DNA of 64,000 nucleotides from Xanthostigma xanthostigma (lineage: Eukaryota > Arthropoda > Insecta > Raphidioptera > Raphidiidae): the NCBI GenBank assembly GCA_963575645.1, contig OY754464.1:83984948-84048947 (forward strand). The letters run 5' to 3'. Shown here piece after piece: positions 1 to 64,000 of the stretch (positions are counted from its first letter, which is position 1; every line of letters starts with the position of its first letter). Below the pieces are notes generated by a model, which saw only the letters and a program-made list of their open reading frames with translations, did no database searches and was not told where the DNA came from. The position numbers and the translations under genes are program-made.

Positions 1-729
1 GTTTTTATTTCTATTAGATTTGTTTAGACTCTAGGAGCAAAGTTAAAATATTGGAGCATATCAAGGAAACTGATTGTGGAAGCGACTCGTTTTAATTCAT
101 TGAATTCTATTTAACCGATGTTTTCGTAAATTTGGAGAGATTGACTTGACATACGTTTCCAATCTTGAGGCAAATATAATAAATAGAACCTTGGTAGTGG
201 TTTCCAAAATTCCAAGTGAGTGAACTTGGTCGATCCGTTTGTAGTAGCAAAATATATGGGTAGTAGGTACACCTAAATATGCGAGTACATATTATATAGA
301 TGCACTCTCAGCGTGGTGTGATGTGTATAACATAAATGGAGCAATCCAACGTGTCGCATGCGCTGCTGTCACGTCACGTAGGACACGTTCGCGAGCTAAT
401 TCAATAATGTCATCTGATTCAAATCTAATGACGATGATGATCATTACATACGTACAACATGTTCACATCAAGTGCCTTGTTGTAGGTATTATCTAAATAT
501 AACGAGATAAATAGCGACAAAAGCTTGTGTTGTGTACCAGTTTTTTTTTTTTCTTTTACTTCCCACCTCAAAATTATGATACCTAGGGAAGTTTTAAATT
601 CAGTTCGCAAAAAAATTCTGGTTCTTAATATAGAGATATTCACGTTCTGATACCCTTTGAACTAAATTCTACAATAATTCTACAATAATTTATTTTTAAA
701 ACGGTCGACATTTTATTCTGTTTTGAATA
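1..729. other. AT-rich spacer, no gene seen
   Basis: No reading frame with recognisable protein content, no RNA gene and no clear repeat boundary were seen. A 72-codon frame on the minus strand is low complexity and is not supported. Confidence 0.5.
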
Positions 730-1190
730 TATTAATAATAATAATAAATAATAATAATAAATTTAATATTCAATTAAAACATACATAAAATAAAATTATC
801 GTAATCTTACTTAAGTTCTTAAAAACAACTTGTCCGTAAGAAACAATACCTTAAATTAAGTACGAAACTGTAGAGTGAAGTAAGAAAGTAATTAATTATT
901 TATTATTTTTATACAACTATATATTGTCGATTACTCCTTTTATAGTGTTGTAATTAAATTGTACCCAATTATTTAAATTAGCTTTATTTAAGGTCTCTTT
1001 GAGATTATTGGGCAAGATATTAAATAGTCTTGGACCTATATATCTGTAATTTCTTTGACCTATGGATTTTCTAACTGGAGGTACTTTCAAAAATAAACTG
1101 TCTCTTGCACGGGTTTTTTGTAAACAATCATTATCAACGTATGTTCCTATATTTTTAAAAGTGTGGATCAATGTCAGTATGAGCACAGTA
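730..1190 (-). mobile_element. Non-LTR retrotransposon 3' end (C-terminal ORF2 fragment)
   Basis: On the minus strand, 1186-917 encodes about 89 residues including GPRLFNILPNNLKE. This resembles APKLFNLLPAELKS in the C-terminal tail of the reverse-transcriptase element at 7737-9113. Downstream on the same strand, at about 762-731, is an ATT/AAT microsatellite, the usual 3' tail of such elements. The fragment lacks the polymerase core and is a 5'-truncated dead copy. Clade (CR1/Jockey group) is an inference. Confidence 0.6.
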
Positions 1191-1671
1191 ACGCCATCTC
1201 TGGGTCTAAAAATGGAAAGTTCAAATTTTGTCTCCCTCTAAATGAGACTTTTTAATAGCTCGCCTTTATTTCTGTAGTGGTATTTAATTACTGTTTTTGA
1301 AAAAAGGTATGGTGCTCTGTTTTAGCTCCCAACTCCATGCGCATGTTGCACAACATTCGAGAACGTAACATACGAGGGGTTTATTTTCAATTGTTTTATT
1401 AGCGGATTGAAATCCGTTTAAGCACAAACATAGCACGAATGTAGCTGACATGAATGCACCAGCCAACTATATATTCTATATTATACTCGGTAACCCCGTT
1501 AACCCGCAGTGGCGTGCGTGTCCATAAAAAAACACTATATTTAACAAATGCGATTCACCCTATTCTGTTATCATTTGACGTTAGATGATGACAAAAGACA
1601 ACGGGAATGTCATGGCGATATACTCGCTGCATACTGCAAAATGCGCTGTGTTAGTTTATCGTCAACAGAAA
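1191..1671. other. Spacer, nothing recognised
   Basis: No coding or RNA feature supported. A 60-codon minus-strand frame at 1466-1284 has no recognisable domain. Confidence 0.4.
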
Positions 1672-2049
1672 CAAAAAAACTTTTTAACAAAAAAATTAAA
1701 CCGCCGAAAAACTGAAAAGCAAAAAATAATAAATCTTTTTATTTAACTAAGTTATATTTAAGTAGTTGAACGTATGTGACAGTCTAGTATATCTAAGTAA
1801 TTTTGAGTCGGCGTCAACAATCCTTCGCCGGAAATCTCTGAGAGTTCACGAAGTTAATTGTTAATTTGATTTGATTATTTCTTTTAGTGATCTTTGTTCA
1901 TTGATTGTTTGACGCCGACTCAAAATTACTTAGATATACTAGACTGTCACATACGTTCAACTACTTAAATATAACTTAGTTAAATAAAAAGATTTATTAT
2001 TTTTTGCTTTCAGTTTTTCGGCGGTTTAATTTTTTTGTTAAAAAGTTTT
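1672..2049. repeat. Foldback element with ~140-bp inverted arms
   Basis: The left arm (about 1672-1817) and right arm (about 1909-2049) are nearly perfect reverse complements. The inner border reads GAGTCGGCGTCAA on the left and TTGACGCCGACTC on the right; the outer border is built on AAACTTTTTAACAAAAAAAT. A spacer of about 90 bp separates them. No coding capacity, so a non-autonomous foldback or MITE-like insertion. Superfamily not identified. Confidence 0.8.
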
Positions 2050-2080
2050 TATTTTATAATTTTTTGTGGCTATATAAATC

Positions 2081-2560
2081 ACCCCTATTTTCCCACCCTT
2101 AGGGTAGGAATTTTTTTTCTAAATTTATATGAGACCAACCTCGAGGTTATACCCTATCCAATAAAAAAATAATTATCAAAATCGGACTACTCTGTAAAAA
2201 GTTATGTGTGGTCATACATTACAATCAGTGAGTGAACAATCAATCATCCCCTGTTTTCCTACCCTTAGGGTTGGAATTTTTTTACCAAATTTAAATGGGA
2301 CCAACTTCGGAGTATACCCTTTCAAACAAAAAAATATTTATCAAAATCGGACTACTCTGTAAAAAGTTATGCGTGGTCATACATAAAAAAAAAAAAAAAA
2401 ATATACGCGTCGACTTGAGAACCTCCTCCGTTTTTGTTTTTCGTCGGTTAAAAAAACGCCAGGACTTGAGAATAATCCAGCTTTTGGCAGTGCCACAATG
2501 GCTCCACAATTACAAGCGCCCCCCTATAAGATTCTATAACGCGACCCACTGAAAATTACT
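2081..2560 (+). repeat. Duplicated dispersed repeat, likely retroelement 3' end
   Basis: Two copies of a ~140-bp unit lie in direct order (about 2081-2219 and 2245-2385). Both start around CCCACCCTTAGGG-like sequence and end in AAAAAGTTATGYGTGGTCATACAT. The second is followed by an A-run and a tail with ACGCGTCGACTTGAGAACC. I associate this tail type with 3' ends of lepidopteran non-LTR elements; family assignment is from memory and uncertain. The overlapping 72- and 85-codon frames are not genes. Confidence 0.55.
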
Positions 2561-2811
2561 AAATACTTTCAACGAAAATTATTTTGAACAAGTTGTTGGA
2601 GTTCAGTTAATATCTTCTTACAGTATTTTTTATATGACTGTCGCATATTTCTATTCAAAGTAAAAAAAAAAACTTCCGATGTCACTACATGGTTTTTGGA
2701 AGGCCCCACAGTGATATAATCAATAATCTACAAAACAGTATCAACATATTACAATGACGCATTTCTAGGTTAGGATGTGATATTTGTCAACCAACGAACG
2801 CAACCCATAAG

Positions 2812-3140
2812 TATAATACGCGCCACGAATCTAAAAGGCTCGGAAGCTAGATGCGAATGCGGGCTTGCGCTTGTACAGTCTGTTGAAAAACTACAAACTC
2901 GCAACTCAAGAAAACTAAAATAACAATAACAACTTGACAATAGCGTACTCGACTGTACTTTAAAGCAGGAAAGCGACAAGTGACAAAGGCAACGAGCGCG
3001 ATCACGGCCAATCACCGACGAGCGCACGTTCCGTGCAGGTAGCTGGGAGGTGGTGGGAGTCTCAACGGCTCTAAAATGTGCCTTTGCGACGCTGTTTGTG
3101 ACTAATTTCCGAACCTTTCAGATTCGTGGCGCGTATTATA
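2812..3140. mobile_element. Short DNA transposon (MITE) with ~32-bp TIRs
   Basis: The left end TATAATACGCGCCACGAATC (from 2812) is repeated in inverted orientation as GATTCGTGGCGCGTATTATA ending at 3140. The match continues inward over about 32 bp with two mismatches. The interior (about 265 bp) has no convincing ORF. No clear target-site duplication was found. Superfamily not assigned. Confidence 0.7.
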
Positions 3141-4401
3141 GTGCATAAATACGGCACTACGGATCCCTATCATGTGTGTGTTGTAGTTGTATAAGAAAAA
3201 TTGTATCAATATTTTTCAGTATATAAAACGCCACTGTCATTAACTAACCCTCATCTAGCTTACATCTGAGTGCTTATTGTGCAGTGTTTGAAAGCTTTTG
3301 AAATATGTGAGAGGACTAAAACACTACAATGGCGTCACTATATTAATCCTGAAAAATATTGTCTGCACCGCAGATAGTAAATTCAGTCAAATCGTATGAC
3401 TGCGTCGATCAATACATTTTTTGGCAATATTTATTTATTAGTTTCAGTTCAAATGAAATTAGGAACACGAAATTCTATTAAACAAATAACAACAAATAAA
3501 AAGTTCATTTTTGAATTTTTCAGAATAGTAGTGTTTTAATACAGTATCTGAGCATTTGTATAAAATCATGTGAATATGGCGTAAAATTATACAATCATTG
3601 ACTTACAATAATACTTATGTCTCTACTCGCTGGCTATTTTACTCTCTGTCGAGTGAAATCTGGTGACATTTGTTGCACCGAGATTTGGAAAAAATTAGCA
3701 TTACAATTATTTTAAATGCAGAAAGTTCCAGCTGAAAAGAGCTGTGACGCTACTTTATATATCGTTTATATTTGAGTAGGTACAATGTCAAATCGAGCAA
3801 GATTGTGTTTATGCGAATAGTTTTCTTGTAACCACATCGCTACAAGAAAACAAAATAATATAACGTGACGTATCTACGTATTTGTCTGGATAATACATAA
3901 ATTAATTCAAATTATGCCTGTGTACGAAATTTACATAACAAAAGAAAACATAAGCGGCAATAATTTATACAATAATAATAACTAGAACATTTATACTATG
4001 CACGTCTGCCCTGGGTGCAAAACAGGGATTTAGTGAAATCAAAATATTATGTTGGTCACACCAAAAGTACACGGCGGCGCAATTTCGTAATATAGGTACC
4101 TAGGCATTTTATTTAACATCATTTAAATTTAATACATTTTTTGCCGTCTGTATTCAGAACAAAATTACCTAACATACCCTTCTGACAGTTCTGACACCTG
4201 GGATAGTTAGGCATTAATTGTATCGTTTACAATTAAAGTCGAACGGGAAACTTGGAGATAGTTTACATATTTTGGCAAAATATGTTCTAAAAGATGCTCG
4301 ACAACTGAGGTCATTAGCGTCTAAAGTTTTAAAAGAAGAATAAAACAATATAATAGTACAAATGTTAAGAGCACTATAGTTGAAACAAATATAAAAAAAA
4401 C
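3141..4401. other. Spacer, no gene seen
   Basis: AT-rich DNA. Only one weak promoter-like motif (3222-3228) was noticed. No RNA gene or coding exon could be supported. Confidence 0.4.
3222..3228 (+). promoter_or_regulatory. Possible TATA box
   Basis: TATAAAA lies in a local context (GTATATAAAACGCC) that looks like an insect core promoter, and ATTGTGCAGTG follows about 60 bp downstream. It could start a non-coding 5' exon of the + strand Dg gene 10 kb away, but no connecting splice site can be shown. Chance occurrence is quite possible in AT-rich DNA. Confidence 0.15.
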
Positions 4402-5893
4402 CGGTCAAGTGCGAGTCGGACTCGCACACGAAGGGTTCCGTACACTATGTACTTTTTAAATACTTTTGTAAAAGAAACAAGAGAGGCGCTATAACAATAT
4501 GTAACCAGTGGGAGTATGCAAGTAGTTCAAGAATTTCAAGGCGTGAAATTTTACATAATTCACCCCGGCGTTTTTATATTATAAACACTTTTTTTACAAA
4601 AATTTCTTGTAGAATAAAATAATATAAAGTTTTGATAAATATACCATTATATCAAATAACCACGTTATGGCAAATATCTCTGTTGCGCATACGCCGATTT
4701 CCCCAAAAAAAAAAATACAAAACTTTAGAATACTAAACCATTATGAAAAATATACCATTATTATATAAAAACAATGTTATAGCATATATCTCTTCTGCGC
4801 ATGCGCCGCCTTTCCCCCTAAAACTTTTTACAAAACTTTCTTTTAAACCATTATGAAATATATACTATTATTATATAAAACAACTTTATTGCATATATTT
4901 CTTTTGCGCATGCGCCAATTTTTCCCAAAAAATTTACAAAACTTTTGTAAACATACATAGAATAATAAACCGTTATGAAAAGTATGCCGTTATTATATAA
5001 AAACCAGCCTTATAGTATATATTTCTTCTACGCATGCGCCGATTTTTTTCAAAAATTTATTTTACAAAGCTCCTGTAAAACAAAATAATAAGCCGTTATG
5101 AAAAGTATACTATTATCTTATAAAAACAACATTATAATATATATTTCTTTTGCGCTTGCGCCGACGTCTCTCAAAAACAATAGGCCTCTTCATATTTGCA
5201 TATCAAATATCCTCCCAAAATTTGGTTTCATTCCGCTCATCCATGGTGTTGGAATGGTAAAAAATGTAAAAAATGACGTTTGCATCTGTCAAAGCAATAT
5301 GTTCTAATAATTAAAATTAGTTATTCAAATCGTTAACTCAGAAGGCGTTGCATTTCACAAAATACTAATGTCAAAAGACTGACTAATATTTGAAATGACA
5401 TTCGTTTTTGAACAAATGCAATCTTTTTTTTAAGACAAAACATACGCAATATTTAAATTCCCATAGTACACTATGCAACAAACGAAGACAGACGATCTCC
5501 GTGTATGCTATGGATTAGACAAAATTGAATTTATACATTATATTTCTATATAAAGCTGTAGAAAAAAAGTGTTTCGACGAATTCTGTTATACAAAATTTA
5601 TGTAAAATTTTCTCCTCTTTCGTTTAAGACAGGTCTCGAAACGATCTGATTTAAATTGAGCGAATTATAAGCAAAAAACTTAGTTTGCTCCTCTTTGGGA
5701 GTTTTGGGGGGTTTTTAATTATTTGTTGTTCTAGCGGCAATAGAAATACACACTCTGTGAAAATTTCAACTCTCTACCTATTACGGTTCTTGAGATACAG
5801 CCCGCTGACAGACAGACAGACAGACGGACAGACGGACAGCGGAGGCTTAGTAATAGGGTCCCGTTTGAGCACCCTTCGGGTACGGAACCCTAA
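4402..5893 (+). mobile_element. Dispersed repeat with GGGTTCCGTAC/GTACGGAACCC ends
   Basis: The element opens with CCGGTCAAGTGCGAGTCGG and AGGGTTCCGTAC, and closes with GTACGGAACCCTAAA, so its termini contain a short inverted repeat. Near the right end is a CAGACAGACAGACAGACGGA run followed by GGGTCCCGTTTGAGC. I recognise this end combination as a very common lepidopteran interspersed repeat but cannot name the family with certainty. No reverse transcriptase or transposase was found inside. The interior carries a short tandem array (4620-5170). Confidence 0.65.
4620..5170 (+). repeat. Diverged tandem array, ~109-124 bp units with GCGCATGCGCC core
   Basis: Five imperfect units follow one another. 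Each holds a CCRTTATGAAAAATATACC-like segment, a TTATATAAAA segment and a GCGCATGCGCC-like core. Cores lie near 4684, 4796, 4905, 5029 and 5151, two of them with substitutions (GCGCATACGCC, GCGCTTGCGCC). The array is inside the dispersed repeat 4402-5893. The core matches the vertebrate NRF-1 consensus, but function is not implied. Confidence 0.7.
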
Positions 5894-5900
5894 AAATACA

Positions 5901-6040
5901 GAATAGTTACTTCTTAGCACAACAGTTTTATTAGCGGATGTACATTTCGGGAGCTATGCTCTCATCTTCAGTTTGCTGAAGATAGCTCCCGAAATGTACA
6001 TCCGCTAATAAAACTGTTGTGGTAAGAAGTATAACTATTC
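5901..6040. repeat. Palindromic foldback MITE (~140 bp)
   Basis: GAATAGTTACTTCTTAGCAC at the left is mirrored by GTAAGAAGTATAACTATTC at the right. The arms (about 5901-5969 and 5977-6040) share CTAATAAAACTGTTGT and GGGAGCTAT-type sequence and pair almost completely around a short loop. It sits directly downstream of the repeat ending at 5893. Confidence 0.8.
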
Positions 6041-7736
6041 TTTATTTTTTATTTTTGTTTCAACCACAGTGCTCTTATATATGGTAAATTAATATAAATA
6101 TTTTTTCTAAATTCGGAAATTCAGTTTTTTCGGTGTACCTACCAAATGTTTATGAACGTGTATTTAGAAAAAAAAATGTTTTATAGATGTTACATAATAT
6201 CGAAGGTAAAGCTTTGACATTTTAAGGTAACCTTTAAAACGTGTCTGTTTAAAGGTTATTCTCTAATAATCTGCACATATGGAGAAATCATTTATTTATG
6301 ATAGATATCAAACTTTTTATCCGATTTTTTTAAAGTAAAGCGTATCGCTACTCGCAATGTACAACAAATATGTATATTTCTATTGTGCATCAACTCGATT
6401 AATATTTCAAAGATCCTTTGCAGAGAGCTATATAACAGCCTACAATTAATTAACATTATACGCCGAAAGAAAATTGAATTGAAAGTCAGTATTTAGAAAC
6501 AAACTAAATGTGTCACCGAAGTGTTTTGCTCTTTGACATTGCCATATATAACAATAAAAATAAATTAAACTTAATTTTTATACGTGCCAGTTACAATATG
6601 TACCTAATAAAGAATATTATTAACATATTATAATATTTCGTATGTCAATTTTTTACATTTAAAATGAATATGTTGGTAAACAATGCGAAAATCTATTTAT
6701 TTTTACTGATCTGCAAAACGTTTCGATAATTCCGTTACCTACTCTTTTAGCTTAGAACGTGTTTCATACTCTTTAAATGTAATAGAGGAAGAGCCAGCGA
6801 CAAATTTCGTGTGGTCATTTCAAAACTGGTTGAAAATGTAGGTATTGATGCATACAATAAAAGTTGATTCTGGTATCTCCCTGCGATCAACCCGAAAATA
6901 TTTTGGAAAAAAAAGTAGCTGACAAGCATGCTTTGGTTAATTTTTACATGTAAAATTATACTTATTATGTACCCTGTCAAAAGAATAGCAACTTATAATA
7001 AAAATATTAACATTTGACATAATAAATAAAATTTCTGTCAACGTGGATTCACATAAGCTTTGACAGATCTTCAGAACAAAAGAGCAGTTGATTTTTTTTT
7101 ATTGTTCAGCAGGTATACTTCAATATCCATACATTTTCACGAGTTTTGAAATGACTACCCGAAATCGGTAGCCGGTTCTTGCGCTCTATAAAAGCTTTCA
7201 TGAAATAAAGGGGCCAATGATCCCACAAATTTTATTTTTCTTAGCGTGCATTGACATTATTTTGTAAATGGGGTGTCGAACTCTCCACTCAGTGTTAGCC
7301 CTACACACAAACATTAGTCTATCGAATCCGCGATTCATGCCACTGCACCATTATGTGGCATTTATCGCTGCCAGAGTTAAACCTGCTCTAGTTCTACTAT
7401 GCGCTAATATTATTACGCTATAGTGTCGGCTATCTGTTTCTAGAAAGATTTCAAGAATTTTGACAGCGAAGCGTATGATCTTTGAAGGGAAGTTTCGAAA
7501 GTACGAGGTTTGCTAGGCTAGACAGAATAGATGTTTATTTGTTTTAGTTTCAGGCATGAAAAGTAGCTATTTTAGAGAAGAATATTCAGAAAGATATTTA
7601 GTAAACTTCTGGGAATTTATCTCGTCGATAAATAATAAAAATCGGTATATAGGTAATCGCGAATCCTCAATGCGTGTGCAATTTGCAATTGTTTTAAATC
7701 CTTCTTCGAAAACTATGCAACATTGGAATACGTGGA
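6041..7736. other. Spacer, no gene seen
   Basis: AT-rich with scattered short frames of 60-80 codons lacking domains. No RNA gene or repeat boundary was recognised. Confidence 0.4.
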
Positions 7737-9113
7737 GTGGCGTTGGAGTGGTTTGAGAGTTATCTCCTTGGTAGAAAGCAAGTTTCAAAAGTGAACGGTG
7801 TAGTCAGCGAGGAACAAACGATTACGTTTGGTGTTCCGCAAGGTACAGTCTTAGGTCCAATATTGTTTTTAATATACATGAATGACCTCTGCAAATTAGA
7901 TATTGACGGATCAATTGTTTCTTTCGCTGACGATACTGTTCTGTACTTTTCTGCTGAAACCTGGTGCGAAACCCATACTAAGGCATCGAATGGCATAACA
8001 AAAGTACATGACTGGCTTACTAATAACTTACTTACCTTAAATACAGATAAGACTAAATATATGACTTTCAGCCCAACTACTCACGGACAACCAGACTATG
8101 TAAATTTAGCAATTCATCAGTGCGGACAAAACAGACAACGGAAATGTAATTGTAAAACCTTAAATAAAACAGAAAATATCAAATATTTAGGTGTGACAAT
8201 TGACAATAGACTCAAATGGACCATTCACGTACAGAACTTGACAAATCGACTACGAAAACTTATATATATATTTCTATCTTTACGTAATATCTTAAATAGA
8301 CAACTTATGAAAAATGTATATTTTGCTTTATGTCAATCCATACTTAGTTATGGTATAGCTGCTTAGGGGGGTACCTACAAATCCATTCTTGCACCACTCA
8401 AAAACACGATAAAATTACTTGTTCGTATTATTTTGCATAAGGATCGATTATTCCCTTCCAAAGAATTGTTCAAAGAATTCACAGTTCTACAGATAGAACA
8501 AATTTACACTAGAACAATTCTTTCCTTTTACCACCGACACCCTAACCTTCAAAATCCTATCGATCATTCGTACCTGACAAGATCCCAAAGCCATTACTCT
8601 GTCCAAACCCCTAAAATGTCAAAAACTTTTGGCCAGAAACATATGGTGTTCCTTGCCCCAAAACTATTCAACCTACTGCCTGCAGAACTGAAGTCCATCA
8701 ATAAACAAGAAACTCGCAAATTCAAATCAAAGCTAACAGACTGGTTAATTAAAGAAGAAAACTTAGACTGCATCCAGCAAATACTTTCGTAAGATTGCTC
8801 CATTCAATATTACACGTAACACATACCACTGTATTATCACCTTACCATTCATACATATATACACACATAAACAAAACAATACACATACAAATAAAAACAC
8901 GATTCACAGACACTAACATACACTTTCAAATACTAACCCACGCTACGCCATACACTGTTTTACGATTATTTTTCAATTAATTGCTCCTACCCTAGCACTG
9001 ACTTAAGTCAAGTTGGGTAGGAAAATTCCGTAATTTTAGATTTATAATTTGTTTTGTTTTGTAACATTTTTGTGGGAATAAAATTTATTATTATTATTAT
9101 TATTATTTTTGCG
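7737..9113 (+). mobile_element. 5'-truncated non-LTR retrotransposon with reverse transcriptase
   Basis: One frame (7737-8366, then 8367-8792 in the same frame) encodes the catalytic and thumb part of a non-LTR reverse transcriptase. It includes GVPQGTVLGPILFLIYMND, the catalytic FADD motif (SFADDTVLYF) and KYLGVTID, then a basic C-terminal tail with APKLFNLLPAELK. A single TAG at 8364-8366 interrupts the frame where the family usually has tryptophan (IAA-stop-GGTY). Endonuclease and ORF1 are absent, so the copy is 5'-truncated near 7737. The element ends in an ATT microsatellite (about 9086-9113). It belongs to the Jockey/CR1 group by motif pattern; the exact clade is not determined. Confidence 0.85.
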
Positions 9114-9955
9114 ACAAATTTCCAACTTCAATGAAACGAATATAGCGTTTACCTATAATAGGGTTGTACATAAATCGTATGCTTTAATCTAAGGCAATCA
9201 ATAAAGCGTCCGGCTCTCTACCTCTTTGCCTTGCTAACATTGCTTATGTTACCAGTTCTCATGTCGGATAGACTATAGAGGACTAATCATCTATCTACTG
9301 TGCGATCGGCGAAAGAAGACCGGTGGGGAAAGGGCAAGAAGTCGCTGATGTGTTCCCAAATTATCGGAATTCATAGGCGGCGCATAGCAAGGCATGCAAA
9401 CAATGTATAGCTTTTAATTTTAAGGCATTATTTTGAGCCTCTAACTCGCACATTTTAATTACATTCGCTATGACCTCCCTAGCGCCACTTCTAACTGTTT
9501 TTCCATTTTGATGATATTCAGACAACACCCCTCAACTTAGTCCGTGGACGCACACCTATGTACTGTCTGGTGTATGATTTTTTTGTACTGTTAGCAAGTG
9601 TCGCTGTATAGTTGTACAGCTATGGCAATAGTACAATTATCGCGATACGACAATTGTGAATCGTTTGGTCGACTGAACTCCCTTATTGCATAGAAGCGGT
9701 TCCAGGATCATTACCTTTTACTAATATAAAATACATGTGCGCTCTTCTGCAATAAGGTCATAGGACTACATTCCATAGACCGGTCTTCTTTTAAAAATCC
9801 AACAGTAGCTACTAAGTCCTGCTTCACAATAACATATTGCTTTGATCAGTTTTTTGCTAATGACATTTCAACGACTGAAACCGGTCATTATTTTATAATA
9901 GTAGCGTCCCTAAAATCTAAATAATGAAAATGGAATCTATACTAATTATATATAA
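9114..9955. other. Spacer, no gene seen
   Basis: No coding or RNA feature supported. Confidence 0.4.
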
Positions 9956-10345
9956 AGCTGAAGCATATATTTAATAATTGACTATATGAATCATTGTCAA
10001 GCTACTCAATGTGCGGTGAGCGAAGGCAACAAAGCGTATCGAAAATATATCTGTGTCTCTTTCTTCGATGTAATTCCCTGATTTCTCCGATGATGGGATT
10101 GGTTGATGTACTTGCATTCAATCTGAATAAAGTATCTACGTTTCAAAAACTTTGTCTTTTTCTATGACGTTAACATGAGCGTACCCAGCTCCTGGCCCAG
10201 GAGGGGACAAATTATAGATTTCTTAAGCCGGCCCCCCGTGCTTGTTTTGCCCTTCTGGATACGCCAGTGCTTACGGCGTAAAAAAAGACAAAAGTATATT
10301 TTTGCACCGTAATGGTACGATTGTGATTTTATTGCTATGCTCAGT
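9956..10345 (+). repeat. Dispersed repeat, copy 1 of 2 (inverted copy at 62155-62525)
   Basis: Shared landmarks include GATGGGATTGGTTGATGTAC, AAAGTATCTACGTTTCAAAAACTTTGTC, TTACGGCGTAAAAAAAGAC and CTATGCTCAGTATAGAAT. The reverse complements appear in the same order at 62155-62525. No ORF. Type unknown. Confidence 0.7.
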
Positions 10346-10680
10346 ATAGAATAAAAGTATATGTATTGTTTGTTTGGTTGAACGCGGTAATCTCAGGATT
10401 CCAGGAACTACTGGTTCGAATTGAACATTTTTGTTTTGTTGGATAGTCCATTTATCGAGGAAAGCTATATAGGCTACGACCAACAGGAGCGGAGCATCAA
10501 TGAAAAGTGTTGAAATTTATAACAAAATTTGTGCATCCGACAAAAACTTTTGAACGGTAACTCCGATCATCATGAAATTTGGACACAACATTCATCTCGG
10601 TGAACTAAGATGAACGTGCGTACTCATGTCCCTGCATTCGTTCTTTTGCACCCGGGTGAAACCAGACGGGACCGCTAGTA
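10346..10680 (-). repeat. Repeat B (CTAGCGGTCCCG family), minus copy
   Basis: Reading the minus strand from 10680: ACTAGCGGTCCCGTCTGG, CACCCGGGTGCAAAAGAACG, a central AACTCCGATCATCATGAAAT-type segment, and the terminal AACTACTGGTTCGAATTG and GAACGCGGTAATCTC. The same layout occurs on the + strand at 37491-37849, 39887-40508 and 59636-59800. No coding capacity. Probably a retroelement-derived or SINE-like family; not named. Confidence 0.75.
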
Positions 10681-11314
10681 TACTATAAAAACCGATTGTA
10701 GAACATTAAGCTAAAGTGTGTGCCCGCGACACATGCCTTTTTTACTTAATGAGAATTCGAGGAGAAGAGCAATCTTCGGTATTTTAGTTAATTACTCCAA
10801 CAAATAAAAATGTATTATATCTACTTATAAGGTTATAGTTCGATTTTTTCTGCAAGTTTATTTTAGACACATCCTAAGCAGTGATCGTTTTCAATTTCTC
10901 TGTAATATTTTATCTGTGCTTCTGTGAGATGTTTACGTATACTTATGTATTTTCATTTCCTGGAAAACTGATGTGAAAATCAATAACTAATGCTTATGAC
11001 TTGTCTGTATCTTGTGTTTACCTGGGAAAAAGGAAAATTACAGTTTAGATATACAGCCTGGTATCAGCAAAAACGACCGCCAACGTTTAATAGTAAATTC
11101 GTCCAATTTATCCACATACCTATACAAAAGTGCACCATTTTGAAATTATCGTCCGTTAAAGTTGGTTTTAATAATATCAGAACTGTCTTTGATAAAATCA
11201 AAAGACGTGTAATTTTGGAACTTGCTTATCACTCATGAAAAAGTAAATAATCCTACGAAAAGAGAATAAAAGAACACTGAAAATGATGAAATATTTAATA
11301 CTATGAGTGCAATA
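10681..11314. other. Spacer, no gene seen
   Basis: An 82-codon + frame at 10990-11238 has no domain and no splice support; it is left unannotated. Confidence 0.4.
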
Positions 11315-11627
11315 TTTTTGACGTGATAACGTCTTATAAATTGATGAAAACACCAGCTGCACGCACGAAAAAGTGTAACGCCGTAACGTTCCGCCTGACC
11401 CTGTGCGTGCAAGCGAGAGCGCAGTATAAGCGATAGAGAAGCACGATCGGCCCATGCTTAAAAATATGTATTTTGCTTTGGTTGATCAAATTATTAGTCG
11501 GTAAAAATATAGTTTGACAGCTACTAAAATTTAGGTTATGTATTATTAAATATGATATTCGAGCGGAATACGTAATCACGTAAAACTATCGTCCGTAAAC
11601 CGACTTTACAGACAACCAATTTTTTTG
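11315..11627 (+). mobile_element. Repeat C, short form (copy 1)
   Basis: It begins TTTTGACGTGATAACGTC and ends ATACGTAATCACGTAAAAC, CGTCCGTAAACCGACTTTACAG, ACAACCAATTTTT. Both ends carry a small hairpin with ACGT arms around GATA/TATC, in inverted orientation. The interior has CACGCACGAAAAAGTGTAACG, CCCTGTGCGTGC and GCACGATCGGCCCATGC. Copy 3 at 18623-18921 is nearly identical. No ORF of note, so non-autonomous. Superfamily not recognised. Confidence 0.75.
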
Positions 11628-11734
11628 TTAAATTTTCTAAATCCAAAAATTGAGCACATACGGTAACAAGAAGCTTAAGAATAAGTGGATTTTGTCCCTG
11701 AGTGTCGATAAGAACCAAATACGATTTTCATGTG

Positions 11735-11881
11735 ATATGGTAGCTATGTAAACCGTTAATGCATTACAGAAAATCGCTCCACATAAAATGCAACATGGAC
11801 CGGGCGCTCAAAAGAGGTTCGTTTGCATTTTATGTGGAGCGATTTTCTGTAAAGCATTAACGGTTTCCATAGCTACCATAT
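11735..11881. repeat. Palindromic foldback MITE (~147 bp)
   Basis: The left arm from 11735 (ATATGGTAGCTATGTAAACC, GAAAATCGCTCCACATAAAA) is mirrored by TTTTATGTGGAGCGATTTTC and GGTTTCCATAGCTACCATAT ending at 11881. A ~30-bp loop separates the arms. No coding potential. Confidence 0.8.
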
Positions 11882-12137
11882 CAACAAAATTATTGTGTGT
11901 ACGACTTTTAGGTTACGAGGCAAGTGTTCTACCTCGCAGGAACCTTAACTTTATCGGTTACGGTATACGTACATTGCGACACGTTTGTTACATTTTCAAT
12001 TTCGATAATGAATTTTACTGTATAATCGTGTCAAAAAAGTTTTACTTAAAAAAAAATTTACATCTACGCTACTGAGTGTATGTTTATTCGGTGCTATGGC
12101 AATATGACAGCTATAATAGCGTTGATAGCCAGCGTAT

Positions 12138-12220
12138 ACTGGCCACCAGTAATGGTCCTGTGGTAACGTGCGAGACTTGTGAGTGCGGTTCCAGGGTTCG
12201 ATTCCGAGTGCGGCCAGTAT
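12138..12220 (+). repeat. tRNA-like sequence, probable SINE head fragment
   Basis: It contains a perfect pol III B-box-like GGTTCGATTCC (12195-12205) preceded by an A-box-like TGGTAACGTGCGAG. ACTGGCC at 12138 and GGCCAGT near 12218 could form a 7-bp acceptor-like stem. The T-stem does not pair and the length (~81 nt) is off, so it is not a functional tRNA gene. It could be a degraded tRNA-derived SINE head or chance. Confidence 0.35.
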
Positions 12221-12544
12221 CCCATGCAAGTAGTTTTAACTTTATAAGCTTCTTGTGCGAAGTAATCTGGCAGATAAAATTGACAACTAAATCCTTCCAG
12301 ATATTCGTCTAGTAGAATTTTCGGACGGGAAAGTTTGTCATACATAGTTTTGATTTTTATTTTTAATTCATACTTATCTAATAAAAATTAACGATTTATC
12401 CTTATTATTTTTTAATGGTTCAATTTTACATACATTGATTTTTATCTGAATTTTGAAAACAAAATAGATCGATTAATTCAACAGTTTACTGTGGGTTTTA
12501 TAATTTGTATAACTGTCATAGGGCTATTATTACATAATATAATA

Positions 12545-12790
12545 AAAAAACGACGGGTTGCACTCCGGGAGTGCCGGCGGAAGTGAAAACTTGAATATTA
12601 ACGTCTTACGAATTTTCGATCAAAATGGTTTGTATCATAGATTGCATTTTTATGTACGATATTTCAACGCTAGATGTCTATCGTTGTATAAATAAAAATT
12701 TTCGTCTATCTGACGATCTGACGCGAGTTTAACATTTTTTACCCATTACAAAAAAAGTGTACAACGCCGCTAAAGAAGTTTTCACTTCAA
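12545..12790 (+). repeat. Repeat D (GTTGCACTCCGGGAGTGCCGG family), copy 1
   Basis: Runs from CGACGGGTTGCACTCCGGGA through GAAAACTTGAATATTAACG to GTACAACGCCGCTAAAGAAG. An inverted copy with the same landmarks is at about 43630-43790. The GCACTCCGGGAGTGC part is a small perfect hairpin. This is a repeat I associate with Lepidoptera; the type is not determined. Confidence 0.65.
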
Positions 12791-13012
12791 AAAAGTGTGT
12801 ATTGATAAATAATTTATACACAGTGTTTATAATATATTGTGTGCATATACACATTTACACACAATATGTATTATTATTTATTGTTTATAATTTCGTTGAG
12901 TGTCAGCGCATGCTTGATATCCACTACGTCATTATTTCAACCGTAGTAAATAATTTCGAAAGAAGTTTCACTTCTCCCGTGAACTTATTTTCTTTGTCTC
13001 GACCGTAATTTA

Positions 13013-13599
13013 TTTTTTTGACGTGATAACGTCTTATAAATTGATGAATCACCAATCTTATAAATTGATAAAACACCGGCTGCATGCACGAAAAAGTGTA
13101 ACGTTCCTAACGTTCCGCCTGACCCTGTGCGTGCTTTTCTCGAAAACGGCCCTAACGATTTGGATGAAATTTACTGAAAAGGGATTTTGGGAGGCAAAAA
13201 ATCGTTTTAGCTAGGTCTCATCTCTCGAAAAAATCGTTTTCATACAAATTTTATCATTATAAAAATCAATTTTTTGACGTATGAAAATACTTAAATATTG
13301 TAAGTAGGTTTTGGAATTTTATATAAACAATGAAACAATTGTTTTCAAAATATTATGACAATTAATCTTTGAGACTTAAAATAAATACGAAAGAAAGAAA
13401 GTTAAAAAAAACAATTATATTATAGGTGGTGAGTAATTTTAATAAATAAAATTAACCTAAATTTGAAGCAAAAGATGCAATATCATAGATTCGAATTATT
13501 ATAATTATTATATAAATTTAGGTTATGTATTACGGAATACGTTATCACGTAAAACTATCGTCCGTAAACCGACTTTACAGACAACCAATTTTTTTTTTA
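13013..13599 (+). mobile_element. Repeat C, long form with interior B (copy 2)
   Basis: Ends are as in the short form (TTTTGACGTGATAACGTC at the left; CGTTATCACGTAAAAC and ACAGACAACCAATTTT at the right). Most of the interior is replaced by a different ~440-bp segment starting CTCGAAAACGGCCCTAACG and containing TTTAGCTAGGTCTCATCTC. The same interior occurs at 42874-43506 and, without the repeat C ends, at 24418-24780. The copy ends about 50 bp before the splice acceptor of Dg coding exon 1. Confidence 0.75.
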
Positions 13600-13756
13600 A
13601 ATATCGAAATATTGAAAAAGTAATTTTTTTTTGTTATTTGTTGCAGACAATGACCTCGTGACATCAAGCTGAATTCAAAATCACTGTTGAGCTTACACAA
13701 CGCACGTGTAGGTGTATCCTCGCACAGGTGCCGCATCGAAAGGCCGCCGCTCCACG

Positions 13757-14017
13757 ATGTCGTCGGCGAACGGCAGTCGTCGTTGCTTGCTGTTGTCGCT
13801 CTGCGTCGTCGCCATAGTAACCTCATCGCAGCAATCGGAAGACGACTTCGCGTTCGACGTGACCGATGATGACTTGATCGTGGAGGTCACTCCGAGCGGA
13901 CATCGGCATTCAGTCCGTCGAAGGGACGATTTGCCGAACGCGACGGTAGCGGCCGGACACGTGCTGCATTACAGCATTCCGAGTGAAGCGTTCACTGGCG
14001 GAATCAAATATTACGAG
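13757..14017 (+). CDS. Dg: Dg coding exon 1: signal peptide and start of Ig-like domain
   Basis: ATG at 13757 is the first ATG in frame; the upstream frame has only GTG. The 5' leader continues back to a splice acceptor (TTTGTTGCAG ending 13646), so a non-coding exon lies further upstream. The leader contains a 3-codon upstream ORF (ATG ACC TCG TGA at 13650). The peptide starts [20 protein letters not shown]. The donor is GAG|GTATGG; 87 codons, phase 0. Confidence 0.9.
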
Positions 14018-17000
14018 GTATGGCCATTGTTTGAAAATAGTAAAAAGCCGCTGCTTTTTGTGCAGACAATTATATGCTGCAACCAAAATACTGCTTACGC
14101 AGGTTTAGCATGCCGTTATACAACAGGAAAATTGATAGGTTTCAGAGCAAAACTATTGGAGTAAGAGCTGGCTACGGAGAAAATGGGTGACTCGGTGCAG
14201 AGCTGAAAGTTTGCAGAATAATAGGAGATAGTACAAGTAAGTAGGGAAAAAATTGCCAGAAGGCTAGGCGGAAGATAAAGAGCCGCCAGAAGGCGCTAAT
14301 GTTGCGAACAAATCAGTGCACTTCTGACAAATTCTATACTTATTCTGTAAATTATTCAAAACTAGATTATATAATATTATATATATTATACATTACTTAT
14401 ATGTATAGTTATAAGGGCATACTGAAAATTCAAACATGATATAATAATTATATTCGACAAATATTCAAAATTATTAATGCCATTTTGATAGAAATAAAAT
14501 TAATAAAATTACGTTGTTATAACAACGTAATTTTATTAATGAAAATATATGACGATTAATTTTATTTCTATTAAAATGACATTAATAATTTTGAATATTT
14601 GTCGAATGTAATTATTATATCATGTTTGAATTTTCAGTACGCCCTTATAACTATAATATAATGTATAATATATAATCTAGTTTTGAATAATTTACAGATT
14701 AAGTATAGAATTTGCCAGAAATGCACTGATTTTTCGCAACATTAGCGCCTTCTGGCGGCTCTTTATCTTCCGCCTAGCCTTCTGGCAATTTTTTCCCTAC
14801 TTACTTGTACTATCTCCTATTATTCTGCAAATTTTCAGCTCTGCACCGAGTCACCCATTTTCTCCGTAGCCAGCTCTCCGTCTATATAGTGTGACACACC
14901 AGTGGCGTGCAATAGGGTTACGACTGAATTAATTTCCATGGATATCTACCTCGGAATTTTTTGCGTTCTTTTGATCAATGTTCCGTGCAAAAAAAGAAAT
15001 ATTTTTACGTTGTATTTATATTTTTTGCATTTTTCTCAATAAAGGCTAAAAATCTCTTATCTAAGGATAATTTTGTAAATGTTCAAGAAACCAAGCTCCC
15101 TGTTTTTGTATGTGGTGTAAAAACGACTCCTGATATTTAGATCGTTTTTACACCGAGATAGATACACGATACTTCGTAATTCCATACAACGTAATTTTGT
15201 GCGTATTCTTTTTTAAATTATTTTTAATATAAGAATGCAAAATTTGTAGGCAAATGAATTGGCCAAGGAAAATCTGCCAAGCTGGTTGCTGTTCGATCAG
15301 CGTTCGGGCTCGTTCCGAGGCGTTCCAAGCAAGAAAGATATCGGTTTGGTAACTGTGACCGTAAGAGCGTACAGGGAGGCAGAAGATAGCGCGGCTGGAG
15401 AGTTCATAATCAACGTCACGCAATTCGACGACAGACCATCAGAATGGAGTGTAGATTGCCGCAACAATGTGCGGACCGTACTGACTTTAATCATCGATAA
15501 TGCATACGAACATATCAAGCCTAAACAACGTGTTATCGCCATCGAGAATATAGCACAGTTTTTTGGACTTCATTATGTAAGCGAAACTAAACATAACAAT
15601 GAATAATAATTAATCAATACGATCCGATTTCTGTACCGCATCTTTTTCACTGAAGTAGTGAATGCATAATTATATTTATTCAACTCATGCGCGTTATTCA
15701 TGTTTTATCATGCCTAAAAACCGAACCCTAAATAGCCATTTACCGACTGGTGACAATTACTTGTCATAACTCAATGAAGATTCCTACTAGCTCGGCCATT
15801 GTGGAGTAATGAAAATAAACGTTACTATTTTCTGAGTCGTAACGAAATAGTAGGTAATAACAACTCCCTGTTGTTACCCATTGAGACTAAAATTGAGAGG
15901 CCGAATGTTTTCGACATGGAGTTTATTCATAACCGGCTAACCTCAAACCAAAACATTGAATCGTGCTGTTTGGTGCTGTTAGTATTGACAGTTTTTTTTA
16001 TAAAGAAATAAATAGATATTTACAACATCTCATTATAATTAAAACATGAATAACGCGCAATTGTTGAATAAAATTATGGGCGCAACTTGTAGGCTAAGTC
16101 ATGACCTGTCAGCGCGATGAATGACTTAGACTACTAGTTACGCAAATAACTATTTGTTACGATGTGAAAAAGATTGTAATATATTCGCCCCTTGCCAATA
16201 TATTTATAAGGTATTTAATAAATAAGAACAAACTATATCAAACACACATTTATTAACACACACAACTCACAACTAATCGCCATGACTGCTCTGACTGATC
16301 TGTACGTTATGACTGACGCCAAGTAACTGAACTGATATTTTCTATTATTATAGATGGCAGTCTTGTCAACAGTTACACTCTATTACAAAGATAATTTTAC
16401 TTTTTTAGAGTGCCTTCAACTTCGTAGCTCAATCTGAACATTCTGATCTATTGACTGATAAATCAATAATCCTAGCTGGTCCAGGAGACGTAAAAATATA
16501 TAAATCAAAAAATCAATCGGGTGTACAGTTGACCGTCGGTTGTGTGGGACAGATTTCGAAAAAATACATAACTCTAATCAGTCAATTAAAAGAACTGGCG
16601 CGGGACGGCACTTTGTCGGAAGTTCTTGAATTGCCGCTCATAGGCTGGAGGGTAGCTCTTGAATCTAATACGGCTGCCGTTTCAAGATCACGTCGAGATT
16701 TGAAAGACGGAGCCGATTTTGATGAAAACTATTACGACGACGACTACGATGACGACGACGACTTGGACGATGAAAGTGAAGGAGTAACGGAGGTAAGACA
16801 TTTTCCATTATCTAATTTAATCTGCCGAGCGGTTACGCATTTTAAATAAGTGCCTGGCCATTTTAGACGGAGAGCTAGCTACGGAAATAGGTTTGCAATT
16901 TATAGAGCAACGAAATCCCTCTAGTTAGTGTGCCATACTATCATTATTAATTAATCCGGGCGCCTGACATCTGTTCAGCGGTGGGTGTGAGAGTGGATGG

Positions 17001-20000
17001 GCAACAAAGGGGTTGTAAAATCAATGAAGGTGTGCAATTTATAGAGCTCTGTGTTTGGTGTGATATTATAGCTAATTATGTATTTAATTCGAATATAACA
17101 TTGCCAGGCGTTTTAATTGGGGGAAAAGTAGTGCCAGGTAACATCCAAGATGCGGGAAAAAGTGCCAAAGTCGTCACATTTATAGAGGACTGGGCCTATA
17201 CTTTTTCATTAGAGTGGACTTTCAGAATCGTGTGTGCAAAAATACAGGCGCGAATATTCAGTCGATCACCCCGCCAGGCGACGACAAAGAGCAACTGGCT
17301 CCAACCGCGCCGCCTGGGTTGCACGCGACGTCTGCGCTATCCCCGCTCACATTAATTCTCTCTCTCACTCTTATGTGATTTTTGTCAAAATTAGTTTTCC
17401 TTAGTTACGCAGGAAAAATGAATGTTGTTATTAATTCTGAAAAAATCATTATTCTCATTACATCTTGAGAAACAATTTATTACGAATTGTTAATATTCAC
17501 CTTGGATGTCACCTGGCACTACTTTTCCCCCAATTAAAACGCCTGGCATTGTTATATTCGAATTAAATACATAATTAGCTATAATATCACACCAAACACA
17601 GAGCTCTATAAATTGCACACCTTCAATTGATTTTACAACCCCTTTGTTGCCCATCCACTCTCACACCCACCGCTGAACAGATGCCAGGCGCCCGGATTAA
17701 TTAATAATGATAGTATGGCAAACCTATTTCCGTAGCTAGCTCTTGGACTATTTGACAAATTGAATTAGGAAACGAATAAACATTAATAGTTCTCCGCTAT
17801 AGAATACTTAATGGTCTTTTTTGCACCTACGTTGATCAATAAGTTATTCTTTAAAAACTATTAACTAAAGCGTGTTGCTACTTCTCTTTAACTACTTCTA
17901 TAAGTATCAAGATGGATTGTCGTCTAAAATGAGAATACGTATTTTAAATAATTAATTAGTTAATTAATGTAAGTAGCGATTACAAGAATATTAACAATAA
18001 TTAAGAATAGCTAATGCAAATTTTGATTCAGAATTAATTTTTCAAAAAAAATGTCAAGGTTTTATCTGCAACAAGCTCGGCGACAGTTCCAACAAATGTT
18101 GGTACGACTGCAGAAATCCATCCTCACAGACATCATCACGGTGAATCGGCAGTTGATGAATCTGGTATAATATCACAGATTATTCCAATAGAAGAGCACA
18201 TCGACTTGGATATTACGACTCCGGCCAGTTCGACGCCATCTACGGCACACACTACGGTCTCGACGAAAGTAACCGAGAAAGAGACCGAAGCGGTACCCAC
18301 TGTTGTGGAAAGAAAGGAGATCGAGGCAGTGCCTACGGTTGTCGATAGAAAAGAAACAGAAAGTATAAAACCTATCGAAGAGAGACATAAGACGATCACT
18401 GAATTTATTCCTGTAACGTTCAAATATGACGATGAAGACGACCGCGACGATGAAGATGATCGTGATAATGAAGATTATGATTCAGAATCGGAAACAGAAG
18501 TGCCAACCATATCAGCAATCGGTGTAACCTCAAGAACAACATTTGCCGTTACAAATGCAACAGTTGCTGCAGAGGTAATTGTTTAAACCGCTACAAAATC
18601 GTTTTTTTTTCACAATTAAGAATTTTGACGTGATAACGTCTTATAAATTGATGAAACACCAGCTGCACGCACGAAAAAGTGTAACGTTCCGCCTGACCCT
18701 GTGCGTGCAAGCGAGAGCGCAGTATAAGCGATAGAGAAGCACGATCGGCCCATGCTTAAAAATATGTATTTTGCTTTGGTTGATCAAATTATTAGTCGGT
18801 AAAAATATAGTTTGACAGCTACTAAAATTTAGGTTATGTATTATTAAATATGATATTCGAGCGGAATGCGTTATCACGTAAAACTATCGTCCGTAAACTG
18901 ACTTTACAGACAACCAATTTTGTTTTTAGTAAATCTCGATTGTTGGACTATTGTAGTTGCATAATGGAATGATATTATTTTTAAGGTCGTGACTGAGCCT
19001 CAATACACAGCAGTTCACACGACAATGACCACTCAAGCGTCAACCGTACCTCAAACAGAACCAGATGTAGTAGAATCAACGTCAATTGTTACAAGTCCTT
19101 CTACGCCGTCAACGACCCCCTCAACAACCACAACTGTATTGACGACGCCTACTGCACTGTTTGTACCAACAACTATGATAATTACAACCACCCCGGGAGA
19201 GATGAGCACCGTCAGCAACATATCATCAACTGAAGAAGAAACCACGACTGTTGCGACGGTCGCACGTACAGCGGCGCCACCTATTATTATACCCAGAAAT
19301 CATCCACCAATTATAAATAAAAGACTGAAAAAGGTTCCTGCCACTGCTGGTAAAGTGTTAAGGTGAGTAAAATTTATCTCTGAATTTCGGATTTTACAAG
19401 GAAGAGTTTTTTCCACCGTTTTTTCTATTTTTTTTCATCGACGATACGAGAATTTCAATTTCTGTGAATAAAATAAATTGAAAAAATATTAAAATTTATT
19501 AATAACTAGCGGCCCTGTACGTGCTTCGCTACGTACCCATAAAGTGAAATAATAAAAAAATTTAATTGGAACATCAAATTCATTTATTAAAATAAAAAAT
19601 TATTTTATTAATTGCTAGCTTTTTTAAAATATACATGTGCGTATATGTGTTTATGGAAATATATATGACTGCATACGTCAATATATATAAAAATGTCATT
19701 AAATAAATCATTTTTAAATCGACGTGCTTCCATCTGTTACAAAAGAATAAAACACCCGTATGCACACAATATGTTTTTTCAAATAAAGAAACACACATAC
19801 TACATACATGTAATTCACTTCAACAGTTCAAAACTTACCGTTTGTGTAAATGCGTTTGACAATTTAATTCAAAAAAAGCCTGTAAACGATATGAAACACC
19901 GACGGCTCGCTAAAAAACTGAGAAAAGTACACGCACACATATACATAGTACATTTGAACAATTCAAGACTCACCGTTTGTATGAATGCACTCAACAATAT

Positions 20001-23000
20001 GTTTAAAAATATAAACACAAAGCAATAATTATCGCTGACAATTTGCTTTAATCGAAGCACGTCCAAAATGAAATGACCGCATGAATGACATAACAACATG
20101 CTTGTACTGTCAACACTGAAAAAAGTTTCAATTTGACAGCACAGTCCCCATCCGAAAAAAGTTTCAATTTGACAGCAAAATCCCCATTAACAAAATGATC
20201 CGCCATTTATTGAATTCATTTGTTACAAAAAATGTGATAAATGAAGAACCGCTCGACCGATTTTATGCAAACTTCACATAAACCATCTATTAAATAGTCT
20301 GAACAAAGCCTGAATATTTGGTTTGGATAGGTGAGCCCGTTCTTGAGTTATAAAATTACAACGAAAAGTGGCATTGATTTTTATAGATATAGATTGATTC
20401 TAAAAAGTTTTGCACCTGGGTGAAATCGGGACGAGCCGCTAGTTATTTATAATATCAAACGTAAAATCCGCCAAAATCCTTACTTTAAATTGAATAAACA
20501 TATCGATAATAAAAAAACTTACCTTTTAGCTATGTTATCCCTGAAGATACATTTACCGACTTTGAGGACAAACAATTGTATCTCAGCTTTTTGGATTTGG
20601 AAGAAGCTCCTATGAAACGTACATCATGGATTCAATTTAATCCGAGCACAAGAGAAATTTATGGATTGTAAGTTTTTGATGTTAAAATTAGATCATTAGA
20701 GTTAAAACTAGTTATTCACGTTTGTACGTATTCTATTAAAATTACAGACCATTAGAAGAACATGTTTCCAAATGGGAATTTATCGTGAAAGCGACTGATA
20801 ATGAAGGTGAATTCGTGACGGATCGTTTGGAAGTATTGGTTCAGCATCATAAGGGACGTAGAACCGTGACGCACGAATTTACATTGCAGTTACGGTCCAT
20901 ACATGAAAATGATTTCGCATCTGCCGTCGATTGGCAGATTAAAATATTGAGAGGTCTTGTACAGCTGTACCACGATGTCGATTACTCGCAAGTAACCGTT
21001 CGTAATGTTAATCTTACTAGTGTACCGATCACGTTCACATGGACGAATGATACTTTGCCAAGAAGTTTTTGCCCTACGGAAGAAATCGAAACATTGATGT
21101 CTGTAAGTAATGTGTTTTCTGTAATGGCATTTCCAGTAACCGTTCCCCGTTTATTGCAAAATCTAGATATTTTTTATTTTTCGGAAACAGGTTATACGCT
21201 CTCGACCGTATTAGTAAAAACTGCGTCCGTATTTTGTTGTAATAAAAAAATGTTATATGATTTCGTAAATTTATTATTTCTTATGGAACTATTATATCCT
21301 GTTGATCATAGCTTTATTTTTTAATATTTAAGAAATAGTTGGCAAAACCAAAAGTGCACATCCCGCAAGTTTTCCACTGTATGATAAAAAAATAACAATT
21401 AAAAAATATTTTTAATAAATATAAAAAGATTTAGTAATTTAAAGAAATAAATAATTAAAAATTGAAAAAATATTTTTTTTAAGTTTGCAAAAATAAAAAA
21501 AATTAAGAACTATACATAATTTAATATATAATTAATATCAAGTGGAATAAAATAAAACAAAATAAAAAGAAAAAAAAAGAAAAAAATAAATGATCTCGTA
21601 AGGAATCGAACCCAGGACCTTGCCCTTGGGGATCCAACGGCATAACCATTACGCCACGGCGCCCTACGACGTGCAGTGGTGTTATCACGGTATAGAAGTG
21701 TAGCACTTGTTTTATGGATTACACAGCAATTATTATATTGTTTTTTTAAACTATTAGCTGTCAAAAATAATAAAATAAAACTGTTTATAAAAATTAAACT
21801 ACTGAACACATTTTAGTGAATTTAAATAGGGTTCTGGTCTGATAGTAAACAAAGTGAATAAAATATAACCCAAGGCAATCCGACCAAAATTGCGATCTGT
21901 AGAGTCGTGACGTACATACGTACAGACCAACCGACAACTGCTGTTTGTGATTTTCAATTACAATTTTAATAGTATTTATGAACTCGAATTGATTTAAAAA
22001 TGGTTCTGTTTTATAGATTAGAATCTCCTCTTTTCAAAAAGCTTCAATTTGAATGGATTTCGTGTGAAATTAACTTAGATATAACTTCTTATATGAACGA
22101 AAGTCAGCTCTGACGCACAAAGCGATAATAAAGCACATACCGCTAGTTTAGCGGTATGTGCAATAATATTTAAACGTTTGACATAATATCATAAAGTAGT
22201 GACTTTAGCAGTATATTTAATTAAGCCCAGTGTACACGAATGATTTTATCTTACGTTTTGGTTTTAAAAACCTTTGAACCGTTAGACATATAGTTTCTGA
22301 GATATTGGATATTAAATGCAATTTTTAATACACGGTAAATGGGATAATATCCAATTTTCAAGTTTTAGTTATTAGCTACGTCAAAAAAATTATTTAATAA
22401 AAACAAAATTTATGAAAAACTTTTCGTGTAATCTGGTTTTCATGGTGACATAATTCCAAATCTAGAAAATAGAGATTTTGAGAGTTGTTTCCGAAAATTT
22501 TTAATTAATATTTCATCAAAACTGCACGGGAAAGTTTAGTTTTTTTAATTTTTACGTTATCTAAAAGAGTCAAACTTTCGAATAGTCAGTTTTTTAAAAA
22601 TTTGTCTATAGCTAATTTGGTTTAATCTTATTTTTATATACACTTCCGGGCAGTCTTCTCATTTATCATTGTGTTAAAAATCGCATTTTTAATAATTAAT
22701 AACTTGAAAACTAGACGGTCAATGTTTTTTAAAAAATGCAGTTGAATGTATGAGATATCCACAATTAACATATTAAAATTTCAGCGTATTATCTATACAT
22801 TGCTCTATCGGGCGTATAACCTTAATACTAACCTCTTTTTTTAGTTGGTTAAAAAAACAGCCCGATATTATAACGCGTATGATTTTCATAGGTTTTAGTG
22901 TCGGATCCTAACGGATCACCGTCTCCGCAGCTGCAGCACAGCGTCGGTCATAAAATACGCGTGGAACATGTCCAATATAAAGGAGTGGGTACCTGTGAAG

Positions 23001-25519
23001 CGCCTCCACTGCCCGTTCCGAATGAGCCGGTCAAGAATTTCTCGCCGGTTCCTAGAAATCAAATCGATCATATTAATGCCACTGTCGGACATTTACTCGT
23101 TTTTAGAGTACCCGAAGTATGTTTTCACTACATGTGACTTCGTAATTTTGATTTACAATTTATCGAAAAAATTATAAACCCTTCTTGCAGGATACATTCT
23201 ACGATCCGGAAGACGGAAGTGCACGCAATTTGAAAATGACATTGTTGACCGGAGATCGTCAACCGATTCCGTCGAACAACTGGTTGCAGTTCGACAGTAA
23301 GAATCAAGAGTTCTATGGAGTGCCGTTAAAATCAGACACGGGCCCGCGCGAATATCAGTTAGTTAGCATGGACAGTGGTGGCTTAACGTCTAACGATGGC
23401 TTGATTGTAGTGGTTCATAAGCCGCCTCAAAGTTCCTTAAGATCATCCGTCGAATTCAGTATGACTTTAGAAGTGCCGTTCGAATCGTTTATGTACAGTG
23501 CTTCGATGAAACGGAAATTCGTTGAAAAATTAGCCGAACTATTTGGTGATAAAGACACAAATTCAATAATTATAAACGATATAAGTCCGGGATCAACAGT
23601 CGTCAGCTGGATCAACAGTTCGTTACCGACAGATATTTGTCCCAATACAGAAATTAAAATGCTTCGACAAATTCTACTTACCGATGACGAAATAGTCGAC
23701 GATCGAGTTCACAGCATTATGAGACCTGATTTCGATGTAAACGCTGTTAGTTTAAGACCAGTAAGTATCCTTGCAAGACGAAACTTGGTAAAATATTATT
23801 TAAGAACAGTTTTAAATTAATATTATTCATAAATATACAATAGGTTCGTTCCAAGTAGCCGTGAACGGTAATAAAACCGTACACAGTCTTGTCGCTGCGC
23901 AAGACTAACTTGCGCACTAGCTCAAAAATCGATACTGCGCAACACAGTCTTGCACAGTAACAAGACTGTGTACGGTTTTATTACCGTTCGCGGCTGCTTG
24001 GAACGAGCTTAATACCGTTGGATGTTAAAAATTTTTCAAATAAAATAACGATATTGTTTTGTTTCATCTAGGTGGGCGTGTGCCAAGGCGCCGGTACAGT
24101 CGTCCATCCTCCAGACATATTTATACCTGTTTCCGAAGACACGAGAACAGCCGGAGCCAGAGACGATTATTTCATAACGTTTATAATTCCAGGCGTTATC
24201 ATAATAACCATGCTACTTTTAGCCGGTATTGTGGCATGTGTACTTTACCGAAGAAGAAGACGGTCCGGAAAACTAAATGTCGGAGACGACGAAAGGCGTA
24301 GCTTACGAGCAAAAGGTATAATTTTGTGAGCAATTCGACACTATAAATAACATATCCCCTATATTATTAAACGAGCTAATCTTGTATCTACTTATGTACC
24401 TATGTCCCTAAATATTTTTTCGAAAACGGCCCTAACGATTTGGATGAAATTTACTGAAAAGGGATTTTCGGGGGCAAAAAATCGTTTTAGCTAGGTCTCA
24501 TCTCTCGAAAAAATCGTTTTCTTACAAATTTTATCAATATGAAAATCAATTTTTTGACGTATGAAAATACTTAAATAAATAAAATTATCGACCAATTTTA
24601 TTTATTGAAGAGTTCTAATCAGACGTTAATCAAAGATTTAAAATACTTAAATATTGTAAGTAGGTTTTGGAATTTTATACAAAATATTATGACAGTTAAT
24701 CTTTAATTACTATCCAAGTGAGACTTAAAATAAATACGTATTTGAAAGAAAGTTAAAAACAATTATTATTATAGGTATTTTATTTAACTTTCCGAGCAGT
24801 CACCCAGGTATTATTATATTATGTGAATACGATAATTTATCGAATAAGAAATAGAAAATTATCAGTTTCTATTCACAAAAACACGAGATTAATTTATTAT
24901 TTCAATTATAAAATTGCAATTTTTTGATATGACAAAAACGCTGCTCCCATGACAATTTGAAGTGTGACGTCAGACTTGTAGTAAACAAACACATGACTGT
25001 ATAAACACGACACACACATGGGAGTAAAAAACGAATCTCGTGTAAACTATACCTTGCGTTATTGCACTTATTTGTATACTGCAAAAATTACGTCACAGGT
25101 AAACGTGGCAGCTCGTGTTTTGAGTAAACTTAAAATTTTTAAGCTGAATAAAAATTTTATGACGATTTTAAAGTAAGAGTCAAATAGCCTATTGTTGGGA
25201 CTATTTTAAAGTGTATTTAATTCAACTGCATGTCTTGAATGATAGATAACGTTTCGGTTTTGTTATTTTAGGTATACCTGTCATATTTCAAGACGAGCTC
25301 GAAGATAAACCCGAACCGGGAAATAAAACGCCGATTATATTGAAAGAAGAGAAGCCCCCGTTGCCGCCGCCGGAGTATTCGAAAAGAGGTGACTCGCCCG
25401 AAGAAGAAGCGTTGTACCAACCTCCGCCGCCTTTTCCTGCCAGTAGAGACAGCGGTAAAGGTGTCCGACCGAAAGCAACGCCTACGTACAGAAAACCTCC
25501 ACCGTACGTGCCCCCCTAA
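13757..25519 (+). CDS. Dg: Dystroglycan (11 coding exons, ~1214 aa)
   Basis: Transmembrane receptor linking extracellular matrix (laminin G domains bind its glycans) to dystrophin inside the cell. Exons: 13757-14017, 15250-15576, 16409-16792, 18059-18574, 18986-19362, 20530-20667, 20748-21102, 22892-23116, 23191-23760, 24072-24315, 25272-25519. All introns are GT-AG and the frame stays open throughout. Order: signal peptide (hydrophobic core about 10-24), Ig-like domain, S6-like domain, furin-type RSRR (289-292), acidic stretch, Ser/Thr-rich mucin-like region (exons 4-5), Ig-like plus SEA-like unit (exons 6-8), a second such unit (exons 8-9) with the PGSTVV cleavage motif at about 995/996, transmembrane helix and RRRRR stop-transfer (exon 10), and a proline-rich tail with PPPEY and terminal PPPYVPP, the dystrophin WW/EF-hand ligand. 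The long fly form is of similar length (from memory). Exon 4 is in phase 0 at both ends and could be skipped. Confidence 0.95.
14164..14877. repeat. Long foldback element in Dg intron 1 (~714 bp)
   Basis: Nearly perfect palindrome centred at GTTGTTATAACAAC (about 14521) with arms of about 350 bp. Left end AGAGCTGGCTACGGAGAAAA, right end TTTTCTCCGTAGCCAGCTCT. No ORF of note. Its first 15 bp match, with one change, the ends of the foldback element at 16871-17743 in intron 3. Confidence 0.85.
15250..15576 (+). CDS. Dg: Dg coding exon 2: Ig-like domain end, S6-like domain start
   Basis: Acceptor TTTGTAG ending 15249, donor CATTAT|GTAAGC; 109 codons, phase 0. Contains [19 protein letters not shown], the typical second half of a dystroglycan Ig/cadherin-like domain, then [18 protein letters not shown] at the start of the S6-like fold. 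Confidence 0.9.
15676..16149 (+). mobile_element. Repeat E, copy 1, in Dg intron 2
   Basis: A ~475-bp repeat with near-identical copies at 48665-49142 and 54434-54891/56003-56028. It starts TTTATTCAACTCATGCGCG. An internal inverted counterpart (CGCGCAATTGTTGAATAAA) ends near 16072, followed by a shared ~75-bp extension ending ACTAGTTACGC. All three copies keep an open frame of about 70 codons (15799-16011 here) that has no ATG at its start. Confidence 0.8.
16409..16792 (+). CDS. Dg: Dg coding exon 3: S6-like domain, furin-type site, acidic stretch
   Basis: Acceptor TTTTTTAG ending 16408, donor GAG|GTAAGA; 128 codons, phase 0 both sides. Ends the S6-like domain (LPLIGWRV), then has AVSRSRRDL, a furin-type RXRR site (protein residues 289-292), then a run of Asp/Glu/Tyr. 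Confidence 0.9.
16871..17743. repeat. Long foldback element in Dg intron 3 (~873 bp)
   Basis: The left arm (16871 to about 17155) starts AGAGCTAGCTACGGAAATAG. The right arm (about 17497-17743) is its reverse complement, ending CTAGCTCT. Matching internal landmarks are GCGGTGGGTGTGAGAGTGG, TTGCCAGGCGTTTTAATTGG and AAAAGTAGTGCCAGG. The 124-codon frame at 16981-17355 is arm and spacer sequence and is not a gene. Confidence 0.85.
18059..18574 (+). CDS. Dg: Dg coding exon 4: mucin-like region, candidate cassette exon
   Basis: Acceptor TGTCAAG ending 18058, donor GCAGAG|GTAATT; 172 codons, phase 0 on both sides, so skipping keeps the frame. Rich in Ser, Thr, Pro, Glu and Val. It has a repeated peptide VPTVVERKE / VPTVVDRKE and a His-rich patch, then another acidic [11 protein letters not shown] stretch. 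Fly Dg also makes forms with and without its mucin exon; regulated skipping here is inference. Confidence 0.85.
18623..18921 (+). mobile_element. Repeat C, short form (copy 3), in Dg intron 4
   Basis: Almost identical over its length to copy 1 at 11315-11627, with the same ends (TTTTGACGTGATAACGTC and ACTTTACAGACAACCAATTT). It fills most of the 411-bp intron between the two mucin-like exons. Confidence 0.75.
18986..19362 (+). CDS. Dg: Dg coding exon 5: second mucin-like exon
   Basis: Acceptor TTTTTAAG ending 18985, donor TTAAG|GTGAGT; 377 nt, leaves phase 2. Very rich in Thr/Ser/Pro (for example [20 protein letters not shown]), the expected O-glycosylated stalk. The end, PATAGKVL, leads into the next Ig-like domain. 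Confidence 0.85.
19505..20440 (+). repeat. Repeat-derived region in Dg intron 5
   Basis: Opens with ACTAGCGGCCCTGTACGTGC and has TTTTTATAGATATAGATTG near 20395 and a reversed CACCTGGGTGAAATCGGGACG...CCGCTAGTT end at about 20410-20440, all related in style to repeat B. It contains a 111-codon frame (19693-20028) with two similar segments but no recognised domain. Probably a diverged transposable element or a composite of two. Confidence 0.45.
20530..20667 (+). CDS. Dg: Dg coding exon 6: second Ig-like domain, first part
   Basis: Acceptor ACCTTTTAG ending 20529, donor GGATT|GTAAGT; enters and leaves in phase 2. Encodes [13 protein letters not shown] and [15 protein letters not shown], typical of the Ig/cadherin-like domain near the dystroglycan SEA region. 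Confidence 0.9.
20748..21102 (+). CDS. Dg: Dg coding exon 7: Ig-like domain end and first SEA-like domain
   Basis: Acceptor AAATTACAG ending 20747, donor TCT|GTAAGT. Encodes [17 protein letters not shown], then a SEA-like fold ending [18 protein letters not shown]. The Gly-Ser cleavage motif of the later copy is replaced here by VPITFTW. Confidence 0.9.
21103..22891. other. Dg: Dg intron 7, AT-rich, with a tRNA-derived SINE
   Basis: Apart from the tRNA-like sequence at 21594-21664, no coding exon or RNA gene was found. The 179-codon frame that starts in exon 7 simply reads on into this intron to 21324. Confidence 0.5.
21546..21664 (-). repeat. tRNA-derived SINE
   Basis: On the minus strand, 21664-21594 reads as a tRNA-like head: acceptor-like GGGCGCC, A-box-like TGGCGTAATGGTTATG and a perfect B box GGTTCGATTCC. 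It is followed by a T-rich tail to about 21546. The anticodon arm is irregular, so it is a SINE rather than a working tRNA. Translated frames across it give the [18 protein letters not shown]-like pattern often seen across such heads. Confidence 0.65.
22892..23116 (+). CDS. Dg: Dg coding exon 8: linker and start of third Ig-like domain
   Basis: Acceptor TTTTCATAG ending 22891, chosen over the AG at 22898 because only the former keeps the frame (GTT TTA GTG TCG). Donor GAA|GTATGT; 75 codons. Contains GVGTCEAPP, whose Cys parallels GVCQGAG in exon 10, then the next Ig-like start [14 protein letters not shown]. Confidence 0.9.
23191..23760 (+). CDS. Dg: Dg coding exon 9: third Ig-like domain and cleavable SEA-like domain
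   Basis: Acceptor CTTCTTGCAG ending 23190, donor AGACCA|GTAAGT; 190 codons, phase 0. Encodes [16 protein letters not shown] (Ig-like) and a SEA-like fold with [17 protein letters not shown] then CPNTE. GSTVVSW corresponds to the alpha/beta processing site known in vertebrates (beta subunit starting SIVVEW), placing the cut at about residues 995/996, codons at 23590-23595. Confidence 0.9.
23843..24008. repeat. Palindromic MITE in Dg intron 9 (~166 bp)
   Basis: The arms contain GAACGGTAATAAAACCGTAC / GTACGGTTTTATTACCGTTC and TTCGTTCCAAG / CTTGGAACGA around a ~65-bp centre. The intron is only 311 bp, so the element fills half of it. Confidence 0.8.
24072..24315 (+). CDS. Dg: Dg coding exon 10: transmembrane helix
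   Basis: Acceptor TTTCATCTAG ending 24071, donor AAAAG|GTATAA; leaves phase 1. Contains the disulfide-partner Cys (GVCQG), transmembrane helix [20 protein letters not shown] and the basic stop-transfer [11 protein letters not shown], as in beta-dystroglycan. Confidence 0.95.
24418..24780 (+). repeat. Stand-alone copy of the repeat C 'interior B' segment, Dg intron 10
   Basis: Starts TTCGAAAACGGCCCTAACG and runs through TTTAGCTAGGTCTCATCTC and TTTTTGACGTATGAAAATAC, matching the middle of repeat C copies at 13013-13599 and 42874-43506. The repeat C ends are missing and an extra ~50 bp is present near 24575-24640. Confidence 0.7.
25272..25519 (+). CDS. Dg: Dg coding exon 11: cytoplasmic tail
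   Basis: Acceptor GTTATTTTAG ending 25271, stop TAA at 25517-25519. Encodes [32 protein letters not shown] and the terminal RKPPPYVPP, nearly the same as the vertebrate tail. The last PPxY is the dystrophin-binding site. Confidence 0.95.
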
Positions 25520-25993
25520 GTTTGAATCGACTATTAAATATCATACATAATAACACAAGGTGCCTTGCGCACTATGACAAGCCAAAGTAGCGCACTATGT
25601 ATCAATCATTCAAAAATTTTTCAATATCTTAATTTTATAATCACACTTCATCAGTTCTGGTGTTTATTTATCGTATATTATTTTGAAACGTTCATCGATA
25701 TTCCACGCCGCATCGTCATTTTAAAAGATCACTGAATTAGTTTATGTGCGACTGTTTAGAATGCTTAGAAATTTGGAAATTCTAGTCTATAGTGTCAATT
25801 TTCTGTGTTCTTTTTGCATCTCTGGAATTTTCAGTATATTTTCATTTTTAAACGACCTATTTTATTTTGATTTGAACAGTAATATTATAACACAACAGTG
25901 CTTGCTATATCCAAATATTACTCGACTCCGAAAAAATATTTTAGACTCTGACTAATACCAAACTCAGCCTTTCCTCAACATATATGTAGAGAA
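25520..25993 (+). other. Dg: Dg 3' untranslated/downstream sequence
   Basis: Presumed 3' UTR. No AATAAA before the transposon at 25994 was found; later AATAAA signals (for example near 26881 and 28691) are candidates. The 69-codon frame at 25746-25955 is not supported. Confidence 0.4.
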
Positions 25994-26847
25994 TATACAG
26001 ATTGTATCAAATCAAAACGGTCCATAGAACATTCTGTGTGTAAGACAGAGACGATATATAAAGCAGTAAGTAAGAATGAGATAAATGATCGCTAATAGTT
26101 ACTGTGGTTACGTAAATAAATAATTACGTACACTGTAAATCTTTTTACCAATTTATCAATTAAAACAACTAAACTGTAATATTAATTCGTATTATTATTT
26201 ATATCTGGTACAAAAATTTTAACAATACTTTTAATAATTAATTTATTAAATGTTCAAAAAGACCTCCACGTTCTGCCAAACAATATCCTAATCGATTATA
26301 AATATTTTCCCTCACACTGACTGACATCTCATGGTCAACGTACTGACATGCATTGGAAATCTGTATTTTCAATTCGTTCAAATTATTAGCTCTATTTTCT
26401 TAAAACCATAAATTTTGGATTTTACAAATCCCCATAAAAAAAAATTTTTTTGGAGATAGGCAACCATTTGATTCAAATTCTCGTATGACACTGCGAATTG
26501 TTATTTTAGACGGAGACAGTCTGTTTTCAAAGGCAGCTACAAATAAATTTATTATGTCGGCGGTTGAATTACCACCATTAAACCATTTAATTATTTGGAT
26601 TTTTTCCCGAACAGTATAAATAGCCATTTTATCAATAATTTCACTAGTGAATACTGACATTTGATAAAATTGTGATTTTTACTGTAGAAAACAAAGACGA
26701 TACTATCAGATTGTATAACCACAGTAACTAGCTATTAGCGATCATTTATCTCATTCTTACTTATTGCTTTAGTGCTTTATATAATATCGTCTCTGTCTTA
26801 CACACAGAATGTTCTATGGACCGTTTTGATTTGATACAATCTGTATA
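25994..26847 (-). mobile_element. Tc1/mariner-like element, internally deleted
   Basis: Long inverted repeats (TATACAGATTGTATCAAATC at 25994 mirrored at 26847, about 140 bp) end in CAGATTG/CAATCTG flanked by TA, the usual target for this group. On the minus strand 26660-26400 encodes the start of a transposase, MAIYTVREKIQIIKWFNGG, an N-terminal helix-turn-helix. Next on the same strand (about 26400-26250) come codons for a C-terminal piece including ACQYVDHEMSVSVRENIYNR and AERGGLFEHL. The catalytic middle is missing, so it cannot encode an active enzyme. Superfamily call is from the TA flanks and HTH style. Confidence 0.65.
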
Positions 26848-29800
26848 CATATTAACGAGCAGAGTTCTTGTCAGTACCTAAATAAAGTAAGTAGTACCCG
26901 AAGATTCGAATAATGAAATATTTTTTTATTCGATAATGAATTGAAATATTATATTAAACGAATCAACGAATATCACGTTGCTATAATCTCTTTGCAAGCA
27001 CTAGTATAAATTGTTTTTTAATTTTAAGTTTTTCATTTTTTTTTTACTTTTCTTGACGACATACCCAAGACTTGTAGAGCAAAGGCTGCCTCAGTCTGTT
27101 GGATAGTAGTAGTGGGATGACGTAATCCGGGGCGCACCTGTCAAATGATTGTTTGTATTAACATATTTTATCCAAAGGAACAAGGCAACCTCTACTAGCT
27201 TTGGGCGTACCTTAACGAAATTATACAAATGTTTTTTTCTAGTTGCATAATAATTGAAAAATCGTATTCAGTGTGAAAGATTTGATTTTTTTTTAGTTAG
27301 AATGAAAATATTACATGTATACCAATCGAATTCAGTAGGTATCATATTTTTATGGCAGTGGGTATACGATTGTTTCCCACGAATACGCAACATTTTTGTG
27401 AAACCCTTCGAACTACTCCGTGTTTAATGCCATAAATATCAAAACATGTCGTATCCACTGTCATAACGAATATGAAATTATTATCTCACAGTTTTATATG
27501 TACATTTTTTATAATAAAATATAAATGCTTTTTTTATTACATTTAAGTCGACCTTATACATAATTTCCTTTATAGAATATCATTTATACTATTATATATT
27601 AAATATTATTTTGTAATTATTGTTTCTTTACGCGAGTGTTGTATGTAAGTATATGTAAAATTATTTTATAAGAAAATATGGAAATTCCATTTTTTTATTT
27701 ATTTAAATATTAATTACAATAATTATTTTGTAATAATGAATTTGAGGCAACGAAAAATATTTATTAGTTTTGTCTCACTGCCATTTTATAGAACGATACA
27801 AGATGGATCGCATTCGACCGGCACATATCATGCGTTTATAACTGAACTGACGGGAACTATCCAGTGAGGGGGTTCGATGAAAAAAAGACTGCACCAATAC
27901 CTATGGCTCTAGGTAATCCCACGATCGTCGTGAACAACACAGTGAATAGAGTTTTATCATCGGCGTGTATTTTAAAAATAAATAAATTTAGCTTCATGGT
28001 GATCTCTACGCGATAAATCAAAGGACAATGCATCGATAGTTACATCTGAAACAGGCGTATCAAAATAAAAATAAGAAATGCGTTATTTATAAGTATGTTC
28101 CTTTTTGGTAGCCCCCTGACGCAAATTTTTGACTTTGAAGAACTTAAATAGGTTAACTTTGAATGGCCTGACTGCTTTCTATGAAGGTTCAGGATTGTTC
28201 AGGAATGTTGTGTGACATCTTCATAGTGTAATAATATTTTTTCCGCATCCATTCGTAGTTAGTTGTTTAAAGGCAACATTATTGTCGGTTTTAAACGTTC
28301 GTAAACATGATCCGAATCTGTTGAAATTTTTTATGAAGGGTTTATGAAGAACGGAACACAAAATAGTAATTTCAAGTATGTTGTATTTTCCTTGCAAGTA
28401 TCATAATATTTGGATAATGGAACAGTTTCACATTCGTGTTAAATCTTATCATATGGGCAATTATTAAATAGGTCTAATCAGTTATTTTATAGCAGATCAA
28501 ACGCCGGTGGAAATATTCCAAAAACCCGTAGTGTACTCATATATGTGTCAAAAAGAAATAAAACAAAAAATCTCCAATCTTAGTGTTGGTATCCATCTAT
28601 CGAATGAATTACTATTGAAATGTGAACGCACGATATGTGCTAGTTAGATGTAACCCACTTGGTATTTTGAATTCAACTGTCTTTTTGTATAATAAAGGAT
28701 TAAAAATTTAATGTTTTTAATACGATTTTCTCTTTTATATCTTTTAGATTTTTGTAAAACCAATTTTTGATTGATTTTTGATGAATTTTGAATTTTAAAT
28801 AGGCTCACTAACTTATAAGTACAAAAAAACAGTATATTAAAAAAATGTAGCTTTTGACAATGTAATGAATTGAAATCGTTTATGACATACTGCTGTATAA
28901 TTTCCGTGCGTTTAAAATAAAAGATATTTTTTACAGTAAAATTAGCATTTCTGTCGAATCATTCTTAATTCTTACTGCTATATTTCGATTACAAATTATT
29001 GCTATTCACTTTTTTCGTAAATAAAAGAAATGAAAATAACTAGTTTTGCCTCGTAATTAAAAGTTGTGAGTGCGTAAATGCTTTTTCTCATTGTTTTCAT
29101 TAGACAACTCAAGATCAAGCCACAAAATGCATATTATATGAAACGTTTTTGCACTTACCGATACAATCTCAGCGCCGATAAATCGGGCTTGTATCGGCGA
29201 GTGAAAAGCATTCCGTATGTACACTTGACAAGTTGACATGTCCCGATATTGTCATATCAGAATCGGCAACTACATGTCAGCCGATGAAAAAACGCTTCCT
29301 AATAATGAGAACGTTTTTTTTTCACTAATATACCTTAATAAATCGACTGCTTGCGCGAAAAAATAACATTTTTTTACTCAGTAATTTGTTTATTTCAGTC
29401 TACTATAAGAAAAGAATAGAGGATTCCAATTTTATAAAATTAAAAACTCAAAATAGACTGATTTCAGATAAAAAGAAGGAATATACATATTTAATTTGTT
29501 CGTTTGATATAAAATCAAAATAATATGATTTAAGCAATTGTTTTTTTATTTAAACATATTTAGGTAAATAATGACATCATAGGTTCAAGGTTCCTATGAA
29601 TCAGTAATATATTTATGTATGGTGTCGTCATACATTTTCTAGATGTGTCCAACATTTTCTGTAAATGGCCCAACTAATAACTGATACACGAGTCCTTTTT
29701 ATGTATTAATAATAATTTTTAATTGATATTACAATAGTGACAATCGTAATAATTGTAACACATGCGGTCATTAAATTAAAAAAATCGTTACTCTCCCGGA

Positions 29801-32491
29801 TATCATCACAAACCAGTCAATGGTTTTTAAGTAGATTACTTAATTATTACTATTTTGACTCTTTAGAGCTGCGTGTAATGTTTTTAGTTTTTAGTATTTT
29901 TGTACAGGTACATATTTTAACATTTCCAAAAACTAAAAATAATGTGTAACGATTTTTTATTGTTTTTGTAAAGCAACTCTAAAAGTTAATATTACCTGCT
30001 AAAAGAAAATGAATTAACCGCCGATAACTAATAATAAATACATACCTATAAATTATTTAGTGATATGTATTGCATTTCCCTAAAAATTTTAAACTTTTCG
30101 ACAATTCATGGAATAATTTTAGTTATTTCAATTAAAAAAAAATACCGGTAAATAATATTCGTAGCATCATAAAAAACAATCAACAATTCATAGAAACGAA
30201 TTACACAATTAAAAACATTGTTATGGATAATTGAATTTTATTTTCATATTCTGTTACGATTGTAACATGAACCCTTTGTCTATCAAAATATTATTTAAAT
30301 TAAATATTTAACTAATAAACTCCGAAACAGTGTTATCACATTATTTATCAAAGGTATCGTAACTGCAATCACAGTAATAAAATCAATAATGGAAGATAAC
30401 ATTTTCATGAATAACTTTGCCAAGTTCAATAACTAAAATATTACAAATTCTAGGAAATTTCTGCGAATATTGTCAAATATCAAATGTTCTTTTTTTTCAA
30501 AACAATTATTGTGATAGATACATAATTTGCTTTTTTATATTGTAGTTGATTTATTTTACTTCAATAACTTTTTGTACCATGTAATATAGTATGTGTTAAA
30601 TAAGTGATAATGATGATTAATAAACTCCTACCAATAATTATTATTTAAAATTGTTTAATTTCATTATCGAAGTAACAATAAACAGTAAATTATATAATTG
30701 TTTTTTTTTATCACTCACTCCTAAAATTCTTTCTATACTTTTTTATCAGGGATTTTCAAGTATATCAGTAGAAGAATAAGATTGAAGATTATAGACGCTT
30801 AACAGCTGAGGATATTAGCGGCTGGTCAAGTATAATAGTGAGTGGGTATATATTATAATAGTCACATAGTAGACGTAGGATACATAGCGATTTTTCTTTG
30901 TAATGATGGACGCTAAGACAACTGAAGTCATAATCGTCAATAACTAAAGGGGCAGCTTAACTGAAGCCCCTGCCAAAAAGAGGAAACTTTATTTTTCTTT
31001 CTGTTTGCTATCAAAACGCTGCATCAAATCAGTGAGTAGGATCTGTTTGGTATGAAATACAAAAACAATTAAAATACAAAACACATGTTTATTTTCTTCC
31101 AAGATACAACTTATCACAAAGAAAATTGAATTCAAAATCAAGCTTATTTATGCAAATTTAGCACCGATACTAAAAAAATTTATGTTTGGCAGCTAGAAAA
31201 AGATGCCATCTGTATTTCCGAAAAAATTATGATACATTTAAAAATAATTCAGATTATTCAATATTCATCTGTGAATTATCAGTTCATGTGAAACATAATC
31301 ATTGTAAAATTACACATACAGTTGTAATATTCTATGTTTAATATTCATCCAAAACAGTTCGGGATATTTGCAGTACAACGAGTGCTAATATTATTATTTA
31401 TTAAATATCTTTACAAGCAAACTATTGAAATTGTTAAAGTGTACGCAACCCTAACACATTGTTTTACAAAGCCGTAATTAATCAATCATCTAAAACTATT
31501 GCTTTAAAACCCAAATTTGGAGCACAATTCTTTAATTTAAATCTAATATCATTTTGCTATAACGACAAATAATCTCGAAATTAATTTTTTAAAATATTGC
31601 AGCAATCTGTCTGGCAGCAGTTAACAAAAAATTTGACAACTCAGTACGTTAAAAAAAAAATTAGATATCTAATAGCACTTGTATTACTTCTACATCAGTA
31701 CAAAATTCAAGGAATATTATGTTTTGTGCTATAAAAAAATTAACTGCTACTAAACATATTTTTAAATAGTTTTGCCACTCCCTCAATTTAATTTTTTTTT
31801 TCGTTATATTTTAAATCCCTTATGTACTGCAATTATCTATTTACACATATTTCATGTACTTATATAGCGGAGTTATATTTAAAATAGGATTAAAATATTC
31901 TTAACAGAACACTGGACTTATGTATCAACATTGTTTTAAAAATTATTTTTTCTTTTTTTCTTAATTTTGTACATGGACAAAATTAATTAAAAAAAAAACC
32001 ATTATAAAATAATAAACGGGGAGAGGGGTATTATTAGGTAGACAATTACATTGCATGCAATTTCTAAATCACTATATAAAAAAAATCCCCAGGTAAATAT
32101 TAATATTCCACGCATCAATATTATAGAATAACATAAGTAAATTAATTAATATAATAATAATAATAATATAAGATATGAAGAAAAGAACTGCCCTGACCAT
32201 AATTACATATATTTTTTTATTAATTATACTGCAGTAAGAAGAGTTAATATATCAGTGTCCACGCTCATCTATCTAACAGGCACTTCAACAAAAACAGACT
32301 TTATAATATAGGAGCCGTATTTTCTCTGGCGTGACACTTGTGCTTCAGCTCCTTCGAGGAAAAAAACAGACCGAAAAAGATTTTCAATTAAATCCTTCGT
32401 TGCATTGAATGTATGTAGCGTTTCAATGAAATACATGAGGCAGTTTGCATAAACAGAAATTACAAAGTAGTAATAAAAACAGTCAGACTGT
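26848..32491. other. AT-rich region between Dg and Rho1
   Basis: Holds the unassigned 3' ends of Dg (+) and Rho1 (-), which converge here. Several AATAAA/TTTATT sites exist on both strands, so neither end can be fixed. No additional gene, tRNA or clear transposon was seen. Short frames (for example 29057-29239, 29737-29949) have no domain. Confidence 0.5.
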
Positions 32492-33929
<1,438 letters not shown>

Positions 33930-34048
33930 ACATTCTCTACGCGGGCTCATCATTGAAGACAGTCGGCAACATGCGACAACTCGACAGTGAAGGCCATTTT
34001 GAGTGAATTTAGTGTCACGTGACTATAGCGTTCGAGCGCATTAAGCAG
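33930..34048 (+). other. lig: Candidate non-coding first exon and promoter of lig
   Basis: A locally GC-richer stretch with a CACGTG E-box (TGTCACGTGACT at about 34014-34025) ends in a good donor, AAGCAG|GTATAT (34048/34049). lig's first coding exon has a splice acceptor at 38401, so an upstream 5' UTR exon must exist; this is the best candidate seen. The start is not defined. Confidence 0.35.
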
Positions 34049-36340
34049 GTATATATTTTGCTCAAAAATTTAAACATTATGACGTTTTGTGCCACGTATT
34101 TTTAATTTAAATTGTGTATTAAAATCGCATGAATTTATTTTAAAAAAAATTGTGGTATAAGAGTATAAAAGGTTCGTCTGGAATTCATTCGGCTGAAATC
34201 ATCAGACGTCAATAGAGATTTTACAAGGGTTTGTGATGGCGTCTCTCTTCCACATGGTTTTAGTTTTATTTGATAACTGAAAAATGCATTCTCGAAATCC
34301 TTTAGTTTTGTGTGTGATTTTACAGCATTAGTTCTAAATATTAAGCCGTGGTAATTTTCTTACGGCTCAAAACGTCATTTTGCTGTAATAATAGTATTTA
34401 TTTTGATATTCAAGAGCTTTCAGTGCTGCCTGAGTATTTTACTGTGGTTCTAAGTTTTTTTTTATAATTATTCTATTTGCAGTTTTTCGTTTTATTCTTC
34501 CATAAACATTAAGGTAATTTATTGAAAACATATTCTTTTATTTAAATTATTAATTGTTGATTTAAACATAATAACCCAAATAGGTAACTCTTAAACGCTT
34601 GAGAATTTTTTCCTGGAAATAAATAACCCATTTTATCACTTCAGTCTAATATCTATTTCGCATGTAATTTTGTTACAATTTTCATAATTAGGGAACAAAA
34701 ATGAGCCTAAAACTTAATTTTCTAATAAATATGAAAGAAACTCTATATGCCAATATCGATATTTATATTCCGTTCTTTGTCTGCTAATAAATGACATCAT
34801 TGATAATAATTATGATATGCCTTTTTGGAGGAAATTAAGGTGAAAACGTTTTCAATGTTTGGAAAATTTTAGTTTCGTGACAATGAGAATTGATATTTTT
34901 GATGAAAATATATTTTCATCTGAAAATGTACATTGTTTGTTCATTACCTAATTACGGCTATAGAAAGAAATTGACCACAAGAAAATCACACTGACTAATA
35001 AATATGCAGTATACAAATTTATCAAATTATGCATTTCGGCTAACCTAAATACATTCTTCATGGCCTGGTTTTATAATCAATTTATAGTTTTATAAAATCG
35101 TATATTAATATTTTTGTTTAATTTTCTTAGGTATAAATAAAGGTTCTGTATTCCATAATTGATGAGTGATTGTTTAATAACTGAACTTTTTGAAATATTA
35201 CCTGGGGATAAAAGAACAAAGCACAGTATTTCATGTAGCTTAATATTATATCCAGGTATCTATCAGATAATTTATTGTTTAATTCCTACTAAAAAGTCTT
35301 GTAAAATACTTTTGCACTTATTTTCGCAGATGCTAAGCTTACTTATTGAGTTTTCAGTTAAATAGGACAATGCCCCCAAATTTAACTAAATACAAGCGCG
35401 GAAAGAAATCATTTTGTAACTAATTCATTTGAATTCGTTGAATAACCATAAACAACATGTTACATGCCTACAGTGTTTTATAGTTCAATGATCTAATAGA
35501 TTGTTAGTAGGTATTTGCCAAGTTTTTGGTCCACTTTTTACAGTCTTAGGTCAGGCAATAATTAGACTTAACAGTCAATATTTGTGCGTTATAAATTTAT
35601 AAAGTGCAGACCCAATGCATTTATTTAGTCATGGTTAGATATAATAAAATATAGGCATAAAGACGCTTACGATCTGCGTTGTCGAGCGTCTATAATTTGC
35701 ATTTTACAATGTCTACCTACCATAACAGGTATAATTCCTAGGCGGTTATTTTTAGAACGTCTATTTTTAAATTTCTGGGTTCACCTGGAGTTTTTCTGAG
35801 AGAAATTTGTAAAAGTAACAACCTTATAGACATGGATGTGTGCAACATTAGCAACACTGTAGTATTTGAGAATATTCATTTAAAAGAAAATGAGACACTC
35901 CTATGTAAATACACAAATGTCCGTGTCGGTGCGGATCAGGATTAGGCTAAGCTTGATAAACGCCTCAAGCAAGATTTTTAGCCTCCTTCTCTTAAAATTT
36001 TTTGTTTTTTTCAATGACAGATTATCCTGTTTGTTTCAATAATTTGACTATTGTTTGAGTGCCCTTTATAGAGTCAGCTGGTATAATTTTAATTGAATAA
36101 CTTTTTTGTAGAAATGTATATGACAGTGGTGGTTGATGCGGTAAAACAACTTGAGGATTGTACATTTTTGGCTTAGCTAAGGATTTTGATCCATGGTTTA
36201 AAAAAATCTAGTCTTCCGCCGCCGCTCAACCTCCCCTTTTCGTAAAATGATAATGATATTACTATTTATAACCATTATTAGAGTTGAATTAGTATTTAAT
36301 CTAATAGTTTCTGCCTTTACTTGATGAAAATCCATTAGAA

Positions 36341-36536
36341 AATAAAATAAATGAAACAATTAAGTTAAAAAAGATTTTCACTTTAATTATCAAAATATTA
36401 CATATGTTTCGGTGTCACAGCAGCTTCATCAGATATACATATATCTGATGAAGCTGCTGTGACAGCGAAACATATGTAATATTTTGATAATTAAAGTGAA
36501 AATCTTTTTTAACTTAATTGTTTCATTTATTTTATT
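36341..36536. repeat. Palindromic MITE (~196 bp)
   Basis: AATAAAATAAATGAAACAAT at the left is mirrored by ATTGTTTCATTTATTTTATT at the right. The arms meet at ATCAGATATACATATATCTGAT with almost no loop and pair nearly perfectly. TTGAATTAGTATT occurs just outside on the right (36536) and again 45 bp outside on the left (36284), a possible trace of target duplication. Confidence 0.85.
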
Positions 36537-37343
36537 GAATTAGTATTAGCAGGACATTCCGATATCGACATTCAGTTTTGAACAGTTCTTCTTTTCCATA
36601 AGGGTGGTAGAAAACTGAATAAGAATCATTTTTGAGTAAAAATTACTGGCCAAAATTATCAAAGGTTAAACGGCACAAGATTTTTTTAAGTGCATATACA
36701 TAGGTATATACTTATATATAAATAACTAATATCTGGAAACTTTGATTTTTTCTTAACTTCTGACATCTTTATATTAAGTTCAACTTTGATAATGTAGGTT
36801 GGTATATAAAAGTTGAAATTTATTCAGAGTTGGAGCTTTTTAAGTCAATTTTTAATCTATTGCGTATTCATAAACAGCTCTGGCATCATAAATTAATTCA
36901 AACCCTACAGACAGCATCGCAGGTTTTTCCTTTTCGAGCAGTTATAATAAAATATTGTAGGAATAATTTTTATTCGGAAATTGTAGACAGTTTACTCTTT
37001 ACCTGTCTAAAGGGTAGAAGGTCATTTGACTTAGATACCACTTGCCGCACTTACCACTGCCATAATGTTTAACTTAATTTAGTTATTTAATATCTACATA
37101 AGTATTAGTATAAAGCGAGTAAGGTGAATTATTATTTGTTAAACTCATTTTTCATTGGGATTTATCCTTATAATAAATAATACTATATTGTAACAAAATA
37201 CGAACGAGCAATTGGTAACTACTTTAAATATATTTTACAAACTTGGGGATAACGTAAAGTAGGATGAACTGTAGCTGACTTCATTATAAATTATTTTGAA
37301 GCTAAAATTAAAATTGCTTATGTTCACAATATGTGGAATCGCA

Positions 37344-37902
37344 GCAAAAACAAATGCGAAAAAAGGGCCAAGTTCGATACAAAGAACAAGTGAGTTTGCT
37401 GGCTTTGCTGAAAAAAAGAAATGAGGTCTAAGACGGTGCCTAGTTTTCACTTGACAAGTTTACATACACGAGTCATTTATTTATAATATACTAGCGGTCC
37501 CGCCCGGTTTCACCCGGGCGCAAAAGAACGAATGGGGGGAGGGACATGAGTACGCACATTCATCTTAGTTTACCGAGATGAATGTTGTGTTCAAATTTCA
37601 TGATGATCGGAGTTACCGTTCAAAAGTTTTTGTCGGACGAACACATTTTGAGTTACATTTTGCAACATTTTTCATTGATGCTCCGCTCCTATTGGTCGTA
37701 GCGTGATATTATATAGCCTATAGTCTTCCTCGATAAATGAACTATCCGACAAAAAATTTGTTTTTCAATTCGAACCAGTAGTTCCTGAGATTAGCGCGTT
37801 CAAACAAACAAAAAAACTCTTCAGCTTTATATATTAGTATAGATAACAAAACCGACAAACCCACTTGTTCTTTGTATTTTTTCGCATTTATGTTTTTGGT
37901 GA
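37344..37902. repeat. Inverted-repeat element interrupted by repeat B
   Basis: The left arm has AAATGCGAAAAAAGGG then ATACAAAGAACAAGTGAGTTTG (37351-37398). The right arm has CAAACCCACTTGTTCTTTGT then TTTTTTCGCATTT (about 37856-37890). Repeat B (37491-37849) sits between them, either as a later insertion or as the element centre. Confidence 0.5.
37491..37849 (+). repeat. Repeat B, full-length + copy
   Basis: Starts ACTAGCGGTCCCGCCCGG, has CACCCGGGCGCAAAAGAACG, GATGATCGGAGTTACCGTTC and AACCAGTAGTTCCTGAGATT, and ends CTTCAGCTTTATATATTAG. No coding capacity. Confidence 0.75.
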
Positions 37903-38432
37903 GATTTCAATCATTTCTGTAGAGTTATATTCTTCCTTATTCTACTCGAATTAAATATTATGGATTCATTATAGTTATATTAGGTACCGCACTTTCATAA
38001 TAGTAGAGTGTTTTTAGTTATTTTCCACACATCATATCACACTGAATAGACGCGAGTAGCCTTCGGACGACTGGTTGATGCTCTCAGTGCCGGCTAAATG
38101 CTTGTCAATTATGATTATCTATCAGTGAATACTCAAAATCGTGGTTTTTGTTCCACCTTATACAAGTATGAAATTTGGAATACTGCCTCTTTATGGTAAC
38201 CTTACCCTCCTGACAAAATTCAGTTCTGTAACGTAACTAGCCTCGCAGGTAGAAGCTGGTCGAAAAGGACTCGAAATGGTTCGCGTAAATGTAGCGTAGT
38301 GCTTTGCGTGAACTGGGCCGACACACTCGACGCACCTTGATGCTTTACACTCGATTTCGCAAAGATTGTGTCAATATCTGACGAACAAACTTTTGTTACA
38401 GATTGTAAATATTGAGTGTACATAGTGTAAAG

Positions 38433-38786
38433 ATGAGCTCATCAAATAAAACCACCTCGCGGGGTGGTAAAGGGGCCAACAAGGACACAGAACACGCCCC
38501 CGGTGGCGAAAAAACCAATAAAACACATAAAAAATCAGACGGCAAATCTGACTCTGGCGGTGGAAATTCCGGTAAAAAGGGCGGCAAAGGCAGTCACCAA
38601 CAGGCATCTCACCATGACAATCGTAACAATCAGATCGATAAATCAGAGGACGCCGAGGTCAAGAAAAAGGTGCACACCGTCATGGAAGCGACGCTGAAGA
38701 ACGAGGAGGAGGTGTACTTGGCTTTGGTCGACTGTAATTACAATATGGAACTTGCTATCGAACAACTCTTAGAAGGAAACGCACAG
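38433..38786 (+). CDS. lig: lig coding exon 1: UBA domain
   Basis: First ATG after the acceptor TTTTGTTACAG (ending 38401); 118 codons, phase 0. A Gly/Lys/Ser/His-rich start is followed by a UBA domain, [20 protein letters not shown] to [11 protein letters not shown]. Confidence 0.92.
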
Positions 38787-41700
38787 GTAATTGACATTAA
38801 TCGGCATTCGGATTTGTTTTGGCAACGCACGCTTTAAATGGCGCCCACTGTTTTTGAATTAATTTTCTTGATGGCGAGAGCGGTGTCATCAACTGATGCA
38901 GCAATCTTCGGTAAATCATACGAATCAGCAATGATTTATTGTATTAGTCGCTGACATTTCCTTCTTTTGGATGCAGCATCACTAATGCCGGGTTGCAAAA
39001 AGCATTGTCAGAATATCTGATTTGACATTGGCCTTATAACAAAAAGCACGAAAAATAACTGATCGCTCGAAACAATATTTTTTTAATCTGTGTATACTTG
39101 TAAATAACATCGTTTTTTGTACGATTTTCACTTGGAAACAACCTTTTCAATCGCATTTTTATCGAAATTTAGCTTGAAAAGCTAGTTCTTTTCATGTAGA
39201 GATCAATTATTTGTTTTTACGTGGGCACAGTCCAATGTTTTGAGTTTGACGACATTGGACTGGCCCAAAAAAAGTTTAGTGTGAATGGCTATTGCTGCAA
39301 ATGGGACAATAATTTCCATGAAAAACATTGCCCCGCTTAGCTTTAGTCGAAACATGCTTCACTAAAAACGCAAATTAATGGGAATTTTAACGATTTGCAT
39401 TGTAAATTGTAGGGTGAATGGAATACATTCAAAAAGAAAAAGAACCGTCAGACTAGTACAAGCAAGGCTGAAACGGGTGGCGACGTTACAGCTAACGCAG
39501 CTACAGAAGATTGGGATACGCCTCCGAGTGGTCCGCCAGCCGGAGGTGACCGAGATCGATCTCGTACGCGGGGAGGAGGTCCACCTAGACACAGAGGACG
39601 AGGCGGTAATTATTATTATGACCAATTACAAAGTTGATTTTTCCGTGTGACTTTCTTGTTGCGGTTCGGACTCTTGTAATTTCAACTGATTTAACTCAGC
39701 TGTTTTCTAGTTCCTACTTCTCACGCAAAGTGTCTCTTCTAACGCTGCGCAGCCAACGAAAAATTCATTGACAACGTTTAATTAACTTCAAATTAGTTGT
39801 GAAAAGAGTACCAGTTTTTATTTAATTGAGAAAAGCACTTCAGATAGCATCTAATTAAAGTAATGAAATATACTTTTATCGTAAACTAGCGGTCCCGCCC
39901 GGTTTCACCCGGGTGCAAGAGAATGAATGGGGAAGGAAGGGACATGGGTACACACATTCATCTTAGTTTGCCGAGATGAATGTTGTGTCCAAATTTCATG
40001 ATGATCGGAGTTACCGTTCAAAAGTTTTTGTCGATAAAGAGCAGTATTTAAACTTTTTTTAATAATAATTTTTTTAAATCAATTAAATAAAATTAAAATA
40101 AATTTAAATGTAAGCCTTAGAAGAAAGCAATGTAAAAAATAAAAAAAAAAAAAATAAAAATATATTTACCCAACGTGGGGCTCGAACCCACGACCCTGAT
40201 ATTGACAGTCGCATGCGCTACCGATTGATCTACCTGAGGTGTTCTTTCATCACTAATATGAGTATATCTAAGTTAGTGCATTTCACATGAATAAGAAGCT
40301 TATTTTTGAGATACTTTTTGCAGCATTTTTCATTAAAGCTCCTCTCCTAATGGTCGTAGCGTAATATTATATAGCCTATAGCCTTCCTCGGTAAAAGGGC
40401 TATCCAACAAAAAAAAATTTATTCAATTTGAACCAGTAGTTCCTGAGATTAGCGCGTTCAAACAAACAAACAAACAAACTCTTCAGCTTTATATTATATT
40501 AGTATAGATATGTTGTCGTTTGATATGTCATCATTTTGAGGTTAAAAAATCGTGCGTGGCAACTGCAGGTTTTTTCTGATTGGTCTATGACTACCACAGA
40601 GTGAGGATGAAGGAGGGAGTCTATCAGTTCCGACAGGTTGAAAATATTTTGTTTTGAAATTATCCTACAGGAGGACGTAGAGAAAATCGCGAAAACGACA
40701 GAGACGACGGCGGGCGTAATGACGGTGGCTTTGGAGGCGCTCGACGTAACCGTATGCAAAATGGGCCACCGCGAGGTGGCGGTTCTGGTCGCGGAGGTCG
40801 CGGCGGAGGTAGATTGGGTGGACCTCGTTCGTTCCAGTCTAGAGACGGCGGGAGATCGGGATACAATTCACGGGCTCCCGTGGTCGATACTTGGGACATG
40901 GACTCGGCACAACAAAATACTCAACGTAAGTTGCGATTTTTTTCAATTTATTTGTGATTTTGTTTATCGTTATCGCATTTAAAAATTATCTCTTTTGTGT
41001 TCCGTGCAAAACGCAACACTTATGGAATTACTTAAGGACGTAGTCCTATGTTCAAGCTCGTTTTCAACCGTTATTTCAGATTTTTTTTTAATATCAAAAT
41101 AATGTACAATGTTTTCAATTTTGTTACATGTTTTTACTGACATCGTAAACTGAGAAAAAAAAATTTTTTTTGCTTATTTTACGCCATTTTATAATTGTTT
41201 TGTTAACCTAAAGTAGACAACTTTAAATTGAGGGTAGGTGGGTAGCGCGGGTGAGAACGTCACTTGAAGTCAACTGAATTATAAAAATTAAATTGGTTAT
41301 TGTTTCGTAGGCTTGTGGCTCTATCCCGTACTAGAAATAAACATTTTTATTGATAAATAACAAAATGGCGGGTTTTAGAAAAAAAAACAACGAGAAAATC
41401 GTGATTTTTTCGTTGAAAATCGGTTAAAAAAAATAGAAATAATTTTTATAATTAAGTAATTCTAGTACCGGACGGAGCTATTGTTGTGTAGAATACCCTG
41501 TGAAAAATTTAAAGCAATCGGTTGTATACAATTGTTTCAATCACCCGCGCCCCTTAGAAAAACGTAGTTTTGAGAAAAACGCGTTTAAAGTTTTAATTTC
41601 AGATTTCTTACAAAAAAATAAAAATGAATATTTACACTAATCAGTTATGCCTGGTGTATAGTAAACCTTCCGTTTCTTCAAAGGCATCGTTTTCTGTTAA

Positions 41701-44700
41701 TTTGTTTGCTCTACTCTGCGAGAGTATAAGGGTAACGTGATAACAATTGAGAGGTAAGAGCAGGTAAGAGTCTTACCGTAAGACCGTTGCTGCTCTCGAC
41801 TATATGCTATAGCTTTGTAAATATTTAATATTTCGGTCTAAAATTTTTACAGTATTTTCTCAATATAATATACTTACTTAAAATGTAAAAAAAATAAATT
41901 CGTTTTTTCAAAACCCGAACACCAGACTACGTCCTTAAGTGTCCGTCCGTTTGTAGGAGGCGATTTTTTACTATTTGACGTGAAAATGTGAAATTTACCA
42001 CAGAGATAGAATGTCACGAATGTGGTGGTCCAAATACAGACGTGAAGTATAAAAAGTTGCATTCTGATTCTGGGGATTACTTTCAGGAGGTGAATTGAAA
42101 AATGAAAATAACATTTTATGATTTTCGCAGCTATCGACACGTGGGACAGTTTTCCGCAACCGGAAGACTGGGACAACGAAGAGTACACGGGCTCGTTGGC
42201 GGACACGAAAGTGTTTACGCCAAGCAATGCCAACGAGGCTGCCGAGACGCCGGGCGGCGGTGCCGTCCCTCCGGGCGCGGTGCCTGCGGGACCACAACAA
42301 CAAGACTCCGCGATCGTCAGTCAGGAGCCGCCGTCGGTCGTACAACAGCTACATAACGAAGTGATCGCGGCATCGGTTACGCCCGAAATACATCCGCCGC
42401 CGACGGCCGCCCAACAGTTGACGCAGGCGCTCGAACTCAGAGCCAGCCAACCGCCGCCACAAGTTTCACCTCAACAGGTTAGTACACTTTCTGCTGTGTT
42501 CTTAAAGTTTTGTTACAATCGAAATCTGACTGCATCATTGCACCGTCATATTGTGGCTTTTATATGTAACTGTGAAATATCTAAACCAGTGTTTTTCAAC
42601 CTTTTTCATGATGCGACCCCCCTGGTATGAAAAAATATTTCGCGACCCCCAGATCCTTCGCTTTTTTATCATGTATGTATGTGTATGTTACAGTGTTACA
42701 AATATTCATTCCATACGACGTTTTTATACGTCTCCATAATTAGGATTCGGATATAAGTACATAATATAGTACGTAAAACACATTATTTCACAATTATGTA
42801 CATACATCGAATACGTATATCCTTTTGTTAAAATTCTCTTACTTAATAAATCAATCTTTTTAATCTTTATTGTTTTTGACGTGATAACGTCTTATAAATA
42901 AATTGATGAATCACCAATCTTATAAATTGATGAAACACCGGCTGCATGCACGAAAAAGTGTAACGTTCCGCCTGACCCTGTGCGTGCTTTTCTCGAAAAC
43001 GGCCCTAACGATTTGGATGAAATTCACTGAAAAGGGATTTTGGGGGGCAAAAAATCGTTTTAGCTAGGTCTCATCTCTCGAAAAAATCGTTTTCATACAA
43101 ATTTTATCATTATAAAAATAAATTTTTTGACGTATGAAAATACTTAAATATTGTAAGTAGGTTTTGGAATTTTATATAAACAGTGAAACAATAATAATTG
43201 TTTTCAAAATATTATGACAATTAATCTTTGAGACTTAAAATAAATACGAAAGAAAGAAAGTTAAAAAAAACAATTACTTATTATTATAGGTGGTGAGTAT
43301 TTTAATACATAAAATTAACCTAAATTTGAAGCGAAAGATGCAATATCATAGATTCGAATTATTATAATTATTTTATTTTTATTTTATTTATTTATTTCCT
43401 CAAAAAATATACAATTATATGTAGAATTTAGGTTATGTATTACGGAATACGTTATCACGTAAAACTATCGTCCGTAAACCGACTTTACAGACAACCAATT
43501 TTTTTTACTTAAATTCTCTCGACCTTTGGCGACCCCCCTACAGAAGCTTCGCAACCCCCCAGGGGGTCGCGACCCACAGGTTGAAAAACACTGATCTAAA
43601 CTGACGGCGTTTTATACAGTCACGTCGGATAGGTTTTTCTTCTTTAGCGGCGTTGTACACTTTTTTTGTAATGGGTAAAAAATGTTAAACTCGCGTCAGG
43701 ACACGTGACCTGATCGAAAATTCGTAAGACGTTAATATTCAAGTTTTCACTTCTGCCGGCACTCCCGGAGTGCAACCCGTCTTTTTTTTTTTAATACAAT
43801 TTTAGCGACATGTCTGATCCCAACTGTACACCATTTTTCAGTGAACAGTTGTATACTTAGTCGTTCGAGAAAATGATCCATTCCTAAAATAACCTAATCG
43901 TCGCGCTTGTTGTTTGTTGTAAGTGGGGAAATTAGAAATTGAGAAAATTTGTTTTGATTGCAGGTATCGATGCCACCAGCTCCCCAATCAACAACATTGA
44001 GTGCCGCGCAATCTCAATATCTTAGTCAATTGACTCAGCAAACGTCAGAGAATATGAAAGCAGCAGCTGCGGCGGCTGCCGTTTCGAATGCTGTTCAACA
44101 ATCGACGTACCAGAGTATACCATATTCGGCGTCAGCAGGTCAGTACCAAGTGTCATTTATGCGGATTATTAATGAGTTCAACGAAAAGGTCTGAATAATC
44201 GACGAGTTCGCTTTATTAGTTCAGCTATTTCTACTTTTTAGTTTGAAAATTTACTTAGCTGCGATTGCATCGCTACTCATTTAATTTGTCGTTCTTGCGG
44301 AACTCTTTGATTTGCTGTGTTTAAATTTGATTTCCGATAATCTGTACGAATCATCGAGGTTTTACTTTCGTAGTGCTAGTTTTGGCTTGCGCGAGCCAAG
44401 TGACAAAAAGAGATAGCGATAAATGCGCTAGCTATTCCTTCTTTGTTCAAACAAAAACGAGACAATTCAGAAATTTCCAATAATAGTCGCTCTGACATAA
44501 TATGTTCGAACCGTTTGATTGCAGCGAATTCTTATAATTCGAGCGGTTACGGTGCAACAACAAATTACACCAGTGCCATACAACAAGAACAACCGACTGT
44601 CGTCCAACAGCAGCCGACCAGAACGAAGACGCAGAGGGCGAGGGTTCCGCCTCCCTCGAAGATACCGGCAAGCGCAGTGGAGATGCCCGGCGATTTGAAC

Positions 44701-47700
44701 ACGAGCATCGGTTTTCTAGACGTGCAGTTCGGCGGACTCGATCTCGTATCCGACAACAATTCGTTCGAAAGTGTTGCGGAAGTGAAGTATTCAAATAGTT
44801 CAGTACTCGATTCGGTTCCTGCGTCGACGCCTGCGACTAATTTGGACATTAATTCTGTGAATCAATCGTTAGATGCGTACAGTAATTCGTCGGCAAGTAA
44901 ACAGCAGAGCGCGCAGTCGAATTTAAATTCAGCATTGGTGCAAGCCCAGAGTCAAATCGTAAGTTTTTTACAGTCAGCGATTTTTTTTAGAGATTTTTAT
45001 TTCTGTTAAATTGCGTTCTAATTGAACTATGAATTGAAAGTGTGATTGAAGCTGTCGACGCATTTCTTTGTCGTGTTGTGTTGCAACGCAATACGAATCC
45101 TTTGCTTCCAGAAAATAGAGATATGTTCGCATCTTAAGAGTATTTGTCCCTGCAAATACCCCCTGCACCCTTCATCTCAAATCTTTTCCCCTCGCCTAAA
45201 AACGGTTTGCGCTCTCCCGACGCTATTTTTAAAGCTAGAGGGTTCTGGTAAACGCCAAATGAAAGACAAAGAATCAGACTACAGATCCTTCAGGCGAATT
45301 TTTTGAAAAACAGTTTCGCCTACGTGTGAAATATTACGTAACTTATTATTTTTTTCAAAAGGTTGTAAGTTTTTTCAGGAATTTTTTTTCAAAAAATTCG
45401 CCTGAAGGATCTGTAGTCTGATTCATTGTCTTTCATTTGGCGTTGAGCGCGAACCGTTTTTAGGCGAGGGGAAAAGATTTGAGATGAAGGGTGCAGGGGG
45501 TGTTTGCAGGGACGAATACTCTTAAGCAAACCTGACTTAAATTAAGCCCTAAAATTGCATAGCCTCTGTAATATTTTTGAGGGTATTTTATTCAAGCAAC
45601 TGTACAACTTGGATTCTCAGTTAGTAATAATAATTTATTAAAATAAAAAATATTCTTTAACAGAATGGTTACATAACAAGTTTAACTAAGGTCAGTTCTA
45701 TAATTTAAAGTTATAACAACCTCTAATCATGCATACACAAGAGAGAAGTTGCCGTTTCCCTTCATGTAGGCAGCCATTTTTGTCTGGCTTTCCGAGCTCC
45801 TGATTGGTTTTCTTTCGTGAAGTTGCTTGCAATATTTCGAACAGTTCAATCAATATTCTGGCAGTATATCTTCCAAGGATATGTCAGCTATACTAGTATT
45901 ACATAAATTGGCGACGAGTCCAAAAAATTGAATTTCATTTAATTTATTTTGACGTGATAACGTCTTATAAATTGATGAATCATGTCAAAATAAAAAGATG
46001 AAACACCGGCTGCATGCACGAAAAAGTGTAACGTTCCTAAAGTTACTAAGTGAGCGACTAGAATGCCTTCGGTAATTTTGAAGCAGATATCATCAACCAA
46101 TTGAGATGAAAATTTGTATACACGTTTAGTTTGAATGACAATGCATGGTTAGCTGTGTGACGTCACTCTAAATCCAATATGGCGGACTTCTAAAGATGGC
46201 GGACTAAGTTTTTGACGTGATAACGTCTTATAAATTGATGAAACACCAGCTGCACGCACGAAAAAGTGTAACGTTCCGTAATGTTCCGCCTGACCCTGTG
46301 CGTGCAAGCGAGAGCGCAGTAATGTATTATTAAATATGATATTCGAGTGGAATACGTTATCACGTAAAACTATCGTCCGTAAACCGACTTTACAGACAAC
46401 CAATTTTTTAACAAAGTCGTTGTTTTGAGTGAATGTTCATATTTTTATCGATGTTTCTTTTATACTGCATGTGTTTGATTTGTTACAGCTATCGAACACA
46501 GAACAAACAAACGACCATCTGTCGTCATCGGTGAACAGCAGTTATTCGTCGTCAAGAAGTTCGGGCAGCGTACAACAACAGCAGCAGACTAGCAATACGC
46601 CGCAATCGGTGGTCAGTCCCATAGATGTCAATAAAACTGCCGAAGTAGTTGCTCATTCGGGCTACGCGCAGCCCACGCAGCCGAACTCTTATCACCAAAC
46701 GTACCAAAGCCAGAAAACGAACAGCTCACCTTACCAATCGACGCCTGCGTACAGCTCGACTAACTACTCTGCCAACGTTCAGGTATGCACCGTTCTCTTT
46801 TTGTCCTTATCGATTTGAAACGATCTGAACTCACGTAGTCGGGTTTTATTTAAAAAATGATGAGACGATGACGAGACCGAAAGATAAGCATCTAGCACAG
46901 AACTTCATCGAGGAACGAGTATTTCGTTTCTTGTGTCCGGTTCTGCGCTACGCTTTTCTTAAAGATGATTTGGCATTCTGATACGAAACGAGTTAAAATT
47001 CAGCCGCAGATGTGTTTCGGATGCATTTCGTAACGCCGAAACAACTTGGTTACAGGTGACGTCGTCGAGTTCGTATCCGCCGAGCCAGTCGACGAACAGT
47101 TACAGTGCGAACTCGGCAAACAACAGTTCGAGCGCGGCCGTTGCGGCGGCGGCCTACAACAGCAATAGCAACCAGCAAAATAGCAGCGCAGGCAACAGCT
47201 CTTATCAGACCAGTTCCTATTCTACGACGGCGTACCAGTCGACGGCGCCGGCGTTCGCTGCCATCAGCCAACCGGCTGCGTTCCCCACAAATAATCAGTA
47301 TCAAACCAATCCGAGTCAGTCGGTTTATGCCGCCGCAGGTATGTTTATTTTATTTTTCGATCCATTCGCAGTGCCCGATCCTAAAAAACAGACGTTGGTC
47401 TCTTCCTTTTGAGGATTTCCGTCGAAGTGAGAGGCGCGTGCGCCTCTCATTTCAATGGAAGTCCTGTAAAAGTAGCGGGTCTTTGAATTGACCTTGGGCC
47501 GAGTTTTTAAAGGAGGCGGGATGATATTTGACCATAGTAGGGTTTTTACTCTGAAATAGATGAACATAATAATAAAATAAATCGATGAAGTTTGCTTACC
47601 AGTTAGATTTATTTATAAAATTTAGAGAACAGTCACTTTACATCAAAGTCACAGTTTTTAACATAATTATCCTAACTTCAAAACTATTTAATTTTTATAA

Positions 47701-50700
47701 CCAATCCATATCAACCAACTTTTAATCACTTAAGGAGGTTGATCCGTTACAGTCCCAATCAAAAGTAAGTCGAATTCTAAATGGGAACTTTTATAGTTTA
47801 TAAGTTGATGATACCAATAAATTTATGTAAATATCTGTATTTTACATATTTTTTGCAGTAAATAATTAAAAAAAGAAATTAGAAGTAATAAAAATTAAAA
47901 TTAAATCATTAAAAAGTTGAAAATTCAGTTAAAATTGTTAAATCTGTCAAGAATAAAAGTCCATAATCGAAAAGTGCTAAGGTTAAATAATTTTTTTATT
48001 GATTAAAAGTCTCCTAATTAAATTGGAAAAAATATTAAAATATGCGTACGACATCGATGCTTTACATAGATAGTTTTTGGAACTGCTGACATTATTTGGT
48101 TATTTGCAAAAAATTAAAATGAACAGTTTGCATGCTGGCTTGACATATTTTCCATAAGACTACATGTAAAAGTTTTTTTTAATTTTTAACTTTATAAATC
48201 TCCTAATGATTTTGGATTTTTTACAGAAAATTTTGTCATAAAAAAATCTATTAAAAAAACTTTATTTCAGATTTTTTTCATTATCTTCGTAAAACGGCTC
48301 AATCTCCTTAATGTTAACTTAACTATCAACAGAACTTGCACTGAACTATCTTAATGAACTGGATTACCGACTGAACTGCCTTTAGTTCCCTCACTGAACT
48401 CGCGAGCGTTCGGTCTGTCTACTTTTATCAGCCGGGGCCAACGCCTCGTGCTGCCGAAAATCCTATGTCAGCTTTGGACGTTAAACTTCCGCCGGCTAAT
48501 GAACCTCAGTTCCATTGTTGTGTCGTTTTGACATCTATCATAATAATAATGCAAAATTGGCATATTTACTGCACAGGGGCGTACTATTACAATCCTCAAA
48601 GGAAGAGACCAACAGACAACATCCAGTAGCGCGCTTATGAGTTCAAAATAGATCGTCGCAAAGAACTTTATTCAACTCATGCGCGTTATTCATGTTTTAT
48701 CATGCCTAAAAACCGAACCCTAAATAGCCATTTACCGACTGGTGACAATTATTTGTCATAACTCAATGAAGATTCCTACTAGCTCGGCCATTGTGGAGTA
48801 ATGAAAATAAACGTAACTATTTTCTGAGTCGTAACGAAATAGTCGGTAACAACAACTCCCTGTTGTTACCCATTGAGACTAAAATTGAGAGGCCGAATGT
48901 TTTCGACATGGAGTTTATTCATAACCGGCTAACCTCAAACCAAAACATTGAATCGTGCTGTTTGGTGCTGTTAGTATTGACAGTTTTTTTTATAAAGAAA
49001 TAAATAGATATTTACAACATCTCATTATAATTAAAATATGAATAACGCGCAATTGTTGAATAAAATTATGGGCGCAACTTGTAAGCTAAGTCATGACCTG
49101 TCAGCGCGATGAATGACTTAAGACTACTAGTTACGCCAATAACTATATCAGTTTCGAGGCATTTTCTAAATGAACTTAATGCAAATGAAATGAATTTTTG
49201 TGTTTCAGGACTCAACAATTCGAGTACGTACCCAACGCAGTACAACAGCTATAACACGGCGAGTACGAATCACAAGCTTGGCACCGCGAGCTCCAATAAA
49301 GACAGCCAGTCATACGACAGCACGGGCAGCGCGGCCGTCAGCAGTACGGGCGTCGTCAGCAGCGTAACGAACGCTGTCAGCGCGTCGGTTGCACTCACGG
49401 GACTCTCCAACAGTCAGACGAACACGAGCACGACGGCTAGCAAAGTCACGACCACTTCGGCAGGTTTGTATAAAGTTAACCGGGACTTTTTTTTCCGTAA
49501 TCGAATTTTTGTTTGTAATTAAAAATGATGAAACGATGACGAGACTTAGAGATTAGCGTTCAACACGGAACTTAAACAGGGAGTAAGTTTTTTATTTCTT
49601 GCGTATGGTTTTGTGGTGTGCTTTTCTTGAAGCTGATTTATGGCAGTCTGACCTAATTTACGCAAGGGACTCATGGCGCAAATGAAAATTTCGTAAAATA
49701 ACAAATGTTTTTAATTTTCATATGTTTTTATTTGAGAGTTTTTGTGGTGCCCTTAAACCGACTGTCGCCAATTTTGTTTGGTTATGTTAGCGTTTTTATG
49801 GACTATGCGCAGGTGGGCGCAGCTGAGCAGTTTCTGAAAGTCGCGTTCGCGGTGACGAAATGAGAAAATTTGTGCAAACCTTTGTCGCGAACTGCTCCGA
49901 AAATCATTCATAGGCGTTGGCTAATATAGTTCCGAGTTGGAATTTTTACCCTACGAGCGAAATCTGCTTTTTATTCATAAGTTTTATATTTAAACTCGCA
50001 AATAGAATCGGTGGACACCCCCTGATGTACATTAAAATATCAAGATTGTGCGATGAGCCTCTTTAAAATAAACTACAAGACTGGATTAGTTTGGATTTTT
50101 TTACACTTTTTGTATTGAAAAAGGCGTTGTTTTGTTTATAGCGAAAAGTGGCATAGTTCCAAATATGCCTCCGGGCGTGGCGCCAATGGTGGGAACGCAA
50201 TACATTATGGGTCAGGCCGGTATGCCATTCTATCAGCAACCTGTTTACTCGTATGAAGATCTCCAACTGCTTCAACAGAGAATACCGCACATGGTGAGTG
50301 CTATTTAATATTTATATTCCAGCGAACCATCCATTTTACTAATTCTACACATCGATGAAAATAGTTCGTTATAAAGAACGGAAACCCTTATTTTACCCAC
50401 TTTCTATAGACAACAGCAAATAGGAATGTTGACTGTATTCAAATAAAAAAATTGGTTGTCTGTAAAGTCGGTTTATAAAGAAACATTGATGAACTCTCTG
50501 ACGTCACGCGAGAAGAGAGAGAAATGCGTACAAGCCGATGCTTGGGCCGATCGTGCCTCTCTCGCTTATACCGCGCTCTCGCTTGCACGCTCAGGCTCAG
50601 GCGGAACGTGACACTTTTTCGTGCGTGCAGCCGGTGTTTCATCAATTTATAAGACGTTATCACGTCAAAAACATAATTTTAATATTATGTGGTAATTAAA

Positions 50701-53700
50701 TCAATTTCAAGTGACGTGACAACGAACACCAAACAGAGTGCATGACGTCACTTGTTCCTAAACATCATCATGCGCTGTTCGCGCTGCCAAAACGCTTCGT
50801 TGTTTGGTCAATTTCTGTGTAATTTCATCGAAATTCGCTTATTTAACCGTGCTATTATTATTTTTTTTTAAATATGATGAGACGATGACGAGACTGAAAG
50901 ATAAGCATCGAGCGCGGAACTTCATCAAGGAACGAGTATTTCGTTTCTTGTGTCCGGTTCCGTGCTTCGCTTTTCTTAAAGGTGATTTGGCATTCTGATT
51001 TATAATGAAATGAAAGTTCAAGGAGCTTGTCATTTTTAAACGCGAAGTTTATCTGACGCTTTGTGTTCGAACGAATTTCAGACGACAGGGTACTATGATA
51101 TGGGCTATCAGACGCCAACGTCGCTGGCGACAGGGCGTGAAGGAGGTCTCGCAAGCGTAGCGTACTCAATGTCGGACGGGCGGTTTACGCGAGCCGATAA
51201 CAATGCCTCACCGGTGCCTTCTACAATCTCGCAACAGGTAACGTTTTATTTTTAATCTTTACTCGTGCAACTTTGACTGTGTGACGGCTTATGATATTGT
51301 AAAGCGTCGCTATTTGTATTATCGAATGGCTTTCAGTTTTCACGCTCTTGTCATTTGGAACAATGTGAACACTTTGCTTTATTGGATATGCATTTTAAAA
51401 AAGAAAAAAAAAATTGGTTGTCTGTAAAGTCGGTTTACGGACGATAGTTTTACGTGATAACGTATTCCGCTCGAATATCATACATTACTGCGCTCTCGCT
51501 TGCACGCACAGGGTCAGGCGGAACGTTACACTTTTTCGTGCGTGCAGCTGGTGTTTCATCAATTTATAAGACGTTATCACGTCAAAAACTTAGTCCGCCA
51601 TCTTTAGAAGTCCGCCATATTGGATTTAGAGTGACGTCACTTTATTTTTCGAGTTATTTTCAGCAAGCCCTTTCATTTGATACCCATATTGTAGGAAAGC
51701 ATAAAAAACTTAGTCCGCCATCTTTAGAAGTCCGCCATATTGGTTTTAGACTGACGTCACTTTATTTTTCGAGTTATTCTCAGCAAGTCCTTTCATTTGA
51801 TACCCATATTGTAGGAAAGCATAATAAACTTAGTCCGCCATCTTTAGAAGTCCGCCATATTGGATTTAGAGTGACGTCACTTTATTTTTCGAGTTATTCT
51901 CAGCAAGCCCTTTCATTTGATACCCATATTGTAGGAAAGCATAATAAAATTAGTCCGCCATCTTTAGAAGTCCGCCATATTGGATTTAGAGTGACGTCAC
52001 ACAGCTAACCATGCATTGTCATTCAAACTAAACGTGTATACAAATTTTCATCTCAATCGGTTGATGATATCTGCTTCAAAATTACCGAAGGCATTCTAGT
52101 CGCTCACTTAGTAACGTTAGGAACGTTACACTTTTTCGTGCATGCAGCCGGTGTTTCATCTTTTTATTTTGACGTGATTCATCAATTTATAAGACGTTAT
52201 CACGTCAAAAAAAAGTCAAAAGATAATCAATATCATTGTCTATTTTAGTTTTTATAGTTCTAGCAATGCAAAGACAATATATGAAAGATTTTAAGTTAGC
52301 GCGCGTTTTGTTTCCCCGCAAAATTCACCTGTAAATAGAACAATAATATTCCGTTGCAGACGACGACACAGGCACACCAGGCTCAACCTATGTTGAATGC
52401 GACGCTTCCGCCGGGATATGCGTATTTCTACGGTACCGGTATGTTGCCCGGCAGTTTCCAGTACGGTACTCCTGCAATATATCCACAGATGCCGACCGCG
52501 ACAAACGCCCACGGTTCAACGACGAGCAGTCAGTATCCGAAACCGGGAAGTTACGGAAGCGGTTACGGTTCGGGATACGATGCGCTGTCTCAGTCGACGC
52601 AGGACTACAACAAGAGCGCCTACGTGGGCGCTAATCAAACGCAGAACAAGACCGGAGTCGCCGTCACGACCGGCTCGTCCGTCGCAACCGATTTGACAAC
52701 GGCCATGTACGGCAAAACGCACGCTGCGCTCGGAAAAGTCAATGTGAGTTTGTGAAAGACTGAAACGTTTGCGCGAATAGATTAGAAATCGACGGGGAAA
52801 GTGTTTATTGACGGTAACTCTGTTTCAGTCGTACGAGAAACAAGGTTTCCACTCAGGGACTCCGCCGCCGTTCAATTTGGCCGGAAACCAAAGCGCCGGT
52901 ATGGCACCGAGCGGCACGTATGCGCCCCACTTGTTCATACCGACAATGGCGCCGCATCAAACGCATCACAATACGCTTATGCAACACCAGCCTCTGCATC
53001 AGGTTAGTGCCGCGTATTTTCGAGCGATGATTTTTTGTCCCCAGTTTCTTTGTTCAAACCATTTAAACTAATAGAAATCAAATGCGTTTTCAATTGGGCT
53101 TTTTGAGGATTCGAACAATTTGTATATTTATTTAATACATTTTTTATGCCGAGTTATTAATATTCACATCTCGTTCGTCTATTTGTCGAACTTGGCTTCA
53201 CTGTGGGAAATAATGACTCACATATTTTAAAGAGGATTGTCATCGATGCTAGCAGTAATTTTTAAGAGCTTTTCTGCGCGCTAGAATTCTTACAGCCAGA
53301 TGTCAGTACGTAATTCCTGACACTTTAAGAATTTCGAGCTCGCAGCTAGTTGAACAATGAACGCGTCTATTTACCTAGCAAACACATTTAACGTTTCTAG
53401 ACTAACTTTTGTGTAGAATGACAGTAATCCAATTGAAAACGTTCTTAAGTGTAAATATTCTTATCTGTTTTGTTGAAATATAATGAGTGTTCAGGAGGCT
53501 TTATATTTACTATATCGTACCGTAACTTAGTTTTCATTAATTGTTGATTTGCTGGAAAGACAACCATAATGTGTTGACTTGGTAATAACGAGTTTTATCT
53601 AGACATTAGCTGTGCTAGCGAACGCGAAAATTTCCATCGGAATGATGGGAAACGCATGCGCAAATTGTTTAAAAATAGACTGCGCGTGCGCCTCCCGTCA

Positions 53701-56700
53701 TTCACGTTCGCGAATACAGCTATGTTGTCGTTGACCAATGTTGATTCTCATGTCGACAATGTAGACGGTTTTGTTGATTAAAAAAAAAAACCCGGAATGC
53801 TTCTATTGAATCAACATTACTTTTGATCAAAAATAAAAATCTCATGTAGTCTCTTCAGGATTTCCATAATCTGCACACTTTAATGAGTGCTTTTTTGTTT
53901 CTTGTCAATCTCTTTCCCTTTTTTGTTTTTTTGATTACATTAAAAATATTTTCAGCACCGCAACAAAATTAATTTTTGAGCTGTGATAATTTTTGTTTTA
54001 TTCTTAGCTCTTCAGAACAAAAATAACTGACACTCACAACGCATGAATTCAAAATTAGTTCGTGTCTTTTGGCATGTGTGTTTTAGCATGTTTTTTATAT
54101 ATATATATTTTATATAGTTTATGATCGATTGAGTTTGTTTTTTTTTTCCTAATGCATGAAGTTTTAATGATTTATTGTTAAGTTTTTTTTTTTTGGTAAT
54201 TTTGTATTTTTTTTTTCATCTGACTGGGTTTTTTCTGCTTGTTTTTGTAGATGGACGTGCGCCATGCTGGCAGACGCACGGTAAGTCCTAGTGCCTTAAT
54301 GCGTTCCTGGTCATTTTCCTAATTGTTCTTGCTACTGCGCACTGCTTTGTCCAACCGATCGTTTCGTTTCAATTTCATTTATTATCTTCAATTGTAAATG
54401 TTTTTTTTTCTGTTTATTTTTAAGTAATGAAATTTCTTTTATTCAACTCATGCGCGTTATTCATGTTTTATCATGCCTAAAAACCGAACCCTAAATAGCC
54501 ATTTACCGACTGGTGACAATTACTTGTCATAACTCAATGAAGATTCCTACTAGCTCGGCCATTGTGGAGTAATGAAAATAAACGTAACTATTTTCTGAGT
54601 CGTAACGAAATAGTAGGTAACAACAACTCCCTGTTGTTACCCATTGAGACTAAAATTGAGAGGCCGAATGTTTTCGACATGGAGTTTATTCATAACCGGC
54701 TAACCTCAAACCAAAACATTGAATCGTGCTGTTTGGTGCTGTTAGTATTGACAGCTTTTTTTATAAAGAAATAAATAGATATTTACAACATCTCATTATA
54801 ATTAAAACATGAATTACGCGCAATTGTTGAATAAAATTATGGGCGCAACTTGTAGGTTAAGTCATGACCTGTCAGCGCGATGAATGACTTATGGTACATT
54901 TACACCTGACAGTTATTGCACGATATTTATGTCGGACACTCATTTTTGCTAATGTAAACAGTCAAAAATTTCTGTCTGACATATGTATCTTTGGAGCGAT
55001 TACATTTGACACTTTTGTCTGTACACTGATGTCAAGTGTCTGGAGTTAAATTGCTGAACCGTTTATACTCGCTCAGAAATTACTAGAAGTTATACTGTCC
55101 GACATATCTCGACATTCTCAAATTTACAATAAATATATGAATAGTTTATACTTACCGCATATATGTGTGTCGTACACATCTGTCTTCCTCAACGAAGCAT
55201 GCAATTTGTGTTGTGATGAAACTTTCAAAAAGAAAAATTGCTGCAAGTGTGATTATTTTGGATATGTTAAGAAAAAAAAGAAAAAAACGTGCTGTATGGG
55301 TTCGGGAATGGATTTTAAGACGTGAAGAACAAGGTGCCTACAATCAATTAATGCGTGAACTCAATCTAGAAGAGCCATCACAATTTTTAAATTTTGTACG
55401 AATGAAGCGGGCTGGTTTCGAAAACTTAGCCTGTAAAATCAGTCCTCTTGTAATAAAACAAGACACAAAATTAAGAAAAGCGATTAGTGTAAGAGAACGA
55501 CTTGCTGTCACTTTACGATATTTTGAAGCAATTTCCATTGCAGCATTGCGTTTCTTTACTCTATCTCTGTAAAGCTTACTTTTAATATCCCACAGTTCGG
55601 GTTTACTTTGATATATGTCAATCAGTTCATCAATTTCACTTTTTAACCACTCTTTTTTATCCATTGTTCCGCACGCGACACTTATTGCGTATTATGAAAA
55701 GTAGACGGCTGGTCAACAAATGCGATTTCTATCGTGCAAGTTCTTGCTTGTGAAAAATCAGTGTTTACATTTATGCGTATAGAAGTGTCCGACACATTTC
55801 TGTAGTCGACAGATGTGTACGACACAAATATATGCGATAAGTATAAACTGTTCATACATTTATTGCAAATTTGAGAATGTCGAGATATGTCGGACAGTAT
55901 AACTTCTAGTAACTTCTAGGATAGTATAAACGGTCCAGCAATTTAACGCCAGACACTTGACATAAATGTACAGACAAAAGTGTCAAATGTAATCGCACCT
56001 TAAGACTACTAGTTACGCCAATAACTATCGTTTGTTATTGCACAGTGTACACATTCATATAATCGTTCTATAATTAATATTCATACTATGTTTTGTATTT
56101 GAATTAACAACGCCGCATAATGCTAAACTTAAACCTTTTGTTTGCAAAATAACATATTTTCTTCTATATTTTGGAACTTAACAATTTTTTCACCAATCTA
56201 GTTTTAAATTTGGTTAGTAGACGGGTTTTACTGTAACATGTTTTTCTTTGTACACACTTCTATAAAATAGCCTGTATAGCGGTCGTGAAATAACACATTT
56301 AACACTAGCGCTGTAAAGTTACGTAATGTAAAATAAACATATTCGCACCGCCGTTTCCATAGTAAATCGTAGTGTAACCGAATGAGAATTGAACGCAGCC
56401 TACGATCCGAAATGATCCTGCTCAAAATTAACTGTCAAAAATTTTGAAAATTCGCTATTTTATAAGAAGTGTGTGCAAAAAATACTCGTGCGTGATTATT
56501 TTATGACGTGACTGTTAAAACTCGCTGGGCACTCGTTTTGCCATGATGTCATCGATTAGATACATTTGCTGCGAGGATGGAAATGACGTCACTGCGGGCT
56601 CCGCTGCGCGGTCGAAAGCTGGATTTCAAAATTAGAATCGGGTCTATTTTTCGAACTCGATTCTCAGCCCACTCCGAGCGAGAACCAATCAGAAAACAGC

Positions 56701-57138
56701 ATCTTGTCACGTGGCCGACATGGGCAGTAGTCGCCATAAGCAAACGTATGACGTCACGGCGTGCGTTCTGTTCAGAGACAATAAACGCCCGATTTTGTTA
56801 ACGTTTAAAAATTGCGTGCGCACCAAAAACGATCTGAAAATCCGGCTTCTGACCGCGCATCGTGTGAAGTCAACCAGCCTAGACACGGTTTTAGTTGAAA
56901 CGATGCGTTTTTGCGTGAGACCCAAGTTGCGAAGCTTTTGCTTGCTTTACTGCGGTTTCTTTATGCTCGATAAATGAATTCAATGGAAATTATACACGGC
57001 GAAGACGGTACAAGTAAAAATGATTTATTTCACTTGCAGGATTCCGGTAACAGCACTGGTCAGCGCACTCAGACGTCGAGCCAGGCCAAACCGGGCGCAA
57101 AGCAGGCTTATCAGAACTCGTATTGGAACGCCGCTTAA
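38433..57138 (+). CDS. lig: Lingerer, UBAP2/UBAP2L orthologue (15 coding exons, ~1194 aa)
   Basis: Cytoplasmic RNA-binding, stress-granule-type protein. Fly Lingerer works with FMR1, Caprin and Rasputin and affects growth and mating behaviour. Exons: 38433-38786, 39413-39605, 40671-40925, 42131-42477, 43964-44138, 44525-44958, 46489-46782, 47056-47338, 49209-49463, 50142-50293, 51082-51237, 52360-52743, 52829-53002, 54251-54280, 57040-57138. All introns are GT-AG and the frame is open throughout. Order: basic Gly/Lys/Ser-rich start, UBA domain (about 74-115), RGG/RG-rich region (exons 2-3), DTWD motifs, conserved [17 protein letters not shown]...[11 protein letters not shown] block (about 481-515), Ser/Gln/Thr/Tyr-rich low-complexity region, conserved [18 protein letters not shown] (exon 10) and a Gly/Tyr-rich C-terminus ending NSYWNAA. 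Introns 7, 9 and 10 contain snoRNA-like sequences. Confidence 0.95.
39413..39605 (+). CDS. lig: lig coding exon 2: basic and RG-rich segment
   Basis: Acceptor AAATTGTAG ending 39412, donor GGCG|GTAATT. Starts [13 protein letters not shown], contains [20 protein letters not shown] and ends in an RG-rich run. Leaves phase 1. Confidence 0.9.
39887..40508 (+). repeat. Repeat B copy with inserted tRNA-derived sequence, lig intron 2
   Basis: Repeat B begins at ACTAGCGGTCCCGCCCGG (39887) and ends CAGCTTTATATTATATTAG (about 40500). It is interrupted between about 40035 and 40310 by ~275 bp that includes an A-rich run and a tRNA-like sequence (40169-40240). Confidence 0.7.
40169..40240 (-). repeat. 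tRNA-Lys-like pseudo-tRNA / SINE head
   Basis: Minus strand from 40240: ACCTCAGGTAGATCAATCGG (A box), GTAGCGCATGCGACTGTCAA, then TCAGGGTCGTGGGTTCGAGC and CCCACGTTGGG (B box and T arm). The TCAGGGTCGTGGGTTCGAGC and CCCACGTTGGG parts match eukaryotic tRNA-Lys(CTT). The anticodon stem has two mismatches and the loop reads CTGTCAA, so it is not a working tRNA-Lys. Best read as a tRNA-Lys-derived SINE head or degenerate tRNA copy. Confidence 0.65.
40671..40925 (+). CDS. lig: lig coding exon 3: RGG box
   Basis: Acceptor TATCCTACAG ending 40670, donor CAAC|GTAAGT. Encodes [18 protein letters not shown], then [19 protein letters not shown], a classical RNA-binding RGG box, and ends [17 protein letters not shown]. 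Confidence 0.92.
41030..41940. mobile_element. TIR element in lig intron 3, TTAA-flanked
   Basis: ACTTAAGGACGTAGTC at 41030 is mirrored by GACTACGTCCTTAAGT ending 41940. TTAA lies at both borders (41032-41035 and 41935-41938), as in piggyBac-type insertions, although the identity also extends two bases beyond TTAA. About 910 bp, no transposase frame. Superfamily assignment tentative. Confidence 0.6.
42131..42477 (+). CDS. lig: lig coding exon 4
   Basis: Acceptor TTTTCGCAG ending 42130, donor CAACAG|GTTAGT. Encodes [20 protein letters not shown], a second DTWD motif, then a Pro/Gln/Ala-rich stretch with two helical segments ([29 protein letters not shown]). Confidence 0.92.
42587..43593. mobile_element. 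hAT-type MITE in lig intron 4, with nested repeat C
   Basis: Terminal inverted repeats CAGTGTTTTTCAACCT / AGGTTGAAAAACACTG are flanked by a perfect 8-bp duplication, ATCTAAAC (42579-42586 and 43594-43601), diagnostic of hAT insertion. The GCGACCCCC-rich subterminal sequence is typical of this MITE type. Repeat C (42874-43506) lies inside it. No transposase. Confidence 0.92.
42874..43506 (+). mobile_element. Repeat C, long form with interior B (copy 4), nested in the hAT MITE
   Basis: Same ends and same ~440-bp interior as the copy at 13013-13599 (CTCGAAAACGGCCCTAACG, TTTAGCTAGGTCTCATCTC). It splits the hAT MITE, so it inserted later. Confidence 0.8.
43630..43790 (-). repeat. Repeat D, copy 2, lig intron 4
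   Basis: Reverse complement of the copy at 12545-12790, shorter in the middle: CTTCTTTAGCGGCGTTGTAC, AACGTCTTACGAATTTTCG (complement) and CACTCCCGGAGTGCAACCCG. Confidence 0.65.
43964..44138 (+). CDS. lig: lig coding exon 5
   Basis: Acceptor TTGATTGCAG ending 43963, donor TCAGCAG|GTCAGT; leaves phase 1. Encodes [18 protein letters not shown], a poly-Ala run and QSIPYSASA. Confidence 0.9.
44525..44958 (+). CDS. lig: lig coding exon 6: conserved UBAP2-type motif
   Basis: Acceptor TGATTGCAG ending 44524, donor CAAATC|GTAAGT. Contains [18 protein letters not shown] then [15 protein letters not shown], the block conserved from insects to human UBAP2/UBAP2L. Confidence 0.95.
45133..45526. repeat. 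Foldback element in lig intron 6 (~394 bp)
   Basis: CTTAAGAGTATTTGTCCCTG at the left is mirrored by CAGGGACGAATACTCTTAAG at the right. The arms (about 45133-45311 and 45383-45526) also share CATCTCAAATCTTTTCCCCT and GATCCTTCAGGCGAATT-type segments. The left arm has about 35 extra bases. No ORF of note. Confidence 0.85.
45947..46409 (+). mobile_element. Repeat C, composite form with one 120-bp-array unit (copy 5), lig intron 6
   Basis: Two left ends of repeat C (TTTTGACGTGATAACG at 45947 and 46209) enclose a cargo. The cargo contains TTAGCTGTGTGACGTCACTC, TCCAATATGGCGGACTTC and AAAGATGGCGGACTAAG. One right end (ATACGTTATCACGTAAAAC, ACAGACAACCAATTTT) closes it. The copy at 51404-52215 has the same plan in reverse but with the cargo unit tandemly repeated. 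Confidence 0.75.
46489..46782 (+). CDS. lig: lig coding exon 7
   Basis: Acceptor TTGTTACAG ending 46488, donor GTTCAG|GTATGC; 98 codons, phase 0. Ser/Gln/Tyr-rich low complexity ([38 protein letters not shown]). Confidence 0.88.
46853..46986 (+). ncRNA. C/D-box snoRNA, U15 (SNORD15)-like, copy 1 in lig intron 7
   Basis: Box C ATGATGA (46857-46863) and box D CTGA (46978-46981). The guide GATGACGAG (46867-46875) precedes a weak D' box CCGA. The middle folds into a long hairpin (outer stem AGCACAGAAC/GTTCTGCGCT with one mismatch, inner stem GAGGAACGA/TCGTTTCTT). GGCATT precedes box D. The guide is complementary to CTCGTCATC in 28S rRNA (from memory), and human U15 has GATGACGAGTCTGA in the same place plus GGCATTTGTCTGA at its end. 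Box D is 74 nt before the 3' splice site, the usual spacing for intronic C/D snoRNAs. Sense to the host gene. Confidence 0.72.
47056..47338 (+). CDS. lig: lig coding exon 8
   Basis: Acceptor TTGGTTACAG ending 47055, donor GCAG|GTATGT; leaves phase 1. Ser/Asn/Ala/Tyr/Gln-rich, for example [19 protein letters not shown]. Confidence 0.88.
47339..48664. other. lig: lig intron 8, first part
   Basis: AT-rich, no exon or snoRNA-like sequence seen. 48300-48660 is less AT-rich (TCAGCCGGGGCCAACGCC; GGCGTACTATTACAATCC) and may be an old LTR-like fragment, but no LTR borders were found. Confidence 0.4.
48665..49142 (+). mobile_element. Repeat E, copy 2, lig intron 8
   Basis: Near-identical to the Dg intron 2 copy. 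Here the site GAATGACTTAAGACTACTAG (about 49110-49129) is uninterrupted, giving the empty-site sequence for the Harbinger insertion in copy 3. Confidence 0.85.
49209..49463 (+). CDS. lig: lig coding exon 9
   Basis: Acceptor TGTGTTTCAG ending 49208, donor GGCAG|GTTTGT; 85 codons, phase 1 both sides. Ser/Thr/Asn/Val-rich ([18 protein letters not shown]). Confidence 0.88.
49521..49660 (+). ncRNA. C/D-box snoRNA-like sequence, U15-like, copy 2 in lig intron 9 (diverged)
   Basis: Box C ATGATGA (49525-49531), intact guide GATGACGAG (49535-49543), degenerate D' CTTA and box D CTGA (49648-49651). AATTA before box C can pair with TAATT after box D as a terminal stem. The internal hairpin seen in copies 1 and 3 is eroded, and box D is 490 nt from the 3' splice site. 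It may be a diverged isoform or a decaying copy. Confidence 0.5.
50142..50293 (+). CDS. lig: lig coding exon 10: conserved C-terminal motif
   Basis: Acceptor TTGTTTATAG ending 50141, donor ATG|GTGAGT. Encodes [37 protein letters not shown] and [11 protein letters not shown], strongly conserved in lingerer/UBAP2L proteins. Confidence 0.93.
50445..50671 (-). mobile_element. Repeat C, short form (copy 6), lig intron 10
   Basis: Starts AAATTGGTTGTCTGTAAAG, ends AAGACGTTATCACGTCAAAA. The interior has GCGCTCTCGCTTGCACGC and ACTTTTTCGTGCGTGCAGC. The hairpin of the GTCGGTTTAC end is deleted. Confidence 0.7.
50870..51003 (+). ncRNA. C/D-box snoRNA, U15 (SNORD15)-like, copy 3 in lig intron 10
   Basis: Box C ATGATGA (50874-50880), guide GATGACGAG (50884-50892), perfect D' box CTGA (50894-50897), box D CTGA (50995-50998). 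The outer stem AGCGCGGAAC/GTTCCGTGCT pairs fully with one G-U, and the inner stem AAGGAACGA/TCGTTTCTT has a 5-nt loop. Compared with copy 1, one outer-stem pair changes from A-T to G-C, a compensatory change. TAAA before box C pairs with TTTA after box D. Box D is 83 nt before the 3' splice site. This is the best preserved copy. Confidence 0.78.
51082..51237 (+). CDS. lig: lig coding exon 11
   Basis: Acceptor GAATTTCAG ending 51081, donor CAACAG|GTAACG; 52 codons, phase 0. Encodes [20 protein letters not shown], then [14 protein letters not shown]. Confidence 0.9.
51404..52215 (-). mobile_element. Repeat C, composite form with expanded 120-bp array (copy 7), lig intron 11
   Basis: Minus-strand copy of the composite seen at 45947-46409: right end AAATTGGTTGTCTGTAAAG at about 51411, one left end finishing at 51588, then cargo with the tandem array, then the second left end (TTATCACGTCAAAA, 52215). 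Both composites share an odd AATCAYGTCAAAATAAAAAG stretch at the outer left end, so they derive from one founder. Confidence 0.8.
51589..52000 (-). repeat. 120-bp tandem array, ~3.4 units
   Basis: TAGTCCGCCATCTTTAGAAG recurs at 51591, 51711, 51831 and 51951, an exact 120-bp period. Units also share CATATTGGATTTAGAGTGAC, GTCACTTTATTTTTCGAG and TTTGATACCCATATTGTAGG. Units differ by only a few bases. Because 120 is a multiple of 3, a 184-codon frame (51454-52008) runs through; it is an artefact. Confidence 0.92.
52360..52743 (+). CDS. lig: lig coding exon 12
   Basis: Acceptor TTCCGTTGCAG ending 52359, donor AAT|GTGAGT; 128 codons. Encodes [19 protein letters not shown], a Gly/Ser/Tyr-rich [14 protein letters not shown] segment and [18 protein letters not shown], as in lingerer C-termini. 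Confidence 0.92.
52829..53002 (+). CDS. lig: lig coding exon 13
   Basis: Acceptor CTGTTTCAG ending 52828, donor CATCAG|GTTAGT; 58 codons. Encodes [20 protein letters not shown] and a His/Gln-rich end. Confidence 0.92.
53003..54250. other. lig: lig intron 13
   Basis: No repeat, exon or snoRNA-like sequence recognised. T-rich toward the 3' end, with long T-runs before the micro-exon acceptor. Confidence 0.5.
54251..54280 (+). CDS. lig: lig coding exon 14: 30-nt micro-exon
   Basis: ATGGACGTGCGCCATGCTGG plus 10 nt encodes [10 protein letters not shown], bordered by TTGTTTTTGTAG and the strong donor GTAAGT. It is in phase 0 on both sides, so inclusion or skipping both keep the frame between exons 13 and 15. 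It is likely alternatively used. Support is from the splice sites and frame only. Confidence 0.7.
54434..56028 (+). mobile_element. Repeat E, copy 3, lig intron 14, split by a Harbinger element
   Basis: 54434-54891 matches the first ~460 bp of repeat E and 56003-56028 its last part (AGACTACTAGTTACGCCAAT). The intervening 54892-55999 is the nested transposon. The 70-codon frame is kept (54562-54774). Confidence 0.88.
54892..55999 (+). mobile_element. Internally deleted Harbinger (PIF) transposon
   Basis: 1108 bp flanked by TTA (54889-54891 and 56000-56002), the Harbinger target duplication. Long inverted arms: GATTACATTTGACACTTTTG at about 54997, mirrored at about 55976-55995. 55216 to about 55530 encodes the N-terminal part of a HARBI1-like transposase ([45 protein letters not shown]). 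From the other side, 55664 to about 55535 (minus) encodes the start of the partner MADF/Myb-like protein ([33 protein letters not shown]). The two frames collide head-on, so most of both genes, including the DDE catalytic core, has been deleted. Confidence 0.88.
56500..56990 (+). promoter_or_regulatory. GC-richer block in lig intron 14 with CRE and E-box motifs
   Basis: Two perfect TGACGTCA sites (at about 56583 and 56749) and a CACGTG (at about 56709) occur within 170 bp, in a block clearly richer in G+C than the surrounding intron. It could be an internal promoter or enhancer. An 88-codon frame here (56711-56977) starts with GTG and shows no domain. Confidence 0.3.
57040..57138 (+). CDS. 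lig: lig coding exon 15: C-terminus
   Basis: Acceptor TTCACTTGCAG ending 57039, stop TAA at 57136-57138. Encodes [20 protein letters not shown] and [12 protein letters not shown], matching the Gly/Gln/Tyr-Trp type end of lingerer proteins. Confidence 0.9.
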   Translation, partial: DSGNSTGQRTQTSSQAKPGAKQAYQNSYWNAA

Positions 57139-59635
57139 GAAGGTGCGCTTTGTTTTGGCCCCAGTCCTAAATATAAACCATACGTCAGTCACCAACAGAA
57201 ACCACCAATTTTTTTTTTTATTATTTTATGTAATCAATTTGCTACGATGCGTCTCGGACATGTTAAAACAACTGCAAGGTACATTTTATGGTGTATTTAC
57301 GATTCATTCTTTATAATTATTATTATAATAATACTGTATAATATTAATTAAAAATATTAAAACAAACAATTTTGTTTATTAGGAACAAGCTTCAAAAAAT
57401 TGAAAGCATTTTTTTCCTTCAGAATATTCATTTCAAATGAAGATCAGTACAATTTGTTATTTTTTAACAAGGTGAAACACTGCGTTTTTTTTTCGTGCAT
57501 GTATTTATTTATTGATGGCAAAGTGTTGTTTTCTGTACTTTTAAATTTAATTATGAACTTAAGTTGCGATAAACTTTAAATTTAACTTCGTCTCTGTGGA
57601 TATGTTAAAATATTAGATAAATCCTATTGTTAAAGTTTGTATGTTTTGAAACCTATTTGAAATATTTTTATTTTACAAGAGTTCAATTACGAACTGACAT
57701 GTAAGCACTGTAAATCTCGCTAACATTAAATCAAGCGGTGATTTGTGATTAAAGAAGTCTTACAGTGCCAAAATTATTGAATAGACCTGTGAAGAAGTCG
57801 TGACGTGAATTTGTGACAGAATTAAACACGTCCGACAAAATACGTATTGCAGTTCCGGAGGTAGTCGTAAGTAATTGCTGCAAATCGGTAGATTTTTCTT
57901 GTGGCAATACGGTGAAATGTTCCGTAAAAATTCTTCTCGAAAAATTATGTACTTATTGTGGAAATTTATCTACGGCCGTTTTTCACCTTGTTAACAAAAG
58001 ATGTGATATTTTCTCCTTTTTTTTTGTTTGGTTTTTGAATCTTGACTGATTCAATTTTTTAATGAGTATTCTGTTTATTTTTTTGTGAATGAAAAGTTTT
58101 TCCTTTCCTTTTTATATTTATATTAATACAATTAAATTTTGTTATTTCATGTAGAGAAAATTCATACAAACGATTTTATTATTTCTTTTGAATTTTATTT
58201 GATATATTTAAATACAAAGCAGTGTTTCAATAAATATTTAGAAAAAAAAAAATGTAAATTTCATCAACCAATTTTTGTCTTTTTTTTTAACATATATTTA
58301 TTATGTATACATAATATAGATCTATTGGAACTTGATAAGTCTACCGTCTTTGACTATCTTTCATTCGCAACACTTCAGATGCGTTAGTTTAGTTCTTTGA
58401 GGCCTCCGCGCAAGGACGGCCGACTGTTTTGCAACCTTGCGGCGATTGAGATGAATTTATAAATATGTTAGACGATTGCTCCTATCTTACAGAAGAAGAA
58501 TTTTGCAACAACACGCGACTGAAATTGCAACTCGATCTGCAAACGCGGTCGCGCGCGACCAGTTTAAAACTAATTTCGAATCGGTCGCGTTTTTGTCGGC
58601 CCATGTGCGGAGCGTCTAGACGTAAAGTAATTCGAACCAAAATGAAATAATTTTTGATAAGCCACTAAAAATTTTTTAATTTTAATGTTTGTCTAAGAAA
58701 CAATATTGAATACTGTTGAAAATTAATTAGTAAAACAATCTTAATACTAATAATTGTAAACTTCAAATGTCTTATATTTTATTATTTTACTTCGCAAAAT
58801 TTCTATATTTGGTAAATGCCAGTTATTGTGATTAATTTTGGCAATTAATTTTTGGCAATTAATTTTTGGATTCTATTGGATGACTTGCGATAAACGAGAA
58901 TTATGTAAGGTGTGCACCAGTACAGCGTTTACACAATAGGAAAACATAAACTCATTTTAAAAAGCATTGCGATTACCAAAAATTGATTGTCTCTTCAAAT
59001 GGGTTCTCCGGAATTAGTTCGTGAAAAAAGGGTGATTCCTGATAATTAAAGAGTACAATAATTGATACCTGTCGTATATTATTTTTGAGTTGGGATTTTT
59101 CTATTTCATTATTGACTTTGATATTTAATCAAGTTATGACACTTACGTTAAAAACTCTACACTGTTGTGTTCTTATAGTTTTAAGTATAAATGAAGTACT
59201 TGAAAGAGTGCAAACTTAAAGAAATAATAAAAAAAATACTCTAGGTATTATTAAAGTTGGTAAAAATTAAATGAAAATTCAGGTCGTCCTTTTAAAAAAG
59301 TAAACTCGATAAGAACGGACATGACTAAAAATTATATTTGGTTATATTTTAATAATAATATCGCGACTAGTTGCTAATTAGCTACTGAAAATTCACCGCT
59401 TTTTATGCAGTAAATAACAAACAATTTCTTGAATTTTTCATTTTACATAATATGTTGAATTTTATTTGCTGTTATAGAAATTAAATACATAAAATCATGA
59501 TTTTATTTTCTTTAAAGTTTCATATTTTCATATAATCTAATATTTTCAAATAATTTTTAATTGAAAAAAATTTCAAACTTCACAAAGTAAAAAGAGTAGA
59601 ATTAGATATTACCGTGTTATATCCGGATATATATA
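57139..59635 (+). other. lig: lig 3' UTR / downstream region
   Basis: T-rich presumed 3' UTR. A possible AATAAA lies near 58229 and others further on; the true end is not decidable. The 61-codon frame at 58465-58650 has an ATG but no domain and is not called. Confidence 0.4.
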
Positions 59636-59800
59636 ACTAGCGGTCCTGCCCGGTTTCACCCGGGTGCAAAAGAACGAGTGGAAGGGAGGGACATGAGTAC
59701 GCACGTTCATCTTAGTTTACCGAGATGAAAGTCGTGTCCAAATTTCATGATGATCGGAGTTACCGTTCCAAAGTTTTTGTTGGACGGACAAATTTTGAGT
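59636..59800 (+). repeat. Repeat B, truncated copy
   Basis: ACTAGCGGTCCTGCCCGG, CACCCGGGTGCAAAAGAACG and GATGATCGGAGTTACCGTTC are present; the 3' half of the family is missing. Confidence 0.75.
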
Positions 59801-62154
59801 TATATTTTGTACATTTTTAATTCCGCCATTCTGAATATTAAACAATTTACTGCGAATCAAATAGCGTTAAAAATAATACAGGCTTCAGCGATACATAAAA
59901 CAGGTTATATTTTCAAGATAAAAGTGTGAATAACAGATTCACAGATAAGAAAGTTTTATGGAAATATTAAAAATAATTTTTTTCAATTAAAACATATTTG
60001 CAGATAATAATATGTTCTATTTTATACTTATTTATTGTATATATTTTTTTAATCATAAATTAAAATATGTGTACCTAATCACTGAATTTAACATGCAGAG
60101 AGTTCAGAGCTGCGCTCGCGAAGCCAATTGGGTAATTTTTTTTTACCGGAGGAACTAAATAAAAAATCTTACCCTGGCCTGTCGGTTATGATTTTCGATA
60201 GGGCTTCATGTTGAAACGTCTGTAGTTTATAATATTAAACAAAAAAATAAAATAAATCGTGTCGCAAAATGAAATAGATTTAAATAAAATTGTTAAGCTA
60301 AGCTATTTTGTGCAGTACGTAATGGTTAAAAAAAAAAACGGTATTTTTTTATTGTAGTGCTATTTTTTACGTTAAGTGAAGAAAATTGCAACACAATAAA
60401 AAAGAAAAAAGAAAGAAATATTTTCGAATTGATTTTATAGTATTTGACATTGACGTCTTAAAAACTTGTTTTATCACAAAATGTTGTGTTTAAAAAAAAA
60501 AAGAACGCGCACCGTACAATGTCTTTTTTTTTTCTTCTATTTTCTGTCGATGCAGTTCATTTTTATATTCGATTCAAAATGTTTATTTGAATTAGCTGTT
60601 TAAATGTGTCCTGATTGCAATTTAAATAGCTATTTTAACCCTAAATATAAATATATATAAATTGAAAAAGCCAATCAAACGTTTTGCTAAAATTGTTTGA
60701 TGTGCTTTTTTTGTTCTCTCTGTGCGAACAGTTTGTGAATTGAATTGACAGATTTAAAGATAATCAGCTTATAAAAAAAATTTCATGAAACGTATGCTGT
60801 TATACATATAAAAAATTGTGCATTATGTAAAAGGTTGATGAAAAATAAAAATTATTATTTTTATGTTGTGAAGACGCATTCTTATAATTATTAAAAAAAA
60901 AAAAAATGAATTGGTTCCCATTGAAATTTTTAATTAAATTTTACACTAGTTTTGACTGAATTTTTTCTTAAAATAATTGTAGGATTATTGAAAAGAGGTT
61001 TCAATGGTACACCAGTTATTATAAAAATATTTTTTTTCATATACGATTGGGGTGATTGGAGTAACTGCAAAGGCGACGCAGTAGTTTCTAAGTCAATCAC
61101 TTGAAAAAAAATAACAATATTTTTTTCATTTAATTTTATATACACCTACCGCATAATTTCATTCTAGCCAATTTGAAGATAAATTCCCTAAATCTTGAGA
61201 TGTTTAACTACTTATTTATGAGAGGCAGGATTGATTAATAGATTTTTAAAATATTTTATTATTTGCAATTTTAATGAAAATAACAGATTTTTTTTATTGA
61301 TATAATATAATAGGATTTTTATCGATAAGATTTAAAATTTAATGACAAAGTTTGAATAAAAATGTCACAGTAATTTTTTTTTTATTGAAATTGTAGAAAT
61401 ATCCTTTCTATTATAATTCGTCCGTGTCTCTGTAAATAGATCTCTTTAGGAAATTTATTTTCAACTTGAAATCACATTAAATTTATAGGTCGAAACGGGC
61501 TTCACAGATCATATTTTAATCGCTCGGGTTATACTGCAGATTCAATTTCTTTATGTTACGTATGTTAGTTCCTAAAACAAAAATATCCTCTATCGGTTTT
61601 GCGTATTATTTCCCGGACAAAACTGATTTTTTAATTCGGTATCGATAAGAAAGTTTAAATAAATTTGTGAGAATTATGTTATTTATATTTTAAAACAATA
61701 TTAGTTTAATGTGGATATTTAGGTGCGATTTAACATAATTTACTACAAAATGACTGAAACTTTTTGATCTGGCATGTTGGTAACTACTGCTTCAGCCGTG
61801 ATTGTTGCTGCCAACATTTCTTCTTAATTATTTAATTAATATTATTTGAATTAATCAACAGTTTAAATGAATATTTAGATGAATGAAGTTAAAATAGATA
61901 AATGAATTATAATTATCTGTTTATGTATATCTCTTCTCTATTGCTATGTATAAAAATATGTCACAGTAAGTAGAGGATCATTGTATATGTGTAGTAATAG
62001 TTTTGTTTTGTATTTGCTGATTATATAATAATAACTATCAATTATTACATTTTATGATAAGGAAAAATACATTTAATTAATATTTACCGCTCTTTTGTAT
62101 TTTGTTTATTGCCCAACAATGACCGGACGATTTAAAATGGCTCCAGCATATACT
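59801..62154. other. AT-rich spacer, no gene seen
   Basis: Long A/T runs, no recognised coding exon, RNA gene or transposon border. Confidence 0.45.
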
Positions 62155-62525
62155 TTTATTCTATACTGAGCATAGGAATAAAATAACATTCGAAGCATTA
62201 GGGTGCGAACGTATACTTCTGTCTTTTTTTACGCCGTAAGCACTGGCGTATCCAGGAGGACAAAACAAGCACGGGGGACCCGGATTAAGAAATTTCTAAT
62301 TTGCCCCCTCTTTAACGTCTTAGAAAAAGACCAAAGTTTTTGAAACCGAGATACTTTATTCAGATTGAATGCAAGTACATCAACCAATCCTATCATCGGA
62401 GAAATCAGGGAATTACATCGAAGAAAGAGACACAGATATTATTTTTGATACACTTTGTTGCGTTCACTCACCGCACATTGAGTAGATAGGCAATGATTCA
62501 TATAGTTAATTAATAGATACATGGG
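62155..62525 (-). repeat. Dispersed repeat, copy 2 of 2 (inverted copy of 9956-10345)
   Basis: TTCTATACTGAGCATAGGAA, TTTTTTACGCCGTAAGCACT, ACCAAAGTTTTTGAAACCGA and GTACATCAACCAATCCTATC are reverse complements of segments in copy 1, in reversed order. Diverged by several small indels. Confidence 0.7.
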
Positions 62526-64000
62526 CTCGATTGATTTATTTTTTTCACTTTCGCATATTATATCCCTTTACAGCTGATTCTATGTGGGCGAGACTATCGG
62601 CAATTCTTTTTTTTTTGCCGCGAAACAGATTAATTTTTGAGGACGCCACCGGCTTCGCACGGTTATTTCGTGCGAATTATTTTCACAGTGAAGCAGGATA
62701 CACAATTTTTGTATTCATTTTTCCAGGTTCTTGGTCCCTAAATAATCAAAAACAAAAAAAAAAAAATACGTGTGGCACTCTGGGACTGCCGCGGTAAAGC
62801 TATTGCATATTCTTTTTAGGTCTTTAAGTTTTTCTTCTCTATAAAACGAAAATAGCTAGCTATAAATAATAAGGTATAAATAGTGTGTTTACACACCAAA
62901 ACAATTATTCATTCAAAAAATTTGAACAAAAAGAACGATATTAAGAGTTTGATGTACATTTATATAGATATAATATCATATATACTTTCTCTGCACATAA
63001 CCTAAATAATTTAGGTTATTTTTATAGCAGTATTATATATAAATTCATTTATACACAAATAAAGATAGAATCAGTTATGAGCAGTTATGCAGTTATGAGC
63101 ACACAAACACCGTGCCGAACTGAAACGACGTTAGACGATGTACGGCTGTCAACGCCGCACCGCTGTGCCGGTCGGAGTGGGGGTTGTTAGGTTTTTCGTT
63201 ACGGAATTTCTTGATTCGGTCGCCGCGCTCAAAACCCGCAATAGAAGCTATGCAATAGCTTAAAAATGTCGATTGTAAAAGGATGTAGGTACCGGGATGA
63301 ATAATTGAAAACGAAAAATGCAAGATTACACATTCGGATAATTAGAAATACAGCACAAGAGATCTTCCTGCTTCCATTTCCACACAGGCAATGCAACGTA
63401 AATAATTGTGTTGTTAGGCGCGAGAAATCTCATAATCGATTATAGATCAATTTTGACAGAAGTGACTCCCTGAAAATCATTCAAAATTGAATAGGTAATA
63501 TAAACCGGCTCAAACGATTTTGACAACATTTTGGGAATGGTTGGAAATCGTTTTAATTAAATGGCGGTTGGACAAAATAAGATTCGATTTTGATAGTATC
63601 TAATAGGTAAATGTGAACAATCATATTTTTATCATCTGAATGAATTTAGTGTATTCAGTGAATACTAGTCGGGTTTTAGTCTATAAATTTTTATTGAAGA
63701 ATTTGGAAGTGTTTTCAGTGCGTTTTTAAATAAATAAAAACAAAAATACGAAATGAACACTGAACCACAGAATTTAATTAAGTTGACACTTTTTAAAGTG
63801 GATATCAATTTTATACTGTGCTTGGTTGTTCGTTTTTTGTTAACTTTTGTGGCGTTTAATATAGTGTCTTTTTTAAGTGATAAAATCGTGGAATATAGAC
63901 GCTGAACGTGTTTACGTGATGGAAAAAGGATTTTTGAAAATAAATTGAAGGTTAGTCGATTGTTTATTTTAAACTTTATTTTATAAAGTGTTGAAAAATA
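62526..64000. other. Spacer to the window end, possible upstream exon of a next gene
   Basis: Contains ACGCCACCGGCTTCGCACGG and GTGTGGCACTCTGGGACTGC (repeat-like fragments at 62640-62790). At 63753-63905 an ATG frame of 50 codons includes a strongly hydrophobic stretch, and a possible donor TTGAAG|GTTAGT lies at 63949/63950. No gene could be confirmed before the window ends. Confidence 0.35.

Follow-up and report, generated by a model that had tools for sequence, protein, structure and literature searches.

Three copies of a candidate box C/D snoRNA in lingerer introns of Xanthostigma xanthostigma, with a predicted 28S rRNA target

Three sense-strand units with the boxes of a C/D snoRNA and one shared guide lie in three introns of the lingerer gene (lig) of Xanthostigma xanthostigma. 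We consider it highly probable that they are genes of a single intronic box C/D snoRNA, in which the guide upstream of box D' would address the Gm2288-type G of 28S rRNA and the box D side would be idle, with the Am2281-type site served by a family in the domino gene. The lig snoRNAs probably belong to a known clan in which they have not been annotated.

Copies, host gene and central hairpin

The window, that is the whole 64-kb stretch of DNA that was analysed, contains the complete lig gene. Its spliced frame has 1195 codons including the stop, the sole stop being terminal, and the first 585 amino acids of the product alone match Pfam UBAP2-Lig (PF12478) with 60.3 bits at a cut-off of 22.2. 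Several repeats are present in the host introns. The first-pass annotation placed three sense-strand copies in three lingerer introns; these are introns 7, 9 and 10 for copies 1, 2 and 3, and the positions it gave hold to within a few bases. The features are as follows.

38433..57138, + strand: lingerer (lig; UBAP2/UBAP2L family), host gene, 15 coding exons and 14 GT-AG introns
46857..46981, + strand: copy 1, box C to box D, in intron 7 (46783-47055)
46867..46875, + strand: copy 1 guide GATGACGAG, upstream of D' CCGA at 46877-46880
46881..46960, + strand: copy 1 central hairpin, between D' and C'
46966-46970, + strand: copy 1 C', TGATT
46972-46977, + strand: copy 1 GGCATT, abutting box D
49525..49651, + strand: copy 2, box C to box D, in intron 9 (49464-50141)
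49535..49543, + strand: copy 2 guide GATGACGAG, upstream of degenerate D' CTTA at 49545-49548
49549..49628, + strand: copy 2 central hairpin
50874..50998, + strand: copy 3, box C to box D, in intron 10 (50294-51081)
50884..50892, + strand: copy 3 guide GATGACGAG, upstream of D' CTGA at 50894-50897
50898..50977, + strand: copy 3 central hairpin
50989..50994, + strand: copy 3 GGCATT, abutting box D CTGA at 50995-50998

Box C (ATGATGA, starting at 46857, 49525 and 50874), box D (CTGA, ending at 46981, 49651 and 50998) and the guide are common to all three copies, as had been claimed. Box D' is the canonical CTGA in copy 3 alone, and reads CCGA in copy 1 and CTTA in copy 2. Over the body, identity is 92.8% between copies 1 and 3, 75.2% between 1 and 2 and 76.8% between 2 and 3; in copies diverged by up to 25%, boxes C and D remain unchanged, as does a 13-nt block with the guide inside it. 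The identities of the flanks are uninformative, because in gapped alignment random pairs already average 68%. For a terminal stem beside boxes C and D there are weak duplexes that do not clearly exceed shuffled sequence (240, 53 and 233 of 500 shuffles are as good). The distance to the 3' splice site is 74 nt for copy 1 and 83 nt for copy 3, exactly as first described, and 490 nt for copy 2.

Copies 1 and 3 differ by nine substitutions, six of which make up three hairpin pairs altered on both sides; 1 of 20,000 random placements of the substitutions is as good. One of these is the compensatory A-T to G-C change that had been noticed before (A-U to G-C in the RNA, alignment columns 47 and 92), which is real and accompanied by two further pairs changed on both sides. 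For all copies together, the hairpin structure is 96.7% paired, a level reached by 6 of 500 shuffles, against 43-54% when it is slid. Other measures of covariation are weaker: four pairs are changed on both sides, where shuffles average 1.9 and 31 of 500 are as high, and for pair types 57 of 500 shuffles are as high.

The idea that the units are an interspersed repeat or a chance similarity, rather than an RNA gene, has hardly any probability. It would fit with the repeats in the lig introns, but copy 3 as a BLASTN query gives three matches in the 623-Mb genome, all in sense orientation and all in introns of this one gene. On the strength of this search the interspersed repeat was rejected; copies at unrelated genomic sites, by which the first-pass annotation would have recognised one, were not found. 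Further, the C/D boxes and the guide are invariant, and the hairpin carries paired substitutions. GATGACGAG occurs three times in the 64-kb window, confined to the three lig copies. It is possible, if on balance doubtful, that copies 1 and 3 are working guides and copy 2 is a decaying duplicate. Its distance from the 3' splice site, its CTTA in place of box D', its broken GGCATT and its score below detection by the SNORD15 model all agree with decay. Against this, both boxes, C and D, and the entire guide survive in copy 2, whose hairpin contains two compensated neighbouring pairs (64-74 and 65-73), although its counts of both-side changes are within chance (1592 and 1017 of 20,000).

The 28S target and the box D side

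As the species' own 28S we used a genome stretch of 3,346 nt that matches the LSU model with 1878 bits. The guide had been described as complementary to 28S rRNA, and the species' own 28S does hold the matching CTCGTCATC, with which GATGACGAG forms 9 bp upstream of D' in all three copies. The three copies have no other 9-nt antisense match to the LSU stretch in common. Taken alone, the pairing is modest evidence, because 464 of 20,000 shuffles of copy 3 give a 9-nt antisense match at the same place to some 28S site. In copies 1 and 3, a duplex program additionally finds pairing between the C' region and 28S, which we read as a by-product of the GATGA that is common to C' and guide.

The target was assigned by the D'+5 rule, under which the methylated residue faces the guide nucleotide five positions upstream of box D'. 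In all three copies, one of which has a canonical D', the +5 position of the guide (GATGACGAG-A-D') is the G of CCUCGUCAUC. Judged from this pairing, the lig RNAs very probably guide methylation of one 28S G, the counterpart of Gm2288 in yeast and Gm3792 in human. This site is methylated in plants, yeast and human, and counterparts of Gm2288 are listed in three plants, human and an alga (PMC11542601). The main text of a preprint on Drosophila methylation (PMC13228274) names neither 2589 nor 2596.

In the mechanism that we propose, the lig pre-mRNA would be expressed and spliced, and each RNA would be trimmed from the debranched intron and assembled with the C/D core proteins, fibrillarin among them. 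GATGACGAG would then pair with CUCGUCAUC of 28S rRNA and direct 2'-O-methylation to the G of CCUCG, opposite the fifth nucleotide upstream of D'. The neighbouring Am2281-type site would be left to the three-copy domino family.

A second pairing, of GGCATT before box D with 28S AATGCC, had also been put forward. The 6-nt match exists in copies 1 and 3, copy 2 having GGCAGT, but as a second guide it is not supported: it is short, it abuts box D, it is broken in one copy, and the TGT that stands between GGCATT and CTGA in SNORD15 (GGCAUUUGUCUGA) is missing in the lig copies, a shortening of 3 nt. Because of the missing TGT, the +5 position falls on a C of AAUGCC, off the known A. The SNORD15-type D guide GGCATTTG for the Am2281-type A is absent, GGCATT being followed directly by CTGA in two copies and GGCAGT by CTGA in one. 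The box D side of the lig RNAs therefore appears to be without a working guide, and GGCATT is possibly a remnant of a U15-type D guide.

Known relatives and the domino family

The first-pass annotation called the units U15-like, which describes their layout well and their predicted target less so. They resemble SNORD15/U15 (RF00067, clan CL00045) in box C, in GATGACGAG upstream of D', in a long stretch ahead of a C'-like motif and in GGCATT before box D, and the SNORD15 model aligns over its full length on copies 1 and 3, below threshold. They differ in the 3 nt lost between GGCATT and box D, in the eroded D guide and in the host lig; for chicken U15, three introns of RPS3 and one of RFWD2 are listed as hosts (PMC2653536). 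By predicted target they are instead guides of the snR75 type (Gm2288). Yeast snR75 (RF01185) has the same predicted target G and one guide, whereas its model covers 88 positions and the lig RNAs are ~125 nt long.

A comparison with the SNORD15 and snR75 covariance models had been suggested as a check. In the window, no Rfam model matches at its gathering score, snR75 included. SNORD15 gives 24.0 bits for copy 1 and 23.6 for copy 3 (gathering 75), with E-values of 0.13 and 0.17 in one search, 0.03 and 0.04 in another and ~1 genome-wide, and has no match to copy 2, which matches snoZ5 with 20.8 bits at 49520-49560 only. A Plasmodium model, plasmodium_snoR21, scores as high as SNORD15 on copy 3 (24.8 bits, E 7). 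Genome-wide, the lig copies are absent among the 27 snR75 matches listed (56 of 83,435 candidates scored), none of which is over the gathering score of 40 bits. The lig RNAs are proposed as a guide, in an insect, for a widely conserved 28S site of the Gm2288 type, and no Rfam model matches them at its own threshold.

We also built a covariance model, R1, from the three lig copies, and ran it on the window and 12 other loci, including the snR75 matches L022-L029 and the locus L012 described below. As its construction implies, it recovers the lig copies; no further hit is convincing: the next scores, 23.5 and 22 bits, are the antisense of the same hairpins, followed by 19.3 and 11.9 in L029. At a 3-kb locus elsewhere (L012) SNORD15 scores 21.9 bits and GATGACGA-ATCTGA has 8/9 of the guide letters; GGCATT was not found in that locus. 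The pattern of box C, guide and D' has 0 matches in the viral and prokaryote contig collections, the 28S pattern has 0 in viral contigs, and blastn gives no match in phages; such results are silent on conservation among insects.

Within clan CL00045, the targets of AtU15 are an A and a G separated by 7 nt, and yeast has snR13 and snR75 for these sites (PMC3511168), numbered Am2281 and Gm2288 (PMC8817022). An intact guide of the Am2281 type (GGCATTTGTCTGA) is found in a separate three-copy family, between exons of an SRCAP-type (domino) gene. Drosophila snoMe28S-Am2589 (RF00529) has a GAGGCAUUUGUCUGA that is identical in the domino family; its target is 7 nt from the lig target, and it differs from the lig RNAs in carrying the A guide only, without GATGACGAG. 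The RF00529 model gives 28.7 and 24.7 bits (cut-off 37) for two of the three domino copies and none for the third. Genome-wide, with 57 of 112,558 candidates scored, one place is listed for it (L031, 27.8 bits, below the cut-off) and the domino copies are not.

From their sequences, the two guides that one plant U15 RNA carries appear to be divided between the lig and domino families, as between yeast snR13 and snR75. The lig RNAs would descend from a dual-guide ancestor. A faithful dual-guide U15, in which the lig RNA methylates the G by its D' guide and the A by its D guide as listed for Arabidopsis U15, is very unlikely, even though copies 1 and 3 have GGCATT where U15 has its D guide and SNORD15 aligns over its full length. 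Six base pairs, the missing TGT that moves +5 to a C, and GGCAGT in copy 2 speak against it, as do the intact Am-type guide in another family and the 0 exact matches with both intact guides 80-110 nt apart (the SNORD15 consensus spacing is ~104). It is also unlikely that an ancestral dual-guide U15 was split in the lineage of this insect into a lig (G) and an SRCAP-domino (A) family, each present three times within a single chromatin or RNA-binding host gene, and that the lig GGCATT was kept as an accessory clamp beside the guide duplex. With a lig RNA that would guide the G alone and domino RNAs for the A, the two families would make a clean case of adjacent guides that are on one RNA in Arabidopsis and in two gene families here.

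Another insect C/D snoRNA is Bm-15/Sf-15 of Bombyx and Spodoptera, of which Sf-15 was pulled down with fibrillarin (PMC6458620). Identity with it was rejected, as the sequence that the published knock-down oligo targets is missing from the window, from the loci then compared and, at up to one mismatch, from the genome. The relevant passages of PMC8351944, PMC8522698, PMC4430873 and PMC5932544 contain nothing on the present guide.

The host gene as a snoRNA carrier

Among the publications found on lingerer and snoRNAs, no title or abstract is about snoRNAs in lig introns. Chicken carries SNORD121, ACA40 and U66 in UBAP2 and UBAP2L introns, according to one listing (PMC2653536). SNORD121A is listed in UBAP2-W introns (PMC4053838). 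The lig copies suggest that the hosting of snoRNAs by lig/UBAP2 genes extends from vertebrates to insects. Further, the human homologue of Lig, UBAP2L, binds C/D snoRNAs (PMC10104854), so that, on a reading that we hold unlikely, the lig protein and the RNA hosted in its gene could interact and the hosting may be more than convenience.

The lingerer units as a gene family

The window (C1:83984948-84048947) is part of a 623-Mb assembly of 28 contigs. Lingerer (lig) introns 7, 9 and 10 each hold one unit of about 125 nt on the sense strand (copies 1, 2 and 3), as the first-pass annotation had accurately observed. The rebuilt host gene model has 15 coding exons in a single open frame of 1195 codons, whose sole stop is terminal, and all 14 introns are GT-AG. 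A UBAP2-Lig domain is found in the first 585 residues of the product, the part searched (60.3 bits; cut-off 22.2).

When copy 3 served as BLASTN query against the entire assembly, with a tool that passes over simple repeats and very common words, all three matches lay in lig (copy 3 itself, copy 1 at 91% and copy 2 at 76%). In the alignment of the three copies a 13-nt block, ACGATGACGAGAC, is unchanging, as are box C and box D. Between these boxes copies 1 and 3 differ by nine substitutions, six of which form both sides of three hairpin pairs, a pattern equalled by 1 of 20,000 random placements. The changes are U-A to G-U, A.C to G.U and A-U to G-C, the last being the compensatory change noted in the first pass. 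The lig-only matches, the invariant blocks and the paired substitutions make an interspersed repeat or chance very unlikely.

Copy 2 differs from copies 1 and 3 by four pairs altered on both sides, a number that alone is within chance (1592 and 1017 of 20,000); two of the four are clean exchanges, C-G/U-A and G-C/A-U. Over all three copies 96.7% of cells are paired, and shifting the partner lowers this to 43-54%. Of 500 shuffles, this percentage is matched by 6 and the covariation score by 10; 31 have as many pairs changed on both sides, and 57 as many pair types. Copy 3 folds clearly better than its shuffles (z -3.76), and copies 1 and 2 give about -2.

The Rfam search of the window returned no match at gathering score. 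At a loose threshold the U15 family model, SNORD15, aligns over all 146 positions with copy 1 (24.0 bits) and copy 3 (23.6 bits; gathering 75), with E values of 0.13 and 0.17 in one run and 0.03 and 0.04 in another. The proposed covariance check gave full-length alignments below gathering score for these two and none for copy 2, whose only match is to another model of the clan, snoZ5, at 20.8 bits (E 4.5) and spanning 41 bases of the copy. Copy 3 also matches plasmodium_snoR21 (24.8 bits, E 7), a model with the same box C and guide. Genome-wide, SNORD15 lists six places (copies 1 and 3, three on contig C2, one on C9), none of them passing the cut-off and all with E values of about 1 or more, in a search that scored 48 of 39,705 candidates and gave weak matches in 12 of 14 control prokaryotes as well. 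On their own these scores prove little. It is the boxes, guide, position and covariation, taken together, that make the U15-like C/D call right; judged from its sequence, the lig set is a well-preserved C/D snoRNA gene family and a member of a known clan.

The place on C9 (C9:32322788-32322876, 21.9 bits, below threshold) reads GATGACGAATCTGA, with 8 of 9 guide letters followed by a D'-like CTGA.

The predicted 28S target and the two guides

The species' own 28S contains AAGGTAGCCAAATGCCTCGTCATCTAATTAG, within a stretch that scores 1878 bits with the eukaryotic LSU model, and the guide upstream of box D', GATGACGAG, matches it in all three copies, in agreement with the earlier pairing proposal. 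Against the 3,346-nt LSU-matching stretch this is the sole 9-nt antisense match common to the three, with the caution that, when copy 3 is shuffled, 464 of 20,000 sequences give some 9-nt antisense match at the same place. A single unpaired A precedes D', and counting back five positions from D' leads to a C whose partner in CCTCG is the G. As the confidently predicted target of the lig family, this G follows the third A of CCAAATGCC by 7 nt.

At loci L004-L007, on contig C11, other sequence joins in L006 and L007 between CTAG and CCAAATGCC; the 28S target presumably lies directly 3' of the R2 retrotransposon insertion point. L004 and L005 diverge from one another about 70 nt downstream, at a point that we take to resemble the R1 site.

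The known sites of the clan have the same 7-nt A-to-G spacing: Am2271 and Gm2278 for AtU15, and Am2279 and Gm2286 for yeast snR13/snR75 (PMC3511168), the latter numbered Am2281 and Gm2288 in PMC8817022. Methylation of the equivalent G is recorded for Arabidopsis, tomato, tobacco, human (Gm3792) and yeast; O. tauri, an alga, also has an entry (PMC11542601). In the table of PMC8817022 the human entry is blank, so these sources differ.

The first-pass annotation had also paired GGCATT before box D with the adjacent AATGCC of 28S. As a second guide GGCATT is not credible: it makes only six pairs, flush against box D, and +5 is shifted onto a C. Where the SNORD15 consensus has GGCAUUUGUCUGA, copies 1 and 3 have GGCAUUCUGA, three bases shorter, and copy 2 is altered to GGCAGTCTGA.

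An Am-type guide is carried by another family:

C2:35151712-35160571, second C/D snoRNA family (loci L011, L008 and L013), three of the six SNORD15 places, clustered at 35151741-35160571

All three copies contain TGATGA...GAGGCATTTGTCTGA and none contains GATGACGAG; GAGGCATTTGTCTGA is a guide of the Am2281/Am2589 type. BLASTN of the genome with one copy finds just these three, and two of them match Drosophila snoMe28S-Am2589 below threshold (28.7 and 24.7; cut-off 37 bits). The surrounding open frames encode an ATPase (best PDB match SRCAP; Pfam SNF2 and helicase C), and the family likely sits among the exons of an SRCAP-type gene, whose insect orthologue we take to be domino. In L013 the copy stops 74 nt short of a likely 3' splice site. 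The sole place listed genome-wide for snoMe28S-Am2589 is C8:2138034-2138129, minus strand (27.8 bits, below threshold).

An exact search of the genome for both intact guides 80-110 nt apart gave no matches. The simplest reading would be that the two guides, listed on one RNA in plant U15, are here separated onto two families, as they are on separate RNAs in yeast. The separation may have come about within the insect lineage or may predate it.

Intron placement and other features

In mammalian intronic C/D snoRNAs, a spacing like 74 or 83 nt suits splicing-coupled assembly. On the rebuilt model copies 1 and 3 end, as described in the first pass, 74 and 83 nt before their 3' splice sites, which by analogy would be compatible with such assembly. 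Copy 2, whose end is 490 nt from the 3' splice site, may be poorly made. The long hairpin between D' and C' begins beside D' and would be able to close the C'/D' motif.

Vertebrate genes of the lig family are also recorded as carrying snoRNAs: the chicken hosts in PMC2653536 include UBAP2 introns 13, 15 and 27 and UBAP2L intron 14. A host-guest link between lig protein and hosted snoRNA is imaginable, because human UBAP2L is described as binding C/D snoRNAs during stress-granule assembly (PMC10104854).

Other features of the window are:

32492-33070, minus strand, intact Rho1/RhoA-like open frame of 192 codons, no introns, upstream of lig
45268-45428, near-perfect long inverted repeat, lig intron 6
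48667-48966 and 54438-54737, two 300-bp stretches, 99% identical, lig introns 8 and 14
51586-52000, tandem 120-bp units, 96-97% alike, lig intron 11

Several microRNA models match the inverted repeat, below threshold and on either strand; it resembles what is left of a small transposon. The 300-bp pair are probably young transposon copies. The Rho1/RhoA-like frame, being intronless, could be a retrocopy.
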